From Actinomycetota bacterium (GTDB lineage Bacteria; Actinomycetota; Thermoleophilia; Gaiellales; Gaiellaceae), in assembly GCA_947445525.1 (NCBI GenBank), contig CANFDS010000006.1, positions 1 through 60,939 on the forward strand: a stretch of 60,939 nt of DNA, given 5' to 3'. The translations under genes were made by a program, and so were the position numbers. Every line of letters starts with the position of its first letter. The first letter of the stretch is position 1. Positions 1 through 60,939 of this stretch are shown here, piece after piece. A model generated the notes under the pieces. The model was not told where the DNA came from. It made no database searches and saw nothing but the letters and a program-made list of their open reading frames with translations.

Positions 1-57
1 AGGTAGCTCGCCGGGCTCATAACCCGGAGGTCGCAGGTTCAAATCCTGCCCCCGCTA
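1..57 (+). tRNA. Initiator tRNA-fMet (CAT), 3' part only
   Basis: The window opens inside a tRNA. The anticodon stem CCGGG/CCCGG (11-15 and 23-27) encloses a 7-nt loop with anticodon CAT at 18-20. The T-arm is GCAGG-TTCAAAT-CCTGC (33-49), followed by the 3' acceptor strand CCCCGCT (50-56) and discriminator A57. Three G:C pairs next to the anticodon loop are the hallmark of initiator tRNA, which favours fMet over elongator Met or Ile2. The 5' acceptor strand and most of the D-arm lie outside the window. The bases after A57 are TCA, so CCA is apparently not encoded. Confidence 0.9.
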
Positions 58-384
58 TCACGTTTGGCTCGTTCACACGTTGGGCCTTCATGGCCCGCCA
101 GCTTCGACCAGCACCCTCAGAGGTCCGCTTCCTGGGGGTGCTGTCGTCTGAGGGCCAGCTGGGCAACAGAGACTCTCGTGCCGACCCGCCGACCCCAGGG
201 GGCACGGCAGGTTTGCGCCGGCGAATCCAGTAGCTTTCAGGCGGAGACTGCCCGCGCCGAGGTCGGCGAAGCAAACGGCTCACAGGACGGGGACGTCCGC
301 AGAGGGACGGGCTGTCCCTGTTGAGCGCGACGCGCGCGAGATGGGTCAGAATCAAACGGACGACGCACGCGACAGGGGGACACG
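58..384. other. Non-coding stretch between tRNA and first CDS
   Basis: No convincing protein gene is seen. Two small inverted repeats follow the tRNA: GGGCC-TTCAT-GGCCC near 82-96, and CAGCACCC (109-116) paired with GGGTGCTG (136-143). Either could help end tRNA transcription, but neither has a T-run. A purine-rich AGGGGG about 6 nt before the ATG at 385 is a plausible ribosome binding site for the next gene. Confidence 0.5.
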
Positions 385-1593
385 ATGACCACGACGACCG
401 GCCCGCTCACCCGCTCCGAGCTGCTCGACCTCGCGTCCGGGCTCGCCGACGACTTCGCCACCCGCGCGGCCGAGCACGACCGCGACGCCTCCTTCCCGCA
501 CGAGAACGTCGAGCTGCTGCGGCGCGAGAACCTGCTCAACTTCGCGCTGCCGGTCGAGTACGGCGGTCGTGGCGCCGGCCTCCACGACTACGCGCTCTTC
601 GCACGCCGGCTCGCCCACGGCTGCGAGTCGAGTGCGCTCGGCTGGGTGATGCACAACTGGTTCGCCGGCATGGTCGCCACGCTGTGGCGCGGCTCCGAGG
701 GCGAGCTACGGCTGCGGCTGGAGGCGATTCTCGAGGAGCTCGCCGGCGGGGCGCTCGCCTCCGGCATGTTCGCCGAGCCGGGCACGTTCGGCTTCACCGT
801 CTCGGAGGTCACCGCCGAGCCCGTCGAGGGCGGCTACCGGCTGAACGGCCGCAAGCTGTTCTGGAGCAACCAGCCGGGGGCCGCGTTCGTCTCGACCTCC
901 GCGCTGCGCGACCGCGACACGCTGCTCTTCTACATGGGCCCGCTCGCCGAGATCAAGGGGCTCCGCGTCGTCGAGGACTGGAACACGATGGGGATGCGGG
1001 CGACCTCGAGCAACGGCGCCGTGTTCGAGGATGCGTTCATCTCGGACAAGTGGGTGTGGGAGCTGCCGGCCGGGCGCTACGGCGACGCCGTCGGAGCGAT
1101 CGGCGGCATCTGGTTCGGCCAGGGCGTCGCGGCCGTCTACGGGGGCATCGCCGAGGCGGCGCGCAACTACGCCGTCGAGTGGGCCGCCGGGCGCGAGAAG
1201 TTCCCGTTTCCGATGGGCCTCGACAAGAAGCCGTACGCGCTGATGCCGAACGCGCAGATCACCGTGGCCGAGATGGACGTGCTGCTGCAGGCGATGGATC
1301 ACGCGCTGCGCTGCACCGCGCTCGACCGCGAGGCCGACCCCAACTGGGGGCGAGATCAGATGGTCGAGGGCTGGCGGACGAAGCAGTTCGTCACCACGAA
1401 CGCCGTCGAGGTCGTCGACAAGGCGCTCAGCCTCGTCGGCGGGGCCGGCTACCACCGCCGCTCGCCGCTCGAGCGCTGGTACCGCAGCGTGCGCGCCGGT
1501 GAGTTCCATCCGCTTGCCTGGCCCGACCTGTCGGTGTACTCGGGCAAGATCGCGCTCGGGCTCGACCCGCACTGCGAGCCGCGCTTCGTCTAG
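385..1593 (+). CDS. Acyl-CoA dehydrogenase-fold flavoprotein, DszC/SfnB-like monooxygenase candidate
   Basis: 402 residues with the acyl-CoA dehydrogenase fold: an all-alpha N-terminal domain with VEYGGRGAGLHDY, a middle beta domain with LNGRKLFWSNQPGA and the MGMRATSSNGAVFEDAFI segment, and a C-terminal helical domain with LVGGAGYHRRSPLERWYR. A clear catalytic glutamate of true acyl-CoA dehydrogenases is not obvious. This family section (DszC, SfnB, p-hydroxyphenylacetate-hydroxylase-like) often contains flavin-dependent monooxygenases fed by a separate reductase. The facing gene at 1617-2813 is a relative, and a luciferase-like oxidoreductase follows it, so a flavin-based catabolic function is likely. 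The substrate cannot be named. ATG 385 has AGGGGG just upstream. Confidence 0.8.
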   Translation: MTTTTGPLTRSELLDLASGLADDFATRAAEHDRDASFPHENVELLRRENLLNFALPVEYGGRGAGLHDYALFARRLAHGCESSALGWVMHNWFAGMVATLWRGSEGELRLRLEAILEELAGGALASGMFAEPGTFGFTVSEVTAEPVEGGYRLNGRKLFWSNQPGAAFVSTSALRDRDTLLFYMGPLAEIKGLRVVEDWNTMGMRATSSNGAVFEDAFISDKWVWELPAGRYGDAVGAIGGIWFGQGVAAVYGGIAEAARNYAVEWAAGREKFPFPMGLDKKPYALMPNAQITVAEMDVLLQAMDHALRCTALDREADPNWGRDQMVEGWRTKQFVTTNAVEVVDKALSLVGGAGYHRRSPLERWYRSVRAGEFHPLAWPDLSVYSGKIALGLDPHCEPRFV

Positions 1594-1616
1594 GCGCCGG
1601 CCGCGGCGCAGCCGGC

Positions 1617-2813
1617 CTAGGAGTAGCCGGTCGCCGGCGGCGGCGTGCTGTTGAGCGCCCAGTCGCCGACGAGCTTGAGCTTGTAGTCCACGGGGTCGTG
1701 CAGCGTCAGCGTGCGCGCGTCACGCCAGAAGCGATCCAGGTTGTGCTCGATAGTGGTCGCGCTCGCGCCGCAGACCTGGAAGATCCCCTGCCCGACCTTC
1801 AGCGAGACGTCTGTCGTGACCGCGCGGGCGATCGCCACCGCCACCCCGGCCGCCGAGCGCGAGGCGAGATCGCGCCGCTCGTTCGCCTCGTCGAGCGCGT
1901 CCGCCATGCGGGCGACGGCTCCCTCTGCGGTCGAGATCGCGATCGCCAACTCGCCGAACCGTTGCAGCACGTACGGATCCTCCGCGGCCCGGTCGACCCC
2001 ACTCTGCGCCCACGGCCGCGCGCGCTCCCGCACGAACGGCCCGGCGGCGGCAAGTGCCGCCTTCGCGATGCCGAGGCAGACTGCGGCGAACGGCGACTGG
2101 AGGAACGCGCCGATCAGGTTGTCCTGGCCGTCGAGCCCCTCCGTCGAGAACACCATGTCGGCGGCGACCGGCGCCTGCTCGAGGTCGATCGTGCCGCTCG
2201 ACGTCGTCCGCTGGCCCATGCCGGTCCAGTCGTCGTGGATCGTCACGCCCGGGGTGGCCGGGTCGAGGTACGCCATCCGCACCGCGCCGAGGTCGTTGGC
2301 CGGTACTCCTGTGCCGGCCGGGTCGCCGACGAGCCCCGACACGTAGAGGACGTCCGCGCCGAGGCTGCCCGTGCAGTACGACTTGCGCCCGCTGAGCAGC
2401 CAGTTCCCCCGACCGTCGGGCTCGATCCGTGTCTTCATCTCGAACACCGTGCGGGTGCCGCGCTCGGAGTACCCGTTCGCGAACATCAGCCCGTCCAGCG
2501 CCTTGCGGTAGAGCGGGGCCTTCGCCTCGTCGCTCGTCCTCATCAGGTCGAGCAGCTCGACGCCGACGCAGTGGATCGAGAACATCTGGGCGATGTTGGA
2601 GTCGCCCTCGGCGAGCGCTGCGACGACGCGGACGAAGTCACCGATGCTCGCGCCGGTGCCGCCGTGCCGCGCAGGCACGAGCAGCCCGAGCAGGCCGCTC
2701 GCCTTCAGCTCGGCCAGCTCGGCATGGGGGAAGCGGCGCTCGCGGTCGCGCGCCGACGCTTCCACGGCGAAGCGGGCCGCGAGCGCTCGCGCCGTGTCGA
2801 GCGAGGCCGCCAT
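1617..2813 (-). CDS. Acyl-CoA dehydrogenase-family flavoprotein, DszC-like
   Basis: 398 residues, same superfamily as the convergent gene at 385-1593. Visible blocks are LLVPARHGGTGASIGDFVRV (N-terminal helical domain), LLSGRKSYCTGSLGADVLYV and WTGMGQRTTSSGTIDLEQ (beta domain), and QGIFQVCGASATTIEHNLDRFWRDARTLTLHDP (C-terminal domain, typical of desulfurisation-type monooxygenases such as DszC/SfnB). It is expected to use reduced flavin and oxygen or to oxidise an acyl substrate; the sequence cannot decide. Its ATG lies 7 nt after TAGGAT on the minus strand, so it is probably transcribed on its own as a leaderless message. Confidence 0.8.
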   Translation of the reverse strand: MAASLDTARALAARFAVEASARDRERRFPHAELAELKASGLLGLLVPARHGGTGASIGDFVRVVAALAEGDSNIAQMFSIHCVGVELLDLMRTSDEAKAPLYRKALDGLMFANGYSERGTRTVFEMKTRIEPDGRGNWLLSGRKSYCTGSLGADVLYVSGLVGDPAGTGVPANDLGAVRMAYLDPATPGVTIHDDWTGMGQRTTSSGTIDLEQAPVAADMVFSTEGLDGQDNLIGAFLQSPFAAVCLGIAKAALAAAGPFVRERARPWAQSGVDRAAEDPYVLQRFGELAIAISTAEGAVARMADALDEANERRDLASRSAAGVAVAIARAVTTDVSLKVGQGIFQVCGASATTIEHNLDRFWRDARTLTLHDPVDYKLKLVGDWALNSTPPPATGYS

Positions 2814-2820
2814 GGCTTCA

Positions 2821-2826
2821 ATCCTA
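2821..2826 (-). promoter_or_regulatory. -10 box TAGGAT for leaderless flavoprotein gene
   Basis: On the minus strand TAGGAT is followed by exactly 7 nt (TGAAGCC) and then ATG of the 2813-1617 gene. This matches the TANNNT-plus-7 arrangement at several other starts in the window. No clear -35 element is seen. Confidence 0.6.
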
Positions 2827-2846
2827 ACGCCCTCCGGGCGGCGAGG

Positions 2847-3851
2847 CTACCGGCCGGTGGCGCGCGCCAGCGCCTGGCGCACCGCCGGCGCGACCTCGGT
2901 GCCGAGCAGCTCGATCGAGCGCGTCACCTGCGCGTACGGCAGCGTGCCGACGCTGAACTTCAACAGGCAGCGGTCGTGCCCGAAGATCTCGTGCTGGAAG
3001 AGGATCTTCTCGATCACCTGCTGGGGGCTGCCGGCGAAGTTCGCGCCACGTGGCGTGTTGGAGGCGTCGAAGTGCTCGCGGGTGAGCGGCGCCCAGCCGC
3101 GCTCGCGGCCGATGCTGTTCATCGCTGCCGCCACGGCCGGGAACGACTCGTCGGCGGCGCGCTGCGAGGTGTCGGCGATGTAGCCGTGCGCGTTGATGCT
3201 GAGGGCGGGGACGGTGTCGTGACCGGCGGCCAGGGCGGCGCGCCGGTGCAGCTCCGCGAACGGCGCGAAGCGCTCCGGCAGCCCGCCGATGATCGCCAGC
3301 GCCATCGGCAGGCCGAGGGCCCCGGCACACTGCGCCGACTCGGGGTTGCCGCCCACCGCGACCCACACCGGGATCGGCTGCTGCAGCGGCCGCGGGTACA
3401 CGCCGAGGCCGCCGAGCGCCGCCCGGTGACGGCCCGACCAGCTGACGTGCTCGGCGTCGCGCAGGCGCAGCAGCAGCTCGAGCTTCTCGGCGAAGAGGCT
3501 GTCGTAGTCGGCCAGCTCGTGGCCGAACAGGGGGAACGACTCGATGAACGAGCCGCGCCCGGCCATGATCTCGGCGCGGCCGCCCGACAGCAGGTCGAGC
3601 GTCGCGAAGTCCTGGAAGACGCGCACCGGGTCGTCCGAGCTGAGCACCGACACCGCGCTCGTCAGGCGGATCTGGCTGGTGCGCTCGGCTGTGGCGGCGA
3701 ATACGACCGCGGGCGCCGAGACGGCGAAGTCGGGGCGGTGATGCTCGCCGACGCCGAACACGTCGAGGCCGACCTGGTCGGCCAGCTCGATCTCCTCGAT
3801 CAGGTCGCACAGGCGCTGCGCGGGGTCGATGACCAGCCCGTTGCCGGGCAC
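2847..3851 (-). CDS. LLM-class flavin-dependent oxidoreductase, 5' end frame-broken
   Basis: Luciferase-like (bacterial luciferase/F420 or FMN TIM-barrel) oxidoreductase. The open frame from ATG 3851 gives 334 residues with [57 protein letters not shown] and [13 protein letters not shown], all typical of the family. The first beta strand is missing from this start. The same frame continues upstream from 3850 to about 3890 as [17 protein letters not shown], the expected N-terminus, but it meets a TGA at 3902-3900 with no standard start codon. Two ATGs at 3903 and 3900 lie one frame off, so a single-base lesion near 3888-3897 would explain the break. The gene is either a recent 5' frameshift mutant, a sequence error, or uses a poor start. 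Confidence 0.75.
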
Positions 3852-3964
3852 GGGGTGCAGCTCTGCGAACGTGTAGACGCCGATCTCTATCGCCGGGCAT
3901 CATCGCTGGCGCCGCCCGGGCCGTGCCGGTACTGCGCGGTGTGGGGGGAGAGGCCGCGATCGCA

Positions 3965-3970
3965 TAGGAT
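3965..3970 (+). promoter_or_regulatory. -10 box TAGGAT for nitrile hydratase operon
   Basis: TAGGAT is followed by TTCGCTC (7 nt) and the ATG at 3978. There is no ribosome binding site before that ATG, so the first nitrile hydratase gene is probably leaderless. Confidence 0.6.
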
Positions 3971-3977
3971 TTCGCTC

Positions 3978-4271
3978 ATGCCATTGATCCATGACCGTGG
4001 TGGCCTGCCGGACGACCGTCCGATCGACCGTGCCGAGCACGAGCTCGAGGACTGGGAGCTGACCGCGGACGCGCTGATGCAGGCACTGACGAGCGGGGGC
4101 GTGATAACCGTCGACGAGCTGCGACGCGGGGTGGAGTCAATGGAGCGCTGGCGCTACGAGCACGCCTCGTACTACGACCGCTGGATCACCTCGATCGAGA
4201 AGGTCCTGGTCGAGAAGGGCGTGCTCACCGGCGCCGAGATCGACCGGCGCGTCGCGGAGCTCGGCGCGTGA
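3978..4271 (+). CDS. Nitrile hydratase beta subunit, N-terminal half as a separate protein
   Basis: 97 residues. The start IHDRGGLPD and the helical segments ending ERWRYEHASYYDRWITSIEK match the N-terminal helical domain of nitrile hydratase beta subunits. The C-terminal SH3-like half is absent here and is encoded by the next gene (4285-4563). Thiocyanate hydrolase (beta, alpha, gamma subunits) and toyocamycin nitrile hydratase are known three-subunit enzymes with this split. A short Co-type activator (P14K-like) is also related to this domain, but the missing N-domain in the following gene makes a split beta subunit the better reading. It is the first gene of a three-gene operon. Confidence 0.85.
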   Translation: MPLIHDRGGLPDDRPIDRAEHELEDWELTADALMQALTSGGVITVDELRRGVESMERWRYEHASYYDRWITSIEKVLVEKGVLTGAEIDRRVAELGA

Positions 4272-4284
4272 GCGGGCGGCGGGC

Positions 4285-4563
4285 GTGACGCTCGAGCCCG
4301 GCCGGCGCGTGCGCGTGCTCGAGGGGCCGTCCGTCGGCCACGTGCGGACGCCGGCCTACGTCAAGGGCAAGCAGGGCGCCATCGCGGGCGTGTGGGGCAG
4401 CTTCGGCAACCCCGAGACGCTCGCCTTCGGCGGCGACGGGCAGCCCGCGAGGCCGCTCTACTACGTCGGCTTTCGCCAGACCGACCTGTGGCCCGACTAT
4501 GCGGGGCCCGCGACCGACACCCTGTATCTCGACCTCTACGAGCACTGGCTGGAGGAAGCATGA
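4285..4563 (+). CDS. Nitrile hydratase beta subunit, C-terminal half as a separate protein
   Basis: 92 residues from GTG 4285. It holds only the C-terminal barrel of nitrile hydratase beta: LEPGRRVRV, VGHVRTPAYVKGKQGAI, the PLYYVGFRQTDLW strand and a final YLDLYEHWLEEA, close to the family's usual end. This domain packs on the metal-binding alpha subunit. The gene starts 13 nt after the stop of the N-half gene and its stop overlaps the alpha start (ATGA), so coupled translation and a hetero-trimeric unit are expected. The split is not a frameshift, because both pieces have their own start and stop. Confidence 0.85.
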   Translation: MTLEPGRRVRVLEGPSVGHVRTPAYVKGKQGAIAGVWGSFGNPETLAFGGDGQPARPLYYVGFRQTDLWPDYAGPATDTLYLDLYEHWLEEA

Positions 4564-5204
4564 GCGACGGCCACGATCACGACCACGACCACGATCACGA
4601 CGAGCCCGTCGAGGGCGCCCTCCCGGCCGCCGCCCTGCGGACGCGCGCGATCGAGTCGCTGCTCGTCGAGAAGGGTGTCCTGACGGCGGAGGCCGTCGCC
4701 CGCGGCGTCGACTGGCTCGTGTCGCGCACTCCCACCAACGGCGCTCGCATCGTCGCCCGCGCCTGGGTCGACCCGGCGTACAAGCAGCGCCTGCTCACCG
4801 ACGCGAAGGTGGCCGCCGGCGAGCTCGGCATCGACGCCGCGCAGTCGGTGACGGTGGTTGCGCTGGAGAACACCGCGGACGTCCACCACCTCGTGGTGTG
4901 CACGCTCTGCTCGTGCTACCCGCGCGCCCTGCTCGGCCCGCCGCCTGCCTGGTACAAGAGCAACGCGTACCGCTCGCGCGCCGTCATCGAGCCGCGCGCC
5001 GTGATGGCCGAGTTCGGCACCGAGCTGCCGGCCGAGGTCGAGGTGCGCGTCGTCGACTCGACGGCCGACATCCGCTACCTCGTCGTGCCGCGCAGGCCCG
5101 CCGGCACCGACGGCTGGAGCGAGGAGCAGCTCGCTGCGATCGTCACGCGCGACAGCCTCGTCGGAGTCGTGCAACCGGTCGCGGGCGAGCCCGTCGCCGT
5201 CTGA
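4560..5204 (+). CDS. Cobalt-type nitrile hydratase alpha subunit (or thiocyanate hydrolase gamma-like)
   Basis: 214 residues. The metal claw VCTLCSCY is at residues 113-120, with Cys114, Cys117 and Cys119. Thr in CTLCSC is the cobalt signature, where iron enzymes have Ser. PPAWYKSNAYRSRAV, EVEVRVVDSTADIRYLV and GTDGWSEEQLAAIVTRDSLV are classic alpha-subunit blocks. In the family the first and third of the latter two Cys are oxidised to sulfinic and sulfenic acid and bind non-corrin Co(III). The product hydrates nitriles to amides in the cytoplasm. Residues 5-14 are an HD repeat that may bind metal. No separate activator and no amidase are seen nearby, so the amide must be used elsewhere or made as an end product. 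Confidence 0.9.
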   Translation: MSDGHDHDHDHDHDEPVEGALPAAALRTRAIESLLVEKGVLTAEAVARGVDWLVSRTPTNGARIVARAWVDPAYKQRLLTDAKVAAGELGIDAAQSVTVVALENTADVHHLVVCTLCSCYPRALLGPPPAWYKSNAYRSRAVIEPRAVMAEFGTELPAEVEVRVVDSTADIRYLVVPRRPAGTDGWSEEQLAAIVTRDSLVGVVQPVAGEPVAV

Positions 5205-5244
5205 CCCACCGGGCTCCGGCCAATCGCAGGAGGTGTTGCAGGCG

Positions 5245-6144
5245 ATGCTGCCGAGTCACGACCGCTTCGCGTACTCCCCGATCACCGGCAGGCCGGACTT
5301 CAGCTGGCCCGGCGGTCGGCGGCTGGCCGTGTACATCGCCGTCTGCGTCGAGCACTTCCCCTACGGCGAGGGCGGCCTCGGCATCCCCTACTCGCCCGGC
5401 CTCGAGCACCCGAACACCTACAACTGGGCGTGGCGCGAGTACGGCAACCGCGTCGGCGGCTTCCGCATGGTCGACGCGCTGGCGGCCAACGGCGTCCGGC
5501 CCACCGTGCTGCTCAACACCGAGTGCTACGACCACTGCCCCGAGCTGGTCGCTGCTTTTCGCGCTGCCGGCAGCGAGTTCGTCGGGCACGGCGCCACCAA
5601 CGCGCGCCAGCCGAACAGCATGGACGAGCCGGCCGAGCGCGCGGTCGTGCAGGAGGTGTACGACGTGATCGAGCGCAACGAGGGGCGGCCGCCCGGCGGC
5701 TGGATGAGCCCCGGCGCCAACCCGAGCCGCGTCACCGAGGATCTGCTGGCCGAGACGGGGTACCGCTACACGCTCGACTGGCCGATGGACGACCAGCCGA
5801 CGTGGCTGGGCACCCGCGGTGGCCCGCTGCTGAGCGTGCCGTACCCGCACGAGGTGAACGACGTGCCGATGATCGTCTTTCACCATGGCTCGTCGCAGAC
5901 GTTCGCCGACATGACGGTCGACACGATCGACGAGATGCTGGAGCAGTCGGTCGACCAGCCGCTCGTCTGCGGCATCACCGTGCACACGTTCATCGTCGGC
6001 TAGCCGTTCCGCCTGCGCCGCTTTCGCGCCGCGCTCGAGCACCTGGCTGGGCTGCAGGATCGAGTCTGGCTGGCGACGGCCGGCGAGATCGCCGAGCACT
6101 ACGCGGGGATCGTCCCGCCGCCGCCTGCCGGAAGCGCCGCGTGA
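5245..6144 (+). pseudogene. PuuE-like polysaccharide deacetylase-family gene with in-frame TAG at 6001
   Basis: NodB-fold hydrolase resembling PuuE-type allantoinases: FSWPGGRRLAVYIAVCVEHF, TVLLNTECYDHCPELV, FVGHGATNARQPNSMDEPAE, RPPGGWMSPGANPS and ITVHTFIVG. ATG 5245 is preceded by AGGAGG at 5228-5233. After 252 residues the frame meets TAG (6001-6003), exactly where the family has Gln in HTFIVGQPFRLR; the next codons read PFRLRRFRAALEHLAG and run 46 residues to TGA 6142-6144. That TGA overlaps the GTG of the next gene (GTGA), which suggests the original gene ended there. CAG to TAG is one transition. The shortened protein may be inactive, or the codon may be misread or a sequence error. Confidence 0.85.
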
Positions 6145-6967
6145 CGGCCGCGGGCCGCTCTGCCGCGACCGGCAGCGCAGATGCGTGCGTCGCCATCGCG
6201 GGCCTCGGCGCCATCGGCAAGGAGCTCGCCCGGCGTCTCACCGAGGGCGTCCCCGGCTATCGGCTGACGGCGGTCGCCGCCCGCGACCGCGACCGCGCCG
6301 CCGCCGCCCTGCGCGAGGTCGGCGTCGAGGTGCCGGTCGTCACGATCGAGGAGCTCGAACCGCTGGCCGACATCGTCATCGAGTGCGCTCCGGCAGCGCT
6401 GCTCGCGGCGATCGCGGAGCCGGTGCTGCGCGCCGGCAAGGAGGTCGTCGTGCTCAGCGTCGGCGCGCTGCTCGACCAGCCGGGCCTCGTCGAGCTGGCC
6501 GCGGCGAGCAGATCACCGTGCCCACCGGGGCGCTGCTCGGCCTGGACGCGGTGCGCGCCGCCGCCGAGGGCCACATCGATTCGGTGCGTCTCACCACGCG
6601 CAAGCCGCCGCGCGGCCTCGCCGGCGCGCCGCACCTCGAGGGCCTCTCGCTCGACGATCTACAGGAGCCGGTGCGCGTCTTCTCGGGCACCGCTCGCGGC
6701 GCCGCCAGGGGGTTCCCCGCGAACCTCAACATCGCCGTCGCCCTTGCCCTCGCGGGCATCGGCCCCGATCGCACCGAGGTCTAGATCTGGGCCGACCCGG
6801 CCGTCACCAGGAACACGCACACGATCGTGGTGCGCTCCGCTGTCGCCGACTTCGCGATGACGATCGAGAACGTACCCTCCGAGAACCCGAAGACCGGCCG
6901 GATCACCACTCTCTCGGTGATCAGCCTGCTGCGCCGGCGCACCGCGCCGCTGAGCGTAGGCTCGTGA
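6141..6967 (+). pseudogene. Aspartate dehydrogenase-like gene with a frameshift and an in-frame TAG
   Basis: The N-terminal Rossmann half starts at GTG 6141 with VAIAGLGAIGKELARRLTEG and continues to LLDQPGLVELAA. Near 6505-6512 the reading jumps to another frame, which continues ITVPTGALLGLDAVRAA, RKPPRGLAGAPHLEG and ANLNIAVALALAGIGPDRTEV. That frame then hits TAG at 6782-6784 where the family has an acidic residue before IWADP; IWADPAVTRNTHTI and MTIENVPSENPKTGRI follow up to TGA 6965-6967. Both lesions look like single-base events. The family (NadX-like) reduces iminoaspartate or oxidises L-aspartate with NAD(P). It overlaps the deacetylase gene by 4 nt, so the two were probably co-translated. 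Confidence 0.85.
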
Positions 6968-6977
6968 GAGCGGCCGC

Positions 6978-7028
6978 GCGCCCTGCCGCCCCCGGGCGCC
7001 CTGCCGCGCCCGCGCGCCCTGTCGCGCC
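6978..7028 (+). repeat. Three tandem copies of an 18-bp GC-rich unit
   Basis: GCGCCCTGCCGC-type units begin at 6978, 6996 and 7014, an exact 18-bp period, with the third copy shorter and carrying CTGTCGC. They lie between the broken aspartate dehydrogenase gene and the RraA-family start. No function is evident. Confidence 0.7.
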
Positions 7029-7055
7029 TTCCACCCGACCTCCCGGAGCCCGCCG

Positions 7056-7745
7056 ATGACCTCGACCCTCGATCCCGCCACCGCCGAGGCGATCCGGCAG
7101 CGCTTCCTCGCCGTCGATGCCTCCAACGTCGCTGACGTCCTCGACACGCTCGGCCTGCCCGACCAGGGCCTTGCGCCGTCGTTCGCCCCGTTCCCCGCGC
7201 AGGCGGGCAAGCTCGCCGGCTGGGCGTTCACGATCAGGGGCGAGCTGAAGCCCTATCCGGCCGGCGGCGGCGATCCCGACAAGATGGCAGCGTACGCGCG
7301 GCTCACCCCCGGCACCGTCTCGGTATGGAGCGGCGACGGCGCGGGCGTCTGCTTTTTCGGCGAGCTGATCGCGATCGGGATGAAGGAGCGCGGCTGCGTC
7401 GGCGCCCTGGTGGACGGAGGCATCCGCGACGTCGCCTGGGTCGGCAAGCAGCAGTTCCCGGTGTACGCCCGCCACCGGACGCCCGTGCAGTCGATCGGCC
7501 GCTGGAAGGTGACGGGCTGCGACAGCCCCGTGCCGATGCCCGGGGCGACGGTCGCGCACGTCACCGTGGCGCCAGGCGACTTCATCCTGGCGGACGAGGA
7601 CGGCGCCATCTGCATCCCGCGCGCCGTCGTCGAGACGGTGCTCGAGCAGGCGGAGGCGCTCGGGGTTCGCGAGGTGCTGATCCGCGAGGAGCTCGCGGCC
7701 GGGCTCTCGCTGTCGGCGGCGCTCGCGAAGTTCGGGGCGGTCTGA
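7056..7745 (+). CDS. RraA-family protein (HMG/oxaloacetate aldolase-like or RNase E inhibitor-like)
   Basis: 229 residues of the RraA fold, a group long misnamed dimethylmenaquinone methyltransferase. Key blocks are DASNVADVLDTLGLPDQGL, GWAFTIRGELKPYP, GALVDGGIRDV (the conserved substrate/metal loop with Arg-Asp) and PGDFILADEDGAICIPRAVV. Family members are often 4-hydroxy-4-methyl-2-oxoglutarate or oxaloacetate aldolases that use a divalent metal. An aldolase or decarboxylase at the end of a catabolic pathway fits the surrounding deacetylase and dehydrogenase genes. GGAG sits 9 nt before ATG 7056. This gene is intact although its two upstream neighbours are broken. Confidence 0.85.
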   Translation: MTSTLDPATAEAIRQRFLAVDASNVADVLDTLGLPDQGLAPSFAPFPAQAGKLAGWAFTIRGELKPYPAGGGDPDKMAAYARLTPGTVSVWSGDGAGVCFFGELIAIGMKERGCVGALVDGGIRDVAWVGKQQFPVYARHRTPVQSIGRWKVTGCDSPVPMPGATVAHVTVAPGDFILADEDGAICIPRAVVETVLEQAEALGVREVLIREELAAGLSLSAALAKFGAV

Positions 7746-7825
7746 CTCGCAGCGACCGCTTCCGGCTGCTCGACCGGCTCACGGTCGGCCGCGACCTCGT
7801 CGCCGAGGGGCGGCTGGCGCTGAAG

Positions 7826-8602
7826 ATGGCGTTCGCGGGCGCGCTCGCCTGGCGGCTCGGCGTGTTCGCCGGCGAGCCGCGGCCGATCTTCGCGGCACTC
7901 GTTCCGTTCGTCGCCATGAGCGGCGACCCGTTCAGCGCCGTCAGCGTCTCGCTGGGCCGGATCCTCGGGGTCTTCGCCGGCGTCGGCATCGGCGTGGCGC
8001 TGCTGCACACCGGGCTCGGCCTCTACGCGCAGATCAGCCTCGGCCTGCTGGCGGGCGCCGTGGCCGGCATCCCGTTGCGGGTGGGCGGGCTGCCGAACGT
8101 GCAGGCGGCGGTGAGCGCGCTCTTCCTAATCGGGCTCGGCCGGCTGGACGTGGCGCACGTCGGCGTGACGCGCATCTGGGAGACCGCGATCGGTGCGGGT
8201 GTCGCGATCGTCGTGGCGGCGCTGCTGTGGCCGCCCGACCTGGCCCGTGAGCTGCGCCTGCGGCTCTCGCGGCTGCGGCAGGCGCTCGCGACCGACCTCA
8301 CCGCCGTGGCCGACGACCTCGCCACCGGTAGCGGTGCGGCCGCGACCGCGCTCGCCGACCTGCGCGCCAACTCGCTCGACGCCGTCCGCATGACCTTCGA
8401 CCTGGAGAGTGCTGCACGCGCCCTCCGGCTCAACCCGTTGCGCCGCCGCGACGCGCCCGCGGTGGCGAGCCTCGACCGGCGTGTCCGCATTGCCGCCCGC
8501 CTGTACCGCCATGCGCGCTCGGTCGCCCGGGACGTCGCCGACGCCGACCGGGCGCTGCACGGCACGGCGGCCGGGCTAGCCGCGGCCGCTAGGCTCGGGG
8601 CC
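7826..8602 (+). CDS. FUSC/aromatic-acid-exporter-like membrane domain, in frame with downstream ABC ATPase
   Basis: About 259 residues with five or six hydrophobic segments (for example LVPFVAMSGDPFSAVSVSLG, GVGIGVALL, ISLGLLAGAVAGIPL and AIGAGVAIVVAALLW) followed by a cytoplasmic helical tail rich in Arg and Ala. This is the half-size FUSC/ArAE pattern found in efflux proteins for aromatic or amphiphilic compounds. The start is uncertain: ATG 7826 is the first standard start, but the family-like sequence LVAEGRLALKM begins upstream, so a CTG start near 7742 is possible. There is no stop codon before the ABC ATPase at 8603; the frame runs straight into it. Confidence 0.65.
8590..8595 (+). promoter_or_regulatory. 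-10 box TAGGCT for internal leaderless start of ABC ATPase
   Basis: TAGGCT is followed by CGGGGCC (7 nt) and GTG 8603, the same geometry as other leaderless starts here. It lies at the end of the FUSC-like coding sequence and argues that the ATPase can be made separately. Confidence 0.55.
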
Positions 8603-9559
8603 GTGCCGACGCTCGCCATCGAGACCCGCGACCTCACCCGCACCTTCGGTGAAGTACGCGCCGTCGACTGCGTCGACCTGGCAATACCCGAGGGTGAGAT
8701 CTACGGCTTCCTCGGCCCGAACGGCGCCGGCAAGTCGACGCTGGTGCGGATGCTCTGCACGCTGCTGCTGCCGACGTCGGGCAGCGCGCTCGTCGCCGGC
8801 CACGACGTTGCCCGTGACCCCGAGCGCGTGCGGCTCTCGATCGGTGCCGCGCTCCAGTCGGCCGCCGTCGACCCCAAGCAGACCGGCCGCGAGCTGCTGC
8901 GGCTGCAGGCGCGCCTCTACGGCCTGCGCGGCGCCGAGATCACCCGCCGGGTCATACAGCTCGCCGAGCTCGTGGACATCGGCGCCGCGCTCGATCGCCG
9001 GCTCTCGACGTACTCGGGCGGCATGCGGCGCCGCCTCGACCTGGCGCTCGCCCTCGTCCACACCCCGACGATCCTCTTCCTCGACGAGCCGACCACCGGC
9101 CTCGACCCGGCCAGCCGGGTGCGCATCTGGGACGAGGTGCGCCGGCTCAACGCCGACGAGGGCATGACCATCTTTCTCACCACCCAGTACCTGGAGGAAG
9201 CGGACGAGCTCGCCACCCGCATCGGCATCATCGACAGCGGCCGCATCGCCGCCGAGGGCTCGCCGGCGGAGCTCAAGCGGCGGGTCGGCTCCGACGTCGT
9301 CGCGGCGCAGATCGCCGGCGACCCGGAGGTGGCCGCGGCGGCGGTACGTCGCATTCCCGGCGTCGAGGACGTCGCGGTGCACGACCACGAGCTGACGATC
9401 CGCACGCGCAACGGCTCCGAGGCGCTCTCGCCCGTCGCGCTCGCGCTGGACGCCTCGGGTGCCCGGGTGAAGAGCCTGACACTCCGCACGCCGACGCTCG
9501 ACGACGTCTTCCTCGACCTCACCGGAGGCCACCTGCGCGCCGGGGAGGAGGTCGCGTGA
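8603..9559 (+). CDS. ABC transporter ATP-binding protein, DrrA type
   Basis: 318 residues from GTG 8603. It has Walker A GPNGAGKST, the signature YSGGMRRRLDLA, Walker B TILFLDEPTTGLDP and a switch region LTTQYLEEADELA, then a C-terminal regulatory domain ending TLDDVFLDLTGGHL. That ending is typical of DrrA/daunorubicin-resistance and related drug or lipid exporters. It pairs with the permease that overlaps its stop (GTGA at 9556-9559). The reading frame is continuous with the FUSC-like domain upstream, so a larger fusion protein is also possible. Confidence 0.9.
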   Translation: MPTLAIETRDLTRTFGEVRAVDCVDLAIPEGEIYGFLGPNGAGKSTLVRMLCTLLLPTSGSALVAGHDVARDPERVRLSIGAALQSAAVDPKQTGRELLRLQARLYGLRGAEITRRVIQLAELVDIGAALDRRLSTYSGGMRRRLDLALALVHTPTILFLDEPTTGLDPASRVRIWDEVRRLNADEGMTIFLTTQYLEEADELATRIGIIDSGRIAAEGSPAELKRRVGSDVVAAQIAGDPEVAAAAVRRIPGVEDVAVHDHELTIRTRNGSEALSPVALALDASGARVKSLTLRTPTLDDVFLDLTGGHLRAGEEVA

Positions 9560-10386
9560 GCACGGGCACGCCGTCCACGGCGGCCGCCACTCCCGCTCCC
9601 GTCCACGCCCGCAAGGTCGGCTTCGCCGGCGATGTCGTCAGCGTGGCGATCCGCGCCCTGCGCTCGATTCCGCGCGACCCCGAGGTGATCATCCCCGCGC
9701 TGATCATCCCGGTGTTCTTCTTCTTCGTCAACGTCGGCGCGCTGTCCAAGCTGACGGGCGCGACGGGGGACGGGGGCGCCGGCTTCGACTACAAGGCGTT
9801 CCAGATCCCGACCGCGATCCTCTTCGCCGTGACGGGGATCTCGCGCGCGAACACCGTCGTCACCGACATCCAGACCGGCTACCTCGACCGGCTGCTGATG
9901 ACCCCGGTGAACCGGCTGGCGCTGCTCGTGGGGATGATGGTCGCCGACTTCGTGCTCGTCGTCGCGCTGACGATCCCGGTGATCGTGATGGGGCTGATCG
10001 TCGGCGTCTCGTTCGCGACCGGCGTGGGCGGGGCCGTGGCCTTCGTGCTGATCTCCGGCCTCTGGGGGCTCGTGTTCGCGGGCTTCCCCTACGCGATCGC
10101 GCTCAAGACGGGCAACCCGGCGGCCGTTAACACGAGCTTCGTCATCTTCTTTCCGTTCATGTTCCTGACCACCGCGTTCGTGCCGCAGGAGGCGCTCTCG
10201 GGGTGGCTGTCGGGGGCGGCGGACGCGAACCCCGTGACGTACTTGCTGGCGGCGCTGCGCAGCATCCTGATGGATGGCTGGGACGTGTCCGCCATCGCCA
10301 AGGGGCTCGGCGCGCTCGCCGGGGTCGGCGTCGTCACTTTCGGGCTGGCGCTGCTTGCGCTGCGCTCGCGGGTCAGGCGCAGCTAG
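9556..10386 (+). CDS. ABC-2 type permease, DrrB type
   Basis: 276 residues, GTG start overlapping the ATPase stop. An N-terminal cytoplasmic stretch with AIRALRSIPRDPEVIIPALI leads into six hydrophobic segments, including LLVGMMVADFVLVVALTIPVIVM and FVIFFPFMFLTTAFVPQEAL. The last is the conserved ABC-2 FLS.AFVP motif, and NPVTYLLAALRSI follows. It forms the membrane channel of the DrrAB-like exporter with the preceding ATPase. The substrate is unknown; a hydrophobic compound or lipid is usual for this family. Confidence 0.88.
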   Translation: MSTGTPSTAAATPAPVHARKVGFAGDVVSVAIRALRSIPRDPEVIIPALIIPVFFFFVNVGALSKLTGATGDGGAGFDYKAFQIPTAILFAVTGISRANTVVTDIQTGYLDRLLMTPVNRLALLVGMMVADFVLVVALTIPVIVMGLIVGVSFATGVGGAVAFVLISGLWGLVFAGFPYAIALKTGNPAAVNTSFVIFFPFMFLTTAFVPQEALSGWLSGAADANPVTYLLAALRSILMDGWDVSAIAKGLGALAGVGVVTFGLALLALRSRVRRS

Positions 10387-10408
10387 GCGCGGGCCGGCGC
10401 CTGCGGGG

Positions 10409-11872
10409 CTAGCGGGCCTGGCGGGGGCGCGGCGCGCCGGCCGCCGCGATCGTGCGCAGCATGCCGCCGAAGATGAAGCCGTGCATCGGCCAGAGGGCGT
10501 ACCAGTAGGCAAGCCCGAACAGGCCGTTGGGCTCGAAGACGGCGGTCTGCGTGATCTCGGCGGAGCCGGCGCCGTTCGACCGCACCTCGAACTGGAGCCA
10601 GGCGCGGCCCGGCACTTTCATCTCGGCGGCGAGCAGCAGCAGCGCGTCCTGCTCGAAGGCCTCGACGCGCCAGAAGTCGATCGTGTCGCCGACGCGGATG
10701 CCCATCGGGTCGCGTCGCCCGCGCCGTAGGCCGGGCCCGCCGACGAGCACGTCGAGCCAGCCACGCAGCCGCCACAGCAGCGCGCCCGCGTACCAGCCCG
10801 TCTCACCGCCGATGCGCTGGATCGGCGCGAACGCCGCTGCGGGCGGTGCCGCAACGATCGCCGACCGTGAGTCGACGAGCCGCGATCCCCGTCGCTCGCC
10901 CCCGTACGGCTGGGCCTGCGCGAACGCCTCGTCCGACCAGCGCGTCTCGGCGAACGCGCGGTCCTCGTTCGCGAGCGCCCGTGCCACTGCCTGAGCGAAC
11001 GCCAGCGGCCGCACCGGGAAGGCTGCGAGCGCCGCCGGGTCGAGGACAACCGTCCGGTTGCGCAGCGAATCGACGAGCTTGCGGCCGATCCCGGCGTGGA
11101 CGGGCGTCACGAGGCCGAGCCAGAGGCTCGACAGGTGCGGGCTGAGCACCGGCACCGGCAGCATCACGCGGCGGAGGCCGCGCTGCCGCGCGTACTCCTT
11201 CATCAGCTCGAGGTAGGTGACGGTGTCGGCCCCGCCGATCTCGAAGATCTCGCTGCCGCTCGGCTCACGGTCGAGCGCGGCCAGCAGATAGGCAATCACG
11301 TCCTCGATCGCGATCGGCTGGGCCTCCGTGTTGACCCACTTCGGGCAGATCATGAACGGGAGGCGGTCGACCAGCGCGCGCAGCATGTCGAACGAGGCGC
11401 TGCCGGAGCCGATCACGATCGACGCCCGCAGCTCGATCGTGGGCACGCCGCTCTCGCGCAGGATCCGCCCGACCTCCTGGCGGGACTCGAGATGCTTCGA
11501 CAGCTCGCCCCCCTCGCCGAGGCCGCCGACATAGACGATCCTGCGGACGCCCGCCACCAGCGCGGCCGCGCCGAACGCCTCGGCGGCGGCCCGGTCGGCA
11601 TCGTCGAAGGAGCGGGTCGAGCTCATCGAGTGGACGAGGTAGAAAGCGGTGTCGACACCGGCGAGCGCGGCCGGGATCGTCTCGGGGCGGAGCACATCGC
11701 CGCCGATGACCTCGGTGCCGGCGCCGACCCGCGGCGCGAGCAGCTCGGGGCGCCGCGAGAGGCAGCGAACGCGCTCGTCGCGCGCTTCGAGCGCGCTCAG
11801 CAGCCGACCGCCGATGTAGCCGGTGGCGCCCGTCAGGAGAATCAGGCGGTGTGGCATCGCGGTCGCCGTCAC
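10409..11872 (-). CDS. NAD(P)-binding SDR-family protein with DUF2867 C-terminal domain
   Basis: 487 residues from GTG 11872, or 482 from ATG 11857. The N-terminal extended SDR/NmrA-like Rossmann domain has LILLTGATGYIGGRLLSAL, GVDTAFYLVHSMSS and RIVYVGGLGE. The C-terminal 160 residues (MGIRVGDTIDFWRVEAFE and GLFGLAYWYALWPMHGFIF) match DUF2867. Fusions of this kind are common and of unknown reaction. GTG 11872 overlaps the hemolysin III stop by 4 nt (GTGA), so translation is probably coupled; that is why the longer start is preferred. Confidence 0.82.
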   Translation of the reverse strand: MTATAMPHRLILLTGATGYIGGRLLSALEARDERVRCLSRRPELLAPRVGAGTEVIGGDVLRPETIPAALAGVDTAFYLVHSMSSTRSFDDADRAAAEAFGAAALVAGVRRIVYVGGLGEGGELSKHLESRQEVGRILRESGVPTIELRASIVIGSGSASFDMLRALVDRLPFMICPKWVNTEAQPIAIEDVIAYLLAALDREPSGSEIFEIGGADTVTYLELMKEYARQRGLRRVMLPVPVLSPHLSSLWLGLVTPVHAGIGRKLVDSLRNRTVVLDPAALAAFPVRPLAFAQAVARALANEDRAFAETRWSDEAFAQAQPYGGERRGSRLVDSRSAIVAAPPAAAFAPIQRIGGETGWYAGALLWRLRGWLDVLVGGPGLRRGRRDPMGIRVGDTIDFWRVEAFEQDALLLLAAEMKVPGRAWLQFEVRSNGAGSAEITQTAVFEPNGLFGLAYWYALWPMHGFIFGGMLRTIAAAGAPRPRQAR

Positions 11873-12537
11873 TGCCCGAGCGGTAGCACGAAGAAGGCGA
11901 CCACGGCGTACTGCAGCGCGACCGCGGCGATCACGAGCGCGTGGAACACCTCGTGGTAGCCGAAGATCGTCGGAAACGGGTCGGGGCGCCGGCGCGCATA
12001 GACGATCCCGCCGACCGTGTAGGCGACCCCGCCGGTCACCAGCAGCAGCGCTCCGGTGATGCCGATGCCGCTGAACAGCTGCGGCGCCACGATGACACCG
12101 ACCCAGCCGAGCGCAATCGCGCTCACGGCGGCCAGCCACTTGGGCGCATCCACCCAGAGCATCTTCAGCAGGATCGCGGCTCCGGCACCGCTCCAGACGA
12201 CCGCCAGCACGACGATCTTCCAGCTGCCGTCCAGTACGAGCAGCGCGAACGGCGTGTAGGTGCCTGCGATGAGCGTGTAGATCATCGCGTGATCCATGCG
12301 CCGCATCCAGCGGCGGGCCGGCGCCGACCAGGTGCGCCGGTGGTAGAGCGCGCTGGTGCCGAACATCGCGGCGACGCTGACCCCGAACACGATTGCGCCC
12401 GAGATGCCCGCGGCACCCTGCGCCTTCAGCCCGAGCAGCACGGCGAGGGCGATCGCGACGAAGAACGCCACCTCGTGCGACACGCCGCGCAGCACCGGTT
12501 TGACCGCGACGCCCGCGGCGGAGGGAACGAGACTCAC
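11869..12537 (-). CDS. Hemolysin III / PAQR-like seven-TM protein
   Basis: 222 residues with seven hydrophobic segments. Conserved polar residues of the hemolysin III/YqfA/PAQR family are present: SALYHRRTW after TM2, RRMDHAMIY in TM3 and [11 protein letters not shown] near the end, which provide Ser, Asp and three His as a putative metal site. The family is linked to membrane homeostasis or lipid hydrolysis; its bacterial role is not settled. It is first in a two-gene minus-strand operon with the SDR/DUF2867 protein. The start is ATG 12537, back to back with the sulfurtransferase gene. Confidence 0.88.
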
Positions 12538-12620
12538 GACAGAAGGGTAGCGGTCGGCGCAGCCCTCACCGGCGCGACTACGCTAACGGGCGTCCCTGCC
12601 GCAGCACGAGAGGAGCACCG

Positions 12621-13493
12621 ATGCCCGTCGAGCGCGATCCCGACGCCAAGCTCGCGTCCTACGCCCATCCGGAGCGTCTGGTCACCACGGCCTGGCTCGC
12701 CGCCCGGCTCGACGACCCGAACATCGTCGTCGCCGAGTCCGACGAGGACGTGCTGCTGTACGAGACCGGTCACATCCCGGGCGCCGTCAAGCTCGACTGG
12801 CACAACGACCTCAACGACCAGGTTGCGCGCGACTACGTTGACGCCGACGGCTTCGCGGCGCTGATGGCGCGGAAGGGCATCAGTCGCGACACGACGATCG
12901 TCTTCTACGGCGACAACAACAACTGGTGGGCCGCCTACGCCCTCTGGGTGTGCTCGCTGTTCGGCCACGCGGACGTGCGCCTGCTCGACGGCGGCCGTGC
13001 CAAGTGGATCGCCGAGGGGCGCGCTGTGACGCGGGACGTGCCGCAGCCGGCGCCCACCGTGTACCCCGTCGTGCCGCGCGACGACCGCACGCTGCGCGCC
13101 TTCAAGGAGGACGTGCTCGCGCACATCGGCAAGGGGCCGCTCGTCGACGTCCGCTCGCCCGGCGAGTACTCGGGCGAGCTGTCGCACATGCCCGACTACC
13201 CGCAGGAGGGCGCGATCCGCACGGGGCACATCCCCACCGCGCGGAGCGTCCCCTGGAAGCGCGCCGCCAACGACGACGGCAGCTTCCGCACGCGCGCCGA
13301 GCTCGAGGCGATCTACTTCGCCGAGCAGGGCATCGGCGCCGCCGACCACGTCGTCGCCTACTGCCGCATCGGCGAGCGCTCGAGCCACACCTGGTTCGTG
13401 CTGAAGCACCTGCTCGGGCTGGAGAACGTCCGCAACTACGACGGCTCGTGGGTCGAGTGGGGCAACGCAGTGCGTGTCCCCATCGAGAAGTAG
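12621..13493 (+). CDS. Thiosulfate/3-mercaptopyruvate sulfurtransferase, CysA/SseA type
   Basis: 290 residues, two rhodanese domains. The N-terminal inactive domain has [18 protein letters not shown]; the C-terminal catalytic domain has [26 protein letters not shown] and the active loop [15 protein letters not shown]. The loop Cys carries the persulfide, and CRIGERS is the signature of mycobacterial CysA2/CysA3 sulfurtransferases. GAGAGGAG lies 6 nt before the ATG. The following SufE-like gene begins 6 nt after its stop, so the pair probably moves sulfane sulfur towards Fe-S cluster assembly or related thiolation. Confidence 0.92.
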
Positions 13494-13498
13494 CGGGG

Positions 13499-13942
13499 AT
13501 GGAGGGCACGCTGCGTCCCGCGTTGCAGGTGATCGTCGACGAGTTCGCCGACTACGAGCGCGAGCTGCGCCTCGAGCTGCTGCTGGAGTACGCGGACTCG
13601 CTGCCGCCGCTGCCGGAGCGGCTGCTCGCCGACCGCGGCAGCTTCGAGCGGGTGCAGGAGTGCCAGACGCCGCTCTACGTCGCCGTCGAGGCCGAGGACG
13701 GGCGTGTGCGCCTCTACTTCGACGCGCCGCCCGAGGCGCCGACGACGCGCGGCTACGCGAGCGTGCTGGCCGCCGGCCTGGACGGCGCCACGGTCGCGGA
13801 GGTGCTGGCGACCCCTGCCGACTTCTACGTGCAGATGAAGCTGGGCGAGCTGATCTCACCGCTGCGCCTGCGTGGCATGAGCGCGCTGCTGGGGATCATC
13901 AAGCGCAAGGTGGCGCAGGCCGCTGCTGCGGGCGGGGTCTAG
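13499..13942 (+). CDS. SufE-family sulfur acceptor protein
   Basis: 147 residues. The conserved sulfur-accepting Cys55 lies in RVQECQTPLYV, followed by VRLYFDAPPEAPTTRGYASVL and the C-terminal LRLRGMSALLGIIKRKV, all standard for SufE/YgdK. SufE takes persulfide sulfur from a desulfurase (SufS) and raises its activity. Here no suf genes are near; the immediate partner is the CysA-type sulfurtransferase 6 nt upstream, a pairing also known in actinobacteria. Sulfur relay from thiosulfate is a reasonable inference. Confidence 0.9.
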   Translation: MEGTLRPALQVIVDEFADYERELRLELLLEYADSLPPLPERLLADRGSFERVQECQTPLYVAVEAEDGRVRLYFDAPPEAPTTRGYASVLAAGLDGATVAEVLATPADFYVQMKLGELISPLRLRGMSALLGIIKRKVAQAAAAGGV

Positions 13943-14039
13943 CCCGAGAGCTGCGGCGTCCTGGATGTGCGGACGGGCAGCGTGCCACGGTGCTATCTGG
14001 CCTCGCCGCTCCCGCTCAGGTCAGCTCAGCGGTGGGGCG

Positions 14040-14069
14040 TTGACAGGCTGTCGGCCCGACCGCGACACT
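14040..14069 (+). promoter_or_regulatory. Promoter TTGACA-18 nt-GACACT for the VOC gene
   Basis: A perfect -35 TTGACA (14040-14045) and a GACACT -10 (14064-14069) are separated by 18 nt. The expected start site is about 20 nt before ATG 14097, leaving room for the AGAGGAG ribosome binding site at 14084-14090. Confidence 0.6.
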
Positions 14070-14096
14070 CGGACGATTCCAGGCAGAGGAGCGAGC

Positions 14097-15041
14097 ATGC
14101 AGGTGGACGGGCTGGCGTACATCGCGATCGGGAGCGGCGACATGGAGCTGTCGCTGAGGCTGTACCGCGATGCGCTGGGGATGACGGTGCACGGCGACGA
14201 GACGGTCTCCGGGGCCGCCGTCGAGCGCTACTATGGCCTTCCGCCGGGCGGCTCGGTCAGGCAGGTGATGCTCGGTCAGCAGGACGTCCGCTACGGCATG
14301 CTCCAGCTGCTCGACTTCGGCGCCGCCGCCACCGGGCGCGTGCTGGACAGCGCCACCGCTGTCGACCACGGCCACATCAAGACGCTCGACGTCTTCGTCG
14401 ACGACTACGCCGTCGCCTCCGAGCGCCTCCTCGCCGCCGGATTCCAGTGGGAGACGGAGCCGCGCACCTATCCCGCCGGCGACATCTCCGCCACCGAGGG
14501 CCACATCCATGCCCCCGACGACGTGCTGCTCGCGATCATCCAGATCCACGGTGCGCCGCGCGCCGTCTTCGCCCGCGCCGACGGCCTGTTCAGCGAGGTC
14601 GGCGCATCGTCGCAGATCGTCGGCGACCTGGCCGCGCACACCCGCTTCTTCGGCGAGGGCTGCGGGTTCACCGTCCACTATGACGCGGAGCTGACCGGCC
14701 CCGGCGTCGACTCGCTCGTCGGGCTGCCGGAAGGCACCGGCCTGCACATGACGATCATGGCGCCGGAGGGGTACACCACCGGCAAGGTCGGGCTGATCGA
14801 GTACGGCGCGACCGCCGCCGGCCGCTCGCTGGCCGGGCAGTCGTGGCCGCCGCGCCTGGGCATGCTCGCCCACGGCTTCGTCGTCCGCGAGCTCGACGCC
14901 GTCTGCGCAAGGCTCGCCGGGCTCGGCGGGGAGGTGCGGGTGGCGCCGGCGCCGGTCACGCTCGCCCCCTGGGGGCAGCCGCGGGCCAGTGCAGTCGCCA
15001 CCCCCGAGGGGCTGCGCCTGGAACTGGTCGAGGCCCCCTGA
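14097..15041 (+). CDS. Two-domain VOC (glyoxalase/dioxygenase-fold) protein
   Basis: 314 residues with two vicinal-oxygen-chelate modules. The first begins LAYIAIGSGDMELSLRLYRD and ends HIHAPDDVLLAIIQIHG; the second covers ASSQIVGDLAAHTRFFGEGCG to the C-terminal ASAVATPEGLRLELVEA. VOC members include extradiol dioxygenases, glyoxalases and resistance proteins; the metal ligands are not clear enough here to choose. It has its own promoter and a good Shine-Dalgarno sequence, and it converges on the SipW/TasA block across a strong hairpin. Confidence 0.75.
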   Translation: MQVDGLAYIAIGSGDMELSLRLYRDALGMTVHGDETVSGAAVERYYGLPPGGSVRQVMLGQQDVRYGMLQLLDFGAAATGRVLDSATAVDHGHIKTLDVFVDDYAVASERLLAAGFQWETEPRTYPAGDISATEGHIHAPDDVLLAIIQIHGAPRAVFARADGLFSEVGASSQIVGDLAAHTRFFGEGCGFTVHYDAELTGPGVDSLVGLPEGTGLHMTIMAPEGYTTGKVGLIEYGATAAGRSLAGQSWPPRLGMLAHGFVVRELDAVCARLAGLGGEVRVAPAPVTLAPWGQPRASAVATPEGLRLELVEAP

Positions 15042-15058
15042 GGGACCTCGAAAAAAGA

Positions 15059-15096
15059 GGCGGGGTGGGTCGCCGTCCCCTGCGACCCACCCCGCC
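15059..15096 (-). terminator. Intrinsic terminator of the SipW/TasA-like operon
   Basis: A perfect 15-bp stem (15059-15073 with 15082-15096) and 8-nt loop. Read on the minus strand it is followed by CTC and six T's (15056-15051), a classic rho-independent terminator just after the stop of the TasA-like gene. It may also stop plus-strand transcription from the VOC gene, though there is no T-run on that side. Confidence 0.85.
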
Positions 15097-15146
15097 GTTC
15101 GTCCGCTTCACCGCCGCCACGGGAAGCGGAAGCTGGTGCTACTGCG

Positions 15147-15769
15147 CTACCTGTTCGTCGCCGTCCGCTGTGTGCCGGTGAGGGCGAACGTGAGGGTCGA
15201 GCTGAGGCCCTGGAACGTGTTCCCGGCCGTGCTCGGCAGCGTCAGCGTGATCCGCAGGTTGTCTGCGGAGCCCGCCGTCAGCGATGACAGGCTGGACAGG
15301 GCCATGGACGCCCCGATCACGGCCCGCGAGGCCAGCACCGTCGTGGTCGAGCCATCGCAGGTGTAGGTGAAGGCGGGCTCGAGCCGGCCTCCGTCCAGGC
15401 GACGGAGCACTTCTCGATGAGCATCTGGAGCCCGTCGGTGACGTCGGTGTCGAGCAGCGAGCTGGGCGACGCGGTCGTCGTCAGCGTCACGCCGGACAGG
15501 TCGATCGTCCCCGTGTTCGACAGTGTCACCGAGCGCTGCATCGTGTCGCCGGCCGCCACGGTGGTGGCGTTGATGTTGAGCCGGTTCGTCGATGTGTCTG
15601 TCGCTCCGAGGGCGATCACGACAGTGCCTGTCGCAACGCTGGTGGACGCAGACGTCGAGCTGGTGAACGTTGCGAACGTGCCGAGCCCCGCGACCGCCGA
15701 TGCGACACCGACGACTGCGAATGACGTAGCAACCTTCGCGCCCAGCGATAGGTCGCGGAAGAAATGCAC
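15147..15769 (-). pseudogene. TasA/camelysin-like SipW substrate, frameshifted copy
   Basis: GTG 15769 with AGGAGGT 8 nt upstream. The N-terminal signal segment (LGAKVATSFAVVGVASAVAGLGTFA) precedes TFTSSTSAS, then TGTVVIALGATDTSTNRLNI and SVTLSNTGTIDLSGVTLTT. At about 15375-15390 the frame breaks after CSVAWTEAGSS; the next frame continues AFTYTCDGSTTTVLASRAVIG and ends TFALTGTQRTATNR at 15147. One extra C in the CCC of this stretch would restore a single protein of about 207 residues. It resembles SipW-processed biofilm or surface proteins (TasA, CalY). The intact paralogue is at 16482-16964, upstream of the peptidase gene. Confidence 0.8.
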
Positions 15770-15861
15770 GATTCAAACCTCCTGAGTTGGCATTCTTGCC
15801 GGGCTCCCTGTCGCCTCGATCCCTGAGGCGGTGGCATTGCTATGGAGGAGCCTCACTGCGG

Positions 15862-16479
15862 TCATTGTCCGGGAGCTCCGACAATTTCTCCCTCGTCCGA
15901 GTGATCAGACGATCTGGGCGTCGCGGCGCGGCCGGCGCAGGTGCAGGCGGGCGCGCAGGCGCAGGCCGCCCGGCACAGCCAGATCCGCAGCAGCAGGCGG
16001 AGGACGAGCAGCGCGGGCGCCAGGAGCAGGGCGAGCAGGCGGAGCTGCGGATTGCGCATCTGCAGGATCACCCACCCGAGCTCTGGCACGGTATACGTGA
16101 CCACCCAGGTGCGGTCGCCGGTGAGTTGCGCGTTCCAGGGGTCGGGGCCCTCGTTCGCATCGCCCTTGGTCAGCACCATGGGCTCGCTGCCCCCGCTGAC
16201 GATCTCGATCACCCGGTGGCTCTCGACACGGTGGTCGCCCACCGGAATCCGGAACGAGACGACATGGCCGACGCGAAGGCGTGAGAGCGGAACCGTGGTC
16301 GAGATCACGAGGTCGCCGCGCGAGAACATCGGCACCATCGAGTCCGAGAGCACGGTGACGGGTCGGTACAGGCCGGTGCGCGGCCCGATTGCGAGCAGCA
16401 GCAGGAGCAGCGACAGGGCCGTGAGCGCACGTAGCGCCCCTTCCAGGACGCCCCGTCCGTGAGCTGTCACTGCACTCAT
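15862..16479 (-). CDS. SipW-type signal peptidase I
   Basis: 205 residues. TM1 (LRALTALSLLLLLLAIG) precedes VTVLSDSMVPMFSRGDLVI with catalytic Ser47. SHRVIEI holds His88 in the place of the usual Lys, giving the Ser-His dyad of the SipW/archaeal/ER class. VLTKGDANEGPDPW is the conserved box D/E, and a second TM (LRLLALLLAPALLVLRLLL) lies near the C-terminus. It lies 2 nt after the stop of one TasA-like gene and 92 nt before the other, so it very likely cleaves their signal peptides. The Cys-rich C-terminal tail (CRAACACAPACTCAG) is unusual. Confidence 0.9.
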   Translation of the reverse strand: MSAVTAHGRGVLEGALRALTALSLLLLLLAIGPRTGLYRPVTVLSDSMVPMFSRGDLVISTTVPLSRLRVGHVVSFRIPVGDHRVESHRVIEIVSGGSEPMVLTKGDANEGPDPWNAQLTGDRTWVVTYTVPELGWVILQMRNPQLRLLALLLAPALLVLRLLLRIWLCRAACACAPACTCAGRAATPRSSDHSDEGEIVGAPGQ

Positions 16480-16481
16480 CG

Positions 16482-16964
16482 CTACTTGCTCGTCGCTGTC
16501 CGCTGCACGCCGGTGAAGGCGTAGGTGACGGTGGAGGTGATGTTCTGGAACGTGTTGCCTGCGGCTCCGGGCAGCGTCAGCCGCAGGTGATCAGTCGCGC
16601 CGGCCGTCAGCGAGCTGAGGTTGGAGAGCGCGATCGTCGAGCCGATGACGGCGCGCGAAGCCAGCGCGCTCGTCGTCAGCGTCACTCCCGCGAGATCGAT
16701 CGAGCCGGCGTTCGTGAGGTCGAACGAGCGCTGCATCGTGTCGCCGCGAGCGATGTCGCTGGCGCTGATGTTGAGGCGGTTCGTCGAGGCGCCTGTGGCG
16801 CCCAGCGCAATCGTGACCGTACCGGTCGCGGGTGTGCTGCTGGCCGAGGTGGTGCTCGTGAAGGAGGCAAACGTGCCGAGGCCGCCGACGCTCACGGCTG
16901 CGCCCACGAGGACGGCCGACAGGAGCAGCTTCTGCCCGATCGAGAGGTGTCTGCTGGTTCTCAT
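16482..16964 (-). CDS. TasA/camelysin-like secreted protein, intact short paralogue
   Basis: 160 residues from ATG 16964 (purine-rich AGAGAG upstream). The signal segment IGQKLLLSAVLVGAAVSVGG leads to LGTFASFTSTTSAS, then TGTVTIALGATGASTNRLNIS, SFDLTNAGSIDLAGVTLTT and a C-terminus TYAFTGVQRTATSK. It aligns along its length with the 15147-15769 gene but lacks about 40 residues between VTLTT and LASRAVIG, the part holding the Cys and Trp residues in the other copy. It is probably exported by Sec and processed by the adjacent SipW peptidase into a surface or fibre protein. Confidence 0.8.
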   Translation of the reverse strand: MRTSRHLSIGQKLLLSAVLVGAAVSVGGLGTFASFTSTTSASSTPATGTVTIALGATGASTNRLNISASDIARGDTMQRSFDLTNAGSIDLAGVTLTTSALASRAVIGSTIALSNLSSLTAGATDHLRLTLPGAAGNTFQNITSTVTYAFTGVQRTATSK

Positions 16965-17187
16965 TGCCTGGATCTCTCTGTAGATGCCGTTGGCGTCCAT
17001 GCCTCGGGAGCCGACCGGCCCATCGCGGTCCCGCTCCCTCTCCAGGGCGAGTCCGCGACGGGGCACAGCCGGGTGGTGCAGTGCAGTAGTCGGCGCGGCG
17101 AATCACACGTTTAGGGGATGAAGGCCGGCCGCCGCGTCGGCGCCCTGATGCCGGTGAGCCGACCGGTGCCTCACGGACACTCTGCCC

Positions 17188-18429
17188 ATGACGACGTCGC
17201 TCGAGCGGGGCACCGACTTCGAGGTGCAGCTGCATGCGCTCTTCGCGGCCCACGGCTATCGCGCGTCGCACAACGTGCGCATGACGGGCCGCTCGGGCGC
17301 CGAGCACCAGATCGACGTCTACGCCGAGCTCGAGCTGCCGCTCCAGGTCGTGCGCGTGATCGTCGAGGCCAAGGCCCACGGCCAGCCGGTCGACAAGGAC
17401 GCGCTGCTCAAGCTCCAGCAGATCGTCGACGACCTCGGTGCCGATCGCGGCGTGCTCGCCACCACCAGCGCGTTCACGACGGGTGCGCTGAAGATGGCCG
17501 AGAGCCGCAACGTCGACCTGTGGGATCGCGACCGCGTCTCCCGGCTGCTCGGTGAGCTGGCGCTCGCCGGGCCGTCGGCGACCGGCGATGAGGCCCACCC
17601 GGCGGGCGGGCGGCTCGCGGGCCAGGCACCGCAGACGATCGTCCCCCGTCTCTCGCTCGACGAGGCCCGGTGGTCGGTCGAGGCGGCCGTCGAGCGGCGG
17701 CGGCGCGGCGGCCTCTTCCGGGTCGGCCGGGTCGACGAAGAGCTGGTCGGCATCGCGCTGGTGCACGAGCCGTACTACGAGATCACCCTCGACGTCGCGA
17801 CCTTCAGCGAGGAGCGCCGTGGGCTGCGCGCCCGGGAGGTCGTCCGTACGATCGCCGCCGCGCGGCTGAGCGTCGACGCGCATACGGGAGCGGTCGTCAG
17901 CGTCGACGCGGCCGGCCGCCTGCAGCCGACACCGCATACCCTGCCCGAGCTGACCCCCGAAGAGGCGGAGGCGGTGAAAGCGCTGGGCGGCGCCCCGTTC
18001 ACTCGCGACGATCTTCTCGGCCGCGGCTACCGGCCGGCGAAGGCGCAGCAGCTCCTCGCCACCCTGCAGGCCAAGGGGCTGCTGGCGAGCGAGCTAGGCG
18101 AGGGCCGAAAGGCCGCCTATCGCATCACCGGCTTCCTGCCGCTGCCGATCGGACTCCAGGCCCTCACCGACGCGTTCGAACTCGAGCCGCTCCAGCGGGA
18201 GTCGACCACCGTCGACGGCACGGCCCGCAGCCAGGCCGGCATCGTGCGCGCGCTGGAGGCGCTCGTGCCGGACACCGCCGTCAGGACGCTGACGGTCGTG
18301 TACTACCCCTGCTACGCGTACGAGCTGCAACGGCCGGACGGCTCGCGCCGGCAGGAGCTGCTCGACGGCCTGACGGGCGAGCTCCGGCAGCTCGAGGGGC
18401 CGCGCGGCGCCGTGGAGCCGGTGTCCTAG
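17188..18429 (+). CDS. Mrr-like restriction-endonuclease-fold protein with C-terminal winged helix
   Basis: 413 residues. Residues 5-120 look like an Mrr-type PD-(D/E)xK domain: GTDFEVQLHALFAAHGY, then AEHQIDVYAE with Asp43, VIVEAKAHGQPVDKD with Glu60-Ala-Lys62, and LATTSAFTTGALKMAESRNVDLWD. Residues about 250-315 (LTPEEAEAVKALGG and KAQQLLATLQAKGLLASELGEGRKAAYRITGF) resemble a winged helix. The middle and last 90 residues are not recognised. No methyltransferase or other defence gene is adjacent, so a solitary type IV-like nuclease or a DNA-repair or transposition-related enzyme is possible. The start ATG lies 6 nt after GACACT, consistent with a leaderless message. Confidence 0.65.
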   Translation: MTTSLERGTDFEVQLHALFAAHGYRASHNVRMTGRSGAEHQIDVYAELELPLQVVRVIVEAKAHGQPVDKDALLKLQQIVDDLGADRGVLATTSAFTTGALKMAESRNVDLWDRDRVSRLLGELALAGPSATGDEAHPAGGRLAGQAPQTIVPRLSLDEARWSVEAAVERRRRGGLFRVGRVDEELVGIALVHEPYYEITLDVATFSEERRGLRAREVVRTIAAARLSVDAHTGAVVSVDAAGRLQPTPHTLPELTPEEAEAVKALGGAPFTRDDLLGRGYRPAKAQQLLATLQAKGLLASELGEGRKAAYRITGFLPLPIGLQALTDAFELEPLQRESTTVDGTARSQAGIVRALEALVPDTAVRTLTVVYYPCYAYELQRPDGSRRQELLDGLTGELRQLEGPRGAVEPVS

Positions 18430-19145
18430 CCCGCGTCGATCGCCGTCCGCAGCGACGCCACGTACTCGCGCAGCGCCGCCGGCCCGCCTGCATCGGCCAC
18501 CTGGATCGCCCGCGACCCCACGATGATGCCGTCTGCCTGCGCCGCCGCCGCAGCGGCCTGCTCGGGTGTCGAGATGCCGAAGCCGGCGTACAGGGGCAGC
18601 GACGTGAGCTTCCGCGTCCGTGCCACGAGGCCGTCGAGCTGGCTCGACACCTCCTCGCGGGCGCCGGTCGTCCCTGTCAGCGTCACCAGGTACAGCCAGC
18701 CGTCGCTCAGCTCGGCAGCGAGGCGGATCCGCTCGTCGGTCGAGGTCGGCGCGACGAGCTGCACGCGCTTCACGTCGGGGCGCTCGTCGGCGGGCAGGTC
18801 GGCCACGATCAGGCCCGTCATGCCGGCCGCCTGTGCGTCGGCGATGAAGCGCTCGTAGCCGTACGCCTCGAGGATTGCCGCGTACGTCATCGGCACGAGC
18901 GGGACGCTCGGGCCCACGAGCGCGCGCGTACGTGCGAGACACTCCAGGCACTCCTTCGTGCGCATCCCGGCCGCCAGCGCGCGCTCCCCTGCGAGCCGGA
19001 TCACGGGGCCGTCGGCGAGCGGGTCGGAGAACGGGAAGCCGAGCTCGACGATGTCGGCGCCGCCCTCGACCGCCGCGGCCGCCAGCTCCGGCGTGCCTCG
19101 CTCCGCCATCAGGTAGATGACGAGCTGCTTGCGGGAGGCGCTCAC
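18426..19145 (-). CDS. trpA: Tryptophan synthase alpha chain
   Basis: 239 residues, slightly shorter than the usual 260. It cleaves indole-3-glycerol phosphate to indole, which channels to TrpB. Catalytic Glu34 and Asp45 lie in [28 protein letters not shown] and [12 protein letters not shown] are the phosphate-binding and beta-strand blocks. It is the last gene of the trp operon: its start overlaps the trpB stop by 4 nt, and its 3' end overlaps the convergent Mrr-like gene by 4 nt. Confidence 0.97.
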
Positions 19146-20284
19146 GACCCCAGCCTCTCGATCAGGGTCTGCAGGTCCTTGTCACCGCGGCCCGAGAGGC
19201 AGACGGCGACGTACTCCGAGTCGCAGTCGCGGGCGCGGGCGAGCGCGTGGGCGGTCTCGAGCGCCGGGATGATGCCCTCGCTGCGGGCGAGCTGCTGCAG
19301 CGCGTCGAGGGCCTCCTCGTCGGTGCACGGGAGGTAAGTGGCGCGGCCGGTGTCGCGCAGGTACGCGTGCTCGGGGCCGACGCCGGGGTAGTCGAGCCCG
19401 GCCGAGATCGAGTGGGCGTCGGCGATCTGCCCGTCGACGTCGGCGAGGATCGACGAGCGCGAGCCGTGCAGCACGCCGGTGCGGCCGGAGCCGAGGCTCG
19501 CCGCGCCCGCCGCCTCGACGCCGATCAGCCGGACGCCGGGGTCGTCGACGAAGGCGTGGAACATGCCGATCGCGTTCGAGCCGCCGCCGACGCAGGCCAC
19601 CACCGTCTCGGGCAGCCGGCCCTCGCCCGCGAGCAGCTGCTCGCGGGCCTCCTGGCCGATCACCCACTGCAGCTCGGCGACGATCTCGGGGTACGGCGCC
19701 GGGCCGACGCACGAGCCGATCATGTAGTGGGTCGTCTCGACGTTGGTGATCCAGTCGCGGATCGCCTCCGAGGTCGCCTCCTTCAACGTCTTCGTGCCGA
19801 ACTCGACGGGGCGTACCTCCGCGCCCAGCAGCTTCATGCGCTGGACGTTCGGCTGCTGGCGGCGGATGTCCTCGGAGCCCATGTAGACGATGCACTCCAG
19901 GCCGAAGCGCGCACACACGGTGGCCGCGGCGACGCCATGCTGGCCGGCACCCGTCTCGGCGACGATGCGCCGCTTGCCCAGCCGCCGCGCCAGCACGGCC
20001 TGGCCCAGCGCGTTGTTGAGCTTGTGTGCGCCCGTGTGCAGCAGGTCCTCGCGCTTGAGGTAGATCCGCTTGCCGGGGCAGAAGCGCTCGGCCAGCGTGA
20101 TCGGCGTGGGCCGGCCCGCGTAGGTGGTGAGCAGGTGGTGCAGCTCGGCGCGGAAGGCCGGATCGGCCTTCGCAGCCGCCCAGCCCGCCTCGAGCTGGTC
20201 GAGCGCCGGGATCAGCGTCTCGGGGACGTAGCGGCCGCCGTAGCCGCCGTAGGTGCGCCGGACGGCGGTGTCTGCTGTGGTCAT
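19142..20284 (-). CDS. trpB: Tryptophan synthase beta chain
   Basis: 380 residues, normal for TrpB1. The PLP lysine is Lys88 in [46 protein letters not shown] and [13 protein letters not shown] are conserved family blocks. The enzyme condenses indole with serine to give tryptophan in a complex with TrpA. ATG 20284 overlaps the trpCF stop (ATGA-type overlap at 20281-20284), indicating coupled translation. Confidence 0.97.
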
Positions 20285-21447
20285 CGGGCTGCCTCCACGT
20301 ATGAGCGGATGAGGTCGTGATCCTTGATGCCGGGAGCGCTCTCCAGGCTGCGTGCGGCGTCCACCGCCCACGGGTGGACTGCGGCGATCGCGGCGCGCAC
20401 GTTGTCGGGGCCGAGGCCGCCGGCGAGGACGATGCGCTCGCTGCGAGCCGCTCCGGCCGCTGCCTCCCAGTGGCCGGGGTCGCTGCCCTCCCAGGGCAGG
20501 TCGAGCACGCGGGCGACGGGGGCGCCGCGGCGCAGCAGCGTCGCCTCGCGGCCGCGTACGGTGCCTTCCGCACGCCCGTGCACCTGGTCGAGATCGGCCG
20601 CCGAGTCGCCTGCCTCGCCCACCCATACCGCGACCGAGAGCACGCCCTCGGGGGTGGGGAGGACGCCGGCGGCGCGGCGCGGGCTGCCCTCGGCGAGTAC
20701 GAAGCCGAGCAGGTCGGCGCCGGCCTCGACGGCGGCGGCGACATCATCCTCGCGCGTCAGCCCGCACACCTTCACCAGCGGCCTCGACAGCAGCTCTCGC
20801 AGTTTCACGTCCGGGTCGGGCGCCTGCATCAGTGCGGTGCCGCAGAGGATCGCGTCGGCGCCGACGATCTCGGCCGCCGCGCCCTGTGCACGGGTATGCA
20901 CGCCGCTCTCGGCGATCAGCACCCGGCCGTCGGCGGGCACCGAGGCGAGCAGCTCCAGCTGCGTCCCACGGTCGAGCGCGAAGGTCGTCAGGTCGCGGCA
21001 GTTGATGCCGAACGGGTCGGCGCCGAGCCGGACGCCGCGTGCCACCTCGGCGGCGTCGTGCGCCTCCACCAGCGCGTCGAGCCCGAGCGAGCGGGCGAAC
21101 GCCTGCAGGTGCGCCGTCTGCGCGTCGTCGAGGTCGCGCAGCAGCAGCAGGATGGCGTCGGCGCCGGCGTCCTTCAGCTCGCGGATCTGCTCCTCCGAGG
21201 TGAAGAAGCCCTTGCCCAGCAGCGGCGCGTCAGTGGCAGCCCGGGCCGCACGCAGGTCGGCGATCGTGCCGTCGAAGCGGGCGTCGACGAGCACCGAGAT
21301 CGCGGCGGCGCCAGCCGCGGCGAAGCGCGCTGCCAGCTCGGCCGGATCGGCACCGGGGCGCAGCGCGCCCATCGACGGCGAGCGCCGCTTCACCTCGGCG
21401 ATGGCCTGCAGGCCCGGGCGGGCGAGTGCGTCACGGAACCGTCCCAC
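20281..21447 (-). CDS. trpCF: Bifunctional indole-3-glycerol phosphate synthase / phosphoribosylanthranilate isomerase
   Basis: 388 residues holding two TIM barrels. Residues 1-220 are the synthase ([12 protein letters not shown] with the catalytic Lys, [21 protein letters not shown]). Residues about 221-388 are the isomerase ([20 protein letters not shown] with catalytic Cys, [27 protein letters not shown] with catalytic Asp). The start GTG 21447 has AGGAGGT 8 nt upstream and overlaps the trpD stop by one base. The synthase starts directly at beta strand 1; the usual 40-45 residue N-terminal extension that helps bind substrate is missing. Fusion of these domains is known in enterobacteria but the arrangement here looks independent. 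Confidence 0.95.
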
Positions 21448-22558
21448 TAGCTGGTGACCTCCTGTCGAGAGAACGCGGTGAGCGCAGCGAGCCGCTCTGC
21501 GGCAGCGCCCGAGTCGAGAGTCGCGCCGGCGAGCGCGAGCCCCTCGCGCAGATCGTCGGCGTGGCCGGCTGCGGTGAGCGCCGCTGCCGCGTTGAGCACG
21601 ATCGCAGCGCGCTTGCCGCCGCGCAGCTCGCCGGCGAACACGCGGCGGATCGTCTCGGCGTTCGCTGCGGCGTCGCCACCCACCAGCTCGCCGGGCAAGC
21701 AGCGGGGCACGCCCAGGTCGAGCGGGTCGATCACCAGCTCGCGCACCGCGCCGTCTCGCACCTCGCACACGAGGTTGGGGCCGGTGGGGGAGAGCTCGTC
21801 GATGCCGTCGGCGCCGTGCACGACGTAGGCGCGGTGTGCGCCCAGCGAGGCGAGCACGTCGGCGATCGTGCGCACCAGCCGGTCCTCGTACACGCCAACG
21901 ACCTGGGCGCGCGCGCCGGCCGGGTTCGTCAGCGGGCCGAGCACGTTGAAGACGGTGCGGGTGGCGAGCTCGCGGCGCACCGGGCCGGCGTGGCGCATCG
22001 CCGGGTGGTAGCTCGGTGCGAAGAGAAAGCCGAAGCCGAGCGCGTCGATCGACGCCGCCACGCGCTCGGCCGGCAGTTCCAGGTGGAAGCCGAGCGCCTC
22101 CAGCACGTCGGCCGACCCGGATGCCGACGAGACGGCGCGATTGCCGTGCTTGGCCACGCCCGCGCCGGCGGCGGCGGCGAGCAGCGCGGCTGCCGTGGAG
22201 ATGTTGAACGTGCGGGCGCCGTCGCCGCCGGTGCCGGCCGTGTCCACCAGGTCGGTGCGGACGGGGCGCACGGGCAGTGCGTGCTCGCGCATCGCCTCGG
22301 CGCAGCCGCAGATCTCCTCGGCCGTCTCACCCTTCATGCGCAGCCCGATCAGCAGCCCGCCGACCTGCCCCGGCGTCGCCTCGCCGGCCATGATCGCGCC
22401 CATCGCGGCACGCGCCTCGGCACGGGTCAGGTCGTCGCCGCCGACGACGCGGGAGATCGCGCGCTGGATGGCCGCCGAGTGCGCGGGCGGAGCGGGCGCT
22501 CCGGACGGCGGCTGCTGCCCGGGCGGCACCGGCGGGCCGGGCGGCGGCGCGGCGGAGG

Positions 22559-22562
<4 letters not shown>
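21447..22562 (-). CDS. trpD: Anthranilate phosphoribosyltransferase
   Basis: 371 residues; GTG 22562 overlaps the trpG stop (GTGA). The phosphoribosyl diphosphate loop LVDTAGTGGDGARTFNIST, KHGNRAVSSASGSADVLEALG and VFNVLGPLTNPAGA identify the enzyme, which transfers PRPP ribose to anthranilate. A Pro-rich segment of about 25 residues precedes the first helix and looks like a linker, as if the gene descends from a TrpG-TrpD fusion or would tolerate one. Pathway order continues to trpCF. Confidence 0.96.
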
Positions 22563-23127
<565 letters not shown>

Positions 23128-23131
<4 letters not shown>

Positions 23132-24357
23132 CGGATCTCCGTCTCGGCGAGGTCGATCGCGCGCTCGATCGCGGCGAGCTTGTTGAGGCACTCCAGGTGC
23201 TCGGCGGTCGGGTCGGAGTCGGCGACGAGGCCGCCGCCGGCCTGCAGGTGGGCGACGCCGTCGTGCAGCAGCATCGTCCGCAGCGCGATGCAGGTGTCGA
23301 GGCCGACGCCGGGGATGTGGTACCCGACGACGCCGGCGTAGAAGCCGCGCCGGAAGCCCTCCAGCTCGGAGATGATCTGCATCGCCCGCACCTTCGGCGC
23401 GCCCGAGACGGTGCCGGCGGGGAAGGTCGCGCGCAGCAAGTCCCAGGCGGTGAAGCCGTCGCGGATCTCGCCTGCCACCTCCGAGACGAGGTGCGTGACG
23501 TGCGAGAACCGCTCCACCTGGAGGAAGCGCTCGACGTGCACGGTGCCCGGCTTGCACACGCGCGAGAGGTCGTTGCGACCGAGGTCGACGAGCATGACGT
23601 GCTCGGCGCGATCCTTCTCGGAGGTGAGCAGCCGCTCGGCGTCGCCGTCGCCGACCGGCGTCGTGCCGGCGATCGGGTTGAGGCTGGCGCGTGTGCCTTC
23701 GAGCTTGACATGCGTCTCGGGAGACGAGCCGATCAGCGCCATCCCCTCGAGCTCGAGCAGGAAGAGGTACGGCGACGGGTTGACGCGGCGCAGCGCCCGG
23801 TAGATCGCCAGCGCGTTCGCCGACGTCGGCCGCTCGGCGCGCTGGGAGAGCACGATCTGGAACGCGTCGCCGGCGCGGATGTACTCCTTGCAGCGCAGCA
23901 CGCCGGCCTCGTGCTCGGCCTGCGACGGCGTGCGCCGGATCGGGCCCGACGGGTACCCGGACGCTCCCGACGGCGCCGCCACCGGCGCGTCGAGCAGCGC
24001 CGCGATCTGGTCGGCGTCGCCGCGCCGCACCTCGGCCACCCCGCGCACGTGGTCGAAGCGGACGAGTTGGTCGGCCACCACGAACTGGCTCTCCGGCAGC
24101 CCGCGCCCCGGCCCGGGCAGCGGCACCGTCGGCTCGAGCTGCGCGATCCAGTCGTAGCCGACGTGGCCGACCACCGGCTCGTTGCAGCGCTCGGCCTCGG
24201 CGAGGTCGACCACGCGCGTGCCGCTGCCGATCAGCGAGTAGCGGCCGAGGCGGCCCTGGTCGACCGATTCCAGCAGGAACGAGGCGCGGCCAGGCCCGCG
24301 CAGGCGCAGGTACGCGCCGAGCGGGGTGACGAGGTCTGTGGGGATGAGTGTGTGCAT
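23128..24357 (-). CDS. trpE: Anthranilate synthase component I
   Basis: 409 residues from ATG 24357. The N-terminal domain includes FLLESVDQGRLGRYSLIGSG, the LLES element in which TrpE enzymes bind tryptophan for feedback inhibition. The chorismate-binding domain has YIRAGDAFQIVLSQRAERP, LNPIAGTTPVGDGDAERLL, VERFSHVTHLVSEVAGEI and AGGGLVADSDPTAEHLECLNKL. It converts chorismate and TrpG-derived ammonia to anthranilate, the committed step. It is about 100 residues shorter than E. coli TrpE. It follows the trpL leader peptide on the same transcript; a 7-bp hairpin ends 8 nt before the start. Confidence 0.95.
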
Positions 24358-24365
24358 GGGCAGAG

Positions 24366-24387
24366 AGACCCGGCGTGCGTCGGGTCT
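24366..24387 (-). promoter_or_regulatory. Attenuator-like hairpin between trpL and trpE
   Basis: On the transcript AGACCCG pairs with CGGGTCT (7 bp, 8-nt loop), immediately upstream of the trpE ATG. Upstream, GGGAGC in the trpL coding region can pair with GCTCCC directly before this hairpin, and GCCTGA/TCAGGC forms a hairpin over the trpL stop, so mutually exclusive structures are possible. There is no U-tract, so control could act on trpE translation rather than by intrinsic termination. Confidence 0.55.
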
Positions 24388-24418
24388 GGGAGCGGGCGGG
24401 CTGTTCGGCCTGAGCGGG

Positions 24419-24487
24419 TCAGGCACGGCTCCCGCCGCGCTCGCTGCGCCACGACCAGGCCCAGGAGGTGCGGGAGACGGGAGTCAC
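24419..24487 (-). CDS. trpL: trp operon leader peptide (22 residues, WAWSW)
   Basis: GTG 24487 to TGA 24419 encodes MTPVSRTSWAWSWRSERGGS plus RA. Three Trp in five residues just upstream of trpE mark a transcription- or translation-attenuation leader. Ribosome stalling at the Trp codons when charged tRNA-Trp is scarce would change pairing of the downstream RNA. The GTG lies 7 nt after the -10 box, so the leader is probably translated from a leaderless mRNA. The peptide is too short for routine gene callers. Confidence 0.85.
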   Translation of the reverse strand: MTPVSRTSWAWSWRSERGGSRA

Positions 24488-24494
24488 GTCCACA

Positions 24495-24524
24495 AGGGTA
24501 CGGGAACGCCCGCAGGCACGTCAA
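24495..24524 (-). promoter_or_regulatory. trp operon promoter TTGACG-18 nt-TACCCT
   Basis: On the minus strand -35 TTGACG (24524-24519) and -10 TACCCT (24500-24495) are separated by 18 nt. Transcription should begin about 7 nt downstream, at or next to the trpL GTG at 24487. The -35 region abuts the divergent thiolase promoter. Confidence 0.8.
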
Positions 24525-24544
24525 ACCGCGTGCGCTCGGTTCGC

Positions 24545-24550
24545 TACGGT
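24545..24550 (+). promoter_or_regulatory. -10 box TACGGT for leaderless thiolase gene
   Basis: TACGGT is followed by TGGTGCC (7 nt) and ATG 24558. The -35 region would overlap that of the divergent trp promoter (24519-24524), so the two polymerases may compete. Confidence 0.6.
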
Positions 24551-24557
24551 TGGTGCC

Positions 24558-25709
24558 ATGAGCCACTCCGTGATCGTCAGCGCCGTCCGCACCCCCTTCG
24601 GCAAGCTCGGGGGCGGGCTCGCCCGCCAGAGCGCCACGCAGCTCGGGGCGATCGCGATCCGCGCGGCGCTCGAGCGTACCGGCGTCGAGCCGGCCGCCGT
24701 CGAGTACGTAGTGATGGGGCAGGTGCTTCAGGGCGGGGCGGGGCAGGCGCCCGGGCGGCAGGCGGCGATCGGCGCCGGGATCCCCCGGGAGACCCCCGCC
24801 GACACCGTCAACAAGGTGTGCGCGTCCAGCATGCGGGCGATCCAGATTGCCGACCTGATGATCCGCGCCGGCGAGCACGACGTGGTCGTCGCGGGCGGCA
24901 TGGAGTCGATGTCGAACGCGCCGTACCTCCTCGACCGCGCCCGCTTCGGCTACCGCCTGGGCGACGGCAAGCTCGTCGACCTGATGGTGCACGACGGCCT
25001 CACCTCCACTTTCGACGGCAGGCACATGGTCGAGCAGGCGGCGCTGGTCTGCCGCGAGCTCGGCATCACGCGGGAGGAGCAGGATGCCTGGGCGTCGCGC
25101 TCTCACGCCCGCGCTGTGCGCGCCGCCGCTGCCGGCGTCTTCGCCGAGGAGATCGTCGCGGTTGGCGAGCTCGAGGCCGACGAGGGGCCGCGGGCCGACA
25201 CCACCGCCGAGTCGCTCGCTGCGCTGAAGCCGGTGATCGACCGCGAGGGCACGATCACCGCTGGCAACGCGCCCGGCGTCAACGACGGGGCCTCGGCCCT
25301 CGTCGTCACCAGCGAGGCGTTCGCGCGCCGCCACGGGCTGACGGTGCTCGCCACCATCATCGGGCAGGCGTGCGTCGCCGGGGAGTTCGCGAACCTGCCG
25401 GAGGCGCCCGCCGGGGCCGGTCTCAAGGCGCTGGCGCGGGCCGGCAGGACGATCGCCGATGTGCGGCGCATCGAGATCAACGAGGCCTTCTCGGCCGTCG
25501 CGGTGCACTCGACGCGGCTGCTCGGCGCCGACCCGGACCTGGTGAACGTCAACGGCGGCGCGGTCGCGCTCGGCCACCCGATCGGCGCGTCCGGCGGACG
25601 CATCGTCGGCACCCTCATCCACGAGCTGCGCCGGCAGGGCGGCGGGCTCGGGCTCGCCGCGATCTGCTCGGGTGGCGGGCACGGCGACGCGCTGCTGCTG
25701 GAGGTCTAG
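24558..25709 (+). CDS. Acetyl-CoA C-acetyltransferase (thiolase)
   Basis: 383 residues, close to the 390-residue norm. Catalytic Cys88 sits in NKVCASSMRAIQIADLMI; EINEAFSAVAV, NGGAVALGHPIGASGGRIV (catalytic His) and the C-terminal CSGGGHGDALLLEV (second Cys) are complete. It makes or cleaves acetoacetyl-CoA or 3-ketoacyl-CoA, and fits with the acyl-CoA dehydrogenase, enoyl-CoA hydratase and ETF genes in this window as parts of beta-oxidation or short-chain acid metabolism. GGGHGD in place of the usual GGGMG is a small deviation. Confidence 0.93.
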   Translation: MSHSVIVSAVRTPFGKLGGGLARQSATQLGAIAIRAALERTGVEPAAVEYVVMGQVLQGGAGQAPGRQAAIGAGIPRETPADTVNKVCASSMRAIQIADLMIRAGEHDVVVAGGMESMSNAPYLLDRARFGYRLGDGKLVDLMVHDGLTSTFDGRHMVEQAALVCRELGITREEQDAWASRSHARAVRAAAAGVFAEEIVAVGELEADEGPRADTTAESLAALKPVIDREGTITAGNAPGVNDGASALVVTSEAFARRHGLTVLATIIGQACVAGEFANLPEAPAGAGLKALARAGRTIADVRRIEINEAFSAVAVHSTRLLGADPDLVNVNGGAVALGHPIGASGGRIVGTLIHELRRQGGGLGLAAICSGGGHGDALLLEV

Positions 25710-25714
25710 CCGAT

Positions 25715-26167
25715 CTAGCTGCCGGGCGCTGCCGGCGCAGGTGTCGGTTTCGCCGCCCGCGACAGCTCCCGGAAGAATACGATCCGACGGTCGCGTACCT
25801 CGAACTCGGCCGTCATGGTGCCGCCGGCAGCGGCGCAGGTGCCGGCCTCGCGGTTGCCCAGCAGGAAGGTCACCGTCACGATGTCCTGGTGCGTCTGGAG
25901 CTTCTGGACGAGGCCGGCGCAGGGGAGTGCGCGCGTCCAGGCGACAGCATCCTCCGGCGTCCGCAGCACCTGCTCGGCGCCGCCGGCCCCGGTCACGATC
26001 GCGCCTCTCGCGATCAGCTTTGTTGCACGCTCGTCGGCGCGGGAGATGACAGCGTCGTTCCACGCGCGCACGACCGCCTCCGGTGGTAGCGGGCTGCCGC
26101 CGCAGCCGGAGAGGAGAAACGTGGCGCCGAGGCCGGTCGCCGCCAGGAGAGCCGTACGGTGAACCAA
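25715..26167 (-). CDS. Small secreted lipoprotein of unknown function
   Basis: 150 residues from TTG 26167, 9 nt after a TATAGT box. The signal sequence VHRTALLAATGLGATFLLSGCGG has a clear lipobox LLSGC. The mature part (PPEAVVRAWNDAVISRADERATKLI and MTAEFEVRDRRIVFFREL) has the size and style of a nuclear-transport-factor-2-like or DUF4878-type domain, with a pattern of a helix pair and a curved sheet. It faces away from the acyl-CoA dehydrogenase and shares its promoter region. Confidence 0.65.
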   Translation of the reverse strand: MVHRTALLAATGLGATFLLSGCGGSPLPPEAVVRAWNDAVISRADERATKLIARGAIVTGAGGAEQVLRTPEDAVAWTRALPCAGLVQKLQTHQDIVTVTFLLGNREAGTCAAAGGTMTAEFEVRDRRIVFFRELSRAAKPTPAPAAPGS

Positions 26168-26176
26168 GGCGACGGG

Positions 26177-26184
26177 ACTATACT
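26177..26184. promoter_or_regulatory. Overlapping divergent -10 boxes ACTATACT
   Basis: TATACT on the plus strand (26179-26184, 8 nt before ATG 26193) overlaps TATAGT on the minus strand (26182-26177, 9 nt before TTG 26167). Both genes would be leaderless. Only one polymerase could melt this site at a time. Confidence 0.65.
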
Positions 26185-26192
26185 CGCCGCCG

Positions 26193-27356
26193 ATGGACCT
26201 GGGACTGACCTCCGAGCAACGCGAGATCCAGAGCCTCGCCCGGGAGTTCGCCGTCGCCGAGATCGATCCGCACGCGGCAGCCTGGGATCGCGAGCGCACC
26301 TTCCCGCGCGAGCTGTTCGCACGGCTGGGCGAGCTCGGGTTGATGGGCGTCTGCGTGCCCGAGGAGTACGGCGGTGCCGGTGCCGACTTCATCGCCTACG
26401 TGCTCGTGCTCGAGGAGCTTTCGCGCGCCGACGCCGGTGTCGGCGTCACGGTCGCGGTTCACACCAGCGCTGCCACGTTGCCGCTGCTGATGTTCGGCAG
26501 CGAGGAGCAGCGTCGCCGCTTCGTGCCGCCGCTCGCCCGCGGCGAGACGATCGGCGCCTTCGCGCTCACCGAGCCGGGCTCCGGCTCGGACGCCGCAGCG
26601 CTGCGCACCCGCGCCGAGCGCCTCCCCGACGGTGCCGGCTGGCGCATCGATGGTGGCAAGCAGTGGATCACCAACGGCGCCGCCGCCGGCACCATCCTGC
26701 TCTTCGCCCGCAGCGACCCGGCGCAGCCCGGCGCCCGCGGTGTCTCGGCGTTCGTCCTCGACGCCGAGCACGTCCAGGTCGCGCGCCACACCGAGAAGCT
26801 GGGGCTCAACTCGTCGTCCACCGTCGACCTCGTCGTCGAGGGCGCCGAGGTCGCTGCCGACCGGCTGCTGCACGAGGAGGGGCGCGGCTTCGCCGTCGCC
26901 ATGGCCACGCTCGACGGTGGCCGTATCGGCATCGCCGCACAGGCGGTCGGCATCGCGCGCGCCGCGTATGAGCTGGCGCGCGACTACGCCCTCCAGCGCG
27001 AGCAGTTCGGCAGGCGCATCGCCGAGTTCCAGGCGATCCAGTGGAAGCTCGCCGACATGGCGACCGAGATCGACGCCGCGCGCCTGCTCACCCTGCGCGC
27101 CGCGTGGCGACGTCAGCAGGGGCTCTCGCACACGGCCGAGGGGGCGCAGGCGAAGCTGTATGCGTCCGCGGTCGCGCAGCGCCAGACCTCCGAGGCGATC
27201 CAGATCCTGGGTGGGTACGGCTACACGAAGGAGTTTCCGGCCGAGCGCTACTACCGCGATGCGAAGGTCACCGAGATCTACGAGGGCACAAGCGAGATCC
27301 AGCGCCTGGTGATCGCGCGCGAGCTGCTCGGCCTGCGCGAGAGGAGCGAGCCATGA
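26193..27356 (+). CDS. Acyl-CoA dehydrogenase
   Basis: 387 residues, standard for the family. N-terminal helical domain LMGVCVPEEYGGAGADFIAY; beta domain with FALTEPGSGSDAAALRTRAE and GGKQWITNGAAAGTILLFAR; C-terminal domain with RIAEFQAIQWKLADMATEIDA and ILGGYGYTKEFPAERYYRDAKVTEIYEGTSEIQRLVIAREL. The Glu in YEGTSEIQ is the catalytic base of short/medium-chain enzymes. It oxidises acyl-CoA to enoyl-CoA with FAD, passing electrons to ETF (genes at 34798-36542). Its stop overlaps the cobalamin adenosyltransferase start, which hints at a link to propionate or methylmalonyl-CoA metabolism. Confidence 0.95.
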   Translation: MDLGLTSEQREIQSLAREFAVAEIDPHAAAWDRERTFPRELFARLGELGLMGVCVPEEYGGAGADFIAYVLVLEELSRADAGVGVTVAVHTSAATLPLLMFGSEEQRRRFVPPLARGETIGAFALTEPGSGSDAAALRTRAERLPDGAGWRIDGGKQWITNGAAAGTILLFARSDPAQPGARGVSAFVLDAEHVQVARHTEKLGLNSSSTVDLVVEGAEVAADRLLHEEGRGFAVAMATLDGGRIGIAAQAVGIARAAYELARDYALQREQFGRRIAEFQAIQWKLADMATEIDAARLLTLRAAWRRQQGLSHTAEGAQAKLYASAVAQRQTSEAIQILGGYGYTKEFPAERYYRDAKVTEIYEGTSEIQRLVIARELLGLRERSEP

Positions 27357-27937
27357 GCAGCCGCGACCGTGACGAGCCCGTCCGCCTGACCCGCATCTAC
27401 ACGCGTGGCGGCGACCAGGGCGAGACGTCGCTCGGGGATATGTCCCGTGCGCCGAAGACGCATCCGCTGATCGGCGCGTACGGCACTGTGGACGAGCTCA
27501 ACGCGCACGTCGGGCTCGCCCTCGCGGGCGGAGTGCCGGCCGCGATGCAGGAGCCGCTGGTGCGCATCCAGAACGAGCTGTTCGACCTGGGCGCAGATCT
27601 CTGCGTGCCATTCACGCCCGAGAACGATGGCCGCCTGCGGGTCACCCAGGAGCAGATCGACGGGCTGGAGGCGCTCTGCGACGCCTTCAACGAGTCGCTG
27701 CCGGAGCTGAAGAGCTTCGTGCTCCCCGGTGGTAGCGAGGCCGCTGCCCGGCTGCACGTTGCGCGCACGGTCTGCCGCCGTGCCGAGCGTGAGGCGATCG
27801 CAGCCGACTCCGTGCATCCGCTGCACCCGCTGGCCATCGTCTACCTCAACCGGCTCTCCGACCTGCTCTTCATCCTCGCTCGCGGCGCCAACGCCGGCGG
27901 GGACGAGCCGCTCTGGAAGCCTGGCGGCTCACGCTAG
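27353..27937 (+). CDS. Cob(I)yrinic acid a,c-diamide adenosyltransferase, PduO type
   Basis: 194 residues. The N-terminal TRIYTRGGDQGETSLGD (ATP-binding), IGAYGTVDELNAHVGLAL, FVLPGGSEAAARLHVARTVCRRAER and LNRLSDLLFILAR are PduO/MMAB signatures. The enzyme transfers adenosyl from ATP to cob(I)alamin to make adenosylcobalamin. In this context the cofactor would serve methylmalonyl-CoA mutase, downstream of acyl-CoA oxidation. The ATGA overlap with the acyl-CoA dehydrogenase indicates one transcript. Confidence 0.95.
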   Translation: MSSRDRDEPVRLTRIYTRGGDQGETSLGDMSRAPKTHPLIGAYGTVDELNAHVGLALAGGVPAAMQEPLVRIQNELFDLGADLCVPFTPENDGRLRVTQEQIDGLEALCDAFNESLPELKSFVLPGGSEAAARLHVARTVCRRAEREAIAADSVHPLHPLAIVYLNRLSDLLFILARGANAGGDEPLWKPGGSR

Positions 27938-27943
27938 CGCGAG

Positions 27944-30900
27944 CTACTTCGTGCGGGGGCGCTGGTTGCTCGTGCTCACCGCAGCGGTCACCCGCGTATC
28001 GGGTGTCGTCGTCGGGATCAGGTCGCTGACGACCGAGGAGAGGATCTCGACGGAGACGGGCTTCATCAGTACGATCGTGGCGCCCTCGCGCCGCGCCTGC
28101 TCGACCTGGGCTGGAGTGGATGCGAGCGCGACGATACGGAGTCGGGGTACACGGCGCGCAGGTTGCGGATGAGGTGGACGGTGTCGATGCCCTTCGTGTC
28201 GAGGTCGACGACGACCACCTGGACGTTGGCGGCCTTCGTGCCGCTGACGTCGTAGACATCGGGGCCCTTGCGGACGCTCTGAACGGTCGCCTTCGCCGGT
28301 AGGTTGAGCGAGCTGCCGACCCTGACGGCGGGGCCGTTCACGAGTACGACGTCGACGTCCTTGCCGACCGGTGTCGGTGTCGAGGCGAAGGTGACGCCGC
28401 CGAAGGTCTGGATGCGCTCGCCGTTGATGAAGAGGTAGTAGTGCGCGATCGCGCCGCTGTTGTCGCTCGCCGGCTCCCAGCGGAGGGTCAGGCCGTCGCC
28501 CGCGATCACGCCGGTGGGGCTGCGCGGGGCGGACGGCGCCTGCGTGTCGCGCTGCACGGCGAAGATTGTGAGGTGCGTCGTCAGGATGTGGAGCTTGCCT
28601 GTCGTCGCGTCGAACCAGTAGCCGTCGACGTAGCCGACCGGGAGAGTCGGGCCGGGGATCAGCGGGATGCCGCTGTAGGTGAGCCCGCCGTCCGAGGAGC
28701 GGGAGGGTACGAAGTCGGCGGTCATTCCGGCGAACACGATCTCGAACGGGGTCGCCCAGGGGAAGCTCGTGACCGCCGTGCCGTTGGCGAGTGTCGGCGA
28801 GGTGGTGGCGCCCTCGGCCCAGGCCACTGCGGTAGAGACGTACGGGCCGCCAGAGGGAGTTCACACCGTGCTGCCCGTGAACGTCCAGCCGGTCGTGGTG
28901 CCGTCGAGGCTGTCGAAGGTCGAGAAGACCGGGCCGAAGCCGTTGTCGGTGACGGTGTTCGTGACCGTGAAGGAGCCGCCCGAGCCGCCGCCGCTGCCGC
29001 GGTAGAACACCGTGGTGCCCGAGAGGCTGGCGCTGCCGGCCGGGGTGATGCTCGACAGGGCGAGGCCGTTCGCCGGGTTGACGGTGTCCACCTTGACCAC
29101 GTTCGCCGAGGTGTACGTGGTCTGGTTGCCGACGTTGTCCGAGACCTTGTACTGGTACTTGAACAATTCTCATTCGTAACGGACGCGTCGGTGGCGGCCA
29201 CCCCGATCGAGGCGAACGCGCCGAAGCCCCCGCATGTCCCGTTCGTCAGCGTCGCGGAGGCGCGCTCGAGGATGGGCGAGGCGGCGTCCACGCCGGAGCC
29301 GGCCCCGTCGGTGCCGTTGACCAGCGTGAGCGCGATCGAGCCGGTCGTGTTGTTGCCGTCGGTGTACGAGATCGAGCCGCCGCTGGGAGCGCTCGAGTCC
29401 GTCTTCAGCTGGTACTGGTTGACGGCGCTCAGCGAGTTGTTGTTGCTCACCGTCACGTTGACGAGCTGGTCGCCGGAGAGCGAGGCGCTCCAGGTGTAGG
29501 CGCCCGTGTAGGGCGCGCTGGAATCGGTGCCGCCACTGCTGAGGCCTGCCAGCAGGCTCGCCGTCTGGAACAGGACGCTCGAGACGCTGGTGGCGGCGCC
29601 GCGGGTCGTGCCGTCGATGGTGTCGGTCGCCGCCGACGTGACGGTGAACGTGCCGTTCTGGCCGGGCTGGTACCACACCACTGCCGGGTTCGGGGTGGCG
29701 GTAGTGGTCGCGTCGGTCGCGGCGAGGACGTGGGTCGCAGCGCTGCTCTCGCTAGCGGTGATGCCGGCGTCGAGGCCGCGCACATAGTGGGTGCCGATCT
29801 GGCTGCCGCCGGTGCAGGACACGTTGAGCGTGGTCGTCCCGCAGCTGAGGGCGAGCGGGTAGATCGCAACCTCGTCCAGGTCACCGGGGAAGGCCGACGT
29901 CCCACCGACGCCGCCGATCGCGACCGGGTTGTTGAACGAGTCGAGCAGTGCCTGGGTGGCGGTGCCCTGGGAGCGCAGCACGCCGTTCACGTAGAGCTTC
30001 AGCTGGTTGGAGCCGACCGAGGGGTCGTAGCCAGGTACCGGTCTGGATGACGCTGCCGCCCTGGAAGGCCCCGAGGCTGGCGGCCTCGGTCGTCCCGTTG
30101 AGTTAGCGCTGCAGGGTGAGCGCGGTATCGGACAGGACGAGCCGCCAACCCTGGTTGCGACCCGAGTTCGCCTGCCGCTGCATCAGTGACGCCGTGACGC
30201 CGGTGCCGGGCACGCTGGCCACCTTGATCCAGGCCTCCAGCGAGAACGGGGTGTTGCCGGTGAACGCGAGGTTGCCGGTGAGGCCGGCGGTCGCGCTGTT
30301 GAGCCGCAGAAAGTTGCTCTTCGCGGTCTCGAACTGGATCGCCGTCTCGCTGGCCGCGCCGAAGGTTGTCTCGCTGATGGCTCCTGCCCTCGCGCAGACG
30401 GGTGCGTTGCTGCTGGTCGGGCGGGGCTCGAGGTTCTTGCCGTAGCCAGATGAGTCGGTGATCGCGTTCGTGGCGACGGGGCAGGTCGTGTTCGAGTTGC
30501 CGGTCTTGGCCTGATCCATCCGCCAGTAGCCGCCCTGCTCGCTCACGGTGGCGCTGTTCAGGTGGCTGGCGGCAGAGGAGCCGCCGACGGCGCGAACGAC
30601 GGTTCAGCTGGTGGTGCCCTGGCCGGCGGTGACGCGCATGATCTCGTTGTCGATCTGAACCAGGTACTGGCCCGAGCTCGGCCAGCCGGTGGCGCTCGCC
30701 ACGACGACGGTGGTCGTCGAGTTGTTGATCGCGCCGTTCAGCGTGGTCTGCCGGAACGGGAGGTCGTTCATGATCGTGTCGAAGTACTGCGACGGCGCAG
30801 ACGTGTCCGGGTCGATCAGGTTCGGGGCGGGGAGGGAGCTGTCGTCGAAGCGCAGCCCGAACTGCCAGCCGCCGGTGACCTGCTGCAGCTGTCAGCGCGA

Positions 30901-31761
30901 TCCGGCCGGCGTGATGTCGCTGCCGTCGAGCTTGGCGATGCGGGGCGCATGCGTGACGAGAGCTGTGCTCCTGCGCCAGAGGATGTCGCCGTTCGCTTGG
31001 AGCTGCGGCGTCAGGTCGCTCTCGATCCGCCACGTCCAGGTACGCACCCCCTGGCGCGTGTCGACGCGCGTGTACAGCTCGGTGCGCTCGCCGCGGACGA
31101 CGACCGTCTCGGCGCCCGTCGCGGTCGTGCGCGTCATGCCGTTGGCGTAGGTGCTCCAGGCGCCGGCGCCGGCGATGCCTGTGGACGCGACGCGCACCTT
31201 GCTGGTGCCGTGGGCGACCGTGTAGCCGGCCCCGTCCAGCGTGACGCGGACGTTGCGCGGAAGCGTCTGCACGACGATCGACGTGATCTTGCCGACGCGG
31301 GCGGCCGCCACGCTCGGCGTCGTCTTCGGGCCCGTCGCCGGCTTCGCGCCGAGGGCAGCCCGCAGCCAGCGGTCGGCAGCGGCGAGGCGTGCGGCACCGG
31401 CCGCCTGCGGAGTTGTCGAGGGCTGTACGACGGGCTGCTGCGCCTGCCGGGGCTCCTGCGCCGCCTGGTACGTCCGGCTTCCCGTCAGCGACAGCACCAC
31501 GCCGAGCGCGACACCTGCGCCAAGCACGCACGCCGCGCCGAGCCAGAGCGCGCGCCGATGGCGACCTGCTCCTGTCGGACTGTACCCGGGAATGGTGCCG
31601 AACAAACAGGGGAAAACCCGTACATTTGCAGACTCTTTACACGTGACATCGTCACCGGCGGTCGACCGGGTGAGGGTCGGCGGGCCGGTCGGGTCGGATT
31701 CGGGTCGAGAGTCGTGCCCACGCTTCAAGCATCGGCTGCGCGCAGGGGAAACGCCGTGCAT
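27944..31761 (-). pseudogene. Giant LamG surface protein with receiver-like C-terminus, broken by stops and frameshifts
   Basis: Reading 31761 down to 27944 gives pieces of one protein of about 1,250 residues. Order: N-terminal TM (LWLGAACVLGAGVALGVVLS), a beta domain, a phage-like IDNEIMRVTAGQGTTS motif, a LamG/concanavalin-like domain (SFLSLEAWIK-type FSLEAWIKVASV, LKLYVNGVLRSQG), Ig-like repeats (DSSAPSGGSISYTDGNN), a fibronectin-III-like segment (PSAPRSPTGVIAGDGLTLRW) and a C-terminal receiver-like fold (VQVVVVDLDTKGIDTVHLI, RIVALAST, IVLMKPVSVEIL). In-frame stops: TGA 30894-30892 and 30606-30604, TAA 30105-30103, TGA 28863-28861. Frame changes lie near 30045, 29160 and 28140. The exact start is unclear; ATG 31761 is the upper limit. 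Confidence 0.75.
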
Positions 31762-31835
31762 TCCCGTATGAATTGCGTAGGAAGCGCACCCCGGATTCCG
31801 CTAACCGCGGCTCCGATCCGGCGTCTAACCACTCG

Positions 31836-32405
31836 ATGGACGGATCGCAGCGTACGCGCAGGCCCAGCACCCCGCGCAGTGGCAAGTGGCTGCTTCCCGG
31901 TATCGGCGGCGCCGTGCTCGTCGGCGGGGTGGTGGCGATCCTCGCGGCGTTCGACGTCGGCGGGATCCGTGGTAGCGCCGAGCCTGGCCCGGCAACGCGG
32001 AACGAGCCGGCGACCGTCGTGAAGAAGTTACCTAAGGTTCCACTTGAGCCTGAGGCTCGACGTGTCGCCGGTCGCTTCATCCTTACTGCTGTCGCGCGCA
32101 AGAACCTTGCCGAGTCCTACGCGCTTACCGCCCCGAAGCTCCGGCAGGGTCTCACCCTCGCGCAGTGGAAGACCGGGAACATCCCCGTCGTCCCGTATCC
32201 GACCGAGGAGCTCAAGCCCGTGCGGATGTCCGTCAAGATCTCGACGGGCACGCACGCCAACATCATGGTCTTCCTCGACCCCAAGCCCGGCGTCGAGATC
32301 AAGCCGCAGATCTTCATCATCGAGCTCGACAAGATGGGTACGCGCTGGTTCGTGTCGACGTGGGTGCCGTTCAACCCGCCGGCGATCCCGCTCGGGACGA
32401 GCTGA
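31836..32405 (+). CDS. Membrane-anchored protein of unknown function
   Basis: 189 residues from ATG 31836. A basic N-terminus (RTRRPSTPRSGKW) precedes one TM (LLPGIGGAVLVGGVVAILAAF), then an extracellular domain with RRVAGRFILTAVARKNLAESYALTAP, GLTLAQWKTGNIPVVPYP and a C-terminal TRWFVSTWVPFNPPAIPLG. The extracellular part looks like a single small alpha+beta domain repeated in the next gene, which is a degenerate tandem copy. It is divergent from the giant LamG pseudogene. No family could be named. Confidence 0.7.
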   Translation: MDGSQRTRRPSTPRSGKWLLPGIGGAVLVGGVVAILAAFDVGGIRGSAEPGPATRNEPATVVKKLPKVPLEPEARRVAGRFILTAVARKNLAESYALTAPKLRQGLTLAQWKTGNIPVVPYPTEELKPVRMSVKISTGTHANIMVFLDPKPGVEIKPQIFIIELDKMGTRWFVSTWVPFNPPAIPLGTS

Positions 32406-32421
32406 CCCCGCGGAGCCTGGC

Positions 32422-33089
32422 GTGGCGGGCCTCCTCTCGTCGCCGCGCCGGCGCCGGCGTCTAGCCTGGGGCGCGGGTGCGGCCTCGCTGGTCGGCGGCA
32501 TCGTTGCCGTCGGCATCGTCTGGCCGAACACCGGCACCTCGCAGCAGCTCGCCCAGCACGCGGGCGTCAAGGTGTCCCTCCACGTGGTTCCGCGGCGTCC
32601 CATTCGACGGCGCCCGGTCTCGACCTTGTGGCGCCCTCCCTCCGCGGCACCATCACGCTTGCCCAGTAGGCCAGCGGCGCCATCCCCGTCGAGTCCTATC
32701 CGGCCGAGGCGGTCAAGGCGATCCGCGGCAAGTTGCTCTACTTGTACCCCGACCGCGTCTCGCTTCAGGTGCGGTTCCTGCCGAAGGATGGCGCCCAGGT
32801 GGGCGAGCAGAGCTTTGATCTCGTGTTCGGCCGGAGCGGCCCGCCCGGCGCCCGGCGCTGGCTCGTCACGTCCTGGCTGCCCAACGGCTTCGGCGTCGCC
32901 GGCCCGCGCGCGACCAGGCGCGTCGACGGCATCGACCTGCGGCCGACGTCGTCGGGCCAGGGCCAGCTCGGGGCGGCCTGGCTCGCACTCCCCGCCGGGC
33001 TGCTCGGCCTGGGCCTCGCTGCGCGTGCTTGGCACCGCCACCGGCGGGCCCTTCGCAGCTACAAAGCATCAAGCTCAACCAGAGGATGA
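32422..33089 (+). pseudogene. Degenerate tandem paralogue of the membrane-anchored protein
   Basis: From GTG 32422 the first frame encodes a basic start and TM (RLAWGAGAASLVGGIVAVGIVW) up to KVSLHVV. Near 32590 the homology moves to another frame, LDLVAPSLRGTITLAQ, which then meets TAG 32667-32669 exactly where the intact neighbour has Trp in TLAQWKTGNIPV; ASGAIPVESYPAEAVKAI follows, then LVTSWLPNGFGVAG and a second TM (LALPAGLLGLGLAARAW). So one frameshift and one TGG-to-TAG change separate it from an intact gene. Confidence 0.75.
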
Positions 33090-33239
33090 ACCTGTGGCCT
33101 GCTTGCGGTGCCTGGCTGCGACCGACGCGACTCGCGCCGCCCTGCCTATACTCGTCGTCCTGGCCCGGGGCCGCGCGCCAGGCGCGCCCTGCGGGTCACC
33201 GCCAGTACTCACCATCGTCGTGAAGGGAGCCGTTCCGAG

Positions 33240-34013
33240 ATGAGCGTCGAGGTCAGCCGCGAGGGCGCAGTCGCCGTCGTCACCGTCAACCGCCCCGAGG
33301 CGCTCAACGCGATCGACCTCGAGACGATCACCGTGCTCCGCGACCGCCTCCGCGAGCTCGCCGTCGACGCCGGCGTGCGCGCCGTCGTGCTCACCGGCTC
33401 GGGCGAGAAGGCGTTCATCGCCGGCGCCGACATCAAGTACATGAGCACCCTCACCGTGCTCGAGGCCCGCGCCTGGGGCGCCCTCGGCCACGAGTGCGCG
33501 ACGCTGCTCGAGACGATGCCCAAGGCAACCGTCGCTGCCGTCAACGGCTTCGCGCTCGGCGGCGGCTGCGAGCTGGCGCTCGGCTGCGACATCCGTTACG
33601 CCTCGACCCGCGCAAAGCTCGGCCAGCCCGAGATCAACCTCGGCATCCTGCCCGGCTGGGGCGGCAGCCAGCGGCTCGCCCGCGTCGTCGGGCTCGGCAT
33701 CGCGAAGGAGCTGATCTTCACCGGCCGCATGGTCGATGCCGCTGAGGCGCACCGCATCGGCCTCGTCAACGCCGTGTTCGAGCCCGAGGAGCTGCTGGGC
33801 AAAACGCTCGAGCTGGCGCAGTCGCTCGCCGCCAAGAGCCCGGCCGCACTCGCCTTCGCCAAGCAGGCGACGAACCTCTCGTTGCAGGGCGCGCTCGCCG
33901 ACGGCCTCGCGCAGGAGGCGACGCTCTTCGCCGCCCTCTTCGCCACCGAGGATCAGAGCGAGGGCATGGGTGCGTTCATCGAGAAGCGCACGCCCGGCTT
34001 TACGGGCCGCTGA
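33240..34013 (+). CDS. Enoyl-CoA hydratase/isomerase family protein
   Basis: 257 residues, crotonase fold. VAVVTVNRPEALNAIDLE, the oxyanion loop AFIAGADIKYMSTL, GFALGGGCELALGCDIRYAS, then ARLGQPEINLGILPGWGGSQRLAR, where the Glu/Gly positions expected of hydratases are present (E in LGQPEINLG). It hydrates trans-2-enoyl-CoA. AGGGAG lies 10 nt before ATG 33240. It is an intact housekeeping-type gene inside an otherwise decayed zone. Confidence 0.93.
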   Translation: MSVEVSREGAVAVVTVNRPEALNAIDLETITVLRDRLRELAVDAGVRAVVLTGSGEKAFIAGADIKYMSTLTVLEARAWGALGHECATLLETMPKATVAAVNGFALGGGCELALGCDIRYASTRAKLGQPEINLGILPGWGGSQRLARVVGLGIAKELIFTGRMVDAAEAHRIGLVNAVFEPEELLGKTLELAQSLAAKSPAALAFAKQATNLSLQGALADGLAQEATLFAALFATEDQSEGMGAFIEKRTPGFTGR

Positions 34014-34037
34014 GCTCGGCCCGGCCGGCGGCGCTTC

Positions 34038-34670
34038 CTAGCGCGGTGCGAGGCCTAGGCACGCGACCCGTGGCAGGGCGATCGGCTCGCTGATTCGCCG
34101 CGCGGCCGTGAGGTACGGGTACGGCGTCACCGCGCCGCCCCCGCCCGGGTGCACCTCGAAGTGGAGGTGTGCCCTGCCGCCGTTGGCGTCGCCCGAGTCG
34201 CCGGTGAAGCCGATCGGCTGGCCCGCCTCGACGCGCTGGGCGTCCTTCAACCCTGCTGCCCAGGCGACCCCGGCCACGCAGCCGCCCCGGTTGTCGTTGC
34301 CGGGGCCGACATCGTTGTTCAGGTGGATGTACTGGTATAGCGTCCCGCTGTCGCCGTAGAGGTAGAGCATGCGGCCCGCCGACGTCGAGCGCGCGTAGGT
34401 GCGCACGGAGCCGTCCTCGACCGCGAGCACGACGGAGCGCTTCGCGGCGACGAGGTCGTTGCCGGGGTGCGATCAGCGGACGCGCGGCTCGCCGAAGTCG
34501 TCGCGGAAGGAGACCGGGCCGACGACGGGAAAGACGAGCTGCGGTACCGAGCCATGTGCCTGCCGGTGACTCGCCGCTGCCGTGTGCGCGGGCAGCGCGA
34601 AATTTCCTGCGCCGATGAGGACGATGGCTCCGGCGAGGAAGCCGCGGGATGCCGTCCCTGAGCCGAGCAT
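34038..34670 (-). pseudogene. M23-family peptidase with TGA at a probable Trp codon
   Basis: ATG 34670 begins a signal-peptide-like segment (FLAGAIVLIGAGNFALPAHT), then VFPVVGPVSFRDDFGEPRVR, where TGA 34475-34473 interrupts. The same frame continues SHPGNDLVAAKRSVVLAVEDG, YLYGDSGTLYQYIHLNND and GRAHLHFEVHPGGG. HxGND, with the later HLHFE, are the zinc ligands and active-site blocks of M23 (lysostaphin-type) endopeptidases that cut peptidoglycan cross-links. Trp precedes SHPGND in the expected reading, so TGG to TGA fits. Without readthrough the protein ends before the active site. Confidence 0.8.
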
Positions 34671-34783
34671 GGAGAGCAGGGGTCGGAAGCGCGGAGGGCA
34701 GACCAAAACGGTGTGCTCGCGATCCGTCAAGCCAGCGGGCCAGGAATGCCAGACAACCGACCGCTCCGACCCGGGGTACAGTT

Positions 34784-34789
34784 TAGAAT
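34784..34789 (+). promoter_or_regulatory. -10 box TAGAAT for leaderless etf operon
   Basis: TAGAAT is followed by GTCGAATC (8 nt) and ATG 34798. A second candidate, TACAGT (34777-34782), lies just upstream. No Shine-Dalgarno sequence precedes the ATG. Confidence 0.6.
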
Positions 34790-34797
34790 GTCGAATC

Positions 34798-35580
34798 ATG
34801 AAGATTGCCGTCTGCGTGAAGCAGGTTCCCGAAGCGACGGGCCAGCGCAAGCTCGACCCGTCCAGCAAGCGTCTCGACCGTTCCGGCGAGGGCGCACTCA
34901 ACCAGTACGACGTCAACGCAGTCGAGGAGGCGCTCCGCATCAAGGAGGCCAACGGCGACGCGGGCGAGGTCGTCGTCGTCTCGCTCGGCCCGGAAGGGGC
35001 GCTCGACGCGCTGCGCAAGGCGCTGGCGATGGGCGCCGACCGCGCCGTGCTGGTCTCCGACGCCGCTGCCGCCGGCTCCGACCTCGTCGCCACCAGCTAC
35101 GTGCTGGCGCGGGCGCTCGAGCGCGAGAGCGCCGACATCATCCTCTTCGGCCAGCAGTCGTCCGACTCGGACGGCGCCGTGCTCTGGGCCGCCGTCGCCG
35201 ACCGCCTCAAGCTTCCCGTCATCTCCCAGGCGGCCGAGTTGACGATCGCCGGCGGCAAGGCGCGCGCCAAGCGCCAGACCGAGTTCGGCTACGACGTCGT
35301 CGAGGCGGCGCTGCCCGCCGTGATCGGCGTCTCGGACGCCATCAACGAGCCCCGCTACCCGTCGCTCAAGGGGATCATGGGCGCTAAGAAGAAGCCGCAG
35401 GACACCCTCTCGCTGGCCGACCTCGGAGCCGACGCCGCGCGCTCCGGTGAGGCCGGCTCCCGCACCGAGGTGCTCGCGCTCACCCCGCCGCCCGCGCGCG
35501 GCAACTCGCAGAAGATCGAGGACGACGGCTCGGGTGCCGAAAAGATCCTCGCGTTCCTGGTGGAAAGGAAGCTGGTCTGA
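34798..35580 (+). CDS. etfB: Electron transfer flavoprotein beta subunit
   Basis: 260 residues. MKIAVCVKQVPEATG, NQYDVNAVEEALRIKE, VVSLGPEGALDALRKALAMGADRAVLV and FGQQSSDSDGAVLWAAVADRL (AMP/ADP binding) are classic EtfB blocks, followed by PRYPSLKGIMGAKKKP. EtfB forms a soluble heterodimer with EtfA, taking electrons from acyl-CoA dehydrogenases. Its stop overlaps the etfA start by 1 base (TGATG). Confidence 0.97.
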   Translation: MKIAVCVKQVPEATGQRKLDPSSKRLDRSGEGALNQYDVNAVEEALRIKEANGDAGEVVVVSLGPEGALDALRKALAMGADRAVLVSDAAAAGSDLVATSYVLARALERESADIILFGQQSSDSDGAVLWAAVADRLKLPVISQAAELTIAGGKARAKRQTEFGYDVVEAALPAVIGVSDAINEPRYPSLKGIMGAKKKPQDTLSLADLGADAARSGEAGSRTEVLALTPPPARGNSQKIEDDGSGAEKILAFLVERKLV

Positions 35581-36542
35581 TGCGCATCCTCGTCTTCCTC
35601 GAGCACTCCGGCTCGGAGATCCAGAAGAACAACCTCGGTGTGCTCGCCAAGGCGGTCTCGCTCGGTGCAGACGTCGCCGGCGTGGTCGTCGGTCAGGGCG
35701 TCTCCGGCCTCGTCGAGCAGGCCGGCCGCTTCGGCGCGACCACGGTGTACGTCGCCGACGACGCCGCGCTGGCGTCGCCGCTGCCCCAGCCGCGCGTCGA
35801 CGTGATCGCCCGGCTCGCCGGCGAGCAGTCGTTCGACGCGATTCTCTTCGCCAGCTCGGTGCTCTCAGCCGACATCGCTTCCGGCCTCGCGGCCCGGCTC
35901 GACGCCGGCCTCAACTGGGGCCTCGTCGACCTCGCCGTCGACGGCGGCCGCCTCGTCGGCACCCAGCCGGTGCTCGGCGACTCCGTATACGTCCAGGTCG
36001 GCTGGAAGGGCGGCCCGGCCCTGGGCCTCGTCCGCTCCGGCAGCTTCGAGCCGAAGGAGACCGGTGGCTCGGCGCAGGCCGTGCCCGTGCAGGTCGCGCT
36101 CGAGGAGTTCTCTTCGCGGGTCACCCTCGTCGAGCAGCTCCGCGAGACGAGCGAGGGCCCGTCGATCGAGGAGGCCGACATCATCGTCGCCGGCGGCCGC
36201 GGCCTCGGCCAGGCCGAGAACTTCGCGCTGCTCGAGAGCCTCGCGAAGGAGCTCGGCGGCGCCGTCGCCGCGACCCGCGCGGTCGTCGACGCCGGCTGGT
36301 ACCCGTACGCCACCCAGGTCGGCCAGACCGGCAAAAGCGTCGCGCCCAAGCTGTACGTCGCCGCCGGCATCTCGGGCGCGATCCAGCACAAGGTTGGCAT
36401 GCAGTCGTCCCAGGTGATCGTCGCGATCAACAAGGATGCGAACGCCCCGATCTTCGAGTTCTCCGACTTCGGCATCGTCGGCGACCTGACGACTGTCGTG
36501 CCAAAGCTGACCGAGCTCGTCAAGGCGCGGAAGGCGGGCTAG
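35580..36542 (+). CDS. etfA: Electron transfer flavoprotein alpha subunit
   Basis: 320 residues. The C-terminal FAD domain has [54 protein letters not shown] and FSDFGIVGDLTTVVPKL, all standard EtfA signatures. GGAAAGGA lies upstream of the ATG in the 3' end of etfB. The dimer bridges the dehydrogenases of this window and the membrane quinone reductase encoded next. Confidence 0.97.
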   Translation: MRILVFLEHSGSEIQKNNLGVLAKAVSLGADVAGVVVGQGVSGLVEQAGRFGATTVYVADDAALASPLPQPRVDVIARLAGEQSFDAILFASSVLSADIASGLAARLDAGLNWGLVDLAVDGGRLVGTQPVLGDSVYVQVGWKGGPALGLVRSGSFEPKETGGSAQAVPVQVALEEFSSRVTLVEQLRETSEGPSIEEADIIVAGGRGLGQAENFALLESLAKELGGAVAATRAVVDAGWYPYATQVGQTGKSVAPKLYVAAGISGAIQHKVGMQSSQVIVAINKDANAPIFEFSDFGIVGDLTTVVPKLTELVKARKAG

Positions 36543-36546
36543 GCAG

Positions 36547-38280
36547 ATGGCGCCCCGGGGTCGCGGCAAGGCGAAGGCGCAGCCGGTGGAGATCCGCCCG
36601 GTGGACTACCCGCCGCCGTTCCGCTCGAGCGAGGCGATCGCTGGGTTCACTGACCCGGCCGACGAGCGCATCGAGGTCGGCGTGCTGATCGTCGGCGCCG
36701 GGCCTGCGGGTCTCGCCTGCGCCATCAGGCTGGGGCAGCTGCTCGAGGAGCGCCCCGACGTCGCCGAGCAGCTGGGCGAGGTGCCGATCGCGATCGTCGA
36801 CAAGGGCAAGGCGCCCGGCTCGCACCTGCTCTCGGGCGCGGTGATGAACCCGCGCTCCATCCGCCGGCTCTTCCAGGGCCGGCTCGGCATCGAGGACGTC
36901 CCCAACTACGGGGCAGTGCATGGCGAGTCCGTCTACTTCATGACGCGGAAGCTCGCCATCCCGATCCCGCCGCCGCCCGTGATGAAGAACCACGGCAACG
37001 TCGTCGTCTCGATGTCGCAGCTCGGCCGCTTCCTGGCCGAGCAGGCCGAGGAGGCAGGCGCGATGATCCTGCCGGAGACGGCCGCCGACCGGCTGATCGT
37101 CACCGGCGAGGCCGTGCGTGGCATCCGCACCGGTGACAAGGGCCGCGGCCGCGAAGGCCAGGAGCTGGGCAACTTCGAGCCCGGCAATGATATCGAGGCG
37201 CGCGTCACCGTCCTCTCGGAGGGCACGCAGGGCTACCTCACCGGCAGCGCGATCGACCGCTTCGGCCTCGGCAGCCCGCACCCGCAGCAGTGGGAACTGG
37301 GCGTCAAGGAGGTCTGGAAGGTGGCGAAGCCGCTCGGCGGCATCGTCCACACGATGGGCTGGCCGCTGCGGCCGCAGGCGAAGTACCGCGAGTTCGGCGG
37401 GTCGTGGCTGTACCCGATGGGGCCGGACCTGGTCTCGCTCGGCTTCGTCATCGGGCTCGACTACCGCGACGTCGACATCTCGGCGCACGACCTGCTGCAG
37501 GAGTTCAAGACCCACCCCAAGATCCGCGGCATCCTCGAGGGCGGCGAGCGGCTGGCCTGGGGCGCCAAGACGATCCCGTCGGGCGGCTACCTCGCCATGC
37601 CCACACGGCTGTACGCGCCGGGCATGGTCATCTGTGGCGACGGCGCGGGCATGGTCAACATCCCCCGGCTCAAGGGCATCCACTACGCGATCGAGTCGGG
37701 CCGGCTCGCCGCCGAGGCGATCGTCGCCTCGTTCGACCGCGGCCAGGGGCCGCGCAAGGCGCTCGCCTCCTACGACGCGGCCGTCCGCAGCGGCTTCATC
37801 GGCAAGGACCTGCACGAGGTGCGCAACATCCGCCAGGTCTTCTCGAAGGGGATGTTCGTGGGCGGCGCGCTCGCCAGCGCGATGATCGGCTCGAAGGGCA
37901 ACTTCCCTCGCAGGGACGTGCCGACCCACGCCGATGCCGAGCAGCCGCTGCTGCGCACCAACCGCGCCGCGAGCTACCCGGTGCCCGACGGCAAGCTCAC
38001 CTTCGACAAGCTCTCCTCGGTCTTCGCGTCGGGCAACCGCACGCGCGACGACCAGCCGAACCACATCCGCATCCAGGAGACGGTGCCGCGCGACGTCGCC
38101 GAAATGTGGGTGCGGCTGTGCCCGGCGCAGGTCTACGAGATCGGCGCCGACTGTGGCAACGGCACTGTCGAGGTGCTGATGGCGCCGTCGAACTGCGTCC
38201 AGTGCGGCGCGATCACCGCCAAGGGCGGGCGCCTGACGCCGCCAGAGGGTGGCTCCGGGCCGGAGTACCAGCTCACGTAG
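36547..38280 (+). CDS. Electron transfer flavoprotein-quinone oxidoreductase
   Basis: 577 residues. FAD-binding VGVLIVGAGPAGLACAIRLG, then LSGAVMNPRSIRRLF, NFEPGNDIEARVTVLSEGTQGYLTG, GFVIGLDYRDVDISAHDLLQEFKTHPKIR and GDGAGMVNIPRLKGIHYAIESG. The C-terminal [4Fe-4S] domain shows CPAQVYE and SNCVQCGAITAKGG: only three of the four usual ligand cysteines are in the standard places, since the last is Ile. It oxidises reduced ETF and reduces quinone at the membrane, probably menaquinone in this lineage. It starts 4 nt after etfA. Confidence 0.93.
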   Translation: MAPRGRGKAKAQPVEIRPVDYPPPFRSSEAIAGFTDPADERIEVGVLIVGAGPAGLACAIRLGQLLEERPDVAEQLGEVPIAIVDKGKAPGSHLLSGAVMNPRSIRRLFQGRLGIEDVPNYGAVHGESVYFMTRKLAIPIPPPPVMKNHGNVVVSMSQLGRFLAEQAEEAGAMILPETAADRLIVTGEAVRGIRTGDKGRGREGQELGNFEPGNDIEARVTVLSEGTQGYLTGSAIDRFGLGSPHPQQWELGVKEVWKVAKPLGGIVHTMGWPLRPQAKYREFGGSWLYPMGPDLVSLGFVIGLDYRDVDISAHDLLQEFKTHPKIRGILEGGERLAWGAKTIPSGGYLAMPTRLYAPGMVICGDGAGMVNIPRLKGIHYAIESGRLAAEAIVASFDRGQGPRKALASYDAAVRSGFIGKDLHEVRNIRQVFSKGMFVGGALASAMIGSKGNFPRRDVPTHADAEQPLLRTNRAASYPVPDGKLTFDKLSSVFASGNRTRDDQPNHIRIQETVPRDVAEMWVRLCPAQVYEIGADCGNGTVEVLMAPSNCVQCGAITAKGGRLTPPEGGSGPEYQLT

Positions 38281-38283
38281 GCG

Positions 38284-38979
38284 GTGGCTGCCGTGCCGCA
38301 TCCCGCGCTCGACGCGCTGCGCGAGCTCGAGCTGCGTGACGCGGCTCTGGGAGCCGCGCTCGACACTGTCGTCCGGCTCGAGCACGGTGCCGAGGAGGTG
38401 GGCGCCCGCGCCGCGGTCGTCGACGCGTTCCTGCTGGCGGCGCCTGACGAGCACGAGCGGCTCGCCGCGGCGCTCGCGGCCGCCGAGGTCGCCGTCGGGG
38501 AGGCCGAGCGGGCCCGCAACGCCGCCGACAAGGCCGCCCGCGACGCCGAGGCCCGGCAGGCCAGGGAAGCGGCCGCCCTGCGCCTCGAGGCCAGCCTCGC
38601 CGCCGACCGGCTGCGCGGTGCCCGTGACGCCTCTGCCCGCGCCCGGGTCGCGCTCGAGCGCCACGGTGCCGAGGTCGAGGCTGCAGCGCTCGAGGCGCCT
38701 CTGCTCGAGCGGCAAGCCGCCGGGCTGGCCAGGGAGCTCGGGCGGATAGTGGGGCTCTCGAAGAGCGCGGCCGGCAGCCCGGCAGCGGGGTTGCCGGGCG
38801 TCGTCGAGTGGCGGTCGCGCGCCCGCGCCGGGCTGCTCGTCGTGGGCGGCACGCTCTCCCGCGATCGCGACGCCCTGTTGCGCGAGGCCACCGAGACGGC
38901 GGCGGTCGTCTCACCCGGCCTCGTCGCCGGGCCGACCGTGGCGAGCGTTCGCGCGCAGCTCGAGGCTGCGCTGGGCTGA
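38284..38979 (+). CDS. Ala/Arg/Glu-rich coiled-coil protein
   Basis: 231 residues from GTG 38284, 3 nt after the quinone reductase stop. The middle is a continuous helix with AEVAVGEAERARNAADKAARDAEARQAREAA and similar repeats, predicted coiled coil. The C-terminus is less charged (GVVEWRSRARAGLLVVGGTLS). No known domain. The close spacing suggests co-transcription with the etf genes. Codon use and reading frame look normal. Confidence 0.6.
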   Translation: MAAVPHPALDALRELELRDAALGAALDTVVRLEHGAEEVGARAAVVDAFLLAAPDEHERLAAALAAAEVAVGEAERARNAADKAARDAEARQAREAAALRLEASLAADRLRGARDASARARVALERHGAEVEAAALEAPLLERQAAGLARELGRIVGLSKSAAGSPAAGLPGVVEWRSRARAGLLVVGGTLSRDRDALLREATETAAVVSPGLVAGPTVASVRAQLEAALG

Positions 38980-39012
38980 CGGAGGCGGTCGTCGGCGATG
39001 CCGGATCGGGTT

Positions 39013-39117
39013 CTACGCGAGTCTGCCCCGCGGTGCGAGCCATTCGATCGGCTGGCCCGTGATGGCGGCGATCCGGACGTAGTCCTCGTCGTAGTGGAGA
39101 ACGGCGCGTGATACTGG
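39013..39117 (-). pseudogene. C-terminal remnant of a VapC-like PIN-domain toxin
   Basis: The minus frame ending at TAG 39015-39013 reads SRAVLHYDEDYVRIAAITGQ then PIEWLAPRGRLA. LHYDxDYxxIAxxTGQPxEW is the usual end of actinobacterial VapC toxins, including the last acidic residue. The rest of the toxin and any antitoxin are missing; the 235-bp gap around it has no other gene. It is a fossil of a toxin-antitoxin pair. Confidence 0.65.
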
Positions 39118-39202
39118 CGCGGTCGCCGACAATGGAACCGAGAACGAGCTCGCCGAGCTGTGGCCGCTGGTGCGGGCCTACTTCGAGCCGGATACAAGAC
39201 GA

Positions 39203-39208
39203 TAAGGT
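39203..39208 (+). promoter_or_regulatory. -10 box TAAGGT for leaderless small gene
   Basis: TAAGGT is followed by GATCTC (6 nt) and ATG 39215. Confidence 0.5.
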
Positions 39209-39214
39209 GATCTC

Positions 39215-39472
39215 ATGGGACTGACGCACTTTCTGCTCGTTTACAATGCTGCGTGTGGCGTGCTCGTCGGCCACGAGGAGTACGCGAGCGCCGGTGAAGC
39301 GGGAGTCCGGTACGCCGAGCTCGAGCTCGCCCACCGCGGCGACGACATCGAGATCGTCCTGCTGGGTGCCGACTCCATCGAGACGCTGAAGCGCACACAC
39401 GACAACTACTTCGGCCACGGGAACGAGATCCTTGCCGGGATTCTCCCGCTGGTCGGCCACGCCGCCGCCTGA
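39215..39472 (+). CDS. Small protein of unknown function
   Basis: 85 residues: THFLLVYNAACGVLVGHEEY, then a helix and IEIVLLGADSIETLKRTHDN and FGHGNEILAGILPLVGH. A single alpha/beta pattern with no signal peptide or TM. The -10 box 6 nt upstream and codon use similar to neighbours support a real gene. Not recognised as a named family. Confidence 0.6.
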   Translation: MGLTHFLLVYNAACGVLVGHEEYASAGEAGVRYAELELAHRGDDIEIVLLGADSIETLKRTHDNYFGHGNEILAGILPLVGHAAA

Positions 39473-39621
39473 GCACCGGCAAACCCAGGGACGCAGCAAG
39501 GTCGTCCGGGTTGTCATGCCGCGGCTAGACGAAGCGCGGGCAGTCGCTGAGCTGACGGCGGCGCCCGATACTGGCGCCTGCCCCGGCGCCTTCCTCCGCC
39601 GGCCGCCTCGAGATGCTCTGC

Positions 39622-39627
39622 TATCCT
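39622..39627 (+). promoter_or_regulatory. -10 box TATCCT for leaderless rpmE
   Basis: TATCCT is followed by GCCCCGACG (9 nt) and ATG 39637; no Shine-Dalgarno sequence is present. Confidence 0.55.
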
Positions 39628-39636
39628 GCCCCGACG

Positions 39637-39867
39637 ATGAAGACGGCAATCCATCCCGAGTACGTCATGACCAGGGTGCATTGCTCCTGCGGCAACGAGT
39701 TCGTCACGCGCTCGACCAAGTCCGAGATCAAGGTCGAGGTGTGCTCGAACTGCCACCCGTTCTACACGGGCAAGCAGAAGCTGATGGACTCCGCGGGCCG
39801 CGTCGAGCGCTTCCAGAAGCGGCTCGAGCGCACCGCTGCGGTCACGGCCGCCCCCAAGGGCCGCTAG
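39637..39867 (+). CDS. rpmE: 50S ribosomal protein L31 (zinc-binding type)
   Basis: 76 residues. [10 protein letters not shown] and [20 protein letters not shown] are L31 hallmarks. Cys16, Cys18, Cys36 and Cys39 form the zinc ribbon (C+ type). It is a component of the large ribosomal subunit at the inter-subunit bridge. It is followed by DUF1385, prfA and prmC, an order shared by many Gram-positive bacteria. Confidence 0.97.
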
Positions 39868-39880
39868 GCCCCGCGCCGCT

Positions 39881-40861
39881 TTGAGCGCAGCGATCGGAGG
39901 ACAGGCCGTCCTCGAGGGCGTCATGATGCGCGGACAGTCCGTCTGGGCTGTTGCCGTGCGCAAGCCCAACGGGGACATCGCGCAGGTCTCGCGCCAGGTC
40001 GACTCGGCGATGGCCCGGCACCGCTGGCTGCGCATCCCCGTCGTGCGCGGCGTCGTCGCGCTCGGCGAGTCGCTCTCGATCGGCTTCCGGGCCCTCTCCG
40101 TGTCGGCGCAGTACGCCGCCCAGATCGAGTCCGAGGACGACAAGCAGGGCGGCACCCTCGCTGCGGACGGCACGACGACGGGCGACGCCGACGCCGACGC
40201 CGCCGACGGGCCGATCACGACGGAGCTCTCCCGGGGCGCCATCATCTTCTCGTTCCTGCTCGCGATCGGCTTCGCGATCCTGCTCTTCAAGGTCGGCCCT
40301 GCGCTCATCACCAACTGGATCGGCATCGACGCCGGCTGGTTCGTCATCGTCGAGGGGCTGATCCGCGTCACGGTGTTCGTGATCTACCTCTCCGCGATCT
40401 CGCTGATCCCCGACCTCCGGCGCGTCTTCCAGTACCACGCGGCCGAGCACAAGGCGATCAACGCCTACGAGGCCGGACTCGAGTTGACGCCCGCCAACGT
40501 CCAGCGCCAGAGCCTCATTCACCCGCGCTGCGGCACCGCGTTCCTGCTGTGGGTGATGGTAATCGCGATCTTCGTCTTCGCGTTCTTCGGCAAGCCGGTC
40601 TGGTACTGGCTCATCGTCGAGCGCATCCTCCTGCTGCCCGTCATCGCAGGCATCGCCTACGAGCTGATCCGCTACGCCGGCAAGCACACCGACAAGCGGT
40701 GGCTGATGGTCGCGCTCGCGCCGGGCCTGTGGCTGCAGCGGCTCACGACGCGCGAGTGCACGCTCGACCAGTGCGAGGTCTCGATCCGGGCGCTCCAGCA
40801 GGTGCTCGAGCTGGAGAAGCAGGCGCGGCCGGAGGCGAAGAACGTCGAAGTGATGGCGTAG
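39881..40861 (+). CDS. DUF1385 family membrane protein
   Basis: 326 residues from TTG 39881, 13 nt after rpmE. The N-terminal GGQAVLEGVMMRGQSVWAVAVRKPNG is the diagnostic DUF1385 motif. TMs include AIIFSFLLAIGFAILLF, FVIVEGLIRVTVFVIYLSAI and FLLWVMVIAIFVFAFFG, with FQYHAAEHKAINAYE between them. The family occurs beside prfA in Gram-positives; its role is unknown and may involve membrane insertion or metal handling. It ends at the start of a 22-bp hairpin. Confidence 0.9.
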   Translation: MSAAIGGQAVLEGVMMRGQSVWAVAVRKPNGDIAQVSRQVDSAMARHRWLRIPVVRGVVALGESLSIGFRALSVSAQYAAQIESEDDKQGGTLAADGTTTGDADADAADGPITTELSRGAIIFSFLLAIGFAILLFKVGPALITNWIGIDAGWFVIVEGLIRVTVFVIYLSAISLIPDLRRVFQYHAAEHKAINAYEAGLELTPANVQRQSLIHPRCGTAFLLWVMVIAIFVFAFFGKPVWYWLIVERILLLPVIAGIAYELIRYAGKHTDKRWLMVALAPGLWLQRLTTRECTLDQCEVSIRALQQVLELEKQARPEAKNVEVMA

Positions 40862-40929
40862 AGGCTTGATGTGAGTTGGCGCCCCTGACGGGGCGGCAAC
40901 CGGTGCCGCGCCAACTCACATCAAGCCTC
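40861..40929. terminator. Long perfect inverted repeat between convergent genes
   Basis: Arms of 22 bp (40861-40882 and 40908-40929) pair perfectly across a 25-nt loop that can fold further (GGC...GCC). It separates DUF1385 from the convergent carbonic anhydrase and is placed to stop both. Neither strand has a U-tract, unlike the 15 kb terminator. Confidence 0.7.
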
Positions 40930-40952
40930 TAGGGGCGCAGGCCCGCGCCGTG

Positions 40953-41450
40953 CTACGCCACCTGGCGCAGGCGCCCGGTGCGGACGTCGTAGACGAAGCC
41001 CGACGCGGCGTACGTCCTCGGCAGCAGCTCGCAGCCGCGGATCCGCGTGACGCTGCCGACGACGCTCGCGTCGACGTCGTCGAAGGCGAGGAAGCGGGTC
41101 GGCACGCTCACGCCGAGCTCGGCCTCGATCCGGTCGGCGATCTGCTCGTCGCTGAACGCCTGCAGACCGCAGTCGGTATGGCCGACGACCAGCGCCTGGT
41201 TGGTGCCTAGCAGGTAGTGCGAGACGATCAGCGAGCGCAGGATGTCCTCGGTGACGACAGCGCCGGCGTTGCGCAGCACGTTCGCGTCGCCGTAGGCGAT
41301 GCCGAGCATCTGCGTGGGCACGATGCGCGCGTCCATGCACGTGACGACCGCGTAGCCGCGGCGAGGCTCACGCGTCAGCTCGCCCCAGTGGAAGGTCTCG
41401 GCGTAGTGCTCGTTCGCGTCGAGCAGGTCGTGGAGCACGTTGATCGGCAT
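40953..41450 (-). CDS. Beta-class carbonic anhydrase
   Basis: 165 residues, short plant-type/clade D-like beta enzyme. Zinc ligands Cys38 (VVTCMDARIVP, with the Asp40-Arg42 dyad), His91 and Cys94 (VVGHTDCGLQ). It interconverts CO2 and bicarbonate in the cytoplasm. It is the only minus-strand gene in the housekeeping block and sits between DUF1385 and prfA, which are usually adjacent, so it was probably inserted. A TACCCT about 12 nt upstream of its ATG and divergent from the prfA box could be its promoter. Confidence 0.95.
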   Translation of the reverse strand: MPINVLHDLLDANEHYAETFHWGELTREPRRGYAVVTCMDARIVPTQMLGIAYGDANVLRNAGAVVTEDILRSLIVSHYLLGTNQALVVGHTDCGLQAFSDEQIADRIEAELGVSVPTRFLAFDDVDASVVGSVTRIRGCELLPRTYAASGFVYDVRTGRLRQVA

Positions 41451-41477
41451 GGGCAGGGACGAAGGGTAACTGTCGTC

Positions 41478-41483
41478 TACCCT
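41478..41483 (+). promoter_or_regulatory. -10 box TACCCT for leaderless prfA
   Basis: TACCCT is followed by GTGAAGTC (8 nt) and GTG 41492, with no Shine-Dalgarno sequence. Confidence 0.6.
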
Positions 41484-41491
41484 GTGAAGTC

Positions 41492-42544
41492 GTGTCCAGG
41501 ATCGATCAGCTCATCTCCGAGCTCGAGCGCAGCTACCGCGAGACGCAGGAGCGCATGAGCGACCCCTCCGTCTACAACGACCACCGCGAAGCGGCGGACG
41601 TCGGCAGGCGCCTCAAGGAGCTGGAGGGCCCGTACAAGCTCTCGCAGGAGTGGCGGCAGGCCGTGGACGACCTCGCGGCGGCCAAGGGCGATCCGGAGCT
41701 CTCGACGATGTCCGCCGACCTCCAGCTCGAGGTCGACCGGCTCGAGGAGGCGCTCAAGCTGTCGCTCGTCAAGGCCGACCCGCTCGACAGCAAGGACGTC
41801 ATCATCGAGGTGCGCCAGGGCGTCGGCGGCGACGAGGCGGCGCTCTGGGCCGGCAACATCTTCCACATGCTCACCAAGTACGCCGAGCGCCGCGGCTTCA
41901 AGGTCGAGGTGCTCTCCAGCAGCCCCAGCGAGGGCGGCGGCTTCAAGGAGGTCACCTTCGGCATCAAGGGCGAGGGCGCGTTCTCGGTGTTCAAGTACGA
42001 GGGCGGCACCCACCGCGTGCAGCGCGTGCCCGAGACCGAGTCGCAGGGCCGTATCCACACCTCGACGGCGACCGTCGCGGTGATGCCGGAGGCCGAGGAG
42101 GTCGAGGTGGTGATCGACGAGAAGGAGCTGCGCATCGACGTCTACCGGGCCACCGGCCCCGGCGGCCAGGGTGTCAACACCACCGACTCGGCGGTGCGCA
42201 TCACGCACATCCCGACGGGCGTCGTCGTTGCCATGCAGGACGAGCGCTCGCAGATGCAGAACCGCGACAAGGCGATGCGCATCCTGCGTGCGCGCCTGTA
42301 CGAGTATGAGCGGCAGCGCCAGCAGTCCGCCCTCGCCGCGCACCGCAAGGCCCAGATCGGCACCGGCGAGCGCGCCGAGAAGATCCGCACCTACAACTTT
42401 CCCGAGAACCGGCTCACCGACCACCGCATCAAGCTGACGGTGCACCGGCTCGAGCAGATCCTGGCCAACGGCGAGCTCGAGGAGTTCACCGACACGATCG
42501 TCTCGGAGGAGCGCCGGCGCGCGCTCGAGGAGGACGTGGCATGA
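41492..42544 (+). CDS. prfA: Peptide chain release factor 1
   Basis: 350 residues. The codon-recognition region has the RF1-type domain structure and the GGQ catalytic loop is in ATGPGGQGVNTTDSAVRITH. EVRQGVGGDEAALWAGNIFHMLTKYAE and RTYNFPENRLTDHRIKLTVHRL are conserved. RF1 reads UAA and UAG. GTG 41492 start; the stop overlaps prmC (ATGA), its modifying enzyme. Confidence 0.97.
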   Translation: MSRIDQLISELERSYRETQERMSDPSVYNDHREAADVGRRLKELEGPYKLSQEWRQAVDDLAAAKGDPELSTMSADLQLEVDRLEEALKLSLVKADPLDSKDVIIEVRQGVGGDEAALWAGNIFHMLTKYAERRGFKVEVLSSSPSEGGGFKEVTFGIKGEGAFSVFKYEGGTHRVQRVPETESQGRIHTSTATVAVMPEAEEVEVVIDEKELRIDVYRATGPGGQGVNTTDSAVRITHIPTGVVVAMQDERSQMQNRDKAMRILRARLYEYERQRQQSALAAHRKAQIGTGERAEKIRTYNFPENRLTDHRIKLTVHRLEQILANGELEEFTDTIVSEERRRALEEDVA

Positions 42545-43392
42545 GCGCAATCGACCGCCCGGTGACCATCGCGGACGTCCTCGCGCGGACGACCGGCTAC
42601 CTCGAGGGCAAGGGCGTCGAGAACGCGCGCCTCGACACCGAGCTGATCCTCTCGCAGGCGCTCGGCCTGCCCCGCATCGAGCTCTACACCCAGCACGACC
42701 GCCCGCTCACCGAGGCGGAGCTCGCCACCGCCCGGCCGCTCGTCGAGCGCCGGGGTCGGCGCGAGCCGCTCGCTTACGTCCTTGGCGAGTGGGGGTTCCG
42801 CAAGCTGATGCTCAAGGTCGATTCGAACGTGCTGGTGCCGCGCCCCGAGACCGAGATCGTCGTCGAGCGCTGCCTCGCCCTGATCCGCGAGCTCGAGTCG
42901 CCGGTCGTACTCGACATCGGCACCGGCTCCGGCCCGATCGCGCTCTCGATCGTCAGCGAGCACCCCGGTGCCCGGGTCGTCGCCACCGACATCTCCGAGG
43001 GCGCGCTCGCGGTCGCGCGCGAGAACGCGGAGCGCTGCGGCGTCGCCGACCGCGTGGAGCTCGTGCGCGGGCACCTGACGGCGCACGTGCACGGCGCCTT
43101 CGACCTCGTCGTCTCCAACCCGCCGTATGTCCCGCCGGGCGACTGGGACTCGCTGCAGCCCGAGATCCGCCTCTACGAGCCGCGCGAAGCAGTCGTCGGA
43201 GTGGGGCAGACGGCCGCGGTCGCGCGGCGCGCGCTGCCGCTGCTGGTGCCGGGCAGCTGGCTCGTGCTGGAGGTCGGCGACGGGCAGGCGCAGGAGGTGG
43301 CCGACGAGCTCGGCTCGCTCGGCTATGCCGACGTCAGGATCACTCCCGACCTGGCCGGCCGGGAGCGCGTCGTCGAGGGAAGATGGGCCTGA
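42541..43392 (+). CDS. prmC: Release factor glutamine methyltransferase
   Basis: 283 residues. N-terminal helical domain, then the SAM motif VVLDIGTGSGPIALSI, ATDISEGALAVARENAERCG and the catalytic NPPY motif in LVVSNPPYVPPGDW. PrmC methylates the GGQ glutamine of RF1/RF2. The ATGA overlap with prfA fits. Its end overlaps the Sua5 start by 10 nt. Confidence 0.96.
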   Translation: MSAIDRPVTIADVLARTTGYLEGKGVENARLDTELILSQALGLPRIELYTQHDRPLTEAELATARPLVERRGRREPLAYVLGEWGFRKLMLKVDSNVLVPRPETEIVVERCLALIRELESPVVLDIGTGSGPIALSIVSEHPGARVVATDISEGALAVARENAERCGVADRVELVRGHLTAHVHGAFDLVVSNPPYVPPGDWDSLQPEIRLYEPREAVVGVGQTAAVARRALPLLVPGSWLVLEVGDGQAQEVADELGSLGYADVRITPDLAGRERVVEGRWA

Positions 43393-43991
43393 CCGAGGCT
43401 GCGGTCGCCGCCATCGAGCTCGGCCAGCCGGTGGTCATCCCCACCGACACGGTGTACGGGCTCGTCTCGACGCCGCACCGCGAGGAGCCTACGCTCCTCA
43501 TCCAGCGGCTCAAGGGCCGCGCGACGGCCCAGCCGCTCGCCCTGCTGGCGAGCGACCTTGACGCGCTGCTGGACTGCGTGCCCGAGCTGCACGGCCGCTC
43601 CGAGCTGATCGCGCGCACCCTGCTGCCCGGCCCGTACACGCTCGTGCTGGCCAACCCGGCAGGGCGGTTCCCCTGGCTCAACGGCGACAGTCCGCTGGCG
43701 ATCGGCGTGCGCGTGCCGGCGCTGACCGGCGCCGCCCAGGCCATCCTGGCGCAGGTGGGCGCCGTCGTTTCGACCAGCGCCAACCTCCACGGCGGCCCCA
43801 ACCCGCTCACCCTCGCCGACGTGCCGGAGGAGATCTGCGCGGCGTGCGGCGCGGTCGTCGACGGCGGCCTGCTGCCTGGCCTGCCGTCCACGGTGATCGA
43901 CTTCGGCGGCCCCGAGCCGCGGGTCATCCGCGAGGGCGCAGCCCCCTCCGCCGAGGCGATCGCGCGGGTCGCGGCGGCGCTCGCCGACTAG
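43383..43991 (+). CDS. L-threonylcarbamoyladenylate synthase (Sua5/YciO/YrdC family)
   Basis: 202 residues. PVVIPTDTVYGLVSTPH is the signature KxR/SxN-type nucleotide loop of the YrdC fold. RLKGRATAQPLALLASDLDALLDC, LIARTLLPGPYTLVLANP and AVVSTSANLHGGPNP follow. It makes threonylcarbamoyl-AMP for the tRNA t6A37 modification. It lacks the Sua5 C-terminal domain, so it is a short TsaC-like form. ATG 43383 overlaps prmC. Confidence 0.93.
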   Translation: MGLTEAAVAAIELGQPVVIPTDTVYGLVSTPHREEPTLLIQRLKGRATAQPLALLASDLDALLDCVPELHGRSELIARTLLPGPYTLVLANPAGRFPWLNGDSPLAIGVRVPALTGAAQAILAQVGAVVSTSANLHGGPNPLTLADVPEEICAACGAVVDGGLLPGLPSTVIDFGGPEPRVIREGAAPSAEAIARVAAALAD

Positions 43992-44112
43992 GTGCCCCGG
44001 GCCTCCGACGGCGCTCGCCGGCCGCCCGCCGCCCGCCGCCCGGCGCCGCCCCGCCGCCCCACCGCCGAGTACGATCCGACTGACCCGCGACACGAACGAG
44101 GAGCTCGAACGC

Positions 44113-45405
44113 ATGGCCGCAGCGCAGGATTCCCTCCAGACTCTCAAGACCGCAGGCCTCGCCGAGGTCGATCCCGAGATCGCGGCCCTGCTGGGACGGG
44201 AGCTGGAGCGCCAGCGCGGCCAGATCGAGCTGATCGCCTCCGAGAACTTCACCTGGCCCTCGATCCTCGAGGCCATCGGCAGCGTCCCCACCAACAAGTA
44301 CGCCGAGGGCTACCCCGGCAAGCGCTACTACGGCGGCTGCGAGGTCGTCGACGAGATCGAGCGCGTCGCCATCGCCCGCGCGCAGGAGCTGTTCGGCGCC
44401 GAGCACGCGAACGTGCAGCCGAGCGCCGGCTCGGCCACGAACATGGCCGTCTACATGGCGATGCTGCAGCCGGGCGACCCCATCCTCGGCCTGCGCCTCG
44501 ATCACGGTGGCCATCTCACGCACGGCCACAAGGTCAACTTCAGCGGCAAGCTCTACGACTTCAGGCACTACGGCGTCAGCCGCGAGACGATGCGCGTCGA
44601 CTACGACGAGGTGCTCGCCCTGGCCAAGGAGCATCGGCCGAAGATCATCGTCTGCGGCGGCTCCGCGTACCCGCGGCTCGTCGAGACCGAGCGCTTCCGC
44701 ACGATCGCCGACGAGGTCGGCGCGCTGCTGCTGTGCGACATGGCGCACTACTCGGGGCTCGTCGCCGCGGGCGTCGTGCCAAGCCCGGTGCCGCACTGCG
44801 ACTTCGTCACCTCCACCACGCACAAGACGCTGGCGGGGCCGCGCTCCGGCTTCATCCTCTGCCGCGAACAGCACGCCGCCGCGGTCGACAAGGCGATTTT
44901 CCCGGGCCTCCAGGGCGGCCCGCTGATGCATGCAGTCGCCGCCAAGGCCGCCTGCTTCCGCATCGCCGGCACCGCTGCCTTCCGCGACTACGCGACCGCC
45001 GTCCGTGACAACGCCCAGGCGCTGGCCGCCGCCGTCATCGCCAGCGGCCAGGAGGTGCTCACCGGCGGCACCGACACGCACCTCGTCCAGGTCGACCTGC
45101 GCAACTCCAGCTTCACCGGCAAGGACGCCGAGGAGCGGCTCCACGAGGTGCACATGACCGCCAACCGCAACACCGTCCCGTTCGACGAGCGGCCGCCCAC
45201 GGTGGCGTCCGGTGTCCGGCTCGGCACCCCGGCGATGACGATGCGCGGCCTCACCGCCGCCGACTTCGCCGAGGTCGGCAGCATCATCGGCGCCGCGCTG
45301 GTCGAGGGCGCCGACCTCTCCGCCCTGGCCGCGCGCAGTAGCGCGCTCTGCGACCGCTACCCGCTCTATCCGGGGTTCCGCGGCTGGCCCACCTACGAGG
45401 CCTGA
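44113..45405 (+). CDS. glyA: Serine hydroxymethyltransferase
   Basis: 430 residues. IELIASENFTWPSILEAIGSV, NKYAEGYPGKRYYGGCEVVDEIE, HANVQPSAGSATNMAVYMAML and the PLP lysine in TSTTHKTLAGPRSGFIL. It interconverts serine and glycine with tetrahydrofolate, supplying one-carbon units. GAGGAG precedes ATG 44113. The 120-nt upstream gap holds TACGAT as a possible -10 box. Confidence 0.97.
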   Translation: MAAAQDSLQTLKTAGLAEVDPEIAALLGRELERQRGQIELIASENFTWPSILEAIGSVPTNKYAEGYPGKRYYGGCEVVDEIERVAIARAQELFGAEHANVQPSAGSATNMAVYMAMLQPGDPILGLRLDHGGHLTHGHKVNFSGKLYDFRHYGVSRETMRVDYDEVLALAKEHRPKIIVCGGSAYPRLVETERFRTIADEVGALLLCDMAHYSGLVAAGVVPSPVPHCDFVTSTTHKTLAGPRSGFILCREQHAAAVDKAIFPGLQGGPLMHAVAAKAACFRIAGTAAFRDYATAVRDNAQALAAAVIASGQEVLTGGTDTHLVQVDLRNSSFTGKDAEERLHEVHMTANRNTVPFDERPPTVASGVRLGTPAMTMRGLTAADFAEVGSIIGAALVEGADLSALAARSSALCDRYPLYPGFRGWPTYEA

Positions 45406-45419
45406 GACAGGAGACCGCC

Positions 45420-46046
45420 ATGCCCGTCGTCGAGGTCACGCACCCGCTCGTCCAGCACAAGCTCGGCCTGCTCCGCGACGTCACGACGCCGACCCAGCTC
45501 TTCCGGCAGCTCGTCAACGAGATCACGCTGCTGCTCGCCTACGAGGCGACGAAGGAGCTGCACACCGAGGGTATCGAGGTCGAGACGCCGCTCGAGCGCA
45601 CGCCGGCCCGCCGCGTCTCCGGCAAGAAGGTCGCCGTGTGCCCGATCCTGCGCGCCGGCATGGGCATGCTCGACGGCGTGCTCTCGCTGATTCCCGGCGC
45701 CCGGGTCGGCTTCATCGGGCTCTACCGCGACGAGGAGACGCTGCAGCCGGTCGAGTACTTCATCAAGCTGCCGCATGACATCGCGCACCGTGATGTGATC
45801 CTGCTCGACCCGATGATCGCAACCGGGAACTCGACCTCCGCCGCCGTCCAGAAGGTGAAGGAGGCCGGGGCCACAGCGATCCGGCTGATCGGGATCATCG
45901 CGGCGCCGGAGGGTGTGCAGCGTATCCAGGACGCCCACCCCGACGTGACGATCGTGGTCGCCTCGATCGATCGGGGGCTCAACGAGCGGGGCTTCATCGT
46001 GCCCGGCCTCGGCGACGCAGGCGATCGGCTCTACGGGACGAAATAG
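45420..46046 (+). CDS. upp: Uracil phosphoribosyltransferase
   Basis: 208 residues, normal size. VEVTHPLVQHKLGLLRD, KKVAVCPILRAGMGMLDGVLSLIP and the PRPP loop VILLDPMIATGNSTSAAVQ are diagnostic. It salvages uracil to UMP. It sits 14 nt after glyA with AGGAGA (45410-45415) before the ATG, likely the same operon. Confidence 0.97.
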   Translation: MPVVEVTHPLVQHKLGLLRDVTTPTQLFRQLVNEITLLLAYEATKELHTEGIEVETPLERTPARRVSGKKVAVCPILRAGMGMLDGVLSLIPGARVGFIGLYRDEETLQPVEYFIKLPHDIAHRDVILLDPMIATGNSTSAAVQKVKEAGATAIRLIGIIAAPEGVQRIQDAHPDVTIVVASIDRGLNERGFIVPGLGDAGDRLYGTK

Positions 46047-46052
46047 CTTCCT

Positions 46053-47192
46053 ATGTGGGAGGTCTTTCGAGATCATCTCGAGGTTCTCTGGGCGGCGCTC
46101 ATCGCCCTCGGCATCGTCGTCGCGCTGACGCCCGCCGTCGGCGGCATGGCGCGACTGCTCGGCGTCGTCGACAATCCGGGCGGCCGGCGCATCAATCGGA
46201 GGCCGATCCCGCGGCTCGGCGGCCTCGGGATGTTCCTCGGCTTCCTTGTGCCCTCGCTGGCGTTCCTCGATCTGACGCGCGAGATGCGCGGGATCCTGCT
46301 CGGCGCCGCCGTCGCCACCACGGTCGGCGCGATCGACGACTTCCGCGGCCTCCCCTGGCTGCCGAAGCTCGCCGGCCAGGCCGCCGCGGCGGCGATCCCG
46401 ACCGCGTTCGGCGTCTGGGTCGACCACTTCACGCTGCCGTTCGTCGGCGTGCACACGCTGTCGCCGTGGGTCGGCATCCCGCTGACGGTCGTCTGGATCC
46501 TGGCGATCATGAACATGGTCAACTTCCTCGACGGCCTCGACGGGCTCGCTGCCGGCGTCTGCGGCATCGCCGGCGGCACCTTCAGCGTCGTCGCGCTCTC
46601 GCTCGGCAAGGTCGGGCCGGCGGTCGTCTCCGCGGCCATCTGCGGCGTCTGCATCGGCTTCCTGCGCCACAACTTCTATCCGGCGCGGATCTTCATGGGC
46701 GACTCCGGCGCGATGTTGCTCGGGTTCGTGCTGGCCGCCGTGTCGGTGCAGGGCCTGCTCAAGACCGCCGCCACCGTCGCCCTCGCCTTCCCGCTGCTCG
46801 TGCTGGCCGTGCCGATCCTCGACACCTCGTTCGTCGTGCTCAAGCGGCTCAAGCACGGGCAGCCGATCTATGCCGCCGACCGCAGCCACTTCCACCACCG
46901 GTTCCTCAACATCGGCTTCTCGCAGCGGCGGGCGGCGGTGACGATCTGGGCGTGGGTCGCCGTCCTGGCGGCGGCCGCGCTGGCCACGCGCTTCATCCCG
47001 TTCCGCGAGCACGGCAGCTGGCACACCGGCCCGACGGTCGCGGTCGGGTTGATCGCCTTCGTCGCGCTGGCGGCGTCCGTCTACATGATCTACCTGCTCG
47101 AGATCGTCAAGCTGGCGAACCCGTACATCAAGCGCCGGCTCGCCGAGGAGCGCCGCCGCCAGGACGCCGAGCAGTCCCGCCTCAGCGCGTAG
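46053..47192 (+). CDS. Undecaprenyl-phosphate sugar-1-phosphate transferase, WecA/TagO-like
   Basis: 379 residues, ten or eleven TM segments. RINRRPIPRLGGLGMFLGF, the Mg-binding GAIDDFRGLPWLPKLAGQ, NMVNFLDGLDGLAAGVCG, RIFMGDSGAMLLGF and SHFHHRFLNIGFSQ are the polyprenyl-phosphate GlcNAc-1-P transferase motifs. It starts wall polysaccharide or teichoic-acid-like chains on undecaprenyl phosphate on the cytoplasmic face. In several Gram-positives such a gene lies just upstream of the atp operon, as here. Confidence 0.92.
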   Translation: MWEVFRDHLEVLWAALIALGIVVALTPAVGGMARLLGVVDNPGGRRINRRPIPRLGGLGMFLGFLVPSLAFLDLTREMRGILLGAAVATTVGAIDDFRGLPWLPKLAGQAAAAAIPTAFGVWVDHFTLPFVGVHTLSPWVGIPLTVVWILAIMNMVNFLDGLDGLAAGVCGIAGGTFSVVALSLGKVGPAVVSAAICGVCIGFLRHNFYPARIFMGDSGAMLLGFVLAAVSVQGLLKTAATVALAFPLLVLAVPILDTSFVVLKRLKHGQPIYAADRSHFHHRFLNIGFSQRRAAVTIWAWVAVLAAAALATRFIPFREHGSWHTGPTVAVGLIAFVALAASVYMIYLLEIVKLANPYIKRRLAEERRRQDAEQSRLSA

Positions 47193-47195
47193 ACG

Positions 47196-47398
47196 CCGAC
47201 GCCGATCCGCTCGAGCAGCGAGCCGGCCTCGTCCTCGAAGTCGACGGCAGCGACCTCCGGCCCGGGCGGGAAACCGCGGCGGTTCGGCACGACGATCTCG
47301 AACTCCCGGGCGAGCGGCTCCTGGGCGCGCCAGGTCGCCGCCGCGTCGACGACGCTGCCGTGGACGAGAACGAGCCGGGGTCTCGGCCTGAAGGGCAC
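47196..47398 (-). pseudogene. N-terminal remnant of an alpha/beta hydrolase
   Basis: From GTG 47398 the minus frame reads PRPRLVLVHGSVVDAAATWR, then AQEPLAREFEIVVPNRRGFP and FEDEAGSLLERIGVG before running into sequence antisense to the wecA/tagO 3' end. VLVHGS...WR and VVPNRRGF are the first strand and the oxyanion region of alpha/beta hydrolases, whose catalytic Ser elbow is lost. The 3' part was deleted. The rest of the 47193-47519 gap has only a GTTTGT/ACAAAC inverted repeat near 47409-47430. Confidence 0.7.
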
Positions 47399-47503
47399 GC
47401 TCCCCCTGTTTGTGAGTGCATGTACAAACTCCTGCCTGGGTGGGAGGGATTCCCGCGTGGATCCGCCGTTTCCGGTTGTCACAAACTCACCCGCTGGCTC
47501 TGG

Positions 47504-47509
47504 TATGCT
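47504..47509 (+). promoter_or_regulatory. -10 box TATGCT of the atp operon
   Basis: TATGCT lies 10 nt before ATG 47520. No good -35 element is seen at the usual distance. It is the only clear promoter before the atpI-atpB genes. Confidence 0.5.
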
Positions 47510-47519
47510 CGCCCTCGCG

Positions 47520-47720
47520 ATGGAGGGAAGTGCGCGCACCACGTTTGACCCCGCCGGCGCCGGCGCGTTGCTCGCAACGGCCACCGGCGCGGGCCTCGGC
47601 TTGGGCGCGCTTATCGGCTGGGCAAGCGGCAGGATCGGCTTCGGCGTGCTCGGCGGCGCCGTCATCGGCGTTCCTGCCGGCGTGGCCGCCGTCTACCTGC
47701 GCTACCGGGGAACGCTCTAG
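47520..47720 (+). CDS. AtpZ/AtpI-like small membrane protein
   Basis: 66 residues from ATG 47520. Two TM segments (LLATATGAGLGLGALIGWASG and FGVLGGAVIGVPAGVAAVYLRY) match the AtpZ/putative F0F1 subunit pattern of small proteins found before atpI, proposed to form a Mg2+/Ca2+ channel or help c-ring assembly. The stop meets the GTG of atpI directly. Confidence 0.75.
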   Translation: MEGSARTTFDPAGAGALLATATGAGLGLGALIGWASGRIGFGVLGGAVIGVPAGVAAVYLRYRGTL

Positions 47721-48137
47721 GTGCCCGTGACCCTGGAAGAGCCACCCCGCATCGGCGTCCTCGGCTCTCCCCGGCCCATGCCTGGCAAGTTCCTGCCGGT
47801 GGTGGCAGCGGGCGGCGTCGTGCTGCTCGCCCTGCCGATTTTCCTCGTCGTGGGCTGGCCGATCGGCGCCTGGGGCCTGGCGGCGGTGCTCTTCGCCGGC
47901 AGCCAGGGCCTGAGCCTGCTGCTCAACCGCCTCGGCATCGGCACCGACAAGCTCGCGCAGTCCGGTGTGATGGCCTTCGGCATGATGTTCCGGGCCGTCG
48001 CCGTGATGGTCGTGCTGCTCGTCGTCGCGGTGTCCAACAAGCAGCTCGGGCTCGGCGCTGCCATCCTTTACGCCCTCGCCTACTCGATGGAGCTCGGCGT
48101 CTCGGTGATCACGTACTTCGGAGACTCAAAGAAGTGA
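47721..48137 (+). CDS. atpI: ATP synthase protein I (AtpI-like)
   Basis: 138 residues from GTG 47721. Four hydrophobic segments (FLPVVAAGGVVLLALPIFLVV, LAAVLFAGSQGLSLLLNRL, SGVMAFGMMFRAVAVMVVLLV, AILYALAYSMELGVSVITYF) and position before atpB fit AtpI, which aids c-ring assembly. The sequence itself is poorly conserved. Its stop overlaps the atpB start (GTGATG). Confidence 0.7.
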   Translation: MPVTLEEPPRIGVLGSPRPMPGKFLPVVAAGGVVLLALPIFLVVGWPIGAWGLAAVLFAGSQGLSLLLNRLGIGTDKLAQSGVMAFGMMFRAVAVMVVLLVVAVSNKQLGLGAAILYALAYSMELGVSVITYFGDSKK

Positions 48138-49102
48138 TGCGTCTCAGGTACCTGCTCCTGCTCATCGCCGTGCTGGCCGTTGCGGTTGCCGCGCCGTCCG
48201 GTGCGCTCGGGGCGCGCGGCTCCGAGGAGCCGGCCACCCCGCCCGCCAGCGTGGGCGCCGTCGTCGACAAGTGCGACGTTCCGCACGGCGCGAAGCTACC
48301 GCTCGGCTGCTTCAAGCCGGACGAGGAGTTCGAGCTCAAAGACTGGGTGCCGATCCACGCCGGCGGCCTCAACCTCTCGATCAACAAGGCCGTCGCCTAC
48401 ATCATGCTGGCGTCGGTGCTGACGATGCTGCTGGGGATCTCCCTGATGCGCATCAAGATCGGCCGCACGCCCGGCAAGCGCCAAGCGTTGGGCGAGACCA
48501 TCTACGAGGTCGCGCAGGTGCAGGTCGCCGAGCAGGGCCTGCCGGCGAAGGCCATCGGCACCTGGTTCCCCTACGTCGCCACCGTGATGCTGTTCATCTG
48601 GGTGGTAAACATGATCGGCTTCGTCCCGCTGCCGCTCTCCGACCAGAAGTTCCACATCGGCGGCCTCGAGATCCCCACGTTCTCGGTCTACGCGGCCACA
48701 TCGCAGCTGTCGGTGCCGCTCGTCCTGGCGCTGATCACCTTCTTCGTCACCCACGTCGAGGGCATCCGCTGGAACGGCCCGCGCAAGTACTTCGCCAGCT
48801 GGATCCCGGACGCACCCAAGCCTGCGCTCGTCCTGATCGTCCCCATCGAGATCCTCTCCCAGTTCATGCGGTTGATCAGCCTCTCCGTTCGCCTCTACGC
48901 CAACATGCTGGCGGGTCACATGCTGATCCTCGTCATGATCGGCCTCATCTTCATTCTCGACTCGCCGATGAAGTTCCTCGGTCTCCCCGGGGCGCTGATC
49001 TTCTACTTGTTCGAGGTTGTTATCGTGGTCACGATCCAGGCGTATATCTTCGCCGCCCTATCCGCCATCTACATCGGCTCGGCAGTCGAGCCCGAACACT
49101 AG
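48134..49102 (+). CDS. atpB: F-type ATP synthase subunit a
   Basis: 322 residues from GTG 48134 (ATG 48137 also possible). A hydrophobic N-terminal segment resembling a signal peptide (LLLLIAVLAVAVAAPSGALG) comes first and makes the protein longer than most. The core has FPYVATVMLFIWVVNMIGFVP, LITFFVTHVEGIRWNGP and LISLSVRLYANMLAGH, which carries the essential Arg, and VVIVVTIQAYIFAALSAIYIG. It forms the proton half-channels against the c ring. Confidence 0.93.
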   Translation: MMRLRYLLLLIAVLAVAVAAPSGALGARGSEEPATPPASVGAVVDKCDVPHGAKLPLGCFKPDEEFELKDWVPIHAGGLNLSINKAVAYIMLASVLTMLLGISLMRIKIGRTPGKRQALGETIYEVAQVQVAEQGLPAKAIGTWFPYVATVMLFIWVVNMIGFVPLPLSDQKFHIGGLEIPTFSVYAATSQLSVPLVLALITFFVTHVEGIRWNGPRKYFASWIPDAPKPALVLIVPIEILSQFMRLISLSVRLYANMLAGHMLILVMIGLIFILDSPMKFLGLPGALIFYLFEVVIVVTIQAYIFAALSAIYIGSAVEPEH

Positions 49103-49115
49103 GAGGAAGCGCAGA

Positions 49116-49382
49116 GTGCTCGCTACCGTCTTCGGCCTGCTGGCCGACGAAAGTACCCGCAAGGCCGGCAAGGCAATCGCCTTCGGGCTCGGCATCGGCC
49201 TGGGCTCGCTCGGCGCCGGTGTCGGCATCGGCAACATCTTCGCCGCCATGATCCAGTCGGTCGCCCGGCAGCCCGAGCTGAAGGGCGAGCTGCAGGGCAT
49301 CATGTGGCTCGGCTTCGCCCTCACCGAGGCCGTCGTCTTCTACGGCCTGCTCGGTGGCCTCCTCGGCTTCGTTCTCGCGTAG
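49116..49382 (+). CDS. atpE: F-type ATP synthase subunit c
   Basis: 88 residues from GTG 49116, with AGGAGG 9 nt upstream. Two TMs: AIAFGLGIGLGSLGAGVGIGN and WLGFALTEAVVFYGLLGGLLG, with the ion-carrying Glu in ALTEAVVFYG; IQSVARQPELKGELQGIM is the conserved polar loop. It forms the rotor ring. Sequence near the Glu resembles proton rather than sodium rings, but this is a guess. Confidence 0.95.
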   Translation: MLATVFGLLADESTRKAGKAIAFGLGIGLGSLGAGVGIGNIFAAMIQSVARQPELKGELQGIMWLGFALTEAVVFYGLLGGLLGFVLA

Positions 49383-49415
49383 TCCGAGCTTGTCGATCAC
49401 TACCCAGGGATTCCC

Positions 49416-49943
49416 ATGCTCGTAGCCGTCAGTCCACTCATCAAGGTCGAGCCAGGTCTCATGATCTGGACGCTCGTGTGCTTCTCGCTCACGCTCTTCG
49501 TCCTGTGGAAGTTCGCGTTCGGGCCGATCCAGAAGCTGATCGACGCCCGTCGGCTGCGCATCCTCGAGTCGATCGAGGAGGCCGACCGGGCCCGTGACGA
49601 GGCGAGGCAGCTGCTCGCGGAGCACAAGAGCCTCATCGCCCAGGCCCGTACCGAGGCCGAGGGGATCCTGGCCGAGGCCCGCAAGGTGTCCGACGCTCAG
49701 CGCGAGCGTGTCCGCGAGGAGACCGATCTCGATCGGGCCCGCCGGATGGAGGAGACCAAGCGGCAGATCGAGGCCGAGACCACCCGCGCGCTCGAGCAGA
49801 TCCGCAACGAGGTCGCCGAGCTCACGCTCGCTGCCACCGCCAAGGTCACCGGCAAGGTGCTCGACTCGGCCGACCATCGCCGGCTGATCGAGGATGCCAT
49901 CTCCGAGCTCGACTTCTCGCTCCTGGAGCGGGGACGGGCGTAG
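49416..49943 (+). CDS. atpF: F-type ATP synthase subunit b
   Basis: 175 residues. One N-terminal TM (LMIWTLVCFSLTLFVLWKFAF) then a long charged helix (RRLRILESIEEADRARDEARQL to AETTRALEQIRNEVAEL), the dimerising coiled coil of the peripheral stalk. It lies between atpE and atpH. Confidence 0.95.
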   Translation: MLVAVSPLIKVEPGLMIWTLVCFSLTLFVLWKFAFGPIQKLIDARRLRILESIEEADRARDEARQLLAEHKSLIAQARTEAEGILAEARKVSDAQRERVREETDLDRARRMEETKRQIEAETTRALEQIRNEVAELTLAATAKVTGKVLDSADHRRLIEDAISELDFSLLERGRA

Positions 49944-49952
49944 GGGTCGGGC

Positions 49953-50486
49953 TTGGCCGTCGTCCACAGAACGTACGCGCGGGCGCTGTTCCAGGCGGCC
50001 CGGGAGGCAGGACGCCTTCCGGCCGTGCGCGAGCAGCTCGGCGATTTCGTCTCGTCGATGGGGGAGGTGCCCGAGCTGGGTGCCCTCCTCGTCAATCCCA
50101 AGATCGACGCCCGCCTCAAGCGCAGCGCGCTCGAGGGGCTGCTCGACGGCTCCGACGTGATCGTCCGCAACTTCCTCCTCCTGCTCGTCGAGAAGCATCG
50201 GGTGGGTGAGGTGGAGGAGATCGCTCGCGAGTTCGAGCGGCTCGCCGCCGCCGAGGAAGGTCGGCTCGACGTTGAGCTGACGACCGCGTACGAGCTCTCG
50301 GACGAGGAGGCACGCACCATCCTCGCCCAGATCGAAAAGGCTTCCGGACGGCACGTCGATGCGACCCGCAAGGTCGACCCGGCACTCGTCGGCGGCATCG
50401 TCCTCCAGGTCGGCTCGCTCCGTCTCGACGCGAGCGTGCGCGGCCGGCTTACCCGTCTTCGCCAAGATTTGACGACAAGGAGCTGA
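49953..50486 (+). CDS. atpH: F-type ATP synthase subunit delta
   Basis: 177 residues from TTG 49953, the only plausible start before [19 protein letters not shown]. That block, [21 protein letters not shown] and the C-terminal [28 protein letters not shown] are OSCP/delta features. It joins the F1 head to the stalk. Confidence 0.93.
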
Positions 50487-50487
50487 T

Positions 50488-52014
<1,527 letters not shown>

Positions 52015-52020
52015 CCCCCG

Positions 52021-52917
52021 ATGGCTTCCGTCCAGGACATCAAGCGGCGCGTCCGCTCGGTCAAGAACACGCGTAAGATCACGAAGGCGCTCGAGCTCGT
52101 CGCAGCGGCCAAGCTGCGGCGGGCGCAGGTGCGGATCGAGGCGATGCGTCCCTACGCCGATCGGATGCAGGAGCTGATGGTCGGCACGGCGCGGGCGAGC
52201 TCGTCCATGCGCGGCCTCGCGCTGCTGCAGCGGCGCGACGAGGTGCGGACGGTCGCAATCGTGCCGCTCACCGGCGACCGCGGCCTTGCCGGCGCGTTCA
52301 ACGCCAATGTGCTCCGGCAGGCGTTCGCGCTCGAGCGTGCTCTCGTGGCCGAGGGCAAGACGGTCAAGTGGCTCGTCGTCGGCAAGAAGGGCGGCTCGAC
52401 GTTGCGCTTCCGCGGCTATGAGGTCGCCCAGGCCTGGACCGGCTACTCCTCGGCGCCGGCCTACGCCGACGCCCAGGCGGTCGCCCATCGCCTCTCGACC
52501 CTCTATGCCGAGGGCGAGGTCGACAGGGTCGTCGTCGTCTACAACCACTTCATCTCCGCGCTCGCGCAGGATGTCGTGGCGCAGGACGTGCTGCCGATCC
52601 CCGAGAACCTGCTCGCCGCCGACGACGCGTCGGAGCAGAAAGAGAGCGCCCTCCTCGGCGACCTCATCTACGAGCCGGAGCCCGAGGAGATCCTCAAGCG
52701 GCTGCTGCCGGTCTACGTCGAGACGGAGCTCTACCGAGCCCTGCTCGAGTCGGCTGCCTCCTTCCAGGGGGCGCAGATGACGGCGATGCGCAACGCGTCG
52801 AAGTCGGCCGGCGAGGTCATCGACAGCCTGACGCTCGCGATGAACCGTGCACGCCAGTCCGAGATCACGCAGGAGATCCTCGAGGTCGTAGCCGGCGCCG
52901 ACGCGCTGACCAGCTGA
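52021..52917 (+). CDS. atpG: F-type ATP synthase subunit gamma
   Basis: 298 residues. N-terminal SVQDIKRRVRSVKNTRKITKA and C-terminal MRNASKSAGEVIDSLTLAMNRARQSEITQEILEVV form the two helices of the rotating shaft; TGDRGLAGAFNANVLR and YNHFISALAQDVVAQDVLP lie in the central domain. It is followed not by atpD but by a transporter gene with its own TACCCT box (near 52964). Confidence 0.96.
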   Translation: MASVQDIKRRVRSVKNTRKITKALELVAAAKLRRAQVRIEAMRPYADRMQELMVGTARASSSMRGLALLQRRDEVRTVAIVPLTGDRGLAGAFNANVLRQAFALERALVAEGKTVKWLVVGKKGGSTLRFRGYEVAQAWTGYSSAPAYADAQAVAHRLSTLYAEGEVDRVVVVYNHFISALAQDVVAQDVLPIPENLLAADDASEQKESALLGDLIYEPEPEEILKRLLPVYVETELYRALLESAASFQGAQMTAMRNASKSAGEVIDSLTLAMNRARQSEITQEILEVVAGADALTS

Positions 52918-53007
52918 TCCGCAGAGGATCCGGCCGCTAACCAAACGCCTGCGGCGCCGTCTTACCCTCCGTCGGCGTGAGATGCCGTCGCTTCCGATCC
53001 GAGTCCT

Positions 53008-54033
53008 GTGGCAGTCACTGACAAGCCAGCCGGTCCACTGACCAGCGAAGGCGGGGGTCATGGCGGCTCGTTGTCGATCGAGCACGTCCCAGCCGTCGCG
53101 GCGCGCAGCTACTGGGATCTCGTCTGGCAACGCTTCCGGCGCGACAGGGGCGCGCTCTGGAGCCTGGTCTTCATCGTGCTGCTGATTCTCGTCGCGTTCA
53201 TCGGCGCCCCGGTTGCCGCTTACTTCCTCGGGCACGGGCCGAACGAACCGCACTTCGGGCTCGAGACCTTCACGCCTGTCGGGCCCTGGACATATGTGCC
53301 CGGGGCGTCGGGCCAGGACCTGCTGATCCTTGGCGGCGACGACGCGACGCTGCAGCGGGACGAGTTCCTGCGGCTGCTCTACGGCGCGCAGGCGTCGCTC
53401 GAGGTGGCCGTCGGCGCCATGATCATCAGCATGTCGCTGGGCGTCCTGCTCGGCGCCGTCGCCGGCTACTTCGGCGGCTGGATCGACTCGGCCATCTCGC
53501 GCCTCACCGATGTGGTGATGGCCTTCCCGTACCTGTTGTTCGTGATCGCGCTGGCCAGCACGGTCGGTTCGCGCATCGACAACATCACGTTCGGCTTCCT
53601 GGGCAACGGCGTCCTCACGCTGATCCTCGTGATCGGCCTGTTCGGCTGGTTCTACCCCGCACGCATCGTACGCGCGCAGGTGCTGTCGCTGCGCGAGAAG
53701 GAGTTCATCGAGGCCGCGCGCATGGTCGGCGCGAGCGACGCACGCATCATCCGCTCGCACCTGCTGCCGCATCTCGTGGCGCCCACGATCGTCTACAGCA
53801 CCGTGATCGTCGCGCAGTACATCCTCGCCGAAGCGGGCCTCTCGTTCCTCGGCCTGGGCATCAAGCTGCCGACGGCGAGCTGGGGCAACCTGCTCCAGTC
53901 CGGTGCCACGTACTACCTCAACCAGCCCCTGCTGATGCTGTGGCCAGGGCTGGCCGTGCTGCTCACCACGCTGGCGTTCAACCTGCTCGGTGACGGCCTG
54001 AGAGATGCCTTCGACCCGCGGTCGTCGCGGTGA
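53008..54033 (+). CDS. Peptide/nickel-type ABC transporter permease, DppC/OppC family
   Basis: 341 residues from GTG 53008. N-terminal TM (LWSLVFIVLLILVAFIGAPVA), periplasmic loop, then the core with LYGAQASLEVAVGAMIISMSLGVLLG, the EAA-like loop EKEFIEAARMVGASDARIIRSHLLPHL, and YILAEAGLSFLGLGIKLPTASWGNLL. It forms the channel with the DppB-like permease at 55918. It is the first gene of an operon that lies inside the atp gene cluster. Confidence 0.92.
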   Translation: MAVTDKPAGPLTSEGGGHGGSLSIEHVPAVAARSYWDLVWQRFRRDRGALWSLVFIVLLILVAFIGAPVAAYFLGHGPNEPHFGLETFTPVGPWTYVPGASGQDLLILGGDDATLQRDEFLRLLYGAQASLEVAVGAMIISMSLGVLLGAVAGYFGGWIDSAISRLTDVVMAFPYLLFVIALASTVGSRIDNITFGFLGNGVLTLILVIGLFGWFYPARIVRAQVLSLREKEFIEAARMVGASDARIIRSHLLPHLVAPTIVYSTVIVAQYILAEAGLSFLGLGIKLPTASWGNLLQSGATYYLNQPLLMLWPGLAVLLTTLAFNLLGDGLRDAFDPRSSR

Positions 54034-54154
54034 GGAGTACCATCGACAGAACGTCACGACCGCCAACTTTTCCGGCGGCCAGCGTCGTTTGTCGAGAATA
54101 CGATATGTCTCTCCGATTCTGGCTTCCGCTGGGTCGTACCCTGAAAGGTGTCCG

Positions 54155-55795
54155 ATGCAGAGAAGGCTCTGGCTCTCGATCGTCGCGATTGCGGCCGGTC
54201 TGAGCTTGCTCGTGGCTGCCGGTTTCGCCGGTGCTGCGAGCAGCGCTTCTGGCGTTGCCGGGAAGGCGGGTAAGACGGGTGGCACGCTCAACGTGAACCT
54301 GTCGGCGACCGACTTCGACTACCTCGATCCCGCGCTCTCGTACTCGTCGTGGACGTGGCAGTTCACGTACATGACGAACCTGAAGCTCCTCAACTACGCC
54401 GACAAGCCGCGGCCCGAGGGCTCACAGCTCGTCGCCGAGGCCTCCGACCTGCCGACGGTGACGGCGGACGGCAAGACCTACACGTTCAAGATCAAGCCCG
54501 GCTTCAAGTTCAACACGGGTGAGGTCGTGACGGCGCAGAGCTTCGCCGACGGGATCGACCGGGCACTCAACCCGAAGATGCAGTCGCCGGGTGCCCAGGA
54601 CATCTTCCTCGGTGCCGTGGTCGGCTACGCCGACGTCGTGGGTGGCAAGACGACCCATCTCGCCGGCGTCACCGTCAAGGGTGCCACGCTCACGATCAAC
54701 CTGGCGAAGATCGATCCGGCGTTCCTCTCCAAGATCTCTCTGCCCTTCTACTCGGCGATCCCCAGGGGACTCCCGATCAACGACAAGGGCGAGCGTACGC
54801 CGCCCATGGCCGGCCCGTACTACATCAAGAGCTACGAGGTCGGCCGCCAGGCCGTCTTCGAGAAGAACCCGAACTACAAGGGCGGCCGGGTCGCGAACCT
54901 CGACCGGGTCGTCGTCACGATCAACACCGACCTCGACCAGAGCTTCCTCCAGGTCAAGTCCGGTCAGGCCGACTACGACGCGGGTGGGCTGCCGCCGGCG
55001 CAGGTCGCCTCGCTCGCCCCGCTCCTCGGGAAGCAGTTCTTCGTCGACAACCAGCTCGTCGTCGACTATGTCGCCCTCAACACGTCGGCGGGCCGCTTCT
55101 TCTCGGACGTCAACGCGCGCAAGGCCGCCAACTACGCGGTTGACCGCCCGGCGATGCTCCGCGCTCGCGGCGCCTTCGCCGGCAAGAGCACCGACCAGGT
55201 ACTGCCTCCGGGCATCGCCGGCTTCCGCGACGAGAGGATCTACCCGATCGCGGGCGCCAACGTCGAGAAGGCCAAGGCCCTCTGGAACAAGGGCGGCAAG
55301 ATCACGATCTATACCGGCAACCGTGGCGCTGCGCTCGTCCAGGCCCAGGTGCTGCAGTACAACTTCAAGCAGATCGGTGTCGACACCGACATCCAGCAGT
55401 TCACCTCGGCCGTGCTCTACTCGAAGGCCGGCAGCAAGGGTGAGCCGTTCGATGCCGCTGCCGTGGCTTGGGGCTCCGACTACCCGGATGCCTCTGACTT
55501 CCTGGACGTGCTCCTCAACGGTCAGAACATCCAGGACAAGAACAACAACAACCTCGCGTACTTCAACGTGCCCGCGGTCAACGCGGCGCTGAACAAGGCG
55601 GCGGTGCTCGCCGGCCCTGTCCGCGACAAGGCCTACGGCGCACTGGACATCATGATCACGGCCAAGCACGCGCCGTGGGTCGCTTACGACAACCGCAACG
55701 AGCGCACGTTCATCTCGACACGGATGGATCCGGCGTGCTTCGTCTTCCAGCCCATCTACGCGAAGATGAGCCTGGCTACCGCCTGCCTCAAGTAG
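54155..55795 (+). CDS. ABC transporter substrate-binding protein, family 5 (peptide type)
   Basis: 546 residues from ATG 54155, 12 nt after TACCCT with GAAAGGTG between. Signal peptide LWLSIVAIAAGLSLLVAAGFAGAA without a lipobox Cys, which is unusual because family-5 proteins in Gram-positives are normally lipoproteins. Family blocks: GGTLNVNLSATDFDYLDPAL, YTFKIKPGFKFNTGEVVTAQSFADGIDRAL, VTVKGATLTINLAKIDPAFLSKI, GPYYIKSYEVGRQAVFEKNPNY and the late AAVAWGSDYPDASDFLDVLL. It should capture oligopeptides or similar ligands for the flanking permeases. A perfect 24-bp hairpin follows the gene. Confidence 0.9.
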   Translation: MQRRLWLSIVAIAAGLSLLVAAGFAGAASSASGVAGKAGKTGGTLNVNLSATDFDYLDPALSYSSWTWQFTYMTNLKLLNYADKPRPEGSQLVAEASDLPTVTADGKTYTFKIKPGFKFNTGEVVTAQSFADGIDRALNPKMQSPGAQDIFLGAVVGYADVVGGKTTHLAGVTVKGATLTINLAKIDPAFLSKISLPFYSAIPRGLPINDKGERTPPMAGPYYIKSYEVGRQAVFEKNPNYKGGRVANLDRVVVTINTDLDQSFLQVKSGQADYDAGGLPPAQVASLAPLLGKQFFVDNQLVVDYVALNTSAGRFFSDVNARKAANYAVDRPAMLRARGAFAGKSTDQVLPPGIAGFRDERIYPIAGANVEKAKALWNKGGKITIYTGNRGAALVQAQVLQYNFKQIGVDTDIQQFTSAVLYSKAGSKGEPFDAAAVAWGSDYPDASDFLDVLLNGQNIQDKNNNNLAYFNVPAVNAALNKAAVLAGPVRDKAYGALDIMITAKHAPWVAYDNRNERTFISTRMDPACFVFQPIYAKMSLATACLK

Positions 55796-55814
55796 GGAGG
55801 GGAAGGAGACAGTC

Positions 55815-55868
55815 GGTCCTGCAGGTTGGGGGCGCGCCGGCAACGGCGCGCCCCCAACCTGCAGGACC
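55815..55868 (+). terminator. Perfect 24-bp hairpin between substrate-binding protein and permease genes
   Basis: Arms 55815-55838 and 55845-55868 pair perfectly around a 6-nt loop (GGCAAC). No U-tract follows. Placed after the binding-protein gene within the operon, it could partly stop transcription or protect the upstream mRNA, giving more binding protein than permease. Confidence 0.75.
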
Positions 55869-55917
55869 CGTCCCATCGCCTCGCGCCACCGTCTGACGCC
55901 CACACCCAGCCGCAGCC

Positions 55918-56901
55918 ATGACCCGCTACGTCATCCGTCGAATCCTCTGGGCACTTGTGCTCTTCGTCGTCGTGACGTTTGTCTCGTACGTCATCTTCTT
56001 CCTCATCCCTGCCGATCCGGCCAAGCTGTTCGCCGGCCGCCAGGCCACCACCGAGGACATCGCGCGTGCGGTCTCCTACTACGGGCTCGACCAGCCGTTC
56101 TACGTGCAGTACTGGAAGTTCCTGTCACGCCTCGTGACGAACGGGATCATCGGTCAGGAGGCGATGGGCTTCTCGTACGCCAACCGCCAGTGGATCAGCG
56201 AGGTCATCAGGGCTCGCGCACCGGTCACCGCCTCGCTGGTGTTCGGCGGGGCCGTGTTCTGGATGCTGCTCTCGGTGCCGATCGGGATCTACTCTGCCCT
56301 GCGGCCGCGCTCGCTCGCCGACCGCGGCGCCACCATCTTCGTGTTCATCGGCATCTCGGCGCACCCGGTGTTCCTGGCGCTGATCTTCCTCTACATCTTC
56401 GGCTTCAAGCTCCACCTGTTCCCGATCGGGAGCTATGCCGACTTCTTCAACCCGACCGAGGGCCAGCCTGGCGGGCCGATCCAGTGGGCCTGGCACATGT
56501 TCTTACCCTGGTGCACGTTTGCGATCCTCTTCGCAGCGCTGTACGTGCGCATGATCCGCGCCAGCGTCATCGAGACGATGAGCGAGGACTATGTGCGCAC
56601 CGCGCGTGCCAAGGGCGCGGCCGAGTGGATCGTGATGCGCTCGCACATCCTGCGCAACGCCATGCTGCCGATTGTGACCATGCTCGGCATGGACATCGCG
56701 CTGGGCATGGGTGGAGCGGTCTTCACCGAGTCGGTGTACAGCCTGCCGGGTCTCGGCCAGGTAGTGGTGCAGAGCCTCGAGACGTTCGACTTGCCGGTGA
56801 CGATGGGCGTCGTCGTGTTCGCGACGACCGCCGTCCTCATCGTCAACCTGATCGTGGACATCCTGTATGCATTCATCGACCCCCGGATCAAGCTGGCCTA
56901 G
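55918..56901 (+). CDS. Peptide/nickel-type ABC transporter permease, DppB/OppB family
   Basis: 327 residues. TM1 LWALVLFVVVTFVSYVIFFLIP, the family motif PADPAKLFAGRQATTEDIARA (periplasmic helix), PVTASLVFGGAVFWMLLSVPIGIYSAL, and the EAA loop EDYVRTARAKGAAEWIVMRSHILRNAMLPIV followed by GGAVFTESVYSLPGLGQVVVQSL. It pairs with the DppC-like permease at 53008. Confidence 0.93.
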   Translation: MTRYVIRRILWALVLFVVVTFVSYVIFFLIPADPAKLFAGRQATTEDIARAVSYYGLDQPFYVQYWKFLSRLVTNGIIGQEAMGFSYANRQWISEVIRARAPVTASLVFGGAVFWMLLSVPIGIYSALRPRSLADRGATIFVFIGISAHPVFLALIFLYIFGFKLHLFPIGSYADFFNPTEGQPGGPIQWAWHMFLPWCTFAILFAALYVRMIRASVIETMSEDYVRTARAKGAAEWIVMRSHILRNAMLPIVTMLGMDIALGMGGAVFTESVYSLPGLGQVVVQSLETFDLPVTMGVVVFATTAVLIVNLIVDILYAFIDPRIKLA

Positions 56902-56908
56902 GAGCAAG

Positions 56909-57931
56909 ATGGCGCTACTCGACGTCAAGGACCTGCGCACGACCTTCCGTACCGACGACGGGCTTGTCAAGGCCGTCGAAGGCGTGAGCTTCTCGGTCGA
57001 GCCGGGCCAGACGCTGGGCATCGTCGGCGAGTCCGGCTCCGGCAAGAGCGTCACCTGCCTGACGATCATGGGGCTCAACGACCGGCGCTCGGCGGTGATG
57101 ACGGGCGAGGCAATCTTCAAGGGCGACGACCTGCTGACGATGCCGAAGAGCAAGCTGCGCTCGATCCGAGGCAACGAGATCGCGATGATCTTCCAGGATT
57201 CGATGACGTCGCTGAACCCGGTGCACACGATCGGCTGGCAGCTCATCGAGGCGGTACACCTGCACCAGGACGTCTCGCGGGCGCAGGCGCGGGCCCGCGC
57301 GCTTGAGGTGCTGAAGGCGGTCGGCATCCCGCGTGCCGACCAGCGCATCGACGACTACCCGCACCAGTTCTCGGGCGGCATGCGCCAGCGCGTGATAATC
57401 GCGATGGCGCTCATCAACAACCCCGACCTGCTGATCGCCGACGAGCCGACCACGGCGCTCGACGTGACGACCCAGGCGCAGATCCTCAAGCTGATGGGGA
57501 CGCTGCAGAAGGAGTTCGGCAGCGCGATCGTGCTGATCACGCACGATCTCGGCGTCGTCGCCGAGATCGCCGACGACGTCGTCGTGATGTACGGCGCGCA
57601 GGTCGTCGAGCGCGCCACGGTCAACGAGCTCTTTGCGCGCCCCAGCATGCCGTACACCTGGGGCCTGCTCGGCTCGCTGCCGCGCATCGACCACGACGTC
57701 GAGCGGCTCGCCCAGATCCCCGGCTCACCGCCGTCGCTCCTCAACCCGCCGACGGGCTGCCGCTTCCACCCCCGCTGCAAGTACGCCATGAGCGTCTGCC
57801 AGTCCGACGTGCCGGCGCTGGAGGCGGCCGGGGGGAGCGCATCTCACCTCAGCCGTTGCCACCTCGACCAGGCGACCCGTGACACCGAGATCAAGAAGCT
57901 CGAGTCCGGCCACTTCGCGGAGGTGACGTGA
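56909..57931 (+). CDS. Peptide ABC transporter ATPase, DppD/OppD family
   Basis: 340 residues. Walker [20 protein letters not shown]-loop [15 protein letters not shown], signature [16 protein letters not shown], Walker [21 protein letters not shown]. The C-terminal [28 protein letters not shown] has the Cys motif typical of oligopeptide transporter ATPases (a [4Fe-4S]-like cluster site). ATG 56909 follows the permease by 7 nt. Confidence 0.95.
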
Positions 57932-58971
57932 TGGCGGACGATCTCCTCGTCGTTGAGGGTCTCAAGAAGTACTTCCCGGTCACGCGCGGGATCGTCTTCC
58001 AGCGGCAGATCGCCGCGGTCAAGGCCGTCGACGACGTCTCCTTCACCGTCAAGCGCGGCGAGACGCTGGGGGTCGTCGGCGAGTCGGGCTGCGGCAAGTC
58101 GACGATGGCGCGCTGCATCATGCGCCTGATCGAGCCCACTGCGGGCCGCGTCGAGTTCGAGGGCCGTGAGATCACCGGGCTCTCCCGGCACGAACTGCGG
58201 CCGCTGCGGCGCGAGATGATGATGGTGTTCCAGGATCCGTACGCCTCGCTCAACCCGCGCAAGCGGGTCGGTGCGATCGTCGGCGAGGCGCTCGAGGTGC
58301 ATCGGCTCGGCACGGCCGCCGAGATCAAGGAGCGCGTTCAGGAGCTGCTCGACATCGTCGGCCTCAACCCCGAGCACTACAACCGCTTCCCGCACGAGTT
58401 CTCGGGCGGCCAGCGTCAGCGCATCGGCGTGGCCCGCGCGCTCGCGGTCAACCCGAAGCTGATCGTGTGCGACGAGCCCGTCTCGGCGCTCGACGTCTCG
58501 GTGCAGGCCCAGATCCTCAACCTGCTCAAGAATCTCCAGAAGGAGTTCGGGCTCACCTACATCTTCATCGCGCACGACCTCAACGTCGTCCGCCACATCT
58601 CGGATCGCGTCATGGTGATGTACCTCGGCCACGCGGTCGAGCTCGCCACCAAGGACACGCTCTACCACCAGCCGCTGCACCCGTACACGGGCGCCCTGCT
58701 GTCGGCCGTGCCGGTGCCGAACCCGGAGGCCGCCCGCAGCCGACAGCAGATCCTGCTCGAGGGCGACGTGCCGAGCCCGATGAACCCGCCGAGCGGCTGC
58801 TGGTTCCACACCCGCTGCCCGCGCCACCACCCGGGCGAGTGCGACGTGCGCGAGCCGCAGCTCGCCGCCACTGCCGTGGGTGGGCACGAGGTCGCCTGCC
58901 ACTACCCGCTCGAGCGCTGGCCGATGTCGGCGGCTGAGATGACGGGCAGTCTGCGGCCCGACGCCGCGTAG
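57928..58971 (+). CDS. Peptide ABC transporter ATPase, DppF/OppF family
   Basis: 347 residues, GTG 57928 or ATG 57931, overlapping the DppD-like stop. Walker [22 protein letters not shown]-loop [15 protein letters not shown], signature [18 protein letters not shown], Walker [43 protein letters not shown] is the C-terminal Cys motif. It completes the five-component importer. Confidence 0.95.
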
Positions 58972-58988
58972 CGGTCAGGGCGCTGACG

Positions 58989-59360
58989 GTGACTCGTCGC
59001 GAGATCCTCCGTGCGGGGCTCCGGCGCCTGGCGCTACTGCTGGCCGCGATCGTGGCGGGCACAGCCGTGGCGTCGCTCGCTGCCGGGGCGATCACCGGGG
59101 CGCCGCTTGCCCGCGCCCTCTCGGTCGGCTTCTACGCGATCGGCTCCTTCGCGCTCGTCGGCGGCTTCTTCATCGGCAACCGCGGGCCGGCCCGGGGGAG
59201 AGGCTCGGCGGCGACCTCCCTACCGGGGCAGCGCAAGCTGCGCTGGGCCCGGCCGGAGGAGCAGGCCGAGGCGATCACCACCTCGGCGCTGTTCGTGACG
59301 GTCGGCCTCGTGCTGGTCGTGATCGGGTTGGCGATCGACTCGCGCTTCCAGATCGTCTGA
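58989..59360 (+). CDS. Small membrane protein of unknown function
   Basis: 123 residues from GTG 58989. Three hydrophobic segments: LALLLAAIVAGTAVASLAAGA, SVGFYAIGSFALVGGFFIG and FVTVGLVLVVIGLAI, with a charged loop (LPGQRKLRWARPEEQAEAITT) between the last two. It is 17 nt after the transporter operon and may be co-transcribed. No family recognised. Confidence 0.65.
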   Translation: MTRREILRAGLRRLALLLAAIVAGTAVASLAAGAITGAPLARALSVGFYAIGSFALVGGFFIGNRGPARGRGSAATSLPGQRKLRWARPEEQAEAITTSALFVTVGLVLVVIGLAIDSRFQIV

Positions 59361-59418
59361 ACTGCCGGTCGGGCTGCTGATTCCCTAACTTCGCCGGAAG
59401 GCAGGCGTCAGACACGAT

Positions 59419-59853
59419 ATGGAGTCCGTGCGCCCACGAGCCTGCGAGCGCGCGCGCCAGCTGGCGTCCGAGCGGGCCGACGCCGACCTCTCGGAGTTCG
59501 AGGCGATGCGGCTGGAGCGGCACCTCGCCCGCTGCACCGCGTGCGCGGCCTTCGCGGCGCAGCTCGACGCGGTGGTGGGATCGTTGCGGTCGGCGCCGAT
59601 CGCGCGGCTCTCCTCGCCCGTGTACTTCCCTGTCGTGCGGCGGCCGCGGCAGCGCGCGCTCCAGCTCGCCGCCGTCGGCACAACGCTCGCCGTGATCGCG
59701 GCCGCTGTGGCCATCGGCATGGTCGCGTCCGGCCCGGCACCGCACGGAGTGCCCTACTCCGACGTCGTCCTCTCTGCCGACAACGGCCGCGCGGAGCTCG
59801 ACAGCGCCCGGCTTGCGGCAGCGCGGGCGAGCACGGCACCGCCCGCGCCCTGA
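59419..59853 (+). CDS. Putative zf-HC2 anti-sigma-like membrane protein
   Basis: 144 residues. Cys9, His35, Cys39 and Cys42 follow the C-x25-H-x3-C-x2-C zinc pattern of zf-HC2 anti-sigma factors (EAMRLERHLARCTACAAF). One TM (LAAVGTTLAVIAAAVAIGMVA) precedes a short extracytoplasmic tail. No sigma factor gene is adjacent, so its partner, if any, is elsewhere. It is the last gene before atpD. Confidence 0.75.
   Translation: MESVRPRACERARQLASERADADLSEFEAMRLERHLARCTACAAFAAQLDAVVGSLRSAPIARLSSPVYFPVVRRPRQRALQLAAVGTTLAVIAAAVAIGMVASGPAPHGVPYSDVVLSADNGRAELDSARLAAARASTAPPAP

Positions 59854-60939
<1,086 letters not shown>

Follow-up and report, generated by a model that had tools for sequence, protein, structure and literature searches.

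The window, by which we mean the whole stretch of 60,939 nucleotides analysed here, belongs to a draft genome of 2.43 Mb in 171 contigs and carries on its minus strand a trpEGD operon, in which a short leader is followed by trpE, trpG and trpD. The trpE gene (23128–24357, minus strand) encodes component I of anthranilate synthase and matches NCBIfam TIGR00564 with an E-value of 1.4e-123 and 413 bits, under the equivalog cut-off of 517.7. The genes encoding the glutamine amidotransferase TrpG (22559–23125, minus strand; TIGR00566) and the anthranilate phosphoribosyltransferase TrpD (21447–22496, minus strand; TIGR01245) match their models above cut-off; both starts are approximate, the TIGR00566 match beginning at residue 147 of the open frame. 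The ATG of trpE lies at 24357, 8 nt past the last hairpin of the leader region. A GTG at 24426, in the trpE frame and overlapping the leader stop codon, was rejected as the trpE start because it would put the terminator within the gene. The plus strand has a divergently oriented gene for acetyl-CoA acetyltransferase with its start at 24558, so that the predicted attenuator unit occupies the whole divergent intergenic region. At the edge of the window, positions 1–57 of the plus strand hold the 3' portion of a truncated tRNA gene. When the window and 15 relative loci were compared with Rfam 15, only tRNAs reached the gathering threshold.

The promoter consists of a −35 box TTGACG (24519–24524, minus strand) and a −10 box TACCCT (24495–24500, minus strand) separated by 18 nt. 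Seven nucleotides past the latter lies the GTG (24487–24485) of a predicted leaderless open reading frame of 22 codons (24419–24487, minus strand), which encodes MTPVSRTSWAWSWRSERGGSRA and ends with a TGA at 24421–24419. An automated promoter and terminator scan of the window returned no match, its consensus being too strict for the promoter and the tail found here. The leader contains three tryptophan codons within TGG GCC TGG TCG TGG (24449–24463, minus strand), at 24463–24461, 24457–24455 and 24451–24449. The first is placed 21 nt upstream of the segment hereafter called strand 2 (15–21 nt across the family) and the last 9 nt upstream of it, a distance that is the same in alignments A1 and A2. 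Another in-frame GTG, at 24493, was discarded as the leader start, since it lies 2 nt past the −10 box and should escape transcription. The position of the promoter suggests a transcription start on or beside the GTG at 24487, in which case the leader transcript would be leaderless.

We then compared 55 distinct relatives with a readable trpE upstream region; these are named Thermoleophilia, Gaiella or Candidatus Gaiellasilicea, hence the label Gaiellales-type used below. A Trp-rich short open reading frame, preceded by a TTGAC/TTGC-type −35 box and a TANNNT −10 box with the start codon 6–10 nt downstream, is present in 49 of the 55 regions. The −35 box lies at 16–18 nt spacing in most relatives and is not recognisable in three of the 49 leader-bearing regions. 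When the start codon was picked without regard to the promoter, TANNNT still ended 6–10 nt upstream of it in 45 of the 49 (7–8 nt in 32). Such a unit was found in only 3 of 2000 shuffled regions. The 49 relatives also share a covarying helix and an intrinsic terminator, both described below. The peptide family has the consensus M-T-x-x-x-x-x-W-(W)-A-W-R-x-E-R-G-G-S. Synonymous sites of the codons forming strand 2 are fixed as GGG (45/47) and AGC (44/47), indicating that the RNA is under selection and not the peptide alone. The distance from the leader stop codon to the terminator is tightly held (27–40 nt, sd 3.2) and that from the terminator to trpE is loose (8–63 nt, sd 15). The Trp leader with hairpins ahead of trpE, which the initial annotation had described from the window, is thus conserved across an order, and the leaderless transcription it had predicted gains support from the order-wide conservation of the −10-to-start spacing. 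Its remark that a leaderless leader is unusual does not hold, as TrpL1, TrpL2, LeuL, IlvL and others of Streptomyces lividans TK24 are leaderless (PMC8079986) and leaderless genes abound in mycobacteria (PMC4633059).

Some trpE genes have no such element. At locus L037, the trpE gene is directly preceded by 100 nt (near 1740–1840) with a promoter-like TTGCGC and sequence similar to locus L041; a leader is missing, as though a deletion had removed the entire attenuator. Genome G034 has a trpE without leader (L092) and a trpS that retains a leader with terminator (L146), and the trpE upstream region of Candidatus Gaiellasilicea maunaloa (L010) is likewise free of the element. Two additional families of this order also have Trp leaders whose parts follow one another in the same sequence. 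The members of another family (L164, L166–L174, L176) have a divergent leader, for example MRTIPNGAWWWCMPGRDPVR, and most of them carry a CACCCT-type box 6–7 nt before the ATG.

From the trpE leaders we built a covariance model with 74 positions. At E ≤ 0.01 it had matches in 78 of the 129 genomes searched within the order, a count to be read as a lower bound since the model overlooks the divergent family represented by L164–L176. It gave no convincing match in a sample of the class outside the order; the matches L158–L160 (outside the order) and L155 (G045) lie within or next to unrelated sequence and are probably fortuitous. In several genera the same model also recovered leader copies ahead of trpS, most of which lack a terminator. 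Ten of these (L143–L145, L147–L153) combine a putatively leaderless Trp leader and conserved strands 2 and 3 and have neither a terminator hairpin nor a U-tract. Masking of a Shine-Dalgarno sequence was considered for the terminator-less copies and rejected, as its accessibility is the same in both states in most of them. A terminator is present in the trpS leader L146 and in three compact, putatively leaderless trpS leaders, L180, L184 and L205 (MTTRFRTSWWWCPER, MNSRNNSSWWWQTER and MTTPRTYWWWRSER), which also have a U-tract. In the genome of the window, trpS (L195, contig C63) has no leader peptide and is preceded by TATCCT about 10 nt before its ATG, so this gene itself appears to be leaderless.

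Three segments of the leader RNA can be named by their order. Strand 1 (24471–24483, minus strand) precedes the Trp codons and contains CTCCCG twice, complementary to the CGGGAG of strand 2. Its duplex with strand 2 is stronger than in shuffled sequences (z averages −1.6 and is below −1.65 in 49% of sequences), which lends weak to moderate support to a possible 1:2 pairing. Strand 2, GAGCGcGGCGGG (24431–24442, minus strand), lies within the leader reading frame and pairs with strand 3, CCCGCC-CGCTC (24390–24400, minus strand), around a hairpin that holds the leader stop codon (24406–24427, minus strand) and is found in folds of the window and of its relatives. In the family this helix 2:3 is made of GAGCGnnGCGGG, within the leader reading frame, and CCCGnnCGCTC, after its stop. 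Across 46 sequences, 92.2% of the cells are paired and six pairs are changed on both sides; none of 500 shuffles was as good and slid-register controls reached only 34–59% pairing. In L051, L108 and L112 strands 2 and 3 are replaced in a coordinated manner. The folding energy of the window leader alone is unremarkable (z −0.59), so that the evidence for the element is comparative. Helix 2:3 has the properties of a conserved antiterminator-type helix, one strand of which would be uncovered when a ribosome stalls at the Trp codons.

Two nucleotides past strand 3, the window contains a terminator-type hairpin (24366–24387, minus strand), AGACCCG-acgcacgc-CGGGTCT, followed by the tail CTCTGCCC, without a U-run, and by the ATG of trpE. 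The relatives all have a terminator hairpin, GC-rich and with a U-tract, at the same place, typically AGACCTTCC-agcc-GGAGGGTCTTTTT; at L005 the automatic scan chose a different hairpin, and GACCC/GGGTC with a U-run is visible. The window tail has three T in 9 nt, the lowest count of 48 (median 7), and every relative with a scored terminator tail has more U. This includes the sister locus L003, with 98% TrpE identity, whose tail TTTTCTCGT has six T in nine. The hairpin ends 8 nt before the start codon in the window versus 19 nt in the sister, the window having lost about 11 nt, and its energy (−11.2 kcal/mol) is weaker than the median of −13.25. Because the relatives have U-tracts, the ancestral hairpin is best read as a transcription terminator, and the terminator of the window looks decayed. 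The possible U-less attenuator of the initial annotation is accurate for the tail of the window, which truly has no U-run, and does not extend to the type of element: the U-less state is derived and specific to the window. At L026, L031, L036, L038 and L044, the 3' arm of the terminator contains an AGGAG-type Shine-Dalgarno sequence 8 nt before the trpE ATG and could mask translation too.

The geometry of helix 2:3 and the terminator is unusual for an attenuator. In classical attenuators the antiterminator uses the 5' arm of the terminator. Here, helix 2:3 and the last hairpin fold together in the stalled state, in the window as in the relatives, and no strand shared by antiterminator and terminator was found; the two helices are compatible, with partial overlap at the terminator base in 20 of the 47 scored loci only. 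Neither strand 1, strand 2 nor the stop-codon region pairs with the terminator 5' arm beyond shuffled controls, and strand 2, strand 3 and the stop-codon region show no pairing with the 3' arm clearly beyond them; a slight excess (3:T3, −7.4 versus −6.5 kcal/mol shuffled; mid:T3, −7.6 versus −7.3) was not counted. The alternative hairpins first proposed up to trpE are therefore alternative only in part: helix 2:3 and the last hairpin can coexist. At each of the 47 scored loci, helix 2:3 ends close to the foot of the terminator, at a distance of −6 to +5 nt (20 overlapping, 10 at zero, 17 positive). In several members of the divergent family, helix 2:3 takes the GGGC of the terminator base, and in these the stalled-state fold loses that base. 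That the two helices are otherwise compatible counts against the attenuator reading: there is no classical strand exclusion, and antitermination would have to be steric.

Taken together, these results make it likely that the trpEGD operon is controlled by a ribosome-mediated trp attenuator, in which stalling within WAWSW would let helix 2:3 block the adjoining terminator, and that its U-tract has decayed in the window. The attenuation reading is well supported by comparison, among other points because the leader stop-to-terminator spacing is tight whereas that from terminator to trpE is loose, and because a model built from trpE leaders also finds copies at trpS, the one further gene for which a response to Trp-tRNA would be expected. 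The switch itself could work as follows. Transcription would begin on or beside the GTG, and translation would be initiated by a 70S ribosome directly at the free 5' end. Under a shortage of charged tRNA-Trp, this ribosome would stall in WAWSW and leave strand 2 free to pair with strand 3 around the stop-codon hairpin, giving a helix that ends at the terminator foot. This helix would take or abut the last base pairs of the terminator, and, as a second helix would not fit the exit channel of RNA polymerase, the foot could not close. With plentiful tryptophan, the ribosome would reach the stop codon and cover strand 2, which strand 1 may also hold; strand 3 would then stay open and the terminator would form and stop RNA polymerase. 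In the window copy, decay of the U-tract would probably make termination weak and regulation partly relaxed.

Other explanations must be weighed against this attenuator. That the leader is a chance open reading frame with Trp codons can be dismissed: high G+C sequence does offer many open frames, but conservation at 49 of 55 loci against the rarity of the unit in shuffled regions has already refuted it. The initial annotation considered translational control of trpE likely: the U-less hairpin would block trpE translation at high tryptophan and open upon stalling in the leader. In the window, the short distance of 8 nt from hairpin to ATG and the missing U-run would suit such a role, as would the AGGAG-type Shine-Dalgarno sequence in the terminator 3' arm of L026, L036 and L044 (scored) and, with the same sequence, of L031 and L038. 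Yet the sister and the other relatives have U-tracts, the hairpin-to-trpE distance varies across the family, and stalling would leave the hairpin closed, since helix 2:3 folds together with it and does not compete by pairing. Moreover, no Shine-Dalgarno that could be masked precedes trpE in the window (a 5/6 match precedes only 10 of 47 trpE starts). We thus regard translational control as improbable, contrary to the earlier suggestion.

Two further readings concern the window copy and helix 2:3. The window may carry a dead or constitutive attenuator, in which loss of the U-tract and a short deletion before trpE lead to permanent read-through, or, in the trivial version, a consensus error of the metagenome-assembled genome mimics this state. 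The U count, lowest of all, and the sister, with TTTTCTCGTT and about 11 nt more between hairpin and start codon, would both fit; on the other side, the window has kept an intact leader peptide and intact strands 2 and 3, and intrinsic terminators with poor U-tracts can function in actinobacteria. A dead copy is a minor though real prospect; more probably, the window has a transcription attenuator whose terminator has decayed. Helix 2:3 might also act apart from the neighbouring terminator, for example by loading Rho, by altering RNA stability or by acting directly on RNA polymerase, the terminator being an add-on. The trpS leaders that keep the peptide and helix 2:3 without terminator or U-tract favour this view; they count against the attenuator reading and imply that the helix has at least one use not involving a terminator. 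All terminator-bearing leaders nevertheless keep the terminator 0–5 nt from the helix or overlapping it, which a mere add-on would not need, and Shine-Dalgarno masking at the terminator-less copies is not supported. We consider such an independent role rather unlikely as the main explanation. Tentatively, we propose as one possibility an order-wide class of attenuators in Thermoleophilia, in which a ribosome-controlled helix would block termination sterically at the terminator foot and not via the 5' arm, and would be reused at trpS without a terminator.

With these observations, the probable range of ribosome-mediated trp attenuation comes to include a large group of soil and water actinobacteria, most of them uncultured, for which no earlier description was found in the literature searched. 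They suggest that leaderless translation is the fixed entry mode of the sensor in the Gaiellales-type group. About fifty natural variants are now at hand of a putative antiterminator whose contact with the terminator is confined to the base of the latter. Should abutting prove to be the mechanism, the position of a hairpin alone could control intrinsic termination. The window copy would be a natural case of U-tract decay within an otherwise intact attenuator.

The trp attenuator of Escherichia coli, with its 1:2, 2:3 and 3:4 pairings, resembles the element in the order of parts, in the Trp codons just before strand 2 and in strand 1 as alternative partner; its first Trp codon is also close to 21 nt from strand 2. 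In E. coli, strand 3 is the 5' arm of the terminator and the leader peptide is preceded by a 5' UTR and a Shine-Dalgarno sequence, whereas here strand 3 is not that arm, strand 2 lies within the leader reading frame, and neither a 5' UTR nor a Shine-Dalgarno is predicted before the peptide. In Streptomyces and Corynebacterium, antiterminator and terminator share complementary triples gGCC-rGCy-GGCC (PMC1262725); no such sharing was found here, where the terminator is AGACC/GGTCT or similar and helix 2:3 is GAGCGnnGCGGG/CCCGnnCGCTC. The short leader peptides without obvious terminator upstream of Mycobacterium cys genes recall the trpS copies, but the amino acid differs and the RNA is not homologous (PMC1262725). 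The entry mode has a counterpart in mycobacteria, where an RTG at +1 suffices for leaderless initiation (PMC4633059). A helix abutting the terminator foot as antiterminator was not found described in the literature searched, which included few subscription journals. A close relation is with S. lividans, which has leaderless TrpL1 (MFAHSTRNWWWTAHPAAH, upstream of trpE) and TrpL2 (upstream of trpS), the latter without a U-rich tail (PMC8079986). A Trp leader, leaderless there and predicted to be so here, hairpins, Trp target genes, and one gene copy with and one without a U-rich tail are common to both groups; the peptide and RNA sequences differ. The kind of switch is known; its lineage and geometry are, as far as the literature was searched, new.
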